Notes under the pieces: generated by a model
Database searches by the model: none
What the model was told of the DNA's origin: nothing
The model's input: only the letters and a program-made list of their open reading frames with translations
Position numbers and translations under genes: made by a program
Shown: positions 1-48,604 of the stretch, piece after piece
Layout of the letters: every line of letters starts with the position of its first letter
Numbering within the stretch: the stretch's first letter is position 1
Assembly (NCBI RefSeq): GCF_003014555.1
Contig: NZ_PYGE01000030.1
Coordinates: forward strand, 1-48,604
Reading direction: 5' to 3'
Length of the DNA stretch: 48,604 bases
Source: Haloactinopolyspora alba
GTDB lineage: Bacteria > Actinomycetota > Actinomycetes > Jiangellales > Jiangellaceae

Positions 1-118
1 GCGACCAGCTCGACCATGGCCTCCGGCGGGGTCCACGAGGTGCGTCCGTCGTGCATCGGCATCGCCGTGGTCATGTCGGTGCGCACGTGCCCCGGCGCCA
101 CGTCGAAGGCTAGGACCG
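1..118 (-). pseudogene. C-terminal fragment of a short-chain dehydrogenase (SDR)
   Basis: Read on the minus strand, this stretch encodes A-F-D-V-A-P-G-H-V-R-T-D-M-T, the conserved PG-x-V-x-T-D-M region that follows the active site in classical SDR oxidoreductases. The 3' end of the gene lies beyond the left edge of the window. The roughly 180 N-terminal residues (Rossmann fold and YxxxK active site) should lie to the right, but that DNA instead encodes a MazF-like fragment on the other strand, so the gene looks broken here. The exact break, around 110-130, cannot be fixed by eye. Substrate unknown. Confidence 0.6.
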
Positions 119-259
119 TTGAGTCGCGAGCCGATCCGGCCCGGCGCGGTGTGGTTCGTGGACTTCGACCGGGTGCGTGGACGTGAACGAGGCAAGGAGC
201 AGCCCGCCCTAGTGGTGTCTTCGACGTTCCACCTGGACTCACCGATGGTCAGCTTGTGA
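119..259 (+). pseudogene. MazF/PemK-type toxin, N-terminal fragment
   Basis: From a possible TTG at 119 the frame reads I-R-P-G-A-V-W-F-V-D-F-D-R-V-R-G-R-E and then K-E-Q-P-A-L-V-V-S-S. This is the first two strands and the Arg-rich loop of MazF/PemK endoribonucleases (usual pattern G-x-V-W-x-V-D-x-x-P-x-x-G-x-E, then R-P-A-L-V-V-S). A TGA at 257 ends it after about 46 codons, whereas the family has about 110. The C-terminal half, needed for the dimer and RNA cleavage, is missing. No MazE-like antitoxin lies upstream, where an SDR fragment sits instead. It is almost certainly inactive. A frameshift near 254 may have created the stop, since another frame stays open a little further. Confidence 0.6.
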
Positions 260-291
260 GTGTGAGAGTGGCCCCGTTTCGCGTCGCGTCG

Positions 292-1230
292 TCAACCCGT
301 CGAGATCCTGCCCACCACCTCGGCCACGCACGTGTCCAGCGACAGGGCCGTGTCGATCTGAATCGAGCCGGGCCATGACGGAAAGCTGGCCAGCCGGGAC
401 GTAACATCCGACCAATCTGCGGCGTCGGCCCAGCCAGGGATGCCGCGCTGTCGTCGTTCAACGCGCTCCCGATGGAGCGCCGGGTCCGAGCAGACACAAA
501 CGATCGGTACGAAGGTTGCTCCGGCGGCTGTCGCAAGACTCTGCAACCGTGCCCTGGTGTCGACATCCTCAGTGGTCGCGTCGACGATTGCCGAACGCCC
601 GACGAACAACTCACGGTAGGCCAACGTCGTCAGCAACTCCGCACCGACGCTCAGCAAGTCGAGTCGATGCCTCATGCCGAACGGGCTCAATGCTCCCAGT
701 AGCCAGTCGAGCGCGAACACAGGATTATCCAGGGTTGACCCTACTCGCTGGGCGACGGCGCTCTTCCCGCTCCCGGGAACTCCTCCGAACACGACCAAGG
801 TTGCGCTAGTGGCGTCGGCCGAGCCTTCGAAGTCCTTGGCGGTGAACTCAGCGGGTAAGGCCGCGGTCAGATGCTCAGGCACCCACGGCTGGGCGTAGGC
901 CAGGACAACTCTGTGCGGTTCCTCAGCCTCGACGGTCACCCGCGCCACCCAGCGATCGCCGTCCCGGGTACAGAATCGCGCTACGGCCGAATCTCCCTCC
1001 ACGTCGACCCCGTTCACAACAATCGGAGCGAATGTCGCCGCCCGTTCCCGCATCACCGCAACAAATCGCGACGGCGCAACTGCTGCCGCGAACTCCGGCG
1101 CCAGGACGGTCGTGGCGTCAGTCTCGTCACCCCAGCGACCAGCAAGGCCGTCAAGAAGCCAGCACAACCGGTCCATCGCCGGGCTCGATACGAACAGCTG
1201 GTCCATGAGCCTGATCGTCCCCCACAACAC
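292..1230 (-). CDS. Kinase-like P-loop NTPase with extra N-terminal domain
   Basis: A 312-residue protein. Residues 149-157 (G-G-V-P-G-S-G-K-S) are a Walker A motif of the AAA_33/zeta-toxin-like predicted kinase type, and the downstream R-E-R-V-E-R-R-Q-R-G segment has the Arg-rich lid typical of such small-molecule kinases. The first ~120 residues form a separate domain with W-x-L-D-G-L-A-G-R-W and a phenylalanine/valine pattern. This resembles the small cystatin-like domains seen at the N-terminus of some lipoproteins and beta-lactamase-related proteins, but that match is tentative. The GTG at 1230 gives the longest frame; ATG at 1206 is an equally good start. It is the only intact gene in a region of broken toxin-antitoxin genes. 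Substrate and role unknown. Confidence 0.75.
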   Translation of the reverse strand: MLWGTIRLMDQLFVSSPAMDRLCWLLDGLAGRWGDETDATTVLAPEFAAAVAPSRFVAVMRERAATFAPIVVNGVDVEGDSAVARFCTRDGDRWVARVTVEAEEPHRVVLAYAQPWVPEHLTAALPAEFTAKDFEGSADATSATLVVFGGVPGSGKSAVAQRVGSTLDNPVFALDWLLGALSPFGMRHRLDLLSVGAELLTTLAYRELFVGRSAIVDATTEDVDTRARLQSLATAAGATFVPIVCVCSDPALHRERVERRQRGIPGWADAADWSDVTSRLASFPSWPGSIQIDTALSLDTCVAEVVGRISTG

Positions 1231-1251
1231 TCCGTAGCGGCCAGCTCATGG

Positions 1252-1281
1252 GAAGGTAGCAGTAGTAACTACCTTCGGGGT
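1252..1281 (+). promoter_or_regulatory. Operator and leaderless promoter of the vapB remnant
   Basis: An inverted repeat GAAGGTAG (1252-1259) / CTACCTTC (1269-1276) overlaps the hexamer TACCTT (1270-1275), which stands exactly six bases before the ATG at 1282. The layout suits autorepression by a VapB antitoxin that covers the -10 element of a leaderless transcript. The promoter seems intact although both genes behind it are broken. Confidence 0.55.
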
Positions 1282-1525
1282 ATGGACGTGATCCCGCAGA
1301 AGGAACTCCGCAACCTGTCGGCGAGGTCCTCCGGCGTGTCGAGGCCGGCGAGACCCTCACCGTCACTGTGGCCGGTCGCGCCGTCGCCGAACTGGCGCCG
1401 ACCCAGCGACGCCGCTGGGTGGCGGGTCGTGAGCTTGCTGAGATTTGGGATGGACGACGCCGCGGGGCCTTGAGAAAGATCTGTCCCAGCTGGATGCCGG
1501 CGTGATCGAACCGTTTGCGACATGA
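1282..1525 (+). pseudogene. Phd/VapB-type antitoxin, two frameshifts
   Basis: ATG 1282 opens M-D-V-I-P-Q-K-E-L-R-N, the start of a Phd/YefM-type antitoxin. The family pattern then continues one frame over from about 1317 as V-G-E-V-L-R-R-V-E-A-G-E-T and T-V-A-G-R-A-V-A-E-L. It changes frame again near 1455-1468 to L-E-K-D-L-S-Q-L-D-A-G-V-I-E-P-F and stops at TGA 1523-1525. Each change fits the loss of one base. All expected parts (DNA-binding N-terminus and acidic toxin-binding tail) are still recognisable, so decay is recent. The end overlaps the ATG of the toxin remnant by ATGA, as in live vapBC operons. Confidence 0.75.
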
Positions 1526-1815
1526 GGGCAGTCCTGCACATCTGTGCTTGTCGGTGAGGTTGCACCCTCCGGTGTCGAAGCGGCGATCAGTGTCGTGTCG
1601 CTGACCGAGTTGCACTTCGGTGTTCTCGTTGCCCCGGATGAGGACGAGCGGGCGCGGCGTACCGATCGGTTGGCCGCGGTGGAGGCGGCCTTCGACCCTT
1701 TACCTGTCACCGCGGAGGTTTCGCGGGCTTGGGGCCGGCTGGCGGCAGCGGTCACTCGCCCGGGAGGAAATCTCCGACGCCGACAGATCGATCTTGCCAT
1801 CGCCGCGACCGCGGA
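1522..1815 (+). pseudogene. VapC PIN-domain toxin, frameshifted and 3'-truncated
   Basis: ATG 1522 gives M-R-A-V-L and then shifts at about 1537. The PIN domain resumes in another frame as V-L-V-G-E-V (GTG 1544) and runs through S-L-T-E-L-H-F-G-V-L to R-Q-I-D-L-A-I-A-A-T-A, the conserved D-x-x-I-A-A-T-A helix. The shift fits a two-base deletion that removes GA of the GAC codon for the first catalytic aspartate (expected M-R-A-V-L-D-T-S). After about 1815 VapC-like sequence ends, and the final strand with the last acidic residue is missing. The downstream DNA is the 3' end of the convergent M23 peptidase gene. Inactive as a nuclease. Confidence 0.75.
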
Positions 1816-1842
1816 GGTCGAGCAGTGCCGTGACCGGCAGAC

Positions 1843-3615
1843 TCAGCTTGGCGACGGCGCGTCGGAGATCCACGGCGCGGGGTCGGTGTGCCGGCCGTCC
1901 AGGCGCACCTCGAAGTGCAGATGCGGGCCGGTGGAGTAGCCGGTCGAGCCGACCTCGCCGATGACCTGGCCCTTCCGCACCCGCTGCCCGACGGTGACGC
2001 CCAGCGAGCTCTGGTGGGCGTACATGGTCGTCAGGCGCTGGCCGCGCCACGTCCCGTGGTCCACGATGACCATGTAGCCGTAGGCGTCGTTCCAGGTCGC
2101 CTCGACGACGGTGCCGGAGTCGGCGGCGTGGATGGCGCCGTCGCCACGGCCGAAGTCCAGCCCGGTGTGGACCTTCACGTAGCCGAGTATCGGGTGCAGG
2201 CGCGGGCCGTACTGTGAGGTGGGCGCGCCGGTGCCGGGAAGCACGAACGAGCCGGTGCCGTATCCGGGGCCGTAGTCGAGCGAGGCGAGGCGTTCGCCGA
2301 TGGCGGTGGACTCGTCCAGCAGCCGCATGTATCGGCGGTAATCCTGCAGGCGAGCGTCCTCCGCGGCCTGCAGCGCGGACGTCACCAGCGCCGACTTCTC
2401 GTCGACCGTCTCGTGGGCGGTCCGCGCCTGCTGCGCGGCCTGCTCCTTCGCCTCGCGGGCTTCGGCCGCCTCGTCGGCGCGGCGTTTCCGGCGGTCGCGC
2501 TGGCCCTCGAGCCGCGACAGCGCGTCACGTAGCTCGGCCTCGTGCACGGCCATCTCGCCCAGGGTGGAGTCGCCGGAGCGCATCAGTGTGCGCATGCCGA
2601 CGTAGCGATCGGTCAGCTGGGCCGGTGTCTCGGCGGACAGCACGACCCCGAGCGTCGCCATGCCGGTGCCCTTGTAGGCCTCACGCGCGACCGCACCGAG
2701 CTCCTGGCGGGTCCGCTCGGTCCGTGCGCGCAGCTCGGCGATCTCGCGTTCGGTGCGGGCGACCTCCTGCTCGGCGATCGTCAACTCCCGCCGGGCCTTC
2801 TTGGCGCTCGCACGCGCCGCATCGGCCGCGGCCCGCGCCTCGGCGTACGAGCGCTGGGCACTGTCGAGCTCACCGGCGACCCGGGCGAGCAGGCGCTGCG
2901 CCTCGGCGACGGCGACGGTCTGGGCGCCGTCGAGCGCGGCCTGGTAGGCCTCGTCGGGGTCGTCGGGCAGCTCGTCCGGGATCTGCATGTCCCCGTCCGG
3001 CGGAGTGGTGGGCTGCGGCGGGGGCTCGTCCGTGGGGCCGGTGCCGGGGTCGCCCGTCGGTGGCTGTGTCGGCGTCGGGTCCCCGGTCGGTTCGCTCGGT
3101 GGCTCGCTGGGTTCGCTGGGCGGTTCGCTGGGTTCGCTGGGCGGTTCACTGGGCTCGCTGGGCGGTTCGCTCGTGGGATCGTCGGTCGGCTCCTCCGGAG
3201 GCGGGACCGTCGGGTCCTCGGTCGGGTCCTCGGTCGGGTCTTCGGGCGGCGGTTCCGGAGGCGGCGGCGTCGGTGTCGGGTCGGGCGTCGGTGTCGGGTC
3301 GGGCGTCGGGTCCTCGGTCGGTGTCGGGTCCTCGGTCGGTTCGCTCGGCGGCTCGCTGGTCGGCTCCTCCGGTGGTGGAGTCGTCGGGTCCGTCGTGGGC
3401 TGTTCCGTGGGCTGCCCGGTCGGCTCGTCCGTCGGTTCGCCGGTTGGCTCGTCCGTGGGCTCGCGGGTGGCCGTGGGCGTCGCGTCCGGGTCGGACGTGG
3501 GCGCCGGCGTGCTGGGAGGCGATCCGGTGTCGGCATGGGCGGGGAGGCCGGCGATACCACCGGCGATGCTCAACGAGGCGACGACAGCCGTCAGCCTCCG
3601 TCGGACGAACCGCAT
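1843..3615 (-). CDS. Secreted M23 (LytM-type) metallopeptidase with Pro/Thr linker
   Basis: A 590-residue exported cell-wall hydrolase. Residues 1-28 are a Sec signal peptide (M-R-F-V-R-R-R, hydrophobic core, A-H-A cleavage site). About 30-208 is a Pro/Thr/Glu/Asp/Ser repeat linker, about 225-435 is Ala/Glu/Arg-rich coiled coil as in RipA- and EnvC-like proteins, and about 460-582 is the M23 domain. The zinc site is visible: H-T-G-L-D (483-487) and H-L-H (565-567). It probably cuts peptidoglycan cross-bridges during division or growth, with the coiled coil as a regulator. GGAAGGAG lies a few bases before the ATG and fixes the start. It converges with the vapC remnant, and the 28-base gap holds no clear terminator. 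Confidence 0.9.
   Translation of the reverse strand: MRFVRRRLTAVVASLSIAGGIAGLPAHADTGSPPSTPAPTSDPDATPTATREPTDEPTGEPTDEPTGQPTEQPTTDPTTPPPEEPTSEPPSEPTEDPTPTEDPTPDPTPTPDPTPTPPPPEPPPEDPTEDPTEDPTVPPPEEPTDDPTSEPPSEPSEPPSEPSEPPSEPSEPPSEPTGDPTPTQPPTGDPGTGPTDEPPPQPTTPPDGDMQIPDELPDDPDEAYQAALDGAQTVAVAEAQRLLARVAGELDSAQRSYAEARAAADAARASAKKARRELTIAEQEVARTEREIAELRARTERTRQELGAVAREAYKGTGMATLGVVLSAETPAQLTDRYVGMRTLMRSGDSTLGEMAVHEAELRDALSRLEGQRDRRKRRADEAAEAREAKEQAAQQARTAHETVDEKSALVTSALQAAEDARLQDYRRYMRLLDESTAIGERLASLDYGPGYGTGSFVLPGTGAPTSQYGPRLHPILGYVKVHTGLDFGRGDGAIHAADSGTVVEATWNDAYGYMVIVDHGTWRGQRLTTMYAHQSSLGVTVGQRVRKGQVIGEVGSTGYSTGPHLHFEVRLDGRHTDPAPWISDAPSPS
3085..3168 (-). repeat. Four 21-bp tandem repeats inside the M23 peptidase linker
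   Basis: Codons 150-177 of the M23 gene encode four copies of the heptad E-P-P-S-E-P-S (the last ends in T). Flanking DNA carries looser EPT/DPT/TPT repeats from about residue 45 to 205. The units are nearly identical at DNA level, so this tract should change length easily by slippage. Confidence 0.85.
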
Positions 3616-3822
3616 CGGCGTTCGTGTCTCCTTCCGTGCCGTGCGCGGTGCGCCGGAACGACCGAGCGTGCCGACGACCCGGCGTCCTGGACGTCAGGTG
3701 CTTACGACATGACTAGCGCATTTTCTCGGCCGTTGCGACCGGTGACGAGAATCACGGCGTGTCGCGGTGCCGGATCCCACGGATGCGCCCGTCCGGGCGT
3801 GGGTGCGGGCCGGCGATTCTCG

Positions 3823-3828
3823 TAGGGT
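3823..3828 (+). promoter_or_regulatory. -10 hexamer TAGGGT, leaderless start of the histidine phosphatase gene
   Basis: TAGGGT ends six bases before ATG 3835, which places the transcription start at or next to the start codon. There is no Shine-Dalgarno sequence. Confidence 0.5.
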
Positions 3829-3834
3829 GCGGGC

Positions 3835-4536
3835 ATGCCTACCGTCGTGCTCGTGCGTCACGGCCGGACCGCGGCCAACGCCTCCGGGACCCTGGCCGGA
3901 CGTACCCCGGGCGTGGGCGTCGACGAGGCGGGACTGTCCGATGTGCACGACCTCGCCGGCCGGCTGCGCGGCATCCGGCCCGCGGCCGTCGTCAGCAGTC
4001 CGCTCGAACGCTGTGTCCAGACCGCCCGGGTGCTGACGGGGGACGATGCGGCGATCAGCACCGACGAGCGGCTCACCGAGTGCGACTACGGCTCGTGGAC
4101 CGGCCGGGCGCTGTCCGAGCTGCGGCGGCAGAAGCTGTGGCGGGTGGTCCAGGAGCACCCGTCCGGGGCGGTCTTCCCGGACGGTGAGGCCATGCGCGAC
4201 GTCCAGGACCGCGCCGTCGCGGCGGTGCGCGAGCACGACGCCCGCGTCGCCGAGAGCGCGGGCCCGTCGGCGGTGTGGTTCGCCGTGTCGCACGGCGACG
4301 TGATCAAGTCGGTGGTCGCAGACGCCCTGGGTATGCACCTCGACCACTTCCAGCGCATCGTCGTCGATCCGTGTTCGCTGACGGCCATCACCTACACCGA
4401 CCGCAGGCCGTTCGTCGTACGCGTGAACGACGTCGGTGGTGACCTCGGGTTCCTGCGCGCGGCCGGGCGGCGACGCCGCCGCGGGGCGAGCGCGGACGGG
4501 GCCGTCGGGGGTGGGCGCGGCAGCCGCGCGAGATAG
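3835..4536 (+). CDS. Histidine phosphatase family protein (MSMEG_4193-like)
   Basis: A 233-residue member of the phosphoglycerate mutase-like histidine phosphatases. Seen: L-V-R-H-G-R-T with the phosphorylated His9 next to Arg8, S-S-P-L-E-R-C (Arg59), the acidic T-E-C-D-Y-G near residue 82, and the second catalytic histidine in V-S-H-G-D (His153). The C-terminus ends in an Arg/Gly-rich tail. In actinobacteria this subfamily (MSMEG_4193, M. tuberculosis Rv2135c) is annotated as a phosphomutase-like protein, but the motifs fit a phosphatase and the substrate is unknown. It heads a four-gene run with the DUF3090 gene, the SCO1664-type gene and mshC. Its TAG stop also forms the first three bases of the next gene's -10 hexamer. 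Confidence 0.9.
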   Translation: MPTVVLVRHGRTAANASGTLAGRTPGVGVDEAGLSDVHDLAGRLRGIRPAAVVSSPLERCVQTARVLTGDDAAISTDERLTECDYGSWTGRALSELRRQKLWRVVQEHPSGAVFPDGEAMRDVQDRAVAAVREHDARVAESAGPSAVWFAVSHGDVIKSVVADALGMHLDHFQRIVVDPCSLTAITYTDRRPFVVRVNDVGGDLGFLRAAGRRRRRGASADGAVGGGRGSRAR

Positions 4537-4539
4537 GGT
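4534..4539 (+). promoter_or_regulatory. -10 hexamer TAGGGT of the DUF3090 gene, overlapping a stop codon
   Basis: TAGGGT stands six bases before GTG 4546. Its TAG is the stop codon of the preceding phosphatase gene, so the DUF3090 gene may have its own leaderless promoter inside the run. Confidence 0.45.
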
Positions 4540-4545
4540 CGACCC

Positions 4546-5106
4546 GTGGCCGCGCAGGTATATCGATTCGACGCGCCCGATCGTTTCATCGCCGGAACGG
4601 TCGGGCGCCCAGGCGAGCGCTCCTTCTTTCTGCAGGTGCGCGACTCCACCCGCCTCATCAGCGTGCTGCTCGAGAAAGAGCAGGTCTCCGTGCTGGCCGA
4701 ACGGCTCGACACGATGCTGGACGAGGTTCTGCGCCGCTCCGAGGGTGGCGTCGACGTGCCTGCCGAGTCGCCGGAGGAGGTGGACGACCTCGACCCGCTC
4801 GAGCAGCCGATCGTCGAGGAGTTCCGCGTCGGGGCGATGACACTGTCCTGGGACGGCGACGACGAGCGTGTCGTCGTGGCCGCCTACGCCGCCGGTGAGG
4901 AGGAGACCGAGCCGCCGGACGACCCCGAGGACTCCGACCGCGACGTCGTCGTGGTCCGGCTGACCGGCGAGGACGCCCGCGCGTTCGTGAAGCGCGCGCA
5001 GGCGCTGGTCGCCGCTGGACGCCCGCCCTGTCCGCTGTGCAGCCTGCCGCTCGACGCCGACGGCCACATCTGCCCGCGGCAGAACGGCTACCGCCGGCGG
5101 AGCTGA
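4546..5106 (+). CDS. DUF3090 family protein with C-terminal zinc knuckle
   Basis: A 186-residue protein recognised as the actinobacterial DUF3090 family by its start (V-Y-R-F-D-A-P-D-R-F-I-A-G-T-V-G) and its C-terminus. The last part holds C-P-L-C (162-165) and G-H-I-C-P-R (His174, Cys176), a C-x2-C-x8-H-x-C pattern that should bind one zinc. The middle (about 115-135) is very acidic. No enzymatic motif is visible. Family members are nearly always found between the histidine phosphatase and the SCO1664-type protein near mshC (M. tuberculosis Rv2134c is the likely equivalent). Function unknown; a nucleic-acid- or protein-binding adaptor is a guess from the knuckle. Start GTG 4546 is supported by the hexamer six bases upstream. 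Confidence 0.85.
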   Translation: MAAQVYRFDAPDRFIAGTVGRPGERSFFLQVRDSTRLISVLLEKEQVSVLAERLDTMLDEVLRRSEGGVDVPAESPEEVDDLDPLEQPIVEEFRVGAMTLSWDGDDERVVVAAYAAGEEETEPPDDPEDSDRDVVVVRLTGEDARAFVKRAQALVAAGRPPCPLCSLPLDADGHICPRQNGYRRRS

Positions 5107-5110
5107 ACAC

Positions 5111-5908
5111 GTGGACGTCCTGAGCCTGCTGCGTGACGGCGAGCTGAGCGTCGAGGGCAGGCTCGTCGTCGCGTCGAACCTGACCCTGCTCGGCCGGGTG
5201 ACGCACGGTGAGCACTCGGCGCGATGCGTCTACAAGCCGGTGGACGGCGAACGTCCGTTGTGGGATTTCCCGGACGGGAGCCTGGCCGCGCGCGAGGTCG
5301 CCGCCTACGAGCTGTCCGAGGCGGCCGGGTGGCACGTCGTCCCGCCGACCGTCCTGCGCGAGGACGGCCCGTTCGGTCCGGGGATGTGCCAGCTCTGGAT
5401 CGACCAGCCCGAGGACGAGCGCCGATGGGTCGACGTGGTGTCGCCGGACGCGGTGGCCCGCGGCTGGCTCCCGGTGCTCGAGGCCGTCGACGGTGACGGC
5501 GAGCCGGTGGTGCTCGTGCACGCCGACGACCCCGCACTGCGCCGTATGGCGGTGTTCGACGCCGTCGTGAACAACGCCGACCGCAAGGGCGGGCACGTGC
5601 TGGCCGGGCTGCCGGGCGCCGACCGCACGGCTCCCGTCGTCGGTGTCGACCACGGTGTCTGCTTCCACGTGGAGCCGAAGTTGCGCACCGTGCTGTGGGG
5701 GTGGGCCGGCACCGAGCTCACCCCCGCCGACGTCGCCGAGCTCACGGCTCTGCGCTCGGCCCTGGACGGTGATCTCGACCACACCGTGCGAGCCCTGCTG
5801 AGCACCGACGAGGTGACGGCCACGGCGGAACGGGTGGACAGACTGCTCGGCGACGGCCGGCTGCCTGATCCCACCGGGCGGATGCCGGTTCCGTGGCCGG
5901 TGTTCTGA
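5111..5908 (+). CDS. SCO1664 family protein (PI3/4-kinase-like fold)
   Basis: A 265-residue protein. The family is recognised by V-Y-K-P-V-D-G-E-R-P-L-W-D-F-P (about 40-54), A-A-Y-E-L-S-E-A-A-G-W (nucleotide-binding lobe with Lys and Glu), the catalytic-loop-like D-A-V-V-N-N-A-D-R-K-G-G-H (about 151-163), and V-D-H-G-V-C-F (about 180), which resembles the metal-binding D-x-G/D-H-G of PI3/PI4-kinase and HipA-like folds. A phosphotransferase or AMPylase acting on protein or small molecule is therefore likely; the substrate is unknown. It starts with GTG four bases after the DUF3090 stop, with a GGAG seven bases upstream, so it is translationally linked. A histidine phosphatase two genes upstream could be its opposing activity. 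Confidence 0.85.
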   Translation: MDVLSLLRDGELSVEGRLVVASNLTLLGRVTHGEHSARCVYKPVDGERPLWDFPDGSLAAREVAAYELSEAAGWHVVPPTVLREDGPFGPGMCQLWIDQPEDERRWVDVVSPDAVARGWLPVLEAVDGDGEPVVLVHADDPALRRMAVFDAVVNNADRKGGHVLAGLPGADRTAPVVGVDHGVCFHVEPKLRTVLWGWAGTELTPADVAELTALRSALDGDLDHTVRALLSTDEVTATAERVDRLLGDGRLPDPTGRMPVPWPVF

Positions 5909-5913
5909 GCGCC

Positions 5914-5919
5914 TAGGCT
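5914..5919 (+). promoter_or_regulatory. -10 hexamer TAGGCT, leaderless start of mshC
   Basis: TAGGCT ends seven bases before ATG 5927, in the 18-base gap after the SCO1664-type gene. No ribosome binding site is present. Confidence 0.5.
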
Positions 5920-5926
5920 CTGCGGC

Positions 5927-7153
5927 ATGCATGCTTGGTCTGCTCCCGAACCGCCAGAACTCCCCGGCCGCGGGCTGCCCGTACGGGTGTACGACACGGC
6001 GAGCGCGCAGTCACGGCAGGCGGCCACCGGACCGGCGGCGACGATGTACGTGTGCGGCATCACCCCGTACGACGCGACCCACCTCGGCCACGCCGCCACC
6101 TACGTCGCGTTCGACGTGCTGCACAGGGCCTGGCGCGACGCCGGCGTCGACGTCACGTACGTGCAGAACGTCACCGACATCGACGACCCGCTGCTCGACC
6201 GGGCGCGAGAGACCGGGCAGGACTGGCGCGAACTGGCCGACCAGCAGACCGAGCTGTTCACCGCGGACATGGCCTGGCTGCGGGTGCTGCCGCCGCAGCG
6301 GTTCGTCGGCGCGGTCGACTCGATCCCGCTGATCACCGAGCTGATCGAGCGGATGCGTTCGGCGGGTGCCGTGTACGAGGTCGACGGAGACCTGTACTTC
6401 TCGGTCCGGGCCGACCCGCGGTTCGGCGAGGTCGCCCGGCTCGACGACGCCACCATGCGCGAGCTGTTCGCCGAGCGGGGCGGTGACCCCGCCCGCGCGG
6501 GCAAGAAGGACGAGCTGGACTGCCTGGTGTGGCAGCGGGCGCGGCCGGGGGAGCCGTCCTGGGACAGCCCGTTCGGGGCCGGCCGGCCGGGCTGGCACGT
6601 CGAGTGCACCGCGATCGCGCTGCAGTATCTCGGTGTGCCGTTCGATGTCCAGGGCGGCGGCAACGACCTGGCGTTCCCGCACCACGAGATGTCCGCCTCG
6701 CACGGTCACCTCTCCAGCGGCACCTGGCCGTTCGCGCACGCGTACGTGCACGCCGGCATGATGGCGCTCGACGGGCAGAAGATGTCCAAGTCGCAGGGCA
6801 ACCTGGTGTTCGCCTCCGAACTGCGGCACGGCGGGCAGGATCCGGCAGCGGTGCGGCTGGGGCTGCTGTCCGGGCATTACCGCGCCGACCGCGAATGGAA
6901 CGACGACGTCCTGGCGCGGGCCACGCGCCGGCTCGAGCAATGGCGGACGGCGGCAGCGGCGCCGTCGGGCCCCGACGTGCTGCCGCTGCTGTCGCAGGTC
7001 CGGCAGAGCCTTGCCGACGACCTCGACACGCCCGCAGCGCTCGCTGCCGTCGACGGCTGGGCGGAGCAGACGCTGCGCGACGGTGGCGGCGACGAGTCGG
7101 CCCCCGAGCTGTTTCGCACCATGGCCGACGCCCTGCTCGGCATCTCCCTGTGA
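5927..7153 (+). CDS. mshC: Cysteine:glucosaminyl-inositol ligase MshC (mycothiol biosynthesis)
   Basis: A 408-residue cysteinyl-tRNA-synthetase paralogue that joins cysteine to GlcN-Ins with ATP, the third step of mycothiol synthesis in the cytosol. Seen: [10 protein letters not shown] (zinc Cys43), the HIGH-type T-H-L-G-H-A (51-56), G-W-H-V-E-C (Cys227), F-P-H-H-E (His252/253) and K-M-S-K-S (285-289). It lacks the tRNA anticodon-binding tail, as MshC does, and its length is normal for the family. The start is set by the leaderless -10 element. Upstream genes form a conserved module with it. A palindromic repeat begins nine bases after the stop and probably ends transcription. Confidence 0.97.
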
Positions 7154-7161
7154 CGGGGATG

Positions 7162-7239
7162 AATGATCACGTTCCGCATGGAATTCCATGCGTCACCACC
7201 CTTGCAGGCCTGGTGACGCGTACGAACGCCTAGTGATGC
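7162..7239 (+). repeat. Family-A palindromic 3'-end repeat, copy 1 (terminator-like)
   Basis: It begins nine bases after the mshC stop. It holds the perfect 14-base palindrome CATGGAATTCCATG (7177-7190), then a hairpin GCGTCACCA (7190-7198) / TGGTGACGC (7211-7219), then a looser tail. About 78 bases match the copy behind the response regulator gene (33744-33821, other strand) with only a few differences, and the first 26 bases match the copy behind the last FKBP gene (48484). Likely an intergenic palindromic unit acting as a terminator or mRNA 3' end. Confidence 0.8.
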
Positions 7240-7285
7240 GGGCGAGGGCCACCGCATCGATGCCGTGACGGCCCCCGCGGCACCG

Positions 7286-7324
7286 GTATCCACAAGGCGC
7301 CGTGGCAGCCGTACGTTGTCCACA
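7286..7324 (+). promoter_or_regulatory. Two DnaA-box-like nonamers
   Basis: GTATCCACA (7286-7294) differs by one base from the E. coli consensus TTATCCACA, and TTGTCCACA (7316-7324) is an exact high-GC actinobacterial DnaA box. They lie in the same direction, 30 bases apart, upstream of the AbiEi-type gene. The rest of the 7,240-7,377 gap shows nothing else clear. Confidence 0.4.
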
Positions 7325-7377
7325 GAACGGCGGCGGTGCCTGGCGCATGGTCGACCGCGGGGCGAACGTTGCGCTCC

Positions 7378-8340
7378 ATGGACAACGCGCTGGCGGCCCT
7401 GGCGGCCCAACAGGCAGGCATCATTCTGCGCACACAGGCGCTCGACGCCGGGTACTCCGACGGCGAGATCGCCCGGTGCGTCGCTCGCGGAGTCTGGGTT
7501 CGGGTGCGCCGCGGCGCCTACGCCGAGCGGCGCACCTGGGAGGCCCTCGACGAGGTCGGGCGACATCGGGCGCGCGCCCACGCCGTCGTGCGCCAGCTGG
7601 CGGTACCGGCGGTGCCGAGCCACGTCACGGCCGCCGTCCTGCTCAGGCTGCCGGTCTGGGACGCCGACCTGTCGGCGGTGCACGTCACCCGTGCCGACCT
7701 GCACACCCCACGCATCGAGGGCGGCGTGCACCATCACGCCGGTGCGATCGAGCAGAGCGAGCTGACGGGCAGCGACGACGGCCTCGTCGTCACCGCGGAC
7801 GCGCGCACCGCCGTGGACGTCGCGCGCACGCTCCCGTTCGAATCGGCGGTCGTCACGACCGACGCCGCCCTGGCGCGCGGGAACGTGCCCGCGGACGGGT
7901 TGCTGGTCGTGCTCGACCGGATGCGCGACTGGCGTGGTGCCCGGGCAGCGGGCCGCGTGGTGGAGTTCGCCGACGGGCGGTCCGAGAGCGTCGGGGAATC
8001 GCGGCATCGCGTGCAGTTGGAGCGCATCGGCCTTCCGCGGCCGGAACTGCAGGTGACCGTCGAGGACCGGTCGGGCGAGACGGACCGGGTGGACTTCTAT
8101 TTCGAGCGGTTCGCGACGGTGGGTGAGTTCGACGGCCGGGAGAAGTACCAGCGGCTGCTACGCCCCGGTGAGACGCCCGGCGACGCCATGTGGCGGGAGA
8201 AACGCCGCGAGGACCGGCTGCGCGAGAGGGGCCTGCAGGTCGTGCGGCCGGTGTGGGCCGATCTCTGTCGCGACGACGTCGTCGCGGCGCGTTACCGGCA
8301 GGCGTTCGCCCGTGCTCGAGGGCGCCGCGCCGTACGTTGA
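7378..8340 (+). CDS. AbiEi-type antitoxin-domain protein with DUF559/Vsr-like nuclease domain
   Basis: A 320-residue protein. The N-terminus (about 1-50) is a winged-helix domain of the AbiEi antitoxin kind (A-G-I-I-L-R-T-Q-A-L-D-A-G-Y followed by R-G-V-W-V-R-V-R-R-G-A-Y). The C-terminus (about 200-310) is a Vsr/DUF559 nuclease-like fold with S-V-G-E-S-R-H-R, V-D-F-Y-F-E, V-G-E-F-D-G-R-E-K-Y and W-R-E-K-R-R-E-D-R-L-R. These supply the usual E, D, ExDGxxK residues. ATG 7378 was chosen because homology starts there; an in-frame ATG at 7336 would only add an unconserved Arg-rich stretch. No AbiEii toxin gene is adjacent, so it acts alone. Such solitary proteins are numerous in actinobacteria, and their role is not known. 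Confidence 0.8.
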   Translation: MDNALAALAAQQAGIILRTQALDAGYSDGEIARCVARGVWVRVRRGAYAERRTWEALDEVGRHRARAHAVVRQLAVPAVPSHVTAAVLLRLPVWDADLSAVHVTRADLHTPRIEGGVHHHAGAIEQSELTGSDDGLVVTADARTAVDVARTLPFESAVVTTDAALARGNVPADGLLVVLDRMRDWRGARAAGRVVEFADGRSESVGESRHRVQLERIGLPRPELQVTVEDRSGETDRVDFYFERFATVGEFDGREKYQRLLRPGETPGDAMWREKRREDRLRERGLQVVRPVWADLCRDDVVAARYRQAFARARGRRAVR

Positions 8341-8399
8341 CCGGTCGTACCCGGGGCTCGACGGGCGGGCGTCCGGCGCTGTGGCCTGACGGGGACCAG

Positions 8400-9242
8400 T
8401 CAGCGGTCGCGGCGGCGGAGGTAGCGCTGGAACTCGCGGGCGATGTGCTCGCCGGATGCCTCCGGGAGGTCGACGGTGTCGCGGGCCTCCTCGAGCCGCC
8501 GGACGTACTCGGCGACGTCGGAGTCCTCTTCGGCGAGCTCGTTCACGCCGTGCTGCCACGCCTCGGCCTGCTCGCTGAGCTCGTCCAGCGTGATCGGCAG
8601 CTGCAGGAAGTCCTCGAGGTGTTGCAGCAGCACCAGCGTCGCCTTCGGGCACGGGGACTGGGCGACGTAGTGCGGCACCGCGGCCCACAGCGACACGGCG
8701 TCATAGCCGGCGGCCGTGGCCGCGTCCTGGAACACGCCGACGATTCCGGTGGGGCCCTCGTAACGGGACGGGTCGAGGCCGAGCTTCGTGGGGTGCTCCG
8801 GGTCGCTCGCGGCGATGGTCACCGGGACCGGGCGGGTGTGCGGGACGTCGGCCAGTAGCGCGCCCAGCGTGATGATCTGGGTGATCCCCAGGTGGTCGGC
8901 GGCCGTGAGCAGCTCTCGGCAGAACGTGCCCCACCGCATGTTCGGCTCGATGCCGCGCAGCAGGACCACGTCGCGGCCGGCGTCGATCTCGCGGGCCACG
9001 GACAGCCGGGTGGTGGGCCAGTGAATGGAACGTACGCCCGCGTCGTCGATGCTGACCTGCGGACGGTTGACCTGGAAGTCGTAGTACTCGTCCGGGTCGA
9101 GCTCGCCCACCGGGGTGGCGTTCCACTCACGTTCGAGATGGTCGACACCAGCGGTGGCCGACTCGCCCGCGTCGTTCCACCCCTCGAAGGCGGCGATGAG
9201 TACGGGATCGCGCAGCTGCGGCGCACTGTCGAGCTCCATCAC
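8400..9242 (-). CDS. PAC2 family protein
   Basis: A 280-residue protein of the PAC2 (proteasome assembly chaperone) fold. Seen: L-I-A-A-F-E-G-W-N-D-A-G-E-S-A (about 16-30), L-L-R-G-I-E-P-N-M-R-W (about 93-103), T-L-G-A-L-L-A-D-V-P-H-T-R-P-V (about 125-139) and S-L-W-A-A-V-P-H-Y-V. The first codon is GTG 9242, with ATG at 9239 as an alternative; GGGAGA lies upstream. In actinobacteria the protein lies in the same neighbourhood as the Pup-proteasome genes (M. tuberculosis Rv2125), but a chaperone role for bacterial proteasomes is not established. It converges with the AbiEi-type gene, with a 59-base gap. Confidence 0.9.
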   Translation of the reverse strand: MMELDSAPQLRDPVLIAAFEGWNDAGESATAGVDHLEREWNATPVGELDPDEYYDFQVNRPQVSIDDAGVRSIHWPTTRLSVAREIDAGRDVVLLRGIEPNMRWGTFCRELLTAADHLGITQIITLGALLADVPHTRPVPVTIAASDPEHPTKLGLDPSRYEGPTGIVGVFQDAATAAGYDAVSLWAAVPHYVAQSPCPKATLVLLQHLEDFLQLPITLDELSEQAEAWQHGVNELAEEDSDVAEYVRRLEEARDTVDLPEASGEHIAREFQRYLRRRDR

Positions 9243-9406
9243 TCTCTCGTCTCCCTGGCTGGCGATCGTTCGTGTCCGTCAGACCTCATCGTCCGTGTGT
9301 CCACCCTACGGCCGGTCGCGGTGCGACGGCCGTAGGCGTACGGCATGGACGGGCGACGGGCACGTTGCGGATCGCCGGCCAGGGGACGGAGGTGATGAGC
9401 CGGGCG

Positions 9407-9706
9407 TCACTGCGCCTCGCCGGACTCCTCCGACTGCTCGGCGAGGGCGAACTGCACCGAGCCGTCGGCGTCGACGGCGGCGTCCAGGGCCTTGTCGTCG
9501 AGCATCACGGCGGCGTCGGAGTCGAGGAACAGCCGCACGCCGGAGTCGTCGACAACCTGGTCGCCCTCTTCGGGCTCGGGGGACAGGTTGAGGTTCAGCG
9601 CGCCCTCGTCGGTGGCGGCGATCCGCAGGCCGGTGCCGGCAGGCATGTCCTGCTGTCCGGTGATGTTGCGGATCACGTTCGCGGCGTTCTCGGTGAGCGT
9701 GAGCAT
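9407..9706 (-). CDS. HesB/IscA-like protein lacking cysteines
   Basis: A 99-residue small protein with the HesB/IscA start M-L-T-L-T-E-N-A-A-N-V-I and the family pattern G-L-R-I-A-A-T. It has no cysteine at all, whereas true A-type Fe-S carriers need three (C-x~65-C-G-C). The C-terminus is rich in Glu/Asp. It is therefore unlikely to carry a cluster. Cys-less actinobacterial relatives are usually annotated as Fe-S assembly proteins by fold only. GAGAGG lies nine bases before the ATG. It stands alone between the PAC2 gene and the FAD/Fe-S oxidoreductase gene, all on the minus strand. Confidence 0.8.
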   Translation of the reverse strand: MLTLTENAANVIRNITGQQDMPAGTGLRIAATDEGALNLNLSPEPEEGDQVVDDSGVRLFLDSDAAVMLDDKALDAAVDADGSVQFALAEQSEESGEAQ

Positions 9707-9916
9707 GGTGATGGACCTCTCGGTGGTTTTTCGATGTCAGGGATCGGATCGCCCGGGATTCTCGGGGGCGCCGATGGAACGAACTACTGATCCGACACGG
9801 ACCATGACGTTCATGAGATGCGACGGGGCCGTGCGTTGCTCGTTTCCGTGGCCCGATGGGAACCGGGCGGGCGGAACGTGGCACGTGCCCTTCGGCAGAT
9901 GGTATTCCTCTCCCGG

Positions 9917-9938
9917 CGGCTGGGCCGGTCGACAGCCG
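9917..9938 (-). terminator. Short hairpin behind the FAD/Fe-S oxidoreductase gene
   Basis: CGGCTG (9917-9922) pairs with CAGCCG (9933-9938) across ten bases, about 40 bases past the stop at 9976. There is no T run. It is a weak candidate; the rest of 9,707-9,975 shows only the ribosome binding site of the HesB-like gene and a lone GGCACGTGCC palindrome at 9880. Confidence 0.3.
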
Positions 9939-9975
9939 TTCGCAACACCCACGCTTCCCGCTGTGCTTCGATACG

Positions 9976-12921
9976 TCAAGCCGGACCCGCGATCGCGTCC
10001 GGCGTGTCGCTGAGCGTGTCGCGGGGCTCGTCGCCGAGACCGTCGGCGACGACCTCGGCCAGATGGACCGCGCGACGGTCGCTGCCCTGCTGGATCTGGG
10101 TTCGGCAGCTGAAACCGTCGGCGATGATCAGGGTGTCGAGGCCGGCCGCACGGACCGCCGGCAGCAGTGCCTGTTCGCCCAGCGCGTGTGAGATCGCGTA
10201 GTGACCGCGTTCGAATCCGAAGTTGCCCGCGACGCCACAGCAGCTGGACGGCACCCGCTGCGCGTCCACGCCGGCGGCGGCCAGCAGCGTGTTCTCGGCG
10301 TCGACGCCGAGCGTGGCGTGCTGGTGGCAGTGGACCTGGGTCAGTGCACGCCGCTCCCGTCGCGGCGGCGACCAGTGCGGCGCGTGCGCGGCGAGGAACC
10401 CGGCGAGGGTGGACGCGCGGTCGGCGACGAGGCCGGCTCGCGGGTCGTCGGGCAGCAGGTCCGGCAGCTCGCCGCGCAGCGTGGACAGGCAGCTGGGCTC
10501 CAGGCCGACGATCGGGACACCGGCCGACAGCGCCGGCTCGAGGACCCGCAGCGTGCGCCGCAGCACTCGCCTGGCCACGCCGAGCTGGCCGGTGGACACC
10601 CAGGTCAGACCGCAGCACACGGAGCGCGACGGCAGTCGCGGGTCGAACCCGGCGGCACGCAGGACGGCGACGGCGGCGCGGCCGACGCCGGGGCTGAAGT
10701 GGTTTGTGAAGGTGTCCGGCCACAGCAGCACCTGAGGGCCGGACGCCCGCCCGCCCCGGCGGCGGAACCACCGGGTGAACGGCTCCGGCGCGGGCCGCGG
10801 GAGCTCGCGCTCCGGCGCGATGCCGCCGGCACGCTTCACCGTGCGCGAAACCGCAGGGACGTCGAGGGCGGCGCCGACCGAGCCGGGAGCGGCGGCGCCG
10901 AGCCGCAGCCACAGCGGCAGCCAGCCCATCGAGTAGTGCGCCGCCGGGCGTGGCCGCCGCGCGTAGTGATGGTGCAGGAACTCCGCCTTGTACGTGGCCA
11001 TGTCGACGTCGACGGGGCAGTCGCTGAGACACCCCTTGCAGGACAGGCACAGGTCGAGGGCGTCACGGACCTCGGTGGAGCGCCAGCCGCCGGTGACGAC
11101 CTCACCGGCGAGCATCTCGTGCAGCAGGTGGGCGCGGCCGCGGGTCGAGTGCTTCTCCTCGCCGGTGACCTGGAAGCTCGGGCACATGACGGCGCCGGCC
11201 GCGGTGCCGTCCGCGTCGGCGCGGTTGCGGCACTTGCCGACGCCGACGCAGCGCCGTACGGCCTGGGCGAAGTCGCCGTCGTCGTGCCGATAGCCGAACG
11301 CGGTGGACGGCGGCTCCGGCTGGACGGCCGCGAAGCGCAGGTCGTCGTCGAGGCGACGCGGGGTGACGACGACGCCCGGGTTCAGCCGGCTGTCCGGGTC
11401 CCATGCCGCCTTGAAGCGCTCGAACAGCTCGATCGTGTGCGCGGAGTACATGCGCGGCAGCAGCTCGGAGCGGACCTGGCCGTCGCCGTGTTCGCCGGAC
11501 AGCGACCCACCGTGGCGGGCGACGAGGTCGGCGGCGTCCTGGACGAACCTCCGGTACGCGGCGACCCCGGCGGGGGTGACCAGGTCGAAGTCGATGCGGA
11601 CGTGAACGCAGCCCTCGCCGAAGTGCCCGTAGGAGATGCCGTGCAGGCCGTGCGCGGACAGCAGGGCGCGGAACTCCCGGAGATAGGAGCCCAGCCGCTC
11701 GGGTGGCACGGCGGCGTCCTCCCAGCCCGGCCAGGCCTCGGTCCCGTCGGCCAGCCGGGTGGCGGTGCCGGCGCCCTCCTCGCGCAGCCGCCACAGCGCC
11801 CGCCGCTGCGCCGCGTCGGTGACGACGGCGTGCGGCACCGATTCGCACTCGGCGGCCACCTGCGCGGCACGATCGGCGGCCGCGGCGGTGTCGTCCGCGC
11901 CGAACTCGACGAACAGCCAGGCGCCGCCGGCCGGCAGGGATCCATGCGCCCGGTCGAGCTGAGCGCGGCCGCCCGGGCTCAGCTCGACCAGGCGCGCGTC
12001 CATGCCCTCGACGGTGAGCGGGCCGTGGCCGAGGATGTCCGGGACGGCCTCGGCGGCGGCGCTGTCGTCGGGGAAACCGAGGACGAGCAGGGCGCGCGCC
12101 GGTGGCGTCGGCACCAGGCGCACCGTCGCGCCGACGACGACGGCGCAGCTGCCCTCGGTGCCGACGAGGGCACGCGCCAGGTGGTGGCCCTTCTCCGGAA
12201 GCAGCCAGTCGAGGGCGTAGCCGGAGACCTGCCGGGAGAACCCGCCGAGCTCGCGCCGGATCGTCGCCAGCTCGGTGGTGACCAGCTCGCGCAGCGCCGC
12301 GTGCACCCGGCCCTCCGCACCGGGCGTTCCGGCACGACGGTCGAGCTCGCGGCGGCTGTTCGCGGCGACCGTCATCCGGGTGCCGTCGGCCAGCACGACG
12401 TCGAGGTCCTCGACGTTGTCGGCGGTGGTGCCCCAGGCGACGGAGTGCGAGCCGCAGGAGTTGTTGCCGATCATCCCGCCGAGGGTGCAGCGGCTGTGCG
12501 TGGAGGGGTCCGGTCCGAACGTCAGCCCGTGCGGCGCGGCCGCCGACCGGAGGTCGTCCAGCACGACCCCGGGCTGGACCCGAGCCGTCCGGCGGTCCGG
12601 GTCGACGTCCACGATGCGGTCGACGGATGTGAGGTCGAGCACAATCCCCGAGCCGATGGCGTTGCCCGCGAGGCTGGTGCCGCCGCCGCGCGGCACGACG
12701 GTGAGCCCGGTTTCGGCGGCCGCCGCGACCGTCGCGGCGGCGTCGTCCGGCGAGCGTGCCACCACGACCGCCGCCGGCGAGTGACGGTGGTTCGAGGCGT
12801 CCATGGTGTAAAGAGCCCTGGTCGCAGCGTCGTCGTGCACCACTGCCGTGCTCGTCGAACGCAGCCGGGCCGACAGCTCGGCGACCCGCGCCACGGGCCG
12901 CTCGGACGGTGGACTCTCCAC
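9976..12921 (-). CDS. FAD-linked oxidase fused to a 4Fe-4S / CCG-domain subunit (D-2-hydroxyacid dehydrogenase type)
   Basis: A protein of about 981 residues joining two modules that are often separate (GlcD/Dld and GlcF/GlpC). N-terminal PCMH-type FAD domain: V-V-P-R-G-G-G-T-S-L-A-G-N and M-I-G-N-N-S-C-G-S-H. FAD-oxidase C domain with G-H-F-G-E-G-C-V-H-V-R and L-S-G-E-H-G-D-G. Then ferredoxin-like clusters (C-V-G-V-G-K-C, then C-L-S-C-K-G-C-L-S-D-C-P), and C-terminal CCG domains with C-C-G-L-T-W and C-C-G-V-A-G. Probably oxidises D-lactate or another D-2-hydroxyacid and passes electrons to the quinone pool. An AAGGAGG sits five bases before GTG 12921, so that start is preferred to ATG 12942, which has no ribosome binding site. 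Confidence 0.9.
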   Translation of the reverse strand: MESPPSERPVARVAELSARLRSTSTAVVHDDAATRALYTMDASNHRHSPAAVVVARSPDDAAATVAAAAETGLTVVPRGGGTSLAGNAIGSGIVLDLTSVDRIVDVDPDRRTARVQPGVVLDDLRSAAAPHGLTFGPDPSTHSRCTLGGMIGNNSCGSHSVAWGTTADNVEDLDVVLADGTRMTVAANSRRELDRRAGTPGAEGRVHAALRELVTTELATIRRELGGFSRQVSGYALDWLLPEKGHHLARALVGTEGSCAVVVGATVRLVPTPPARALLVLGFPDDSAAAEAVPDILGHGPLTVEGMDARLVELSPGGRAQLDRAHGSLPAGGAWLFVEFGADDTAAAADRAAQVAAECESVPHAVVTDAAQRRALWRLREEGAGTATRLADGTEAWPGWEDAAVPPERLGSYLREFRALLSAHGLHGISYGHFGEGCVHVRIDFDLVTPAGVAAYRRFVQDAADLVARHGGSLSGEHGDGQVRSELLPRMYSAHTIELFERFKAAWDPDSRLNPGVVVTPRRLDDDLRFAAVQPEPPSTAFGYRHDDGDFAQAVRRCVGVGKCRNRADADGTAAGAVMCPSFQVTGEEKHSTRGRAHLLHEMLAGEVVTGGWRSTEVRDALDLCLSCKGCLSDCPVDVDMATYKAEFLHHHYARRPRPAAHYSMGWLPLWLRLGAAAPGSVGAALDVPAVSRTVKRAGGIAPERELPRPAPEPFTRWFRRRGGRASGPQVLLWPDTFTNHFSPGVGRAAVAVLRAAGFDPRLPSRSVCCGLTWVSTGQLGVARRVLRRTLRVLEPALSAGVPIVGLEPSCLSTLRGELPDLLPDDPRAGLVADRASTLAGFLAAHAPHWSPPRRERRALTQVHCHQHATLGVDAENTLLAAAGVDAQRVPSSCCGVAGNFGFERGHYAISHALGEQALLPAVRAAGLDTLIIADGFSCRTQIQQGSDRRAVHLAEVVADGLGDEPRDTLSDTPDAIAGPA

Positions 12922-13005
12922 GGGCGCCTCCTTCGTGTCCATGCGTATCAGAGTCGGTCCGGTCGCCGGTGGACGATCGCGGTCGGCCCGCCCGCGCGTG
13001 CGACG

Positions 13006-13698
13006 ATGGTGTCCGTGACTGCTCATCTGCCCGCCGCCGTCCTGTGGGACATGGACGGCACCATGGTCGACACCGAGCCGTTGTGGATCGGCGCCGAGAA
13101 GGCGCTGGTCGAGCAGCACGGCGGCGCATGGACCGACGAGGACAGCCTGGCCCTGGTCGGCAGCGATCTGCTGGCCGCGGGGGCCTACATCCGCGACCGC
13201 GGCGGACTGCCGCTGACGCCGGAGCAGGTGGTCCAGCACCTGCTGGGCGAGGTGCTGCGGGGTGTGCGCGAGGGCGCCGTCGGCTGGCAGCCGGGCGTGC
13301 GCGAGCTGCTGGCCGAGCTGAACGGGCTCGGGGTGCCCTGTGCGCTGGTGACGATGTCCTACCGGGTGCTGGCCGAGGCGGTGGTCGCGCAGCTGCCGGA
13401 GGCGACGTTCGCCGCGGTGGTCACCGGCGACGAGGTGACGCACGGCAAGCCGCATCCGGCGCCGTACCTGTCGGCGGCCGCGGCGCTGGGCGTCGACCCG
13501 TCGGACTGCGTCGTCATCGAGGATTCGCCGCCCGGCTCGGAGTCCGGGGTGGCCGCCGGGGCGAAGGTGGTGTCGGTGCCGAACGCCGTGGCTGCCAACC
13601 CGGTGCCGGGCATGGTCGTCATCGACTCGCTGGACGGCGTTGCCGCGCGTGACCTGCTCACCCTGTTCGACGAGCCGCGCCTCGACCCGGTCCACTGA
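13006..13698 (+). CDS. HAD-superfamily phosphatase (beta-phosphoglucomutase-like)
   Basis: A 230-residue haloacid-dehalogenase family hydrolase. Motif I is D-M-D-G-T (Asp15 nucleophile, Asp17), motif II the T in A-L-V-T-M-S, motif III H-G-K-P-H-P (Lys) and motif IV V-I-E-D-S-P-P-G-S. An alpha-helical cap sits between motifs I and II, as in subfamily I, which includes phosphoglycolate phosphatase and beta-phosphoglucomutase relatives. Several starts are possible close together (ATG 13006, GTG 13009, GTG 13015) and none has a good ribosome binding site. It is divergent from the FAD/Fe-S oxidoreductase gene, with fewer than 90 bases between starts, so the two may share a regulatory region. Substrate not predictable. 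Confidence 0.85.
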   Translation: MVSVTAHLPAAVLWDMDGTMVDTEPLWIGAEKALVEQHGGAWTDEDSLALVGSDLLAAGAYIRDRGGLPLTPEQVVQHLLGEVLRGVREGAVGWQPGVRELLAELNGLGVPCALVTMSYRVLAEAVVAQLPEATFAAVVTGDEVTHGKPHPAPYLSAAAALGVDPSDCVVIEDSPPGSESGVAAGAKVVSVPNAVAANPVPGMVVIDSLDGVAARDLLTLFDEPRLDPVH

Positions 13699-13726
13699 CC
13701 CGCCGCGCCGGTCGCTCTCACTGCTT

Positions 13727-13746
13727 GTTCGTATAGCGGACGAAAC
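13727..13746 (+). promoter_or_regulatory. IclR-type operator candidate upstream of the peptide ABC operon
   Basis: The 20 bases hold TTCGT (13728-13732) and ACGAA (13740-13744) around ATAGCGG, an imperfect dyad close to the TTCCG-T-ATAGCGGAA pattern known for actinobacterial IclR regulators. It lies about 120 bases before the first gene of the operon. The remaining bases up to 13,866 hold the ribosome binding site GTGAGG and nothing else clear. Confidence 0.4.
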
Positions 13747-13866
13747 CGTTGTGGAATCGCGACGAGTTTCTGACGCCCCGGTGACTCCGGGGGAGCGCCG
13801 GAGGAAGTACTGTCACAGGCCAAACCGGACGGATGACCGCCGGCAGTCGAGCTTGTGAGGTGTGAG

Positions 13867-15540
13867 ATGCGTGGCACGAGCCTGAATCGCAGGCTTGTCG
13901 CCGGGGCGACCGCGGGTGGCCTGGCCCTGGCGCTGACGGCCTGCGGGGGAGACGACGGCGGTGGCGGTGACACCTCCGGGGACGGCGGGACGCTGGTCTT
14001 CGGAGCCTCGGCCGACCCGGTGATTCTGGACGGCGCACTGATCAGCGACGGCGAGTCCGCCCGTCCGATCCTGCAGATCTACGAGGGCCTCGTCGGCACC
14101 GCCGAGGGCAGCACCGAGATCGTCCCGGCGCTCGCCACGTCCTGGGAGGCCAGCGAGGACGGTCTGAAGTGGACGTTCGAGCTGCGCGAGAACGTCACCT
14201 TCCACGACGGTGAGCCGTTCAATGCCGAGGCCGTGTGCTTCAACTTCGAGCGGTGGTACAACTTCACCGGCATCATGCAGAGCCCGTCGGTGACGTACTA
14301 CTGGCAGGCGGTCATGGGCGGGTTCAAGAACAACGAGGACCCGTCCCTGGGCGAGAGCATGTACGCCGGATGCGAGCCCACCGACGAGTACACCGCGACC
14401 ATCTCGCTGACCCGCCCGTCGTCGACGTTCATCTCCGCGCTCGCGATGCCGGCCTTCTACATGGCCAGCCCCGCCGCGCTGCAGAAGTACAACGCGGACC
14501 AGGTCAGCGGCACCGGGCAGGCGCCGACGTTCGAGGGCTCGTTCGGCTACGAGCACCCCGTCGGCACCGGCCCGTTCATGCTGGCCGACCCGTCGGACTG
14601 GGAGCGCGGCAGCCAGCTGACACTGACCCGCTACGACGACTACTGGGGCGAGCCCGCCAAGCTCGAGCAGCTGATCTTCAGCGTGATCCCGGACGGACCT
14701 GCCCGCCGGCAGGCGCTCGAGGCCGGCGACATCGACGGCTACGACCTGGTGGCCCCGGCCGACATCGGCGCGCTCGAGTCCGCAGGGTTCCAGATCCTGC
14801 GCCGGCCCGCGTTCAACGTCGGGTACCTGGGTTTCCAGCAGGACACCCCGCCGCTGGACAACCTGAAGATCCGCAAGGCCATCGCGCACGCCATCGACCG
14901 CGAGAACCTCGTGCAGACCAACTATCCCGAGGGGTCGCAGGTCGCGAACCAGTTCATGCCACCGGAGCTGTTCGGCTACTCCGAGAACGTCCCCACCTAC
15001 GAGTACGACCCGCAGAAGGCCGAGCAGCTGATCGCCGAGTCCGGCGTCACCGACCTGACCATCGACTTCTGGTACCCGACGGACGTGTCGCGGCCGTACA
15101 TGCCGAACGCCGAGGCGAACTGGGAGATGATCCGCAGCGACCTCGAGGAGGTCGGCTTCACCATCAACCCGAAGAGCGCGCCGTGGGACCCGGACTACCT
15201 GAACGCCTACCAGAGCGGGAACACGCCGATGTACCTCATCGGCTGGACCGGCGACTTCGGCGACCCGGACAACTTCCTCGGGACGTTCTTCAAGTCGCCG
15301 TCGCCGGAGTTCAGCTTCAAGAACCAGGAGATCCACGACCTGCTCGCCCGGGCCGAGGCCGAGACCGACCACGACAAGCGCGTCGACCTCTACCAGCAGG
15401 CGAACAACCTCATCATGGAGTTCGTGCCAGGGGTGCCGTACGTGCACACGGAGCCGGCCGTCGCTCTGCGTGAAGGCGTGTCCGGGTACGTTCCGGACCC
15501 GCTGAACAACGAGAGCTTCGCCACCGTCTCCATCGAGTAA
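13867..15540 (+). CDS. Oligopeptide/dipeptide ABC transporter, substrate-binding lipoprotein
   Basis: A 557-residue family-5 (DppA/OppA type) solute-binding protein, anchored outside the membrane. The lipoprotein signal ends in L-A-L-T-A-C-G-G with lipid-modified Cys26, followed by a Gly/Asp-rich tether. Seen: A-T-S-W-E-A-S-E-D-G-L-K-W-T-F-E-L-R and the later R-K-A-I-A-H-A-I-D-R region, both typical of SBP_bac_5. ATG 13867 is preferred over an in-frame ATG at 13855 because GTGAGG then lies at a good distance and the signal peptide starts cleanly. First gene of a five-gene operon (binding protein, two permeases, two ATPases). The ligand could be a peptide, a glycan or nickel; not decidable. 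Confidence 0.93.
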   Translation: MRGTSLNRRLVAGATAGGLALALTACGGDDGGGGDTSGDGGTLVFGASADPVILDGALISDGESARPILQIYEGLVGTAEGSTEIVPALATSWEASEDGLKWTFELRENVTFHDGEPFNAEAVCFNFERWYNFTGIMQSPSVTYYWQAVMGGFKNNEDPSLGESMYAGCEPTDEYTATISLTRPSSTFISALAMPAFYMASPAALQKYNADQVSGTGQAPTFEGSFGYEHPVGTGPFMLADPSDWERGSQLTLTRYDDYWGEPAKLEQLIFSVIPDGPARRQALEAGDIDGYDLVAPADIGALESAGFQILRRPAFNVGYLGFQQDTPPLDNLKIRKAIAHAIDRENLVQTNYPEGSQVANQFMPPELFGYSENVPTYEYDPQKAEQLIAESGVTDLTIDFWYPTDVSRPYMPNAEANWEMIRSDLEEVGFTINPKSAPWDPDYLNAYQSGNTPMYLIGWTGDFGDPDNFLGTFFKSPSPEFSFKNQEIHDLLARAEAETDHDKRVDLYQQANNLIMEFVPGVPYVHTEPAVALREGVSGYVPDPLNNESFATVSIE

Positions 15541-15554
15541 GGCAGAGCGCGCCT

Positions 15555-16559
15555 GTGCTGAAGTTCGTCGTCCGCCGGCTGTTGATGCTGGTGCCGATCC
15601 TGATCGGCCTGTCGGCGCTGCTGTTCGCGTGGTTGCGCGCTCTTCCGGGCGGGCCCGCCGTGGCCCTGCTCGGAGAGCGCGCGACCCCGGAGTCGATCGC
15701 CCGCGTCGAGGAGCTGTACGGGCTCAACGAGCCCTGGTACGTGCAGTACGGCAGGTACCTGAGCAACGCCGTCCAGTTCGACTTCGGCAACAGCACCCGG
15801 ACGAACCGCCCGGTCACCGAGGAGATGGCGCGGACGTTCCCCGCGACGTTCGAGCTCGCCCTCGCCGCGCTGATCCTCGCGATCGGCATCGGCATCCCGC
15901 TCGGGTACCTGGCGGCCCGGCACTACGGCCGCTGGCTGGACAACATGTCCGTCACCGGATCGCTGCTCGGCGTGGCCATCCCGGTGTTCTTCCTGGCCTA
16001 CATCCTCAAGTACGTCTTCGCCGTTCGGCTGGGCTGGTTCCCCACCCAGGGCCGGCAGGACCCGCGCATGGACGCCGAGCATCCCACCGGCATGTACGTG
16101 CTGGACGGGCTGCTCACCGGGAACCTCGACGCGAGCTGGGACGCGCTGATGCACCTGGTGCTGCCCGCGCTCGCCCTCGGGTCCATCCCGCTGGCGATCA
16201 TCGTGCGCATCACCCGGGCCAGCGTTCTGGACGTGGTGCACGAGGACTACGTGCGCACGGCCGAGGCGAAGGGGCTGTGGGAGCGGACCATCACCCGGCG
16301 GCACGTGCTGCGCAACGCGCTGCTGCCCGTGGTGACGGTCGTGGGCCTGCAGGCCGGGCTGTTGTTCTCGGGGGCGATCCTGACCGAGACCGTCTTCGCC
16401 TTCGACGGGGTGGGGCGGTTCGTCGCCGAGGCGATCTCCAACCGCGACTATGCCGTCCTCCAAGGGTTCATCCTGGTCATCGCCGTCCTGTACGTCGTGA
16501 TCAACCTGCTCGTGGACGTGTCGTACGGGTTGATCGACCCGAGAGTGAGGGTGCGATGA
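15555..16559 (+). CDS. Oligopeptide ABC transporter permease (DppB-like)
   Basis: A 334-residue inner-membrane permease. The N-terminus L-K-F-V-V-R-R-L-L-M-L-V-P-I-L-I-G leads into the first membrane helix, followed by the large periplasmic loop L-Y-G-L-N-E-P-W-Y-V-Q-Y that marks the DppB/OppB subfamily. Near the C-terminus is the coupling-helix (EAA) motif D-Y-V-R-T-A-E-A-K-G-L, which docks on the ATPases. The start is GTG 15555, 14 bases after the binding-protein stop. The stop overlaps the next gene by ATGA, so translation is coupled. Confidence 0.95.
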   Translation: MLKFVVRRLLMLVPILIGLSALLFAWLRALPGGPAVALLGERATPESIARVEELYGLNEPWYVQYGRYLSNAVQFDFGNSTRTNRPVTEEMARTFPATFELALAALILAIGIGIPLGYLAARHYGRWLDNMSVTGSLLGVAIPVFFLAYILKYVFAVRLGWFPTQGRQDPRMDAEHPTGMYVLDGLLTGNLDASWDALMHLVLPALALGSIPLAIIVRITRASVLDVVHEDYVRTAEAKGLWERTITRRHVLRNALLPVVTVVGLQAGLLFSGAILTETVFAFDGVGRFVAEAISNRDYAVLQGFILVIAVLYVVINLLVDVSYGLIDPRVRVR

Positions 16560-17470
16560 GCCTCTCGCAAGTCGAAGCCGCGACCGAGTCCGACCAGGTC
16601 GAACAGCCGGTCGGCAACCTGCGGCAGGCCGCCTGGCGCCGGTTGCGGCGCGACCCGGTCGCGATCACCGGGTTCGTGCTGATCGCCATGTTCATCGTGG
16701 TGGCGGTGCTGGCGCCGTTGATCGCGCCGTACGACCCGCGGGACACGCCGGGTGCGGGAACGATCACCCCGACGAACATCCCGGGCCCTTCGGCCGAGCA
16801 CTGGTTCGGGCTGGACGAGCAGGGCCGCGACGAGCTCAGCCGGGTGATCTACGGAGCGCGGCAGTCGCTGCTCGTCGGCGTGGTGGCGATGCTGCTGGGC
16901 ATGGCCGGCGGCATGGTGCTCGGCGTGCTGGCCGGCGCGTTCGGCCGGTGGGTCGACTCGGTGGTCATGCGGATCGTGGACATCATGCTGTCCATCCCGG
17001 GCCTGCTGATGGCGATCGCCATCGCGGCGGTGCTCGGGCGCAGCCTCACCTCGGTCATGATCGCCATCGCGGCGGTGAACGTGCCGATCTTCGCCCGGCT
17101 GCTGCGCGGGCAGATGATGTCCCAGCGCGAGAGCGACTACGTGCTGGCGGCGCGCTCGCTCGGCGTGCGGCGACGATCGATCGTGCTCAGCCACGTGCTG
17201 CCGAACTCGATGTCGCCGGTCATCGTGCAGGCCACGCTCACGCTGGCCACCGCGATCATCGAGGCGGCCGCGCTGTCGTTCCTCGGCCTCGGCGGGGCGG
17301 ACCCGGCCGTGCCCGAGTGGGGGCGGATGCTCGCCAGCACACAGCGCTACCTGGCCAGCGCTCCGCACCTGGCACTGTTCCCCGGCCTGGCCATCATGGT
17401 CGCCGCGCTCGGGTTCACCCTGATCGGCGAGCGGCTGCGCGAGGCACTCGACCCCAAGTATCGGCGGTGA
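16556..17470 (+). CDS. Oligopeptide ABC transporter permease (DppC-like)
   Basis: A 304-residue inner-membrane permease that pairs with the DppB-like protein. A cytosolic N-terminal tail is followed by a first helix (F-V-L-I-A-M-F-I-V-V-A-V-L-A), the DppC-type loop with H-W-F-G-L-D-E-Q-G-R-D (a hallmark), further helices, and the EAA motif S-D-Y-V-L-A-A-R-S-L-G-V. The motif L-G-L-G-G-A-D-P-A-V-P-E-W-G near the end is also typical. ATG 16556 overlaps the previous stop, and its own TGA (17468-17470) overlaps the next GTG. Confidence 0.95.
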   Translation: MSLSQVEAATESDQVEQPVGNLRQAAWRRLRRDPVAITGFVLIAMFIVVAVLAPLIAPYDPRDTPGAGTITPTNIPGPSAEHWFGLDEQGRDELSRVIYGARQSLLVGVVAMLLGMAGGMVLGVLAGAFGRWVDSVVMRIVDIMLSIPGLLMAIAIAAVLGRSLTSVMIAIAAVNVPIFARLLRGQMMSQRESDYVLAARSLGVRRRSIVLSHVLPNSMSPVIVQATLTLATAIIEAAALSFLGLGGADPAVPEWGRMLASTQRYLASAPHLALFPGLAIMVAALGFTLIGERLREALDPKYRR

Positions 17471-18477
17471 CCGTGACGAACGACCCGACGCGACCGTTGC
17501 TCGCAGTGCGTGACCTCGGGGTGAGCTTCACCCGCAAGGGCGCGCCGGACGTGCGCGCCGTCGACGGTGTGTCCTTCGACGTGAGTCCCGGACAGACCGT
17601 CGGCCTGGTCGGCGAGTCCGGCAGTGGCAAGAGCGTGACCTCGCTGGCGGTCATGGGACTGCTGCCCCGGCGCAACGTGCGCGTCGACGGCCGGGTGATC
17701 TTCGACGACGACGATCTGCTGACGCTGCCGCGTGAGCGGATGCGCGACATCCGCGGCCGCGACATGGCGATGGTCTTCCAGGACCCGATGACGTCGCTGA
17801 ACCCGGTGGTGCCCATCGGTGTCCAGGTCACCGAGGTGATCGAGCGGCACCAGCAGCTCAGCGGCGACGCCGCGGACAAGGCGGCGGCCGAGCTGCTCGA
17901 CCGTGTCGGCATCCCCGACCCGACGCGGCGGCTGCGCGAGTACCCGCACCAGCTCTCCGGCGGGATGCGCCAGCGCGCGCTGATCGCGATGGCGCTGGCC
18001 TGCCGGCCGCGGCTGCTCATCGCCGACGAGCCGACCACCGCGCTCGACGTCACGATCCAGGCGCAGATCCTGGAGCTGCTGAAGGAGCTGGTCCACGACT
18101 CCGGGGCGGCGCTGATCATGATCACCCACGACCTCGGTGTGGTCGCGGGGCTGTGCGACACCGTGCACGTGATGTACTCCGGGCGGGTCGTGGAGGGCGC
18201 GCAGCGCCGTGAGCTGTTCGCCCGGCCGCGCCACCCGTACACCGGCGGGCTGCTCGCCTCGGTGCCGCGCCTGGACGCCGCGCGCGGAACGCCGCTGCAT
18301 CCCATCCCGGGGTCACCGACCGACGTGCTCGCGTGGCCGTCGGGCTGCGCGTTCGCGCCGCGCTGTCACCATCGGGTGGACGCCTGCACGGACGGCCCGC
18401 CACCGCTCGAGAACATCGGAGGCCGGTCGCTGCGCTGCGTCAATCCGCTGCCCACGACCGAGGAGGTGCCGGCATGA
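17467..18477 (+). CDS. Oligopeptide ABC transporter ATPase (DppD-like)
   Basis: A 336-residue ATPase. Walker [10 protein letters not shown]-loop [11 protein letters not shown], signature L-S-G-G-M-R-Q-R, Walker [13 protein letters not shown] and switch histidine I-T-H-D-L are all intact. The C-terminal oligo_HPY region has several cysteines (C-A-F-A-P-R-C, D-A-C, L-R-C) as in family members that bind an Fe-S cluster. GTG 17467 overlaps the upstream stop; GTG 17473 is a possible alternative. The stop overlaps the ATG of the second ATPase gene, so the two halves are made in step. Confidence 0.95.
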
Positions 18478-19583
18478 CCGCGCAGCCCTCGGCGGCCGGC
18501 GCGGACCCGGTGCCCACCGGGCGCGACCAGCGGGAGATCGATCCGGACGACGTGCTGCTGTCGGTCCGTGGCCTGCAGGTGCACTTCCCGATCCGCCGCG
18601 GGATTCTCGTCGAGCGGCAGGTCGGTGCCGTCAAGGCCGTGGACGGGGTGGACCTCGCCGTCCCCCGCGGGTCCACCGTCGGCCTCGTGGGTGAGTCCGG
18701 TTGCGGCAAGACCACGTTCGGGCGGGCGGTGCTGCGGCTGGTGGAGCCGACCGGCGGCACCGTCACCTTCGACGGGACGGACCTGCGAGAGCTGGACGCC
18801 GAGCAGATGCGCCGGCAGCGCCGGCAGATGCAGATGGTCTTCCAGGACCCGATGGCCAGTCTCGACCCGCGGCAGAGCGTCGAGTCGGTGCTGACCGAGC
18901 CGTTGCGCGCGCACGACATCGGCGGTGATCACCGCGCCCGCGTGCGCGAGCTGCTCGACGTCGTCGGGCTGCCGGCGTCGGCCGCCTCACGGTATCCGCA
19001 CGAGTTCTCCGGCGGGCAGCGCCAGCGGGTCGGCATCGCCCGGGCCATCGCGCTGGAGCCGCAGCTGATCGTCGCGGACGAGCCGGTGTCGGCGCTCGAC
19101 GTGTCGATCCAGGCGCAGGTGGTCAACCTCCTCGAGCAGCTGCAGGACCGACTCGGCCTGACCTACCTCGTCATCGCGCACGACCTCGCCGTCGTGCGGC
19201 ACATCGCCGACGTCGTCGCCGTCATGTACCTCGGCGGCCTGGTGGAACAGGCGCCGTCCGACGAGCTGTACGCGACGCCGCTGCATCCCTACACGCGGGC
19301 CCTGATGTCGGCGGTGCCGATCCCGGACCCGGACGTCGAGGAGAGCCGGGAGCGCATCCTGCTGACCGGCGACCTGCCGTCCCCGGCGGCGCCGCCGTCG
19401 GGCTGCCGGTTCCACACGCGCTGCCCGTTCCGGCAGGAGACGCGCTGCGACGACGAGCGTCCGGCGCTGCGGGAGATCCGGCCGGGACACACCGTGGCGT
19501 GCCACTGGGCCGAGGACATCGAGGCCGGGCGGATCGCGCCACGGGAATCCGCCGTGGTCGAACCCGACGTGTCCACTGCCTGA
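18474..19583 (+). CDS. Oligopeptide ABC transporter ATPase (DppF-like)
   Basis: A 369-residue ATPase, last gene of the operon. Walker [10 protein letters not shown]-loop [11 protein letters not shown], signature F-S-G-G-Q-R-Q-R, Walker [13 protein letters not shown] and I-A-H-D-L are present, plus the C-terminal C-R-F-H-T-R-C-P-F region of the oligo_HPY domain. The F-type subunit is recognised by H-F-P-I-R-R-G near the N-terminus. It forms the heterodimer with the DppD-like protein. Directly after its stop lies a long hairpin that should end transcription. Confidence 0.95.
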
Positions 19584-19599
19584 CCACCGCACGACGGGA

Positions 19600-19678
19600 G
19601 CGCGGAGGGATGCCGGCCAGGGTCCGGTCGGGCATCGGTGAGGAACGAGCCGCGGGCGGGGCCGGCATCCCTCCGCGC
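19600..19678. terminator. Bidirectional terminator between convergent operons
   Basis: A perfect 18-base inverted repeat (GCGCGGAGGGATGCCGGC at 19600-19617; partner 19661-19678) surrounds a 43-base loop. One more mismatch extends it by three pairs. It fills the 100-base gap between the end of the peptide ABC operon and the end of the FtsX-type permease gene, so it can serve both strands. No T run, as is usual in such GC-rich genomes. Confidence 0.75.
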
Positions 19679-19683
19679 CCCCG

Positions 19684-22239
19684 CTACTCCGTGGTGATGG
19701 CACGCAGCACGTCCAGCTTCGCCGCGCGCCGCGCCGGCCACACCGCCGCGAGGACGCCGACCACGCCCGCCAGCACCACGAACACCGCGAGCCGGCCGGC
19801 CGGGAGGGCCAGCACCTCGAGACCCTGGCCGGACACCGCCTGCTGCAGCGCGATGCCGAACACCACGCCCAGCGCCACGCCGAGGACCGCCCCCAGCACC
19901 GCGATCACGATCGACTCGAGCCGCACCGTGCGGCGCAGCTGCCGGCGGCTGAGCCCGACGGCGCGCAGCAGCCCGACCTCGCGGGTGCGCTCCATGACCG
20001 ACAGCGCCAGCGTGTTCACGATGCCGAGGATCGCGATCAGCACGGCCAGCCCGAGTAGTGCGTACACCAGAGACAACAGCTGGTTGACCTGGTCGCGGGA
20101 CTGCTGCTTGTACGCCTCCTGGTCCTGCACCGTGACCGTCGGGACGTCGGCGGTGGCCTCGTCCAGGCCGTTCTGCACGGCCGCCGGGTCGGCGCCGTCC
20201 TCGGTGACGACGTAGACGAGCGAGTCGACGGGCGGCACCGCGCCCTCGGCGAGCGTCTGCTGGCTGACGACGTACCCGCCGGACAGCACCGGGCTCTGCG
20301 TGTAGACGCCGACGACGGGCACCGTCTCGTCCGAGCCGGGCAGGCTCAGGCGCACCTCGTCGCCCACGGCGACCCCGTCGGACTCGGCGGTGTCCTCGCC
20401 GACGAGCACGCCGCCGCCGCCGAGGTCGCCGTCGCCGTCGACGAACTCGAGCTCCGCGGCGCGGGAGAACGCCTCGGGGTCGAACGCTTGCAGGTAGACG
20501 GTCCGACCGTCGACCTGGCCGGGCGCCGCGCGCACCGACACCGTCTCGGCCACACCGTCGACCTGCGCGGCCTGCCTGGCCACGTCCGGCGAGAACGGCT
20601 GGCCTACCGCGTTGGAGATGACGAACTGCGCCCGGACGCCGTCGTCGAGCGCCCGGTCGACGGTCGCGTTCGCCGACGCCCCGACGATCGAGATCGCGGA
20701 CACCAGGGCCATGCCGATCATGAGCGCCGACGCGGTGGCGGCGGTGCGCCGGGGGTTGCGCAGGGCGTTCTCGCGTGCCAGCCGGCCGACGGTGCCGAAC
20801 GCCTTCGGGTACCAGCCGGCGAGGACCCGGATCACCGGAACCGAGATGATCGGCGCCAGCATCGCCACCCCGACGAACACGGCGAGGATGCCGAGGCCGA
20901 CCACCAGGGCGGCGTTGCCGACGCCGGTGAACAGTCCGACGAGCATCGCCGCTGCGCCGCCGGCGATGATCACGCTGCCGACGCCGGTGCGAGTCTGCCG
21001 GGACGACTCGGGAAGAACGACGTCGTCGCGCATCGCCGCCACCGGCGGCACCCGCGCGGCCCGGCGTGCCGGGACGAACGCGGCCACCATGGTGACCAGC
21101 ACCCCCACCGCGTAGGCGACGACGATCGTGCGCGGCAGGACCACCAGGCCGCCGCCGAGCTCCAGCCCGAACGCGCCGAAGAGCACCTTGAGCAGCTGCG
21201 CCACGCCGAGCCCGAGCGCCAGCCCGACGGTCGAGCCGACCAGGCCGACGACCACCGCCTCGACCAGCACCGACCGGGTGACCTGGCGCCGGCCGGCCCC
21301 GAGAGCCCGCAGCAGCGCCATCTCCTGCGAACGCTGCGCCACCAGGATCGAGAACGTGTTCAGGATCAGGAACACCCCGACGAACAGCGCGATCGCCGCG
21401 AAGACCAGGAGGAACGTGTTGAAGAACGACAGCCCCTCCTCGATGGCCGAGGCGGTCTGCTCGTCCACCTCGGCGCCGGTCACCGACTCCAGGCCGTCCG
21501 GCAGCACCTGGGCGACCTGGTCGCGCACTTCGGTGGCGCTCGCGTCGTCGGTGGTGGTCACCGCGACCCGGGAGAACGCGTTCCGCCCGTCGAGGAACAG
21601 CTGCTGCGCCGTCGCGGTGTCGAACACGGACAGACTGGCCCCGGCGAGGCTGCCGGAGTCGCCGAAGCGGACCACACCGACCAGCTCGGCGCTGACTCGT
21701 GGCGTGTCGCCGCTGGAGACGAAGTCGACCTGGTCACCGATCCGGTAGCCGGACCGGTCGAAGGTGCGGGTGTCGAGCGCAACCTCTCCCGCGCCGTCCG
21801 GCACCTCGCCGTCGACCAGCTCGAGCACCTGCGATCCGTCCGCCGTGGGCCCGTCGTGCCAGTTCACCGCGACGCCGGGCGCGCCCTGGGTGGTGATCGG
21901 CTCGCCCTCCGTGTCGAGGACGAACAGGCTCTGGCTCTCGACCTCGCCGTCGGCGCGCTCGACTCCCGGAAGCCCGGCGATCTCGCCGACGAGCCCGGCC
22001 GGGACGGTCGTGGTGGTGCCGGGGTCGAACCCGCTGAAGAAGCCGGCTTCGCCGGGCAGGTCGGCGCGGACCACGACGTCGGAGCTGAGCCCGCCGAAGA
22101 TGTCGTCGAACGTCTTGTCGATGGTGTCGGTGAACACGTACGAGCCGACGACGAACGCGACCCCGAGCACGATCGCGAACGCGCTCATGCCCAGGCGCAG
22201 CTTCCGGGCCGCGAGACTCTTGAGAGTGGCGCGGAGCAT
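19684..22239 (-). CDS. ABC transporter permease, FtsX/MacB type, two FtsX domains
   Basis: An 851-residue membrane protein. It has one helix near the N-terminus (S-A-F-A-I-V-L-G-V-A-F-V-V-G-S-Y), a large extracellular domain (about 45-260), three helices forming the first FtsX domain (about 265-400, with A-L-L-R-A-L-G-A-G-R-R-Q), another helix and extracellular domain, and a second FtsX domain at the C-terminus (E-V-G-L-L-R-A-V-G-L-S-R-R-Q-L). This layout is that of actinobacterial exporters of the LolCE/MacB superfamily that work with one ATPase to move lipids, peptides or drugs outward or to signal across the membrane. The ATPase gene ends three bases before this ATG. Cargo unknown. Confidence 0.9.
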   Translation of the reverse strand: MLRATLKSLAARKLRLGMSAFAIVLGVAFVVGSYVFTDTIDKTFDDIFGGLSSDVVVRADLPGEAGFFSGFDPGTTTTVPAGLVGEIAGLPGVERADGEVESQSLFVLDTEGEPITTQGAPGVAVNWHDGPTADGSQVLELVDGEVPDGAGEVALDTRTFDRSGYRIGDQVDFVSSGDTPRVSAELVGVVRFGDSGSLAGASLSVFDTATAQQLFLDGRNAFSRVAVTTTDDASATEVRDQVAQVLPDGLESVTGAEVDEQTASAIEEGLSFFNTFLLVFAAIALFVGVFLILNTFSILVAQRSQEMALLRALGAGRRQVTRSVLVEAVVVGLVGSTVGLALGLGVAQLLKVLFGAFGLELGGGLVVLPRTIVVAYAVGVLVTMVAAFVPARRAARVPPVAAMRDDVVLPESSRQTRTGVGSVIIAGGAAAMLVGLFTGVGNAALVVGLGILAVFVGVAMLAPIISVPVIRVLAGWYPKAFGTVGRLARENALRNPRRTAATASALMIGMALVSAISIVGASANATVDRALDDGVRAQFVISNAVGQPFSPDVARQAAQVDGVAETVSVRAAPGQVDGRTVYLQAFDPEAFSRAAELEFVDGDGDLGGGGVLVGEDTAESDGVAVGDEVRLSLPGSDETVPVVGVYTQSPVLSGGYVVSQQTLAEGAVPPVDSLVYVVTEDGADPAAVQNGLDEATADVPTVTVQDQEAYKQQSRDQVNQLLSLVYALLGLAVLIAILGIVNTLALSVMERTREVGLLRAVGLSRRQLRRTVRLESIVIAVLGAVLGVALGVVFGIALQQAVSGQGLEVLALPAGRLAVFVVLAGVVGVLAAVWPARRAAKLDVLRAITTE

Positions 22240-22242
22240 CGG

Positions 22243-23010
22243 TCAGGACGCCTGCGCGGTGTGCTGGAGGCCGTCGAAGCCCTTCATCCGCTCGAGGACG
22301 CGGTCGGCGGTCGGGTCGGCCATCTCGTCGACGATCAGCCCGTCGCCGAGGAACAGCACCCGGTCGGCGTAGGCGGCCGCGCCCGGGTCGTGGGTCACCA
22401 TCACGATGGTCTGGCCGTACTCGCGCACCGAACGGCGCAGGAACGACAGCACCTCGGTGCCGGAGCGGGAGTCGAGGTTACCGGTGGGCTCGTCGGCGAA
22501 CACGATCGACGGCTTGCTGACCAGCGCACGGGCGCACGCGACGCGCTGTTGCTGGCCGCCGGAGAGCTCGCTCGGCTTGTGTCCGAGGCGGTCGGACAGG
22601 CCGACGGTGGACACGACGGTGTCGAACCAGCCCGGGTCGACGTCGCGGCCGGCGATGTCGAGCGGCAGCGTGATGTTCTCGCGCGCGCTGAGCGTGGGGA
22701 CGAGGTTGAACGCCTGGAAGACGAAGCCGATCTCGTCGCGGCGCAGCCGGGTGAGCGCGGCGTCGCCGAGCCTGGTCAGCTCGGTCTCGCCGATGTAGAC
22801 CTCGCCGCGGGTGACCGAGTCGAGCGCGGCCATGCAGTGCATCAGCGTCGACTTGCCCGAGCCGGACGGGCCCATGATCGCGGTGAACTGCCCGGAGGCG
22901 AAGTCGACGGTGACGCCGCCGAGCGCGACGACCTGGGTGTCGCCCTTGCCGTAGACCTTGGCGAGGTCGACCGTGCGGGCCGCCCTGCTCTGGCTGTCGA
23001 GTTCCGTCAC
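22243..23010 (-). CDS. ABC transporter ATPase, LolD/MacB type
   Basis: A 255-residue ATPase. Walker A G-P-S-G-S-G-K-S, Q-loop V-F-Q-A-F-N-L-V-P-T-L-S-A-R-E-N (the L-x-x-R-E-N marks the LolD/MacB group), signature L-S-G-G-Q-Q-Q-R, Walker B V-F-A-D-E-P-T-G-N-L-D and V-T-H-D-P are all present. The GTG start at 23010 has GGGAG upstream. The permease gene follows three bases after its stop, so the two form an operon. The 150-base region behind the LacI gene should hold the promoter, but none stands out. Confidence 0.93.
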   Translation of the reverse strand: MTELDSQSRAARTVDLAKVYGKGDTQVVALGGVTVDFASGQFTAIMGPSGSGKSTLMHCMAALDSVTRGEVYIGETELTRLGDAALTRLRRDEIGFVFQAFNLVPTLSARENITLPLDIAGRDVDPGWFDTVVSTVGLSDRLGHKPSELSGGQQQRVACARALVSKPSIVFADEPTGNLDSRSGTEVLSFLRRSVREYGQTIVMVTHDPGAAAYADRVLFLGDGLIVDEMADPTADRVLERMKGFDGLQHTAQAS

Positions 23011-23159
23011 CGATCGCTCCCGGTCCGATGAGCAGTGCAGTCACCGACATACGGTACGTGCCCCGGGGCCCGGCGTGATCGGTGCGCGGTGCGGTCCCGG
23101 GCCTCCGCCGGACGGACGAGCGGGTCGGCGAACTCGTCCGTACGGAGGACTCCGGCGGT

Positions 23160-24182
23160 TCAGGACCGGCCGGGCGGCGCGGTGCTCTCGCGGACGGTCA
23201 GGCTGGTCGCGAGCTCGACGCGCGGGCTTTCGACGTCCTCGCCGCTCGCGAGCCGCAGGACGCTGCGCGCGGCCAGCATGCCCATCTCGGCCAGCGGCTG
23301 GCGGACGGTGGTCAGCGGCGGCGACGACCACCGCGCCTCCTGGAGATCGTCGAACCCGACGACGCTGACGTCGTCGGGCACCCGCCGGCCGCTGCGGCGC
23401 ACGGCCTCGTAGACGCCGAAGGCCATCGTGTCGCTGGAGGCGAAGATCGCGGTGGGCGGGTCGTCGAGCTCCAGCAGAGCGGTGCCGCCGTCGAAACCGG
23501 ACCGGTGGTAGAAGTCGCCGTCGACGACGAGCGCGTCGTCCATCGCGATGCCGGCGGCCTCCAGCCCGGCGCGGTAGCCGTCCGACCGGGCGCGGCTGCA
23601 CATCATGGCGCGCGGGCCGGCGACGAAGCCGATGCGGCGGTGCCCGAGCGAGAGCAGGTGCTCGGTCGCCGCCAGCCCTCCGGCCCAGTTGGTCGCGCCG
23701 AAGGTGGGGGTGTCCAGGGGAGCGCCGCCGACGGAGTCGGCCACCACGATGGGCACGTTCAGCCGCCGCAGCTCGTGCCGCACCGAGGAGTCCAGGTCGG
23801 AGCTGACGAGGATGACGCCGTCGGACGCCCGGTCGCGCAGGTTCTGCAGCCATTGCCGGGCAGCGGCGGGCTCACGGTGCACCGCCGACACGACCGTGCC
23901 GACGCCCGCGGCGTGCATGACGTCCTCCACACCACGGATGATCTCCACCGCCCACGGACTGTCCAGGTCGTTGAAGACCAGGTCGACGAGTCGCGGGCCC
24001 AGCGGATGTGACGAGCGGCGCCGGTAGCCGCGTCGGCGCAGCAGGTCCTCGACCCGCTCGCGGGTACCGGGAGCCACGTCCGAGCGGCCGTTGAGCACCC
24101 TGGACACCGTCGGCACCGACACGCCGGCCTCCCGTGCGATGGCGGTGATGGTGACCTTGCTCCGGTTACTTGCCACCGACAC
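23160..24182 (-). CDS. LacI family transcriptional regulator (first of two paralogues)
   Basis: A 340-residue repressor. The N-terminal helix-turn-helix is V-T-I-T-A-I-A-R-E-A-G-V-S-V-P-T-V-S-R-V with the hinge Y-R-R-R-S-S-H. The periplasmic-binding-like sugar domain has N-D-L-D-S-P-W-A-V-E-I-I-R-G-V-E and V-G-F-D-D-L-Q. GTG 24182 starts 17 bases inside the end of the upstream permease gene, so it is the fourth gene of the sugar ABC operon and is made together with the importer it probably controls. By eye about two-thirds of residues match the second LacI protein (27709-28725). Likely operators are CCGA-centre-TCGG dyads near 27,430 and 27,550. Confidence 0.93.
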   Translation of the reverse strand: MSVASNRSKVTITAIAREAGVSVPTVSRVLNGRSDVAPGTRERVEDLLRRRGYRRRSSHPLGPRLVDLVFNDLDSPWAVEIIRGVEDVMHAAGVGTVVSAVHREPAAARQWLQNLRDRASDGVILVSSDLDSSVRHELRRLNVPIVVADSVGGAPLDTPTFGATNWAGGLAATEHLLSLGHRRIGFVAGPRAMMCSRARSDGYRAGLEAAGIAMDDALVVDGDFYHRSGFDGGTALLELDDPPTAIFASSDTMAFGVYEAVRRSGRRVPDDVSVVGFDDLQEARWSSPPLTTVRQPLAEMGMLAARSVLRLASGEDVESPRVELATSLTVRESTAPPGRS

Positions 24183-24996
24183 CCGCCAACCCCGCGATCA
24201 GCCAGCGGCGGGCGAAGACGTACAGCAGGAACACCGGCACCGCCGACAGCAGCACGGCCATCATCAGGCCGGGGATGTCGACGGCGAACTCCTGCTGGAA
24301 CTCCCGCAGCCCGAGCGTGACCATGGTCTTCGACTCGTCCCGGATGAAGATCAGCGGGAAGATGAAGCTGTTCCAGGCGGTGAGCCCGACGAACACGCAC
24401 ACGGCGGAGATGCTGCCGCGCGACATCGGCACGACCGCGCTGAGCAGGATGCGCAGCGACCCCGCACCGTCGAGCGTCATGGCCTCGTACATGTCCCGCG
24501 GCACGTCGCGCAGCGCACCGGACAGGATCAGGATGACCAGCGGGAGGGTGAAGGCCACCGTCGGCAGGATGACCGCGATCAACGTGTCGTACAGCCCCAT
24601 CTCGGTGATGATCAGATAGAGCGGCACGATCACCGCCTGCGCCGGGATGGCCAGGCCGAGCAGGAACATCCGGAACGACGCGCCGGCGACCCAGCTCTTC
24701 GACCGGACGATCGCGTAGGCGGCCGGGACGGCGAGGACCAGCGACAGGAGGATGCTGCCGACGGTGACGACGGCGGTGTTCCAGTAGTAGTCGAGAAAGC
24801 CGCGGTCGATGACCTCGGTGACGTTGCCGAGCGTCCACACCTGCGGCACGGCGAGCGGGCCGGCGTCGCGGAAGGCCTGCTCGGTGGTCAGGCCCCAGAC
24901 GATCATGCTGAGGATCGGTACTCCGACGACGACCAGCCAGACGGCGGACAGGCCGCCGGCGAGCCAGTTGGGTCGGGCCGTGGATGTGCTGGGCAT
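24166..24996 (-). CDS. Carbohydrate ABC transporter permease (MalG-like)
   Basis: A 276-residue inner-membrane permease with six predicted helices. The EAA docking motif is E-A-M-T-L-D-G-A-G-S-L, which is characteristic of CUT1 sugar importers. The C-terminus (L-Y-V-F-A-R-R-W-L-I-A-G-L) is the typical end of MalG-like proteins. It starts three bases after the MalF-like gene and its last 17 bases overlap the LacI gene. No ATPase gene is in the operon; CUT1 importers commonly share a single MsiK-type ATPase encoded elsewhere. Confidence 0.93.
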   Translation of the reverse strand: MPSTSTARPNWLAGGLSAVWLVVVGVPILSMIVWGLTTEQAFRDAGPLAVPQVWTLGNVTEVIDRGFLDYYWNTAVVTVGSILLSLVLAVPAAYAIVRSKSWVAGASFRMFLLGLAIPAQAVIVPLYLIITEMGLYDTLIAVILPTVAFTLPLVILILSGALRDVPRDMYEAMTLDGAGSLRILLSAVVPMSRGSISAVCVFVGLTAWNSFIFPLIFIRDESKTMVTLGLREFQQEFAVDIPGLMMAVLLSAVPVFLLYVFARRWLIAGLAGVGGK

Positions 24997-24999
24997 CGG

Positions 25000-25995
25000 T
25001 CACATGCCTTCCAGAGTGGAGCGCATCTTGGTGAAGCCGGAGAACCGGACGATCAGCAGCGAGAACGCGGTGGCCACGACCACGAGCACGGTCGCGATGG
25101 CCGACGCGTAGCCCATCTCGAACGCCTCGAAACCCGCGCTGTACATCAGGTACGGCAGGATGCGGGTCGCGCCGCCGGGCCCGCCTCCGGTGATCAGCAG
25201 CACGGTCTCGAACGTGATCAGCGATCCGACGATCATGATCACCGACGAGGTCACGACGGTGTAGCGCAACTGCGGCAGGGTGATGCGCCAGAACATGTCC
25301 CAGCGCCCGGCGCCGTCGATGGTCGCGGCGTCGTACAGCACCGTGGGGACGTTGCGCGCGGCGGCCTGGTACAGCAGCGAGTGGAACGGCACCCACTGCC
25401 ACGCGCTCACGAACACGATCACCAGGAACGCGCCGTGCGCCGTGCCGAGGATGTTGCCGTCCGGGAACCCGATCAGCGGGCCCAGGTCCCTGGCCATGCC
25501 GTAGTTCGGGTCGAGGAACCGGTGGAACAGCACCGCGATGGCCGCGGACGACATCAGCAGCGGCAGGAAGAAGATCGTCGACAGCACGGCCCGGTTGCGC
25601 TGCCGCCCGGCGGCCCAGACGCCGATCGCGATGGCCATGGGCGTCTGGGTGAGCCAGGTGGACGCGGTCAGCGCCAGCGTGATCCCGGTGGACTCGCGGA
25701 CGCGTTCGTCGCCGATCAGCCGTTCCCAGTTGTCCAGGCCAGTCCATCGGATGTCGCCGAAGCCGGGCCACGACGTGAACGACAGCACCACCACGAGCAC
25801 GAGCGGCACGACGGCGAAGACGGTGAAGAACACGACGGCGGGCAGCACGTAGCCCATGCCGGGACGGGGTGCGGCGTCCGAACCGGTCCGGGTTCCGTCC
25901 CGCGCCCGCTTCGGGCGACCCCGCCTCAGCCGGCCCCGCGCCGGACGCGCGGGCGGCAACGGGGGCGCCTCGTCGTCAGGAAGCGGCGTCTTCAT
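25000..25995 (-). CDS. Carbohydrate ABC transporter permease (MalF-like)
   Basis: A 331-residue inner-membrane permease. The first ~45 residues are a Pro/Arg-rich cytosolic tail. Then come six helices, and the EAA motif Y-D-A-A-T-I-D-G-A-G-R-W-D-M-F-W-R-I in its usual place. L-L-I-T-G-G-G-P-G-G-A-T is the G-G-P loop of MalF/UgpA-type subunits. Its start overlaps the end of the binding-protein gene by 20 bases, showing coupled translation. Confidence 0.93.
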   Translation of the reverse strand: MKTPLPDDEAPPLPPARPARGRLRRGRPKRARDGTRTGSDAAPRPGMGYVLPAVVFFTVFAVVPLVLVVVLSFTSWPGFGDIRWTGLDNWERLIGDERVRESTGITLALTASTWLTQTPMAIAIGVWAAGRQRNRAVLSTIFFLPLLMSSAAIAVLFHRFLDPNYGMARDLGPLIGFPDGNILGTAHGAFLVIVFVSAWQWVPFHSLLYQAAARNVPTVLYDAATIDGAGRWDMFWRITLPQLRYTVVTSSVIMIVGSLITFETVLLITGGGPGGATRILPYLMYSAGFEAFEMGYASAIATVLVVVATAFSLLIVRFSGFTKMRSTLEGM

Positions 25996-27319
25996 TGGCC
26001 TGCACGAAGCCTTCGGCGTCGAGGTTGCCCAGGAAGACGTTCTCCATGGCCTCGAGCATCGGCTGCGCCTGCGGACGGGCGATGGCCTGGTCCCACGACA
26101 GCTGGAAGTTCGGTGCGTTCGCGGCCATGGCGTACACGAACCCGAAGTACTCCTCGTGCTCGTGCCCCTCGATGAGCGTCTCGATGTTCGCCACCGCGGG
26201 GATGTCGCCGACGTCGAGCAGGTCCTGGACGTACGTGTCGGAAGCCATCTCCTGCTTCAGGTAGTTGATCGCGACCTCCTTCAGCGGCGAGTCGGCGTGC
26301 ACGGAGAAGTAGTTCGTCGGGTTGCCGGCGACGTTCTCCGGGTCGCCCTCGCCGTCCTCGAGCGCCGGGAACGGGCCCCAGGCGAGGCTGTTGGTGACGA
26401 AGCCGGGCGCGTCCTCGAGGAAGTTCGTGTACTCCCAGCTGCCCGACAGCATCATCGCGGCGCGGCCGTCCGAGAGCAGCGGGCCGGAGTCGTCGTAGGC
26501 CACGGACGCGAAGGCGTCGCCGAAGGCACCCCGGTCGACCAGGTCGCGGATCGTCTCGACCGTGCGCGTGATCGCCGGGTGCGCCCACCCCTCGCCGGTG
26601 CCCTCGGCGATGTCCTGGAACACCTGGGCCCCGCCGAGCCGGTCGGTGAGGTACTCGAACCACATGAGCAGTGGCCACTGGTCGGCCGCGCCCACCGCCA
26701 CGGGCGTGATGTCCTCGGCGGCGAAGGCGTCGACGGCGTCCAGGAAGTCCTGCCAGGTGGTGGGGACCTCGAGGCCGACCTGGTCGAACAGGGCGGTGTT
26801 GTAGAACATCAGCTTGGGCTGCATGGTCCGCATCGGGATGCCGTAATAGGCGCCGTCGATCTGGCCGGCCTGCAGCACCGACTGCAGGAAGGCGTTCTTG
26901 AACTCGGAATCCTCCTCCAGGTACGGGGTGAGGTCCTCGACCAGGCCCGCCCGGACGTAGGAGCGGATGCTGCCGCCGCCCCAGTTGAAGAAGATGTCCG
27001 GCCGCTCGTCCTGGTCGATGATGGTCTGCAGTACGTCGCGGTAGCTCTCGTTGGGCTCGGTGATCAGGTTCGCCTTGACGTCGGTCCCGCCGAAGAAGCG
27101 GTCCAGCGAGGCCCGGCTGACTGGGTTCACCGCGTCTTCCTGCAGCACCCAGACATCGAGCTCACCGCTGGCCTGGGCGGGATCGCCGGCGCTGTCCAGG
27201 TCGGCCGCGGCTTGCGAGCCGTTCGAGTCGTCACTGCACGACGTGGTGGCCAGTGCCGTCGCGCCGGCACCGAGAGCCGCCAGAAACGTCCGGCGGGGAA
27301 TCGTGCGGGGTGCGGTCAT
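25976..27319 (-). CDS. Carbohydrate ABC transporter, substrate-binding lipoprotein
   Basis: A 447-residue family-1 sugar-binding protein, first gene of the importer operon. The leader has twin arginines (R-R-T-F-L, Arg9-Arg10) and a lipobox ending in T-T-S-C-S (Cys28), so it is probably a Tat-exported lipoprotein. Typical SBP_bac_1 stretches follow: F-N-W-G-G-G-S-I-R-S-Y, M-F-Y-N-T-A-L-F-D-Q-V-G-L and A-A-M-M-L-S-G-S-W-E-Y. GGAGGA sits six bases before the ATG. The promoter with a repressor-like dyad lies about 110 bases upstream. The GH3 glycosidase next to the locus suggests an oligosaccharide or glycoside ligand. Confidence 0.93.
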   Translation of the reverse strand: MTAPRTIPRRTFLAALGAGATALATTSCSDDSNGSQAAADLDSAGDPAQASGELDVWVLQEDAVNPVSRASLDRFFGGTDVKANLITEPNESYRDVLQTIIDQDERPDIFFNWGGGSIRSYVRAGLVEDLTPYLEEDSEFKNAFLQSVLQAGQIDGAYYGIPMRTMQPKLMFYNTALFDQVGLEVPTTWQDFLDAVDAFAAEDITPVAVGAADQWPLLMWFEYLTDRLGGAQVFQDIAEGTGEGWAHPAITRTVETIRDLVDRGAFGDAFASVAYDDSGPLLSDGRAAMMLSGSWEYTNFLEDAPGFVTNSLAWGPFPALEDGEGDPENVAGNPTNYFSVHADSPLKEVAINYLKQEMASDTYVQDLLDVGDIPAVANIETLIEGHEHEEYFGFVYAMAANAPNFQLSWDQAIARPQAQPMLEAMENVFLGNLDAEGFVQANEDAAS

Positions 27320-27424
27320 GATCGTCCTCCAGACGAGAGCTTCCGGGTCGCTGCGGCGGCTGCCCGGACCTGCTTCCGGGTTCTCGGTTCAGCTGTGTCT
27401 GAGCGGTGGTGAGGATCGATTGTT

Positions 27425-27468
27425 CCGATAGTTTCGGGTACGTTACAGCGGCTCTCCGTAACGGTCAA
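27425..27468 (-). promoter_or_regulatory. Promoter and LacI-type operator of the sugar ABC operon
   Basis: On the minus strand TTGACC (27463-27468), a spacer of exactly 17 bases, and TAACGT (27440-27445) form a good sigma-70-type promoter. CCGATAGTTTCGG (27425-27437, plus-strand reading), a dyad with CCGA/TCGG arms, begins two bases past the -10 box and so covers the transcription start, a classic repressor position. Confidence 0.7.
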
Positions 27469-27547
27469 CCCCCAGATGTGCTGCGGCTTTGTCCGAATAA
27501 CGGGTTGGCGTGCCGGACCTGTGTTGCGGCGTCGTCGCGCTGTGCTT

Positions 27548-27561
27548 CCGAAAGTTTTCGG
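27548..27561. promoter_or_regulatory. Second LacI-type operator, CCGAAAGTTTTCGG
   Basis: A dyad with perfect CCGAAA/TTTCGG arms, about 80 bases upstream of the importer's -35 box and 150 bases behind the second LacI gene. It could allow looping with the start-site operator. Apart from these sites and the family-B repeat at 27632, the 27,320-27,708 gap shows nothing else. Confidence 0.5.
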
Positions 27562-27631
27562 TCGCGGAGTGCCGACATGACCGGCCCACCGTCAACGGGG
27601 GCGCTCTGCGGTCGCATGATCTGTCCGGACG

Positions 27632-27648
27632 GGAGATCATGAGGCGTC
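27632..27648 (+). repeat. Family-B repeat, copy 2 (GGAGATCATGAGGCGTC)
   Basis: Sixteen of 17 bases match 41927-41943 (the T near the end is G here). A weaker opposing arm GCATGATCT lies just upstream (about 27614-27622), making a small dyad. It is about 60 bases behind the stop of the second LacI gene. Confidence 0.5.
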
Positions 27649-27708
27649 TACGGCCTCGACACGCCTCCGATGGCGTGGGTGGTCTTCAACGGATCACACT
27701 CGCGCGGC

Positions 27709-28725
27709 TCAGCCGGATGCGGCGGGCGCGGTGCTCTCGCGGGGCACCAGCGTGGTGGCGAGCTCCAGGCGCGGGCTCGCCTCGGGCTCGCCCGCGGCCA
27801 GCCGCAGGACGGTGCGCGCGGCCACGGCGCCCATCTCGGACAGCGGCTGGCGGACCGTGGTGAGCGGCGGAGACGCCCACCGGACCTCGGGCAGGTCGTC
27901 GAAGCCCACGATGCTGACGTCCGCGGGCACCCGCAGGCCCTGCCGCCGGACCGCCTCGTAGGCGCCGATGGCCATCTGGTCGCTCGAGGCGGCGATCGCG
28001 GTGGGCGGGTCGTCGAGCTTCAGCAGTGCGTTCGCGCCGTCGAAGCCGGACTCGTGGTAGAAGTCGCCCTCCTGGACGAGCTCGTCGTCGAGCGTGAGCC
28101 CGGCTGCCCGCAACCCTGCGCGGTACCCGTCGAGGCGGGCACGGCTGCACAGCAACCGCCGCGGACCGGCGATGACGCCGATGCGCCGGTGATCGAGCGA
28201 CAGCAGATGCTCGACGGCGGACAGCCCGCCCGCCCAGTTGGTGGCGCCGATGGTCGGCGCCTCGATGGTGGGCCCGCCTGCCGGGTCGACGACGACGATG
28301 GGGACGTTGAGCCGGTGCAGTTCCGCCTGCAGCGGCGTGTCCAGGGTGGATGTCACGAGGATCACGCCGTCGGAGGCGCGTGCGCGCAGGTTGGACAGCC
28401 ACTGCCGGGCAGGTTCGGAGCGGCGATGGATGGCGGAGACGACCGTGCCGGCGCCCGAGCCGTGCGCGACGTCCTCGACGCCGCGGATGATCTCCACCGC
28501 CCACGGGCTGTCCAGGTCGTTGAAGACGAGGTCGATCAGCCGGGCGGTGGTGCTGGGGCGCGACGAACGGCGCCGGTAACCGTGCCGGTTGAGCAGGTCC
28601 TCCACCCGGCGGCGGGTCTCCGGCGCGACGTCGGAGCGTCCGTTGACCACGCGGGACACCGTCGGTACCGAGACGCCGGCCTCCTGCGCGACGGCGCTGA
28701 TGGTGACTCTGCGCTCCTCGCTCAT
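27709..28725 (-). CDS. LacI family transcriptional regulator (second paralogue)
   Basis: A 338-residue repressor with helix-turn-helix V-T-I-S-A-V-A-Q-E-A-G-V-S-V-P-T-V-S-R-V and hinge Y-R-R-R-S-S-R. The sugar domain carries the same N-D-L-D-S-P-W-A-V-E-I-I-R-G-V-E as the first LacI. The recognition helix is identical in both, so they probably bind the same or overlapping operators, while pocket residues differ. Of several in-frame starts (28749, 28734, 28725) the ATG at 28725 is chosen because GATAAT lies exactly seven bases before it. It is divergent from the GH3 gene. Likely a duplicate that splits control of uptake and hydrolysis. Confidence 0.9.
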   Translation of the reverse strand: MSEERRVTISAVAQEAGVSVPTVSRVVNGRSDVAPETRRRVEDLLNRHGYRRRSSRPSTTARLIDLVFNDLDSPWAVEIIRGVEDVAHGSGAGTVVSAIHRRSEPARQWLSNLRARASDGVILVTSTLDTPLQAELHRLNVPIVVVDPAGGPTIEAPTIGATNWAGGLSAVEHLLSLDHRRIGVIAGPRRLLCSRARLDGYRAGLRAAGLTLDDELVQEGDFYHESGFDGANALLKLDDPPTAIAASSDQMAIGAYEAVRRQGLRVPADVSIVGFDDLPEVRWASPPLTTVRQPLSEMGAVAARTVLRLAAGEPEASPRLELATTLVPRESTAPAASG

Positions 28726-28732
28726 GCCGACC

Positions 28733-28738
28733 ATTATC
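28733..28738 (-). promoter_or_regulatory. -10 hexamer GATAAT, leaderless start of the second LacI gene
   Basis: On the minus strand GATAAT ends seven bases before ATG 28725. It decides among three possible starts. Confidence 0.45.
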
Positions 28739-28777
28739 GCGCCCGTCACGCCGTGGCTGCGTCATTCCGGTCGCGCG

Positions 28778-28911
28778 CCGAAAGTTGCGGCCGTACGTCG
28801 CGGCCGCGCGTGGACATCGTCGCAGAAGATCTCCGGTTGGCTTCGCGTCCAGGGTGATAACGTGACCGTTCCGCAAGCGAAATGTTCGGCATCACGACCG
28901 GAAATTCTCGG
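28778..28911. promoter_or_regulatory. Divergent regulatory region with two LacI-type operator candidates
   Basis: CCGAAAGTTGCGG (28778-28790) and CCGGAAATTCTCGG (28898-28911) resemble the dyad at 27548; the second matches it at 11 of 14 positions. They flank the region between the LacI and GH3 genes. TAACGT (28858-28863), identical to the importer's -10 box, may be the GH3 -10 box, but its -35 partner TTGGCT has a short 15-base spacer. Confidence 0.4.
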
Positions 28912-28933
28912 AAATCGAGCGACGGAGCGGTTC

Positions 28934-31342
28934 ATGCGAGCTGACCACGACGGCGAGCCGGTCGCCGACCAACCGGCGCCCGTGTCCCGGGCCGGGGACG
29001 GCACCTGGCTGGACACGACGCTGCCGGCGCCGGAACGGGTGGCGGCGTTGCTGGCGGCGATGAGCCTGGAGGAGAAGGTCGCGCAGCTGTACGGCGTCTG
29101 GGTGGGCGCGGACCCCGCGGGTGCGGCGGTCGCTCCGCACCAGCACGAGCTGGCCGACGACACGCCGGACTTCGGGGCGCTGATCCGCCACGGGCTGGGA
29201 CAGCTGACCCGGCCGTTCGGCACCGCGGCCGTCGACGCCACCGAGGGCGCCAGAGCGCTGGCGAAGATGCAGAGCGAGGTCGTGACGGCCAATCGTTTCG
29301 GCATCCCGGCGCTGGTGCACGAGGAGTGCCTGACCGGATTCATGACAGCCGGGGCGACCATCTTCCCGACGCCGCTGGCCTGGGGAGCGACGTTCGACCC
29401 CGGCCTGGTCGAGCGGATGGCCGGCTACGTGGGCGCGTCGTTGCGGTCGGTGGGCGTGCACCAGGCGCTGGCTCCGGTTCTCGACGTGCTCCGTGACCCT
29501 CGCTGGGGGCGCACCGAGGAGACCGTCGGCGAGGACCCGTACCTGGTCGGCACGGTCGGAACGGCGTACGTGCGCGGACTGCAGTCCACCGGTGTCGTCG
29601 CCACCCTCAAACACTTCGCCGGATACTCCGCGTCCGTGGCCGGACGCAACCTCGCGCCGGTGCGGGTGGGGCCGCGGGAGTTCGCGGACGTGTTCGTCCC
29701 GCCGTTCGAGATGGCGATCCGTGCCGGAGGCGCCCGCTCGGTGATGAGCTCGTACACCGAGATCGACGGCGTCCCCACCGCCGCCGATCCGGGCGTACTC
29801 ACCGACCTGCTCCGCGACCGGCTGGGATTCACCGGGACGGTCGTGGCCGACTACTTCGGCGTGTCCTTCCTGGAGCTGCTCCACGGCGTGGCGGGCTCGG
29901 CCGGCGACGCGGGCGCGCAGGCGCTGGCCGCCGGTGTCGACGTCGAGCTGCCGAGCGTGCGCTGCTACGGCGACGCGCTGCTCGACGAGCTGCGCTCCGG
30001 TGCGGTCCCGGAGTGGCACGTCGACCGGGCCGCGGCCCGCGTCCTGGCGCAGAAGTGCGAGCTCGGGCTGCTCGACCCGGACTGGGAACCGGGCCCGCCG
30101 GCGCTGCGCGAGCCGGGAGCGAGCGTCGACCTGGATCCGCCGGACGGGCGCGCGCTGGCCCGCGAGGTCGCCGAGGAGTCGGTCGTGCTGCTGGCCAACG
30201 ACGGGACGCTGCCGCTGCCGCCCGCCGGGGGCGTCGCCGTCGTCGGCCCGCTCGCCGACGAGCCGGAGGCGATGCTGGGCTGCTACACCTTTCCCAGCCA
30301 CATGGGCCGCGGCGGGCCCGGCGGCCCCGAGGAGCTGCCGGGGGTGGCCGTTCCCACCCTGCTGGACGGCATCCGTGCGGCGCTGCCCGACGCGAGGCTC
30401 ACCCATGCCGAGGGCTGCGACGTCGTCGGCACCGACGCCTCCGGGTTCGACGCCGCTGTCGCGGCGGCCGCCGGCGCCGACGTGTGCGTGGCCGTCGTCG
30501 GCGACCGTGCCGGCCTGTTCGGCCGTGGCACCTCCGGCGAAGGATGCGACGCCCAGGACCTCCGGCTGCCGGGCGTGCAGGAACAGCTGGTGCACGCGCT
30601 CGCCGACACCGGGACCCCGGTGGTTCTGGTGCTGTGCACGGGCCGCCCGTACGCCCTCGGCGCGTTCGGCGACCGGCTCGCGGCCGTCGTGCAGGCGTTC
30701 TTCCCGGGTGAGGAGGGCGGGCGGGCGGTGGCCGGCGTGCTCTCCGGGCGGGTGTGCCCGTCCGGGCGGCTGCCGGTCAGCGTGCCCCGCGAGCCCGGCG
30801 GGCAGCCGGCCACCTATCTCGCACCGCCGCTCGGGCACCGTTCCGAGGTCAGCTCCGGCGACCCGACGCCGCTGTATCCGTTCGGGTACGGGCTGTCCTA
30901 CACCTCGTTCGCCTGGGACGACCTGCGGGTGGGGACGGACGAGCCGGCGCCGGCCGACGGCCCGGTCGAGTGCGGCACCGACGGCGCGGTGTCGCTGTCC
31001 GTGCGGGTCCGGAACACCGGCGACCGGGACGGGGCCGAGGTCGTACAGCTGTACCTGCACGACCCGGTCGCTCAGGTGACCCGGCCGCCGGTGCGGCTGA
31101 TCGGCTACGCCAGGGTCGTGCTGCGGCCGGGGGAGCAGCGCCGGGTCGCGTTCCGCGTGCACGCCGACCTGACCGCGTTCACCGGCCGGGACGGCCGCCG
31201 CGTCGTGGAGCCCGGCGCCATCGAGCTGAGGCCCGCGCGATCGTGCCTGGACGCCGAGCACGCCGCCGCGGTGACCCTGGTCGGCCCGGAGCGCGTCGTC
31301 GACCACACGCCACACCTGACGGCGCAGGTGAGCGTGTCATGA
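28934..31342 (+). CDS. Glycoside hydrolase family 3 (beta-glucosidase/beta-xylosidase type)
   Basis: An 802-residue enzyme without signal peptide, so intracellular. N-terminal (beta/alpha)8 domain: L-K-H-F-A-G-Y (Lys226-His227, substrate binding), R-S-V-M-S-S-Y-T-E-I-D-G-V-P and T-V-V-A-D-Y-F-G with Asp306 as the expected nucleophile. The alpha/beta sandwich domain follows (S-V-V-L-L-A-N-D-G-T-L-P-L), then a fibronectin-III-like C-terminal domain after L-Y-P-F-G-Y-G-L-S-Y-T-S-F. It should cleave glycosides imported by the neighbouring ABC system. ATG 28934 has GGAG before it. Its stop overlaps the Gfo/Idh gene start. Whether glucose or xylose is released cannot be told. Confidence 0.93.
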   Translation: MRADHDGEPVADQPAPVSRAGDGTWLDTTLPAPERVAALLAAMSLEEKVAQLYGVWVGADPAGAAVAPHQHELADDTPDFGALIRHGLGQLTRPFGTAAVDATEGARALAKMQSEVVTANRFGIPALVHEECLTGFMTAGATIFPTPLAWGATFDPGLVERMAGYVGASLRSVGVHQALAPVLDVLRDPRWGRTEETVGEDPYLVGTVGTAYVRGLQSTGVVATLKHFAGYSASVAGRNLAPVRVGPREFADVFVPPFEMAIRAGGARSVMSSYTEIDGVPTAADPGVLTDLLRDRLGFTGTVVADYFGVSFLELLHGVAGSAGDAGAQALAAGVDVELPSVRCYGDALLDELRSGAVPEWHVDRAAARVLAQKCELGLLDPDWEPGPPALREPGASVDLDPPDGRALAREVAEESVVLLANDGTLPLPPAGGVAVVGPLADEPEAMLGCYTFPSHMGRGGPGGPEELPGVAVPTLLDGIRAALPDARLTHAEGCDVVGTDASGFDAAVAAAAGADVCVAVVGDRAGLFGRGTSGEGCDAQDLRLPGVQEQLVHALADTGTPVVLVLCTGRPYALGAFGDRLAAVVQAFFPGEEGGRAVAGVLSGRVCPSGRLPVSVPREPGGQPATYLAPPLGHRSEVSSGDPTPLYPFGYGLSYTSFAWDDLRVGTDEPAPADGPVECGTDGAVSLSVRVRNTGDRDGAEVVQLYLHDPVAQVTRPPVRLIGYARVVLRPGEQRRVAFRVHADLTAFTGRDGRRVVEPGAIELRPARSCLDAEHAAAVTLVGPERVVDHTPHLTAQVSVS

Positions 31343-32442
31343 CCGGGACGTACGAGATCGCCCTCGTCGGCACCGGAGGCATCGCGGGCGTGCACGCCGG
31401 CGACGTCGCGACGCTCGGCCCCCGCGCGCGCATCGTCGCCGCCGTCGACCCGGAGGCGGACAGGCTGGACGCGTTCGCCGACACCTGGTCGATCCCGCAC
31501 CGCTACCGGAGTCTGGACGATCTGCTCGAGGCGCGCAGCCCGGACCTGGTGGACCTGTGCACCCCGCCGGCGCTGCACGCGGCGCAGGCCGTCGAGTGCG
31601 TGCGGCGCGGCCTGGCGGTGCTGTGCGAGAAGCCACCGGCGCTGAGCCTGGCCGAGATGGACGAGATCGCGGCGGCCGAGGCGGCCGGCGGCGGCACGTT
31701 CGCCACCGTCTTCCAGCACCGGTTCGGCAGCGCCGCGGCGTCACTGCGCGGTCTCGTGGGCGACGCGCGCATCGGGCGGCCGACGGCGGCGGTGTGCCAC
31801 ACGCTGTGGTACCGGCCGGACGCGTACTTCGCGCCGTCGTGGCGCGGGTCGTGGGAGGCCGAGGGCGGCGGTCCGACGATGGGTCACGGCATCCACCAGA
31901 TGGATCTCATGCTGTCCGTGCTCGGGCCGTGGCAGGACGTGACGGCGGTGGCCGCCCGGCGGTTCCGGCCCACCGACACCGAGGACATCTCGGCGGCGAT
32001 CGTGACGTTCGAGAGCGGCGCCGTGGCGACGGTGGTGAACAGCCTGCTGTCCCCGCGCGAGACCAGCTACCTCAGGTTCGACTTCGAGCACGCCACGGTG
32101 GAGGTCGAGCACCTCTACGGCTACCGGGACGACGACTGGCGGGTGACACCGACCCCGGAGCACGCCGACGCGGTGGCCGCCGCCTGGGCCGACGGCCCGG
32201 CGGGCCGCCCGAGCGGGCACGCGGCACAGCTCGGCGCGGTGCTCGACGCGCTGGACGACGGAGACGTGCCACCGGTGAGCACCGCCGACGCGTGGAGCAC
32301 GATGGAACTGATCGCCGCGGTGTACGCGTCGTCGTTCACCCGCCGGCCGGTACGCCGCGGCGAGATCGACCCCGACTCGCCCTTCTACCGGCGGATGGAC
32401 GGCACCGGTGCGCCGTGGATGCCGAAAGGAGCCGCTACGTGA
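31339..32442 (+). CDS. Gfo/Idh/MocA family NAD(P)-dependent oxidoreductase
   Basis: A 367-residue sugar dehydrogenase-like protein. The Rossmann motif is A-L-V-G-T-G-G-I-A-G-V-H, followed by the C-E-K-P-P motif of the family (catalytic Lys region) and a C-terminal alpha/beta domain with G-G-G-P-T-M-G-H-G-I-H-Q-M-D (conserved HxxD). It probably oxidises or reduces a hydroxyl of the sugar handled by this operon, perhaps at C3. ATG 31339 overlaps the GH3 stop by ATGA, and its own stop overlaps the DUF6807 gene start (GTGA), so the three proteins are made together. Confidence 0.92.
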   Translation: MTGTYEIALVGTGGIAGVHAGDVATLGPRARIVAAVDPEADRLDAFADTWSIPHRYRSLDDLLEARSPDLVDLCTPPALHAAQAVECVRRGLAVLCEKPPALSLAEMDEIAAAEAAGGGTFATVFQHRFGSAAASLRGLVGDARIGRPTAAVCHTLWYRPDAYFAPSWRGSWEAEGGGPTMGHGIHQMDLMLSVLGPWQDVTAVAARRFRPTDTEDISAAIVTFESGAVATVVNSLLSPRETSYLRFDFEHATVEVEHLYGYRDDDWRVTPTPEHADAVAAAWADGPAGRPSGHAAQLGAVLDALDDGDVPPVSTADAWSTMELIAAVYASSFTRRPVRRGEIDPDSPFYRRMDGTGAPWMPKGAAT

Positions 32443-33404
32443 CCGAACCGGACCACCACGGCCTGCACCTGGTGCACGAGCACGGGCTGTCGCTGCGTAT
32501 CGGCGCCGGCGGCCGGGAGTTGGCACGCTACGTCTACCGGCCGTGGGACCGCCAGCTCGAGTCGCCGCGTCCGTACTTCCATCCGCTGCGCACGCTCGGC
32601 GGGGACGTCGTCAGCCTGTACCGCCCGCACGACCACGTCTGGCACAAGGGCATCGCGTGGTCGGTGGCGAACGTCGGCGGGCCGGGCGCGGGTGACGGGC
32701 AGGACCAGCAGAACTTCTGGGGCGGCACCACGTACCTGCGCGGCGCCGGATACCAGCAGCTGGACAACGACGGCGCGATCCGGCACCGCGAGTTCGCCCA
32801 CCTCGAGGCTGGCCCGGAGCGAGTGGACGTCGCGCATCGGCTGGACTGGGTGACCCAGGACGCGCGGGCCTGGGTCGACGAGCTGCGCCGGTTCACCGTC
32901 ACGCTGACCGACCAGGCCTGGGTGCTGACCTTCGTCACCGAGCTCACGAACGTCAGCGGGCACGCACTGACCATGGGCAGCCCGACCACACAGGGCCGCG
33001 AGAACGCCGGATACGGCGGGCTGTTCTGGCGCGGTCCACGCTCGTTCACCGGCGGCACCGTCCACGCCCCGGGCCGCGCCGGCGGTGACGAACTGATGGG
33101 GGTGCGCGCTCCGTGGCTGGGCTTCACCGGTGTGCACGACGAGCACGGGCGGTCGTCGACCCTGGTCGTCGTGGACGACCCGGACAATGCGGGGCATCCC
33201 ACTCAGTGGTTCGTCCGTTCCGAGCCGTTCGCCTGCCTGTGCCCGGCGCCGTTCTTCAGTGCCGAGGTCGAGATCGCCCCCGGCGACAGTCTGGGCCTGC
33301 GCTACGCGGTGGTCGTCGCCGACGGCGACCCGGGCACCGAGGGCGCCGAGCGGCTCGCGGCGTCGGGACGGGCGGCACTGGCCGGCTGGGGCGCGGCGAG
33401 GTAG
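32439..33404 (+). CDS. DUF6807 ('PmoA family') protein
   Basis: A 321-residue cytosolic protein of the family labelled PmoA/DUF6807. This is not the methane monooxygenase subunit of that name. Conserved stretches seen: R-P-Y-F-H-P-L-R-T-L-G-G (about 44-55), Y-R-P-H-D-H-V-W-H-K-G (His64, His66, His69), F-W-G-G, and R-E-N-A-G-Y-G-G-L-F-W-R-G-P-R-S-F. The His cluster and aromatic residues suggest a carbohydrate- or metal-binding site. The family is typically found beside Gfo/Idh dehydrogenases in sugar loci, as here, but no reaction is established. GTG 32439 follows an AAAGGAG. The last gene of the operon; repeats follow. Confidence 0.85.
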   Translation: MTEPDHHGLHLVHEHGLSLRIGAGGRELARYVYRPWDRQLESPRPYFHPLRTLGGDVVSLYRPHDHVWHKGIAWSVANVGGPGAGDGQDQQNFWGGTTYLRGAGYQQLDNDGAIRHREFAHLEAGPERVDVAHRLDWVTQDARAWVDELRRFTVTLTDQAWVLTFVTELTNVSGHALTMGSPTTQGRENAGYGGLFWRGPRSFTGGTVHAPGRAGGDELMGVRAPWLGFTGVHDEHGRSSTLVVVDDPDNAGHPTQWFVRSEPFACLCPAPFFSAEVEIAPGDSLGLRYAVVVADGDPGTEGAERLAASGRAALAGWGAAR

Positions 33405-33412
33405 GCCAGCGT

Positions 33413-33491
33413 CACCAGGACTCTGCACGCATCACCAGGTCCGCAGGGTGCCCTTGCAGGCCTCGTGACGCGTGCAAAAGCCTTGTGATGG
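33413..33491. repeat. Family-A half repeats forming a hairpin behind the DUF6807 gene
   Basis: Two copies of the repeat's second half lie head to head. 33413-33439 reads as the minus-strand form (its reverse is CCTGGTGATGCGTGCAGAGT...), and 33451-33491 as the plus-strand form (TGCAGGCCTCGTGACGCGTG...). They pair into one long imperfect stem that begins nine bases past the stop, so it is probably the operon's terminator. Confidence 0.65.
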
Positions 33492-33597
33492 CCCGTCCGG
33501 AGCCGTGGATGTCGGCCGTTCACGGCGTGGCGAAGGTCCGCGCCGGAGTTGCGTGCGGCACAGGATCAGTCGCCGCGGACACTCCGTATACAACTCA

Positions 33598-33673
33598 GCG
33601 CTGGATATACAACTGAGCGACGAAAGGCGATGCGTTCGGGGTCGTATTCGACGCTCAGTTGTATATCCAGCGC
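33598..33673. repeat. 26-bp inverted repeat with TATACAAC motifs
   Basis: Arms 33598-33623 and 33648-33673 pair with one mismatch in 26 (GCGCTGGATATACAACTGAG and so on) around a 24-base loop. A third ATACAACT unit lies just left at about 33588-33595. The stretch is clearly richer in A+T than its surroundings. It could be a remnant of a small mobile element, a strong hairpin between convergent genes, or operators for a GntR-type regulator (TTGTATA). Beyond the repeats listed, the 33,405-33,831 gap shows no gene. Confidence 0.8.
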
Positions 33674-33743
33674 CCACGTGTATCCCGCGGTCGGTAGTGA
33701 CCTCTCGGTGTGCCGACGCCGTCGTCGCCGGACACGTACTCCG

Positions 33744-33821
33744 GCACCACCAGGACTCTGCACGCGTCACCAGGCCTGCAGGGGTGGTGACGCATGGAAT
33801 TCCATGGTGAACGTGGTCATT
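33744..33821 (-). repeat. Family-A palindromic 3'-end repeat, copy 2 (terminator-like)
   Basis: Minus-strand copy starting 10 bases past the response regulator stop. It has the same CATGGAATTCCATG palindrome (33793-33806) and GCGTCACCA/TGGTGACGC hairpin (33764-33772 / 33785-33793) as the copy behind mshC, in the same orientation relative to its gene. Confidence 0.8.
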
Positions 33822-33831
33822 TCCGCGGCGG

Positions 33832-34518
33832 TCAGATGGCGCCGGGCTGGACCAGACCACTCTCGTAGGCGTACACGGCCGCCTGGACCCGGTCACGCAG
33901 GCTCAGCTTGGTGAGGACGTTGCCGACGTGCGTCTTGACCGTCGTCTCGGAGACGACCAGGTCAGCGGCGATCTCGGCGTTGGAGTACCCGCGTGCGACG
34001 AGCTTCAGCACCTCACGTTCACGTTCGGTCAGCTGCTGCAGGTTCGCCGGGGTGGGGGAGTTGGTTGCCGGCAGCCGGGTGGCGAACATGTCCAGCAGCC
34101 GGCGGGTGATGCTGGGCGCCACGACCGCGTCGCCGCTGGCCACGGTGCGGATCGCGGCCACCAGGTCGTCGGCCGGGACGTCCTTGAGCAGGAACCCGCT
34201 GGCCCCGGCGCGCAGCGCCTCGACGACGTACTCGTCGAGGTCGAACGTGGTGAGCACGAGCACCCGCGGGGAGTGCTCGCGGGCGGTGCCGGTGATCCGC
34301 CGGGTGGCCTCGACGCCGTCGACCCGCGGCATCCGGATGTCCATCAGGACCACGTCCGGCTGCAGCGCCCGGGTGTCGGCGATCGCCGCCTCGCCGTCGC
34401 CGGACTCGCCGACCACCGCGATGTCCGACTCCGCCTCGAGGATCATCCGGAAACCGGTGCGCAGCAACGGCTGGTCGTCGACCAGCAGCACGCGGACGGG
34501 CTGGCTCGTCATCGTCAC
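33832..34518 (-). CDS. NarL/LuxR-type response regulator
   Basis: A 228-residue DNA-binding regulator. Receiver domain 1-125: acidic pair Asp14-Asp15, phosphorylation site Asp60 in L-M-D-I-R-M-P, and Lys112 in F-L-L-K-D-V. The C-terminal LuxR helix-turn-helix (about 158-215) has L-T-E-R-E-R-E-V-L-K-L-V-A-R-G-Y-S-N-A-E-I. The GTG at 34518 overlaps the sensor kinase stop; ATG 34512 is equally possible. It is phosphorylated by the kinase encoded just upstream. Targets unknown; neighbouring transport genes are candidates but no matching operator was seen. Confidence 0.95.
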   Translation of the reverse strand: MTMTSQPVRVLLVDDQPLLRTGFRMILEAESDIAVVGESGDGEAAIADTRALQPDVVLMDIRMPRVDGVEATRRITGTAREHSPRVLVLTTFDLDEYVVEALRAGASGFLLKDVPADDLVAAIRTVASGDAVVAPSITRRLLDMFATRLPATNSPTPANLQQLTEREREVLKLVARGYSNAEIAADLVVSETTVKTHVGNVLTKLSLRDRVQAAVYAYESGLVQPGAI

Positions 34519-35768
34519 ACCGCCGTGCTGTCGTAGGGAATCGTGGCGAGAACCGTGAACCCGCCGCCGGACCGCGGGCCCACGAGAAGGGACCCACCAT
34601 AGAGTGCCACCCGTTCGCGCATGCCCAGCAGCCCGTGCCCCGGCCGGCCGCCCTCGAGCTCGGTCGCGACGCCGTACCCGTCGTCGGCGATCTCGATGCG
34701 CAGTTCGGCGGGCAGATAGTGCACGGACACCGTCGCGCTGGACGGACCGGCGTGCTTGATGGTGTTCGTCAGCGCCTCCTGGATGACCCGGTAGGCGGCC
34801 AGATCCACCCCGAGGGGCACGCCGTCGGCCTCGCCGTCCACCGTGACCTGCACCGGCAGCCCGGCGTCACGCATGTGCGCGACGAGGTCGCCGAGCTCGG
34901 CCAGACCCGGCTGCGGCGACAGCGCCGCCTCCTCCGTGCGGTCGGTGCGCTCGCCCCGCTCACCGCGCTCGCCGCCCTCCGTGCCGTCGGGGGTGCGCAG
35001 GACGCCGACGACGCGGCGCATCTCGGCCAGCGCGGCGCGCCCGGTGGCCTCGACGGACAGCAGGGCCTCGGCGCTGCGGTCCGGGTCCCTCGGGATGGAG
35101 CGGCGGGCGCCGGCCGTCTGGACGGTCATGACCGAGACGTGGTGCGCGACGACGTCGTGCAGCTCGCGGGCGATGCGCGAGCGCTCCTCGGTGATGGCCA
35201 TGCGCACCTCGGCCTCGCGGGCCCGCTCCAGCCGGCTGGCGCGGTCCTCGAGCTCCGCGGTGTACAGCCGGCGGTTCCGCACGGCACGGCCGAACGCCCA
35301 CGCGCCGAACAGCACCACGACGTTGAGCGCCAACGCCGCGGCGTCGTAATGAGACTGTTCCGGGTGCCGGGCCGAGGCCGCGAGCGCGTACGCCACCGAC
35401 GACGCCGTGTGCGCCGCCAGTACCATCAGCGACCGGGTCAGTCGGGCGTAGCCGGCGGCCGAGTAGATCGCGATCAGGATGACGGCCACCGCCGTCGGCA
35501 TGGCGTAGTCGCGGACCGTGAAGGTCAGCAGCATCAGCGCCGTCACGAGGCCGACGGCCACCGGGTACCGGCGGCGCAGCAGCAGCGGGGCGGTGGCCGC
35601 CACCACCACGGCCACGCCGAGGGCGTCGCCGTCGCGGTAGTCGATGCCGCCCGGGTCGGTGTAGGTGAACACCATGATCACGCCGGTGACCAGGAGCGTC
35701 CCGGTGACCACGGCATCCAGCAGGCCGGGCGGGATGTCGGGCATCCGGCGGGCTGGGCGATCACTCAC
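34515..35768 (-). CDS. Sensor histidine kinase, HisKA_3 (NarL partner) family
   Basis: A 417-residue membrane kinase. About 15-165 holds five or six hydrophobic helices without a large outer domain, so it probably senses the membrane or a small ligand within it (as LiaS/DesK types do). Then comes a coiled linker and the HisKA_3 dimer domain with E-R-S-R-I-A-R-E-L-H-D (His204). The ATPase domain follows with E-A-L-T-N-T-I-K-H-A (Asn335), D-D-G-Y-G and G-H-G-L-L-G-M-R-E-R. A Gly/Glu/Arg repeat (G-G-E-R-G-E-R-G-E-R) interrupts the linker at about 265-273. Start GTG 35768 is supported by TACCGT six bases upstream. It is coupled to the regulator gene. Confidence 0.93.
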   Translation of the reverse strand: MSDRPARRMPDIPPGLLDAVVTGTLLVTGVIMVFTYTDPGGIDYRDGDALGVAVVVAATAPLLLRRRYPVAVGLVTALMLLTFTVRDYAMPTAVAVILIAIYSAAGYARLTRSLMVLAAHTASSVAYALAASARHPEQSHYDAAALALNVVVLFGAWAFGRAVRNRRLYTAELEDRASRLERAREAEVRMAITEERSRIARELHDVVAHHVSVMTVQTAGARRSIPRDPDRSAEALLSVEATGRAALAEMRRVVGVLRTPDGTEGGERGERGERTDRTEEAALSPQPGLAELGDLVAHMRDAGLPVQVTVDGEADGVPLGVDLAAYRVIQEALTNTIKHAGPSSATVSVHYLPAELRIEIADDGYGVATELEGGRPGHGLLGMRERVALYGGSLLVGPRSGGGFTVLATIPYDSTAV

Positions 35769-35774
35769 GTGTCC

Positions 35775-35780
35775 ACGGTA
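35775..35780 (-). promoter_or_regulatory. -10 hexamer TACCGT, leaderless start of the sensor kinase gene
   Basis: On the minus strand TACCGT ends six bases before GTG 35768. No ribosome binding site is present, and this element selects the start. Confidence 0.45.
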
Positions 35781-35892
35781 GGCGCCGGCGCGGCGTGCCG
35801 GGGTCGTCCGTGACGCGGAGGTCACGTCTCCGCCGCCGGGAGGAGCCGGCCGGGCCGCGGTGTGGCGGCGCTCGGCGCGTGCCGCCGCCGGG

Positions 35893-36855
35893 TCAGGCGT
35901 CGACCGGCGACGTCCGCGGCGACGGCGCCTCGTCGTCGCCGTCGCCGCCGGCCCGGACCGGCAGCGGCGGGGGAGTGCCGCCGTAGGAGGGACACAGCGC
36001 CTGGTGGTGGCACCAGTCGCACAGGCGGCTCGGGCTGGGGCGCCAGTCGCCGGTGTCGCCGGCGCGCTGGATGGCCCGCCACAACGCGGCGAGCTTGCGC
36101 TCGGTGGCGCGCAGGTCGGCCTCGTCCGGCTCGTAGCGCAGCACCTCACCGCTGCCCAGGTAGATCAGCTGCAGCAGCCGCGGCACGGTGCCGCGCAGCC
36201 GCCACAGCACCAGGGCGTAGAAGCGCATCTGGAACATCGCCCGCTGCTCGAAGCCGGCGCGCGGGGCCCGCCCGGTCTTGTAGTCGACCACACGCAGCTC
36301 GCCGGTGGCCGCCGCCCGGTCGAGCCGGTCGACGTACCCACGCAGCCGCAGCCCCGAGTCGAGGGTGGTCTCGACGTACAGCTCGCGCTCGGCGGGCTCG
36401 AGATGCTGCGGGTCCTCGAGCGTGAAGTACCGGTGCACCAGCTCCTCGGCGCTACGCAGCCAGCCGGCCAGCGCCGAGCCGTCGGTGTCGTCGGCGAACA
36501 GCTCCGCGACCGCGGGGTCGGCCTCGAGCAGGCTGTCCCACTCGGGGCGCACCATCTGCGCCGCCTGGTCCGGCGTGCGCTGGTCGGCCGGCAGGTCGAA
36601 CAGGCGCTCCAGGACGCCGTGCACGACGGTGCCGCGGGTGGCCTCCGGGCTCGGCGGCTCGGGCAGCCGGTCGACGGTGCGGAAGCGGTACAGCAGCGGG
36701 CAGGTCATGAAGTCGGCCGCGCGCGACGGCGACAGCGTCGGCACCGCCGTGGCCTGCCCGGTGCCGGTCTCGGAACCGGGCTCGGTGCCGGTCCGGCTGC
36801 CGGCCTCGGTGCCGGCTTCGTCCCCGTCCGTTCCGGTCCCTGCCCGTGCCGTCAT
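35893..36855 (-). CDS. RecB-family PD-(D/E)XK nuclease with Fe-S cluster
   Basis: A 320-residue stand-alone nuclease like the C-terminal domain of AddB/RecB or Cas4. Catalytic residues seen: His79 (G-T-V-V-H-G), Asp176 (G-Y-V-D-R-L-D) and Asp191-Tyr-Lys193 (V-V-D-Y-K-T-G). Four cysteines suit a 4Fe-4S cluster that closes the fold: Cys52 and Cys279, Cys282, Cys288 (C-D-W-C-x5-C-P). Residues 1-38 are a low-complexity Gly/Thr/Glu tract. Start ATG 36855 has TACCCT six bases upstream. In actinobacteria this gene accompanies trmI and the proteasome block (M. tuberculosis Rv2119). Role in DNA repair is likely but unproven. Confidence 0.9.
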   Translation of the reverse strand: MTARAGTGTDGDEAGTEAGSRTGTEPGSETGTGQATAVPTLSPSRAADFMTCPLLYRFRTVDRLPEPPSPEATRGTVVHGVLERLFDLPADQRTPDQAAQMVRPEWDSLLEADPAVAELFADDTDGSALAGWLRSAEELVHRYFTLEDPQHLEPAERELYVETTLDSGLRLRGYVDRLDRAAATGELRVVDYKTGRAPRAGFEQRAMFQMRFYALVLWRLRGTVPRLLQLIYLGSGEVLRYEPDEADLRATERKLAALWRAIQRAGDTGDWRPSPSRLCDWCHHQALCPSYGGTPPPLPVRAGGDGDDEAPSPRTSPVDA

Positions 36856-36861
36856 CCCGCG

Positions 36862-36938
36862 AGGGTAGAACACGCCTCCGACAACCACGCGTCGCCCGAC
36901 ACCGACGTGCCGGTGCCGGGCGCCGGGGGCCGTAGCCT
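36862..36938. promoter_or_regulatory. Divergent leaderless promoters between the nuclease and site-2 protease genes
   Basis: Minus strand: TACCCT (36862-36867), six bases before ATG 36855. Plus strand: TAGCCT (36933-36938), six bases before GTG 36945. The two genes thus have back-to-back promoters within 90 bases. Confidence 0.5.
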
Positions 36939-36944
36939 GGGAGG

Positions 36945-38947
<2,003 letters not shown>

Positions 38948-39065
38948 TGTTGGCATGGCGGCAGTGAACACGACCTTGCGGTCAATGACCGATCACCTGC
39001 GTGGCGAACGGGCCCGACGACTGTAGGGTCTGGCTATAGACGACCCCCTTGCGAGGAGGTGCGAC

Positions 39066-40751
39066 ATGGCTTCGTACGACGATGGCTTCGAGCACGGGCG
39101 CAGGAGCTCCGGGCGAGAGCCGTCCGACATGGCCGGAGAGGTGGCCTTCCTCGAGGCCCGGCTGGCGTCGGTGAACGCCCAGAACGAACGGCTGGCGGCG
39201 ACGCTGCGTGAGGCGCGCGACCAGATCGTGTCGTTGAAGGAGGAGATCGACCGGCTGGCGCAGCCGCCGTCCGGGTTCGGCACGTTCCTCCTGCGCCATG
39301 ACGACGGCACGGTCGACGTGTTCACCGGTGGCCGGAAACTGCGCGTGGCGGTCAGCCCCGAGGTCGAGCTCGACGAGCTGAGACCGGGCCAGGAGGTCAT
39401 GCTCAACGAAGCGCTCAACGTCGTGCGCGCCCTCGAGTTCGAACGCGTGGGCGAGGTCGTGATGATCAAGGAGCTGCTCGCCGACGGCGAGCGCGCCCTG
39501 GTCATCGGGCACACCGACGAGGAACGCGTGGTGCGCATCGCCTCGCCGCTGCAGGACGCCGGCATGCGCGTCGGCGACTCGGTGCTGCTCGAGCCGCGTT
39601 CGGGCTTCGTGTACGAGCGCATCCCGAAGTCCGAGGTCGAGGAGCTGATCCTCGAAGAGGTCCCGGACATCGACTACCTCGACATCGGCGGCCTCAGCCG
39701 GCAGATCGACCAGATCCGCGACGCCGTCGAGATGCCGTTCCTGCACGCCAACCTGTTCCACGAGCACCAACTGCGCCCGCCCAAGGGCGTGCTGCTGTAC
39801 GGCCCGCCCGGATGCGGCAAGACACTCATCGCCAAGGCCGTGGCGAACTCGCTGGCGAAGCAGATCGCCGAGCGTAAGGGGCTGTCCGAGCACAGGTCCT
39901 ACTTCCTGAACATCAAGGGCCCCGAGCTGCTGAACAAGTACGTCGGCGAGACCGAGCGCCACATCCGGCTGGTCTTCCAGCGCGCTCGCGAGAAGGCCGG
40001 CGAGGGCACACCGGTCATCGTGTTCTTCGACGAGATGGACTCGCTGTTCCGCACCCGCGGCTCCGGGGTGTCCTCGGACGTCGAGAACACCATCGTCCCG
40101 CAGCTGCTGTCCGAGATCGACGGCGTCGAGGGTCTCGAGAACGTCATCGTCATCGGCGCGTCGAACCGTGAGGACATGATCGACCCGGCCATCCTGCGGC
40201 CGGGCCGGCTGGACGTGAAGATCAAGATCGAGCGGCCCGACGCGGAGGCGGCCCGCGACATCTTCAGCAAGTACCTCACCTCGGAGCTGCCGCTGCACCC
40301 CGAGGACCTGGACGAGCACGACGGCGACGCCGACGCGACGATCGCCGCGATGATCCAGCGCTCGGTCGAGCGGATGTACGCCGAGAGCGAAGAGAACCGC
40401 TTCCTCGAGGTCACGTACGCCAACGGCGACAAGGACGTGCTCTACTTCCGCGACTTCAACTCCGGCGCGATGATCCAGAACATCGTCGACCGGGCGAAGA
40501 AGATGGCGATCAAGGACCTGCTGGAGTCCGGCAACCGCGGCATCCGGGTCCAGCACCTGCTGACCGCCTGCTTCGACGAGTTCAAGGAGAACGAGGACCT
40601 GCCCAACACCACCAACCCGGACGACTGGGCACGCATCTCCGGCAAGAAGGGCGAGCGGATCGTGTTCATCCGGACGCTCGTCTCCGGCAAGCAGGGCGAC
40701 GAGGCCGGGCGCTCCATCGACACCGTCGCCAACACCGGCCAGTACCTGTAA
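39066..40751 (+). CDS. arc: Proteasomal AAA+ ATPase ARC/Mpa
   Basis: A 561-residue hexameric unfoldase that captures pupylated proteins and feeds them into the 20S core. The N-terminal coiled coil (about 24-66) binds Pup. Two OB folds (about 75-185) form the entry ring. The AAA domain has Walker A G-P-P-G-C-G-K-T (246-253), Walker [10 protein letters not shown] (317-325) and the pore loop K-Y-V-G-E (291-295). The C-terminus Q-Y-L is the penultimate-Tyr motif that opens the proteasome gate. AGGAGGT seven bases upstream fixes ATG 39066. TAGGGT at 39024-39029 could be its -10 box. It is somewhat shorter than M. tuberculosis Mpa. A strong hairpin follows. Confidence 0.97.
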
Positions 40752-40759
40752 GCCACCTC

Positions 40760-40828
40760 CACCGGCGCACTCGGGCGCCGCAACGGTCCCGCGACGCGGT
40801 CCGTTGCGGCGCCCGAGCCACGCCGGTG
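40760..40828 (+). terminator. Strong hairpin terminator behind arc
   Basis: A perfect 17-base stem (CTCGGGCGCCGCAACGG at 40770-40786; partner 40801-40817) with a 14-base loop, plus an outer 8-base stem CACCGGCG (40760-40767) / CGCCGGTG (40821-40828). It starts eight bases past the stop and separates arc from the next gene. No T run. Confidence 0.8.
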
Positions 40829-40885
40829 CGGCGCGGTTGGTCGGGTGGGGTGGCCCACGCCCGGCTGGCCGATAGAGTGCCGTGG

Positions 40886-41899
40886 ATGAATTCCGAACGA
40901 ACCATCGGGTGGGGTGTGGTCTCCACCGGAAACATTGCTCACAGCGTCACCGACGACCTCCGGCTGGTCGAGAACAGCGAACTGGCCGCCGTCAGCTCCC
41001 GCGAGCCGGCCCGCGCCGAGGCGTTCGCCCGCGAGTTCGGCGCCGAGAACGCCTACGACGACGTCGACAAGCTCATCGCCGACGACGCCGTCGACGTGGT
41101 CTACGTCGCCACGCCGCACGCGCAGCACGCACCCATCGTGACCAAGGCCGTCGAGGCCGGTAAGGCGGTGCTGTGCGAGAAGGCGTTCTCCACCTCGCTG
41201 AGCGAGACCGAGAAGCTGGTGGGACTCGCCCAGGAGAAGGGCGTGTTCTGCATGGAGGCCGTGTGGAGCCGGTTCAACCCGCTGATCGTCAAGGCGCGCG
41301 AGATGGTCGCCGAGGGTCTGATCGGCGACGTGCGCTCCATCAGTGCCGAGCTCGGCTTCGTCGCCCCGGACGAGCCGGAGCACCGGCTCTGGGACCCGGA
41401 GCTCGGCGGCGGGGCGCTGCTGGACGTGGGTATCTACCCGGTGGCGTTCGCGCAGATGCTCCTCGGCGCGCCCGCGAGCATGACGGTGGCGGGCTCGCTG
41501 ACCGAGCGCGGCGTGGACGCCGAGGCCGGCATGATGCTGCGCTGGGACGGCGGTGCGCGCGCACACCTGGAGGCCTCGCTGGTCTCGCCGGTGCCCGGCG
41601 CGGCCGTGGTGCTCGGGACGAAGGGCCGTATCGAGATCCCGCCGCGCTTCCATGCGCCGGCGCTGCTGCGCTACGTGCACACCCCCAAGCGCGGCGTCGA
41701 GGAGCCCGAGCTGCACGAGGGCGCTCGCGAGGGACGCGGATACGTGCCGATGCTGCGCTCGGTGGCACAGGCCGTGCGCGAGGGCCGCACCGAGTGCGCG
41801 GAGATGCCGTTGTCCGACACCGTGGACGTCATGCGGATCCTGGACGAGGCGCTGCAGACGCTCGGGGTCCGTTACCCGGTGCCGGCGCCCATCGGCTGA
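40886..41899 (+). CDS. Gfo/Idh/MocA family oxidoreductase inside the proteasome locus
   Basis: A 337-residue NAD(P)-dependent dehydrogenase-like protein. The dinucleotide site is W-G-V-V-S-T-G-N-I-A-H, followed by Y-V-A-T-P-H-A-Q-H and the family's C-E-K-A-F (catalytic Lys). The C-terminal domain has G-G-G-A-L-L-D-V-G-I-Y-P-V, close to trans-1,2-dihydrobenzenediol and xylose dehydrogenases. ATG 40886 is preceded by TAGAGT (40873-40878) at seven bases, a leaderless promoter. It has its own promoter and lies between hairpins, so it is an independent unit set between arc and dop. No link to protein degradation is known; it is probably an insertion. About a quarter to a third similar by eye to 31339-32442. 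Confidence 0.92.
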   Translation: MNSERTIGWGVVSTGNIAHSVTDDLRLVENSELAAVSSREPARAEAFAREFGAENAYDDVDKLIADDAVDVVYVATPHAQHAPIVTKAVEAGKAVLCEKAFSTSLSETEKLVGLAQEKGVFCMEAVWSRFNPLIVKAREMVAEGLIGDVRSISAELGFVAPDEPEHRLWDPELGGGALLDVGIYPVAFAQMLLGAPASMTVAGSLTERGVDAEAGMMLRWDGGARAHLEASLVSPVPGAAVVLGTKGRIEIPPRFHAPALLRYVHTPKRGVEEPELHEGAREGRGYVPMLRSVAQAVREGRTECAEMPLSDTVDVMRILDEALQTLGVRYPVPAPIG

Positions 41900-41926
41900 C
41901 CGGTGCCGACGACGTCCGCCCGCGAT

Positions 41927-41980
41927 GGAGATCATGAGGCTTCTGCAGTGTTCCGGGGCCGTTGAAGTCTCATGATCTCC
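41927..41980. repeat. Family-B inverted repeat between the Gfo/Idh gene and dop
   Basis: Arms GGAGATCATGAGGCTTC (41927-41943) and its partner (41964-41980) pair with one mismatch in 17 around a 20-base loop, 28 bases past the Gfo/Idh stop. The left arm recurs at 27632-27648. It probably acts as a terminator, and the recurrence suggests an interspersed element. The rest of the gap to 42,070 holds only the dop -10 box. Confidence 0.75.
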
Positions 41981-42070
41981 GGTTCCGGCAGCGGGAAACG
42001 GACGCGACGAGATGAGCTCGGGAGCGGACGGGACGAGAACTGTGTCGTGAGTTCCACGTAGGCTCGGTCC

Positions 42071-43582
42071 ATGAGTGCCCGGCGCATCATGGGGATCGAG
42101 ACCGAGTACGGCATCTCGGTGCCCAACAATCCCGCGGCCAACTCCATGTTGGCCTCGTCGCAGGTCGTCAACGCCTATGCCGCCCAGCGCGCCCGTGCCC
42201 GGCGTGCCCGGTGGGACTTCGAGGAGGAGAACCCGCTGCGCGACGCCCGCGGGTTCGAGCTCTCGCGAGGCGGCGCCGACCCCAGCCAGCTCACCGACGA
42301 GGAGATCGGGCTGGCCAACGTCATCCTCACCAACGGCGCCCGGCTGTACGTCGATCACGCCCACCCCGAGTACTCCTCGCCGGAGGTCACCTCGCCGCTG
42401 GACGCGGTGGTCTGGGACAAGGCCGGCGAGCGGGTCATGGCCGCGGCGGCGCGGTGGGCCGGCAGCATGCCGGGCGCGTCGCCGATACAGCTGTACAAGA
42501 ACAACGTCGACAACAAGGGCGCGTCCTACGGCTGCCACGAGAACTACCTGATGGACCGCGCGACCCCGTTCGCCGACATCGTCCGCCACCTCATTCCGTT
42601 CTTCGTGTCGCGGCAGGTCATCTGCGGTGCCGGTCGCGTGGGCATCGGACAGGACGGCAGCGGCGACGGCTTCCAGATCTCGCAGCGTGCCGACTACCTC
42701 GAGGTCGAGGTCGGTCTCGAGACCACGCTGAAGCGGCCCATCATCAACACCCGCGACGAGCCGCACGCCGACCCCGAGCGCTACCGCCGTCTGCACGTCA
42801 TCGTCGGCGACGCGAACCTGTCCGAGGTGTCGACGTACCTGAAGCTCGGCGCGACGTCCCTGGTCCTGGCGATGATCGAGGACGGCTTCCTGGGCGGCGA
42901 CCTGTCGCTGTCGCGCCCGGTGGCGGCGATGCACGAGGTCTCGCACGACCCCACGCTGCGCCACCAGGTCGAGCTGGCCGACGGCCGGCGGATGACGGCC
43001 GTCGAGCTGCAGCGCGAGTTCGCCGAGCAGGCGCGCAAGTTCGTCGAGGACCGGTACGGCTCCGACGTCGACCCGGTGACCGCCGACGTGCTCGACCGGT
43101 GGGAGGCGACGCTGAGCGATCTCGCCGCCGACCCGATGGTGCTGGCCGACCGGCTCGACTGGGTGGCCAAGCTGGCGCTGCTGCAGTCCTACCGCGACCG
43201 CGACGGCATGGAATGGTCCCACCCCAAGCTGCACCTGGTCGACCTGCAGTACGCCGACCTGCGGCCCGAGCGCGGCCTGTACCAGTGGCTCGTCGGCAAG
43301 GGCCGGATGCAGCGCATCGTCACCGACGAGGCGATCGACGGCGCCGTGAACGAGCCGCCCGAGGACACGCGCGCGTATTTCCGCGGTCGCTGCCTGGACC
43401 GCTACGCCGACGCCATCGCCGCGGCGTCGTGGGACTCGGTGATCTTCGACCTGCCCGGGCGCGAGGCGTTGCAACGCGTCCCGACCCTCGACCCGACCCG
43501 CGGCACGAAGGCGCACGTCGGCGAGCTGCTCGACCGGTGTGACACCGCCGTCGACCTGGTCAGCGCGTTGACGTCGCGCTGA
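42071..43582 (+). CDS. dop: Depupylase/Pup deamidase Dop
   Basis: A 503-residue glutamine-synthetase-like enzyme that removes Pup from substrates and, where Pup ends in Gln, deamidates it. Seen: [10 protein letters not shown] (metal-binding Glu), [16 protein letters not shown] with catalytic Asp95, [24 protein letters not shown], and [10 protein letters not shown] near the end. The Dop-specific loop after the first helix ([11 protein letters not shown]) separates it from PafA. ATG 42071 has TAGGCT (42059-42064) six bases upstream, a leaderless start. Here its deamidase activity is not needed because Pup already ends in Glu. Confidence 0.97.
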
Positions 43583-43724
43583 GCACGGCGCCGTGGCGCC
43601 GGCCCGGGTGCTTCGCCGAGCGCGTAAGCGGCGGGTCGAATCCGATCTCGTCGGCCCGGGACGTACATGATCGAGGTGCTCGGTGGATAGGGTCGTGTCT
43701 AGGCGACCAGGTCGGAGGTTGGCG

Positions 43725-43946
43725 ATGGCGCAAGACAACACTGGCGGGCAGCAGCACAAGCAGCCCCGCAAGAACGAAGACGCCGAGACCGAAGAGGCCA
43801 CGGCGGCCGAGTCGAGTGAAGAGCTCAAGGAGCGGCAGGACAAGATCGAGGACGACGTCGACACCATCCTCGACGAGATCGACGACGTGCTGGAAGAGAA
43901 CGCCGAGGACTTCGTGCGGTCGTTCGTGCAGAAGGGCGGAGAGTAA
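43725..43946 (+). CDS. pup: Prokaryotic ubiquitin-like protein Pup, Gly-Gly-Glu end
   Basis: A 73-residue intrinsically disordered tag. The charged N-terminus (Q-Q-H-K-Q-P-R-K-N) is followed by the helix-forming segment that binds the ARC coiled coil (S-E-E-L-K-E-R-Q-D-K-I-E-D-D-V-D), and it ends in S-F-V-Q-K-G-G-E. The last codon is GAG, so PafA can use it directly. The ATG at 43725 has GGAGG seven bases upstream; a GTG at 43683 would add an Arg-rich extension not known in Pup. TAGGGT (43688-43693) may be the -10 box. prcB begins directly after the TAA. Confidence 0.97.
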   Translation: MAQDNTGGQQHKQPRKNEDAETEEATAAESSEELKERQDKIEDDVDTILDEIDDVLEENAEDFVRSFVQKGGE

Positions 43947-44795
43947 GTGGACGTGACCCGCATGGGCAGCCTGCCGGCGGCGTTCCTGACACCGGGGACG
44001 TCGTCGTTCACCGAGTTCCTCCGGCAGTACTCGCCCGAGCTGCTGCCCGGTAACCGGGTGCACAGCGGCACCTCTGGCGACGACCTCGGCGCGCTGACAC
44101 CGCACGGCACGACCATCGTCGCGGCGACGTTCCCGGGCGGCGTGGTCATGGCCGGAGACCGGCGCGCCACCATGGGCAACATCATCGCCCAGCGCGACAT
44201 CGAGAAAGTCTTCCAGGCCGACGAGTACTCGGCGGTGGCCTACTCCGGCACGGCCGGCATGGGCGCGGAGGTCGTGCGGCTGTTCCAGCTCGAGCTCGAG
44301 CACTACGAGAAGATCGAGGGCTCGGTGCTGTCCCTCGAGGGCAAGGCGAACCGGCTGTCGCACATGATCCGCGGCAACCTCGGCATGGCCATGCAGGGCC
44401 TGGTGGTGGTGCCGCTGTTCGCCGGCTACGACCACGCCAGCGGCGGCGGGCGGATCTTCTCCTACGACCCCACCGGCGCCCGCTACGAGGAGCACGCCTT
44501 CTTCTCGGTCGGGTCCGGTTCGGTGTTCGCCCGCGGCGCGTTGAAGAAGCTGTTCCGTGACGACCTCACCGTCGACGAGGCCGTGTCGGTCACCATCCAG
44601 GCGCTGTACGACGCCGCGGACGACGACTCCGCCACCGGGGGCCCGGACATGCAGCGGCGCATCTACCCGGTCGTCGCCGTGGTGGACGAGAACGGCTTCC
44701 GCCGGCGGGACGAGCAGGTCGTGGCCGAGACCGTCGAGTCGATCGTCACCGCGCGCCAGGACCGTCCCGACGGGCCCAACGCCCCCCTTCGCTGA
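43947..44795 (+). CDS. prcB: 20S proteasome beta subunit
   Basis: A 282-residue precursor of the catalytic subunit. A 54-residue propeptide is removed at L-T-P-H-G / T-T-I-V-A-A, exposing Thr55 as the nucleophile. The mature part shows [10 protein letters not shown] (Asp and Lys/Arg support) and G-T-A-G-M-G-A-E. It forms the inner rings of the chamber that degrades pupylated proteins. The GTG at 43947 touches the pup stop, and the GGAG within the end of pup serves as its ribosome binding site, so pup and prcB are translated together. Confidence 0.97.
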
Positions 44796-44825
44796 CTCGC
44801 CCACCACTCATCGAGAGGACCATCG

Positions 44826-45557
44826 GTGTCGATGCAGTTCGGATACGTCTCGCCCGAACAGATCATGAAGGACCGGGCGGACTACGCCCGCAAGGGGATC
44901 TCCCGCGGCCGGTCCGTGGTTGTCATCCAGTACGCGGGCGGGATCCTGTTCGCTGCCGAGAGCCCGTCGCCGTCGCTGCACAAGATCAGCGAGATCTACG
45001 ACCGCATCGCGTTCGCGGCGGTGGGCAAGTACAACGAGTTCGAGAACCTCCGCCAGGCCGGCGTGCGCCTGGCCGACCTGCGCGGATACTCCTTCGACCG
45101 GGTCGACGTGTCCGGGCGGGCGCTGGCCAACGTCTACGCGCAGACACTGGGAACGATCTTCACGCAGGAGCCGAAGCCGTACGAGGTCGAGCTGGTGGTG
45201 GCCGAGGTCGGCAAGACGGCCGACGAGGACCAGATCTACCGCATCACCTACGACGGGTCGGTGGCCGCCGAGAACGGGTACGCCGTCATGGGCGGCGCCG
45301 CCGAGCAGGTGGCGCGCTACGTCGGCGACAACGTCAGCCCCGGCGGGTCGCTCGAGGACACGTTGCGCCTGGCCGTCGACGCGCTGCGCCGCGGCGAGGA
45401 CGGCAACGACCGGCACCTGCCGACGGCGTCGCTGGAGGTCGCGGTCCTCGACCGGGAGCGCCCGCGCCGCGCGTTCCGGCGCATCGTGTCGCCGACGCTG
45501 GATTCGTTGCTGGACCGAAGCGGTTCCGAGGCGGGCACAGACGATTCGGGCGACTAA
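44826..45557 (+). CDS. prcA: 20S proteasome alpha subunit
   Basis: A 243-residue protein of the outer rings. The N-terminus has [17 protein letters not shown], the gating and H0 helix region, then [11 protein letters not shown]. No catalytic Thr, as expected. The acidic tail ends in T-D-D-S-G-D. GTG 44826 follows GAGAGGAC at a good distance; ATG 44832 is possible. The TAA stop doubles as the start of a TAAGGT hexamer for pafA. Confidence 0.97.
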
Positions 45558-45566
45558 GGTCGTGTC

Positions 45567-46928
45567 ATGGATCGCCGCATCTTCGGGCTCGAGAACGAGT
45601 ACGGCGTCACCTGCACGTTCCGCGGGCAGCGTCGGCTGTCCCCGGACGAGGTGGCGCGGTACCTGTTCCGCCGGGTCGTCACATGGGGCCGCAGCAGCAA
45701 CGTCTTCCTGTCCAACGGCGCCCGGCTCTATCTGGACGTAGGCAGCCACCCGGAGTACGCGACGCCCGAGTGCGACAGCGTCGTCGACCTGGTGACGCAC
45801 GACAAGGCCGGCGAGCGGGTCCTCGAGGGGCTGCTGGTCGACGCGGAGAAGCGGCTGGCCGAAGAGGGCATCGCCGGCGACGTCTACCTGTTCAAGAACA
45901 ACACCGACTCCGCCGGGAACTCCTACGGCTGTCACGAGAACTACCTCGTGGGCCGGCACGGCGAGTTCTCCCGGCTCGCCGACGTGCTGATTCCGTTCCT
46001 GGTCACCCGCCAGATCGTGTGCGGGGCGGGAAAGGTGCTGCAGACGCCGCGCGGTGCCGTGTTCGCGGTCAGCCAGCGCGCCGAGCACATCTGGGAGGGC
46101 GTGTCCAGTGCGACCACGCGCAGCCGCCCGATTATCAACACCCGCGACGAGCCGCACGCCGACGCCGAGCGGTACCGGCGGCTGCACGTCATCGTCGGCG
46201 ACTCGAACATGAACGAGTGCACCACCCTGCTGAAGGTCGGCGCCACCGACCTGGTGCTGCGCATGGTCGAGGCCGGGGTCGGGCTGCGCGACCTGACCCT
46301 GGAGAACCCGATCCGGGCCATCCGCGAGATCAGTCACGACATCACCGGGCGCCGCAAGGTGCGTCTGGCCGGGGGCCGCGAGGCGTCGGCGCTGGAGATC
46401 CAGGAGGAGTACTTCACGAAGGCGCGCGACTTCGTCGAGCGCCGCGACATCGGCACGCCGGTCGTGCGCAGGGTTCTGGACCTGTGGGAGCGCACCATCA
46501 AGGCGATCGACTCCGGCGACCTGTCGCTGGTCGAGACCGAGATCGACTGGGTCACCAAGTACCGGCTGATGGAGCGCTACCGCGCCCGGCACAACCTGAG
46601 CCTCACGCATCCCCGGGTCGCCCAGCTGGACCTGTCATACCACGACATCCACCGTGGCCGTGGCCTCTACTACGTGCTCGAGCGGCGCGGCGCGGTGTCC
46701 CGGGTCACCCGCGACGTCGAGGTCTTCGAGGCGAAGTCCGTGCCGCCGCGCACCACCCGGGCGAAGCTGCGCGGCGAGTTCATCAAGCGTGCGCAGGAAC
46801 GCCGGCGCGACTTCACCGTCGACTGGGTGCATCTCAAGCTCAACGATCAGGCGCAGCGGACGGTATTGTGTAAGGATCCGTTCCGATCCGTGGACGAACG
46901 GGTGGCGCGGCTGATCGACGGCATGTGA
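45567..46928 (+). CDS. pafA: Pup--protein ligase PafA
   Basis: A 453-residue ligase that uses ATP to join the Pup C-terminal Glu side chain to substrate lysines. Seen: [10 protein letters not shown] (metal-binding Glu), [17 protein letters not shown] with the catalytic Asp57, [14 protein letters not shown], and [10 protein letters not shown]. It lacks the Dop loop. ATG 45567 lies nine bases past prcA, and TAAGGT (45555-45560), six bases upstream, suggests an additional leaderless promoter that overlaps the prcA stop. It completes the pupylation set dop-pup-prcB-prcA-pafA on one strand. Confidence 0.97.
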
Positions 46929-47040
46929 CCATGCGACGCCGACGACGGTGGCGCGTTCAGGCAGTTCTCAGGTCACCGTTCTACGCTGACTGCTTGCGAT
47001 TGTCAGACCTGCTCGCCAATTGACTAAAGGACTTGTTCAA

Positions 47041-48117
47041 GTGCGCACCAGACAGGCCATCGTGGCCCTGCTCGCGACGTCCGCGCTCGCCCTGACCGGG
47101 TGCGGGTCGGACGACGAATCGGGCTCCGGGTCCGACTCCACCGCTTCCGGCGGACCGGTCATCACCGAGGACATGGGCGTCGAGGTCAGCGGTGAGATGG
47201 GGGAGAAGCCGACCCTGACCATCCCGGACGAGGCTCCTCCCGAGGAGTTGCAGGTGCAGGTCCTGTCCGAGGGCGACGGGCCCGAGGTCTCCGGCAGCGA
47301 CGTCGTCGTCGCCGACTACCTGGGCCAGACGTGGAAGCCGCGCGCGCCGCAGACCGCGCCGCCGCCCGGTTCCGGCGGGTCGACCCCGCCGCCGTCGGAC
47401 GAGGGCGCCGCCGGCGGTGCCGGGTCGTCGTCGCAGCCGTCCGCCGGCGGTACCGAGCCGCCCGCCGACGCCGAGCCGTACGTCTTCGACAACTCCTACG
47501 ACCGTGGCCAGGCCGCCGGGTTCTCGCTCGACGCGGTCATCCCCGGGTGGAAGGAAGGCCTCGCGGGGCAGAAGGTCGGCTCGCGGGTGCTGATGTCCAT
47601 CCCGCCGGACAAGGGCTACGGCGCGCAGAAGGGGCACGACCTGCAGAACGACACGCTCGTGTTCGTCGTCGACATCATCGACTCGATCGACGGCACCTCG
47701 AGCGCGTCCGGCGAGCCGGTCGAGGACCTGCCGCAGGGCCTGCCCACCGTCGAGGACGGTGAGGAGGGCGCCGCGCCCACCATCAAGATGGACGGCGCCA
47801 AGCCTCCGCAGAAGTCCGACTCCACCCTGGTCATCAAGGGCGACGGCGACAAGCTCGGCAACAACATCGTCATCAACATGGTGCAGGCGGAGTATCCTGA
47901 CGCCGCCAACACGATCAGCTCGTGGGACGAGAACCAGACGCCGGTCGTGCTGGCGCCGCAGCAGCTGCAGGGCATCCCGGGCCTGGCGCAGGCGCTGGAG
48001 GGACAGACGGTCGGCAGCCGCGTCGTCACCCGCATCTCGGCGAAGGACAACGCCGCGCAGGACGGTTCCAAGGGCACGCCGCTCGTTCTGGTCATCGACG
48101 TGATCGGCACGTTCTGA
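47041..48117 (+). CDS. FKBP-type prolyl isomerase lipoprotein, two FKBP domains
   Basis: A 358-residue surface lipoprotein. The signal ends in L-A-L-T-G-C-G (lipid Cys) and a Ser/Asp-rich tether follows. The first FKBP domain (about 70-225) is split by a Pro/Gly/Ser insert (P-P-P-G-S-G-G-S-T-P-P-P) after V-V-A-D-Y-L-G-Q-T-W. It resumes with F-S-L-D-A-V-I-P-G-W-K-E-G-L and I-P-P-D-K-G-Y-G. The second domain (about 255-357) keeps V-I-D-V-I at its end but has lost most active-site aromatics, so it may only bind. GTG 47041 is chosen because AAAGGA lies nine bases upstream and the signal peptide starts there; TTG 47020 would overlap it. Folding of exported proteins is likely. Confidence 0.88.
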   Translation: MRTRQAIVALLATSALALTGCGSDDESGSGSDSTASGGPVITEDMGVEVSGEMGEKPTLTIPDEAPPEELQVQVLSEGDGPEVSGSDVVVADYLGQTWKPRAPQTAPPPGSGGSTPPPSDEGAAGGAGSSSQPSAGGTEPPADAEPYVFDNSYDRGQAAGFSLDAVIPGWKEGLAGQKVGSRVLMSIPPDKGYGAQKGHDLQNDTLVFVVDIIDSIDGTSSASGEPVEDLPQGLPTVEDGEEGAAPTIKMDGAKPPQKSDSTLVIKGDGDKLGNNIVINMVQAEYPDAANTISSWDENQTPVVLAPQQLQGIPGLAQALEGQTVGSRVVTRISAKDNAAQDGSKGTPLVLVIDVIGTF

Positions 48118-48488
48118 TGCTCGAGCGTCCCGAGGTCGACTTCCCCGAGGGGCCGCTGCCGCAGGAGCTGGAGGTGACCGACCTCGTCGTCGGCGACGGC
48201 GACGAGGCGGTGCCCGGTTCGACGCTGCTGGTCCACTACGCCGGCGTCGACTTCGAGTCCGGCGAGGAGTTCGACGCGTCGTGGAACCGCGGCAAGCCGG
48301 TCGAGGTTCCGCTGCGCGGGTTGATCGAAGGCTGGCAGGTCGGCGTCCAGGGGATGCGGATCGGGGGCCGGCGCAAGCTGGTCATCCCGCCGCACCAGGC
48401 GTACGGTCCGGCCGGCAACGGCCACCGCCTGGCCGGCCGGACCCTCATCTTCGTGATCGACCTCCTCGCCGTGTCCCAGCAGGAATGA
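48117..48488 (+). CDS. FKBP-type peptidyl-prolyl cis-trans isomerase, cytosolic
   Basis: A 123-residue single-domain FKBP. Active-site residues are intact: V-H-Y-A-G-V (Tyr), F-D-A-S-W, V-E-V-P-L-R-G-L-I-E-G-W, and I-P-P-H-Q-A-Y-G. No signal peptide, so it works in the cytosol. ATG 48117 overlaps the stop of the lipoprotein FKBP by one base (TGATG), so the pair is translated together: one form for inside, one for outside. FKBP genes behind pafA are a usual arrangement in Streptomyces-like actinobacteria. Confidence 0.93.
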   Translation: MLERPEVDFPEGPLPQELEVTDLVVGDGDEAVPGSTLLVHYAGVDFESGEEFDASWNRGKPVEVPLRGLIEGWQVGVQGMRIGGRRKLVIPPHQAYGPAGNGHRLAGRTLIFVIDLLAVSQQE

Positions 48489-48509
48489 TCACGTTCACCA
48501 TGGAATTCC
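48484..48509 (+). repeat. Family-A 3'-end repeat, copy 3 (truncated)
   Basis: The first 26 bases of the repeat (AATGATCACGTTCACCATGG...) overlap the TGA stop of the FKBP gene. The palindrome is cut after GGAATTCC and the GCGTCACCA hairpin is missing. Confidence 0.7.
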
Positions 48510-48576
48510 GGCTCTTGTGACGTTTCCGTGGGTGGGTGAGCGCGTCTGATAGAGCTGCACGCCGCTCTCGCTCTAG

Positions 48577-48603
48577 GTTTCTGTCTTGTCAGGGATCAGA
48601 AAC
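48577..48603. repeat. Small inverted repeat GTTTCTG/CAGAAAC at the right edge
   Basis: Arms 48577-48583 and 48597-48603 around 13 bases. It could be a terminator or operator of a gene beyond the window; nothing more can be said. Confidence 0.35.
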
Positions 48604-48604
48604 T

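Follow-up and report, generated by a model that had tools for sequence, protein, structure and literature searches.

BxlR of Streptomyces is a repressor that is released by xylobiose. In E. coli, the two regulators GalR and GalS have their operators and inducer in common but are expressed differently. The genes of the bxl locus are ordered R-E-F-G-A and include one regulator only, and BxlR was reported to recognise CGAANxTTCG, while a CGAANNTTTCG motif was described in regions tied to the BxlR homologue of SirexAA-E (passages of PMC12772271). GalR and GalS are LacI-family paralogues that have been called isorepressors (excerpt of PMC3877293). Two further LacI-type regulators, AraQ and MalR1 of Bifidobacterium breve, bind the same promoter segments in gel shift experiments (passages of PMC6882875).

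Here, a locus with two LacI genes was analysed in a window of 48,604 nucleotides, i.e., positions 1 to 48,604 of contig NZ_PYGE01000030.1 of Haloactinopolyspora alba (Table 1). The first-pass annotation of this DNA proposed that two LacI paralogues bracket a sugar importer and that one of them is the last gene of the importer operon. Both proposals are borne out: LacI-A and LacI-B are identical at 244 of 333 positions (73%), and both pass the cut-offs of PF00356 (HTH) and PF13377 (sensor), which assigns them to the LacI/GalR family. The start of LacI-A overlaps the end of the permease 2 gene by 17 bp, closing an operon of the order SBP-permease-permease-LacI, while LacI-B is located upstream of this operon on the same strand and is divergent from GH3. 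The GH3 protein scores 1103.1 bits against a cut-off of 1050 for the NCBIfam family beta-xylosidase/alpha-L-arabinosidase (NF052329). Among solved relatives of the binding protein, the next best match after 3vxb/3vxc lies at 1e-42; the 3vxb/3vxc entry is titled a putative sugar-binding lipoprotein, and we take 3vxb to be BxlE of S. thermoviolaceus. Judged by these relatives, from which the sugar is deduced, the locus looks like a bxl-type importer for xylobiose or xylo/arabino-oligosaccharides.

Table 1. Genes, promoter elements and putative operators of the locus (positions in the window).
Feature	Position	Strand	Remarks
LacI-A	23160..24182	-	340 aa, GTG start; orthologues at equivalent place in G002 and G006
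ABC sugar importer permease 2	24166..24996	-	BPD_transp_1 domain
ABC sugar importer permease 1	25000..25995	-	BPD_transp_1 domain
Solute-binding lipoprotein	25976..27319	-	Best solved relative 3vxb/3vxc, E 3.8e-102
Putative importer operator CCGAAACTATCGG	27425..27437	-	Over expected start site, 2 bp after -10
Importer -10 TAACGT	27440..27445	-	3/6 match to TATAAT; 5/5 family loci
Importer -35 TTGACC	27463..27468	-	17 bp spacer; 5/5 family loci
Upstream operator-like site CTTCCGAAAGTTTTCGGTCG	27545..27564	.	20-mer rank 1, 19-mer rank 5; first annotated at 27548
LacI-B	27709..28725	-	338 aa, ATG at 28725
Candidate leaderless LacI-B promoter -10, CGATAATG	28732..28739	-	5/5 family loci
Upstream GH3 operator-like element TTCCGGTCGCGCGCCGAAAGTTGCGG	28765..28790	.	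Right part first annotated at 28778
GH3 operator-like site GACCGGAAATTCTCGGAAA	28896..28914	.	19-mer rank 1; first annotated at 28898
GH3 beta-xylosidase/alpha-L-arabinosidase	28934..31342	+	NF052329
Gfo/Idh/MocA oxidoreductase	31339..32442	+	Domain match
DUF6807 protein	32439..33404	+	Domain match

Four CCGA/TCGG dyads had been annotated as candidate operators of this locus. They are exact at 27425 (CCGATAGTTTCGG) and 27548 (CCGAAAGTTTTCGG), but the sequences at 28778 (CCGAAAGTTGCGG) and 28898 (CCGGAAATTCTCGG) are neither of them CCGA/TCGG. The plain dyad was rejected as operator evidence because it is too frequent: CCGA-N5-TCGG occurs ten times and CCGA-N6-TCGG three times in the window, so that the dyad alone is not significant. 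Operator motifs were derived from the upstream regions of related loci, which were included only where the LacI match was at least 65% identical. The sequence TTCCGGAA was found in 65 of the 149 unthinned regions, against 0.27 expected from simple 40-base block shuffles. For matrix fitting, the 149 regions together with three from the window were reduced to 102 by removing similar ones. In these, an odd palindromic 19-mer, TTcCGGAAnnnTTCCGgAA, outperformed an even 20-mer (784 vs 684 bits); odd motifs of greater width (21-25) gave an even better fit with an unchanged core. After an initial fit to all 102 regions, the matrices underwent 20 rounds of re-estimation on the 89 regions that exclude the family and the window, so that a slight leak from the initial fit is possible.

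Eight of the nine best 19-mer places in the window (starts 28896, 27443, 28858, 28820, 27546, 28765, 24779, 27535, and 27545) are located in two intergenic regions, 27320-27708 and 28726-28933, which together comprise 597 bp of 48.6 kb. Only 24779 lies elsewhere, and six separate places remain inside once overlaps are joined. The 20-mer is less specific: the two regions hold four of its eight best places, and its ranks 3-6 fall outside them. Counts as high as those seen at 19-mer scores of 4.7 and 8, thresholds that were chosen after the scores were known, arose in no more than 0.1% of the 2000 shuffles made of each region, and at 4.7 in none. The single best scores are moderately rare for the 19-mer (matched in 10 and 25 of 2000 shuffles) and were matched in 1 and 3 for the 20-mer. 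The ranks in the 19-mer (of 48,586) and 20-mer (of 48,585) scans are 14 and 7 for 27425, 5 and 1 for 27548, 1 and 2 for 28898, and 1963 and 1406 for 28778. Thus, three of the four annotated sites stand as putative operators by matrix rank, but 28778 as drawn does not; the conserved element at its place is the overlapping TTCCGGTCGCGCGCCGAAA at 28765-28783, which takes rank 6 with the 19-mer. Three top 19-mer places, 27443, 28858, and 28820, had no counterpart in the first-pass annotation; the first of these overlaps the importer promoter, and conservation was seen for none of them in the family loci. Searches of the own genome with the motif did not find a wider regulon. CSGAAANTWYCGG occurs at four places (backward control 0), and the ORFs next to the three places outside the window look, by eye, unrelated to xylan use (a binding protein of another kind, luciferase-like, flavodoxin-like, TetR- and HrcA-like). 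TTCCGGAANNNTTCCGGAA with three mismatches matched 12 places vs 6 in backward controls, and none in the window.

The control regions were compared among five family loci, i.e., the window, Phytoactinopolyspora halophila (G002), G006, P. endophytica (G012), and P. halotolerans (G010). In all five, the importer is preceded by TTGACC, a spacer of 17-18 bp, TAACGT, and C[CG]GAAACTA[TC]CG[GA]. A promoter scan reported no importer promoter, as the weak -10 element, with three of six matches, falls under the rule of the scan. Farther upstream, all five loci carry the second site, TTCCGGAA, which reads CTTTCGGAAG in the window. On the other side of LacI-B, GACCGGAAA(A)TTNTCG lies roughly 40 to 20 bp upstream of the GH3 start codon in all three family loci with GH3 (window, G006, and G002), and the operator-like site of the window ends about 20 bp before this codon. 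The 28765 element is located 169 (window), 170 (G002), and 176 bp (G006) from GH3 but 40, 117, and 126 bp, respectively, from the LacI-B start codon. As its distance to GH3 is kept and that to LacI-B is not, the element seems to belong to GH3, and a conserved operator of LacI-B's own was not seen among the family loci compared. In the window, its position 40 bp from the start codon suggests that LacI-B may be autoregulated here. LacI-B had also been assigned a leaderless promoter. The conserved CGATAATG, located a few bases upstream of the ATG in all five loci, makes such a start plausible, but the promoter scan reported none for LacI-B; there is no sign of a terminator after the gene. By sequence, the two LacI genes have different putative promoters.

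The arrangement at this locus is conserved and fairly ordinary and is best read as an isorepressor pair. More specifically, we consider it reasonably probable that LacI-A and LacI-B form a BxlR-like pair at a bxl-type locus that answers to one inducer class, with LacI-B expressed from a leaderless transcript and LacI-A fed back through the importer operon. The DNA itself shows which genes are present, where the motif matches lie and how they are conserved, that the importer promoter is conserved, and that the pair is old. From these we infer that the two repressors, derived from an old duplication, would both bind the same operator class over the importer start and just before GH3, with a second operator about 118-135 bp upstream of each first one, and that one kind of oligosaccharide would probably release both of them. 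LacI-B, presumably expressed constitutively from its own promoter, would set the resting repression. LacI-A would be produced when the importer operon is on and would therefore feed back on the importer and GH3 as induction rises, and it would help to shut both once the sugar is exhausted.

The centre-to-centre spacing of the two importer sites is 118.5 bp in the window, 119.5 bp in G006, G002, and G012, and 117.5 bp in G010. A divergent gene starts near the second site in G006 and G002. In the window and G010, LacI-B adjoins the importer region without such a gene and the spacing is still kept, which hints at a joint action of the two sites. It is conceivable, if rather improbable, that A:B heterodimers occupy the shared sites and that the sites paired at a distance of about 119 bp cooperate, e.g., through looping. 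As LacI-A would be made only together with the importer and has changes bordering the pocket, among them Q248T, the A:B mixture could shift the inducer threshold during induction. If true, one sugar and a pair of nearly equal repressors would make up a self-tuning switch.

The recognition helices had been described as identical. In the corresponding region (LacI 16-26), LacI-A and LacI-B agree at ten of 11 positions, with one L/V difference, and VSVPTVSRV[V/L/I]NGR is found in 85 of 98 related proteins. Eight of 44 positions of the HTH differ between the two, but none of these is equivalent to LacI 17, 18, or 22, which we take to be the base-reading positions; the description thus holds for the residues that presumably read the DNA and not for the complete helix. 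The hinge regions differ. Genomes with a single close copy show the same type of site: in Phytomonospora endophytica (L097) and two Actinophytocola loci (L099 and L111), one close LacI protein (73-76% identity; next matches in each genome at most 50%) ends the importer operon, and CCGAAA[CG]TT sites are located before both GH3 and the importer. Similarly, P. halotolerans, which has LacI-B only, retains the importer operator. Consequently, a LacI protein at either gene place seems able to serve such sites. Together with the shared base-reading residues and the matrix matches in both control regions, this supports the earlier proposal of a shared operator type, and LacI-A and LacI-B probably read one class of sites. 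A division of labour, in which LacI-A acts mainly on the importer and LacI-B mainly on GH3 through overlapping but distinct site preferences, would fit the gene positions and the sites at the two promoters, whose sequences and best registers are not alike. It is unlikely in view of the common base-reading residues, the importer operator kept beside LacI-B alone, and the sites before both genes where a single copy stands at the LacI-A place.

In its own genome, LacI-B has 36 matches, and the 34 other than LacI-A and LacI-B itself show at most 40% identity. Both copies are open in three of 22 family genomes, namely the window, P. halophila, and G006, which carry them at the same gene places, and the pair is decayed or reduced in two: P. 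endophytica has LacI-B and a broken LacI gene at the LacI-A place, while P. halotolerans has LacI-B without a close LacI-A copy. For 17 of the 21 genus and family relatives, the strongest match has an E-value no better than 7.3e-99, and identities among the matches listed do not exceed 53%. In a tree of 98 proteins, LacI-A (three rows) and LacI-B (five rows) form separate clades with support of 99/90 and 100/99, nested in a clade of nine rows that includes the Phytomonospora endophytica protein (99/91). A tree of 29 rows recovers the same groups (LacI-A 92/91, LacI-B 98/95, nine rows 97/94), and a constraint that forces LacI-A and LacI-B together as nearest kin is not rejected in it (p-AU 0.226). 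As the two clades comprise orthologues at the same places, the duplication seems to predate the split of these genera. The pair might still be a plain redundancy in decay, a leftover duplicate without a separate role, as the broken and missing LacI-A copies and the many relatives without any close copy among the matches listed could indicate. We judge this to be improbable: the copies stay open in three genomes and are each 77-81% identical to their own orthologues, and in P. endophytica and P. halotolerans further genes of the locus are also broken, or missing from the stretch examined.

The two repressors had further been suggested to differ in their pockets and to combine the signals of two sugars on the same sites. 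This was assessed at 15 LacI positions near the pocket or the core pivot, taken from passages of PMC8009258, and at eight further positions. The window proteins agree at seven of the eight and at 11 of the 15; the latter does not exceed the core background (194 of 265). In 18 sequences (three LacI-A, five LacI-B, and ten others; L084b was excluded as an outlier), 15 of 23 listed positions are invariant vs 111 of 262 core positions. Of the main sugar-contact positions, LacI 69, 73, 75, 149, 161, 197, 220, 274, 275, 276, 291, and 293 do not differ among the three LacI-A and five LacI-B proteins. The listed positions at which the window proteins differ are 125, 127, 192, and 248 among the 15 and 148 among the further eight; of these, 125 and 127 vary among other orthologues and 192 varies within both clades. 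Position 127 is T in all five LacI-B proteins and D, P, and D in LacI-A, and position 248 is Q in all five LacI-B and T in two of three LacI-A proteins. A substitution at 248 was reported to raise the EC50 of LacI (passages of PMC8009258). At five columns (LacI 106, 229, 253, 282, and 318), each clade has a residue of its own throughout, and none of these columns is in the position lists. The notion of different pockets is therefore not upheld, as the main contacts are shared and only a few border positions differ, although LacI-A and LacI-B may be tuned in their affinity for one sugar. An integration of two sugars, to which the five differing positions, the pattern at 127, and the EC50 effect at 248 would lend themselves, is quite unlikely with common contact residues, no clade-specific change in the lists, and differences at pocket positions that do not stand out from the core.

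Compared with known systems, the locus resembles bxl of Streptomyces (BxlR, BxlEFG, and BxlA) in its LacI regulator, BxlE-like binding protein, two permeases, and GH3 xylosidase. The putative operators resemble the CGAANxTTCG given in passages of PMC12772271 to varying degrees: 27548 fits CGAA-N4-TTCG, 28898 departs from the strict pattern, and 27425 reads CGAAACTATCG on the minus strand, one base from CGAANNTTTCG. In contrast to bxl, there are two repressors instead of one, with one of them last in the importer operon (R2-E-F-G-R1), and GH3 is divergent and followed by the Gfo/Idh/MocA and DUF6807 genes. A literature search of open-licence papers returned no report of a doubled BxlR. The locus offers a compact natural test of why bacteria retain two near-identical repressors: some relatives have the two copies, some a single close one at the end of the operon, and some just the upstream one, and the type of site is shared by all of them. 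In addition, a putative operator is outlined for a group of LacI regulators that occur in many actinobacteria. In Streptomyces loci such as L084, two related LacI genes likewise flank GH3, and in L084 a distant importer as well. There, however, one protein is 71-73% identical to LacI-B, while the second (54-57%) is a paralogue of far greater age whose recognition helix, AGVSAPTVSKVLNGR, is altered. AraQ and MalR1 are also two LacI-type regulators, but they govern central carbon metabolism and are not a local pair, and their operators are centred on CG in the passages of PMC6882875 that describe them. The pair described here differs from GalR and GalS in its operator sequence and in that both genes are located within 6 kb, at their presumed target locus.

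The two operator-like sites of the importer lie 117.5-119.5 bp apart, centre to centre, in all five family loci: the window, the relatives G006 and G002, G012 (P. endophytica) and G010 (P. halotolerans). This distance is kept whether or not a divergent gene is located between the gene of the solute-binding lipoprotein (SBP) and LacI-B, the upstream paralogue. G006 carries a gene of roughly 2 kb, transcribed divergently from the importer, for a putative secreted glycosidase. In G002 the beginning of a gene resembling it is visible, whereas no such gene is present in the window.

Coordinates of the features (L-numbers denote related LacI loci in other genomes)
Feature	Position	Remark
Importer operator-like sites	window, centres 27431 and 27549	
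Hinge of LacI proteins, after HTH	window 23985-24030 and 28535-28580	in both LacI-A and LacI-B
Glycosidase-like gene, about 2 kb	L045:763-2826	secreted glycosidase by eye; also left of SBP in L043
Gfo/Idh/MocA and DUF6807 genes	window 31339-33404	after GH3
Broken LacI and binding-protein genes	L046:4011-7695	P. endophytica

In the P. endophytica locus L046, the LacI gene at the place of LacI-A, the last gene of the importer operon, and the binding-protein gene are both broken, LacI-B is open, and no GH3 match was found within the 24-kb stretch examined. In six Streptomyces loci (L084, L094, L103, L119, L126, and L131), a GH3 gene is flanked by two LacI genes, one on each side, which are 71-73% and 54-57% identical to LacI-B, and L110 and L122 carry LacI copies in tandem, at near 70%. 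The gene set following GH3 in the window is likewise found after GH3 in G002, L061, L078, L097 (Phytomonospora), and L099 and L111 (both Actinophytocola).

About -180 to -150 upstream of LacI in L066, L058, and L062, predicted operator matches overlap in 11-bp steps, indicating several predicted sites, one helical turn apart, before these genes. The best register of the family's operator motif lacks a central CG. The hinge of E. coli LacI contains A-x-x-L, whereas that of both window LacI proteins does not.
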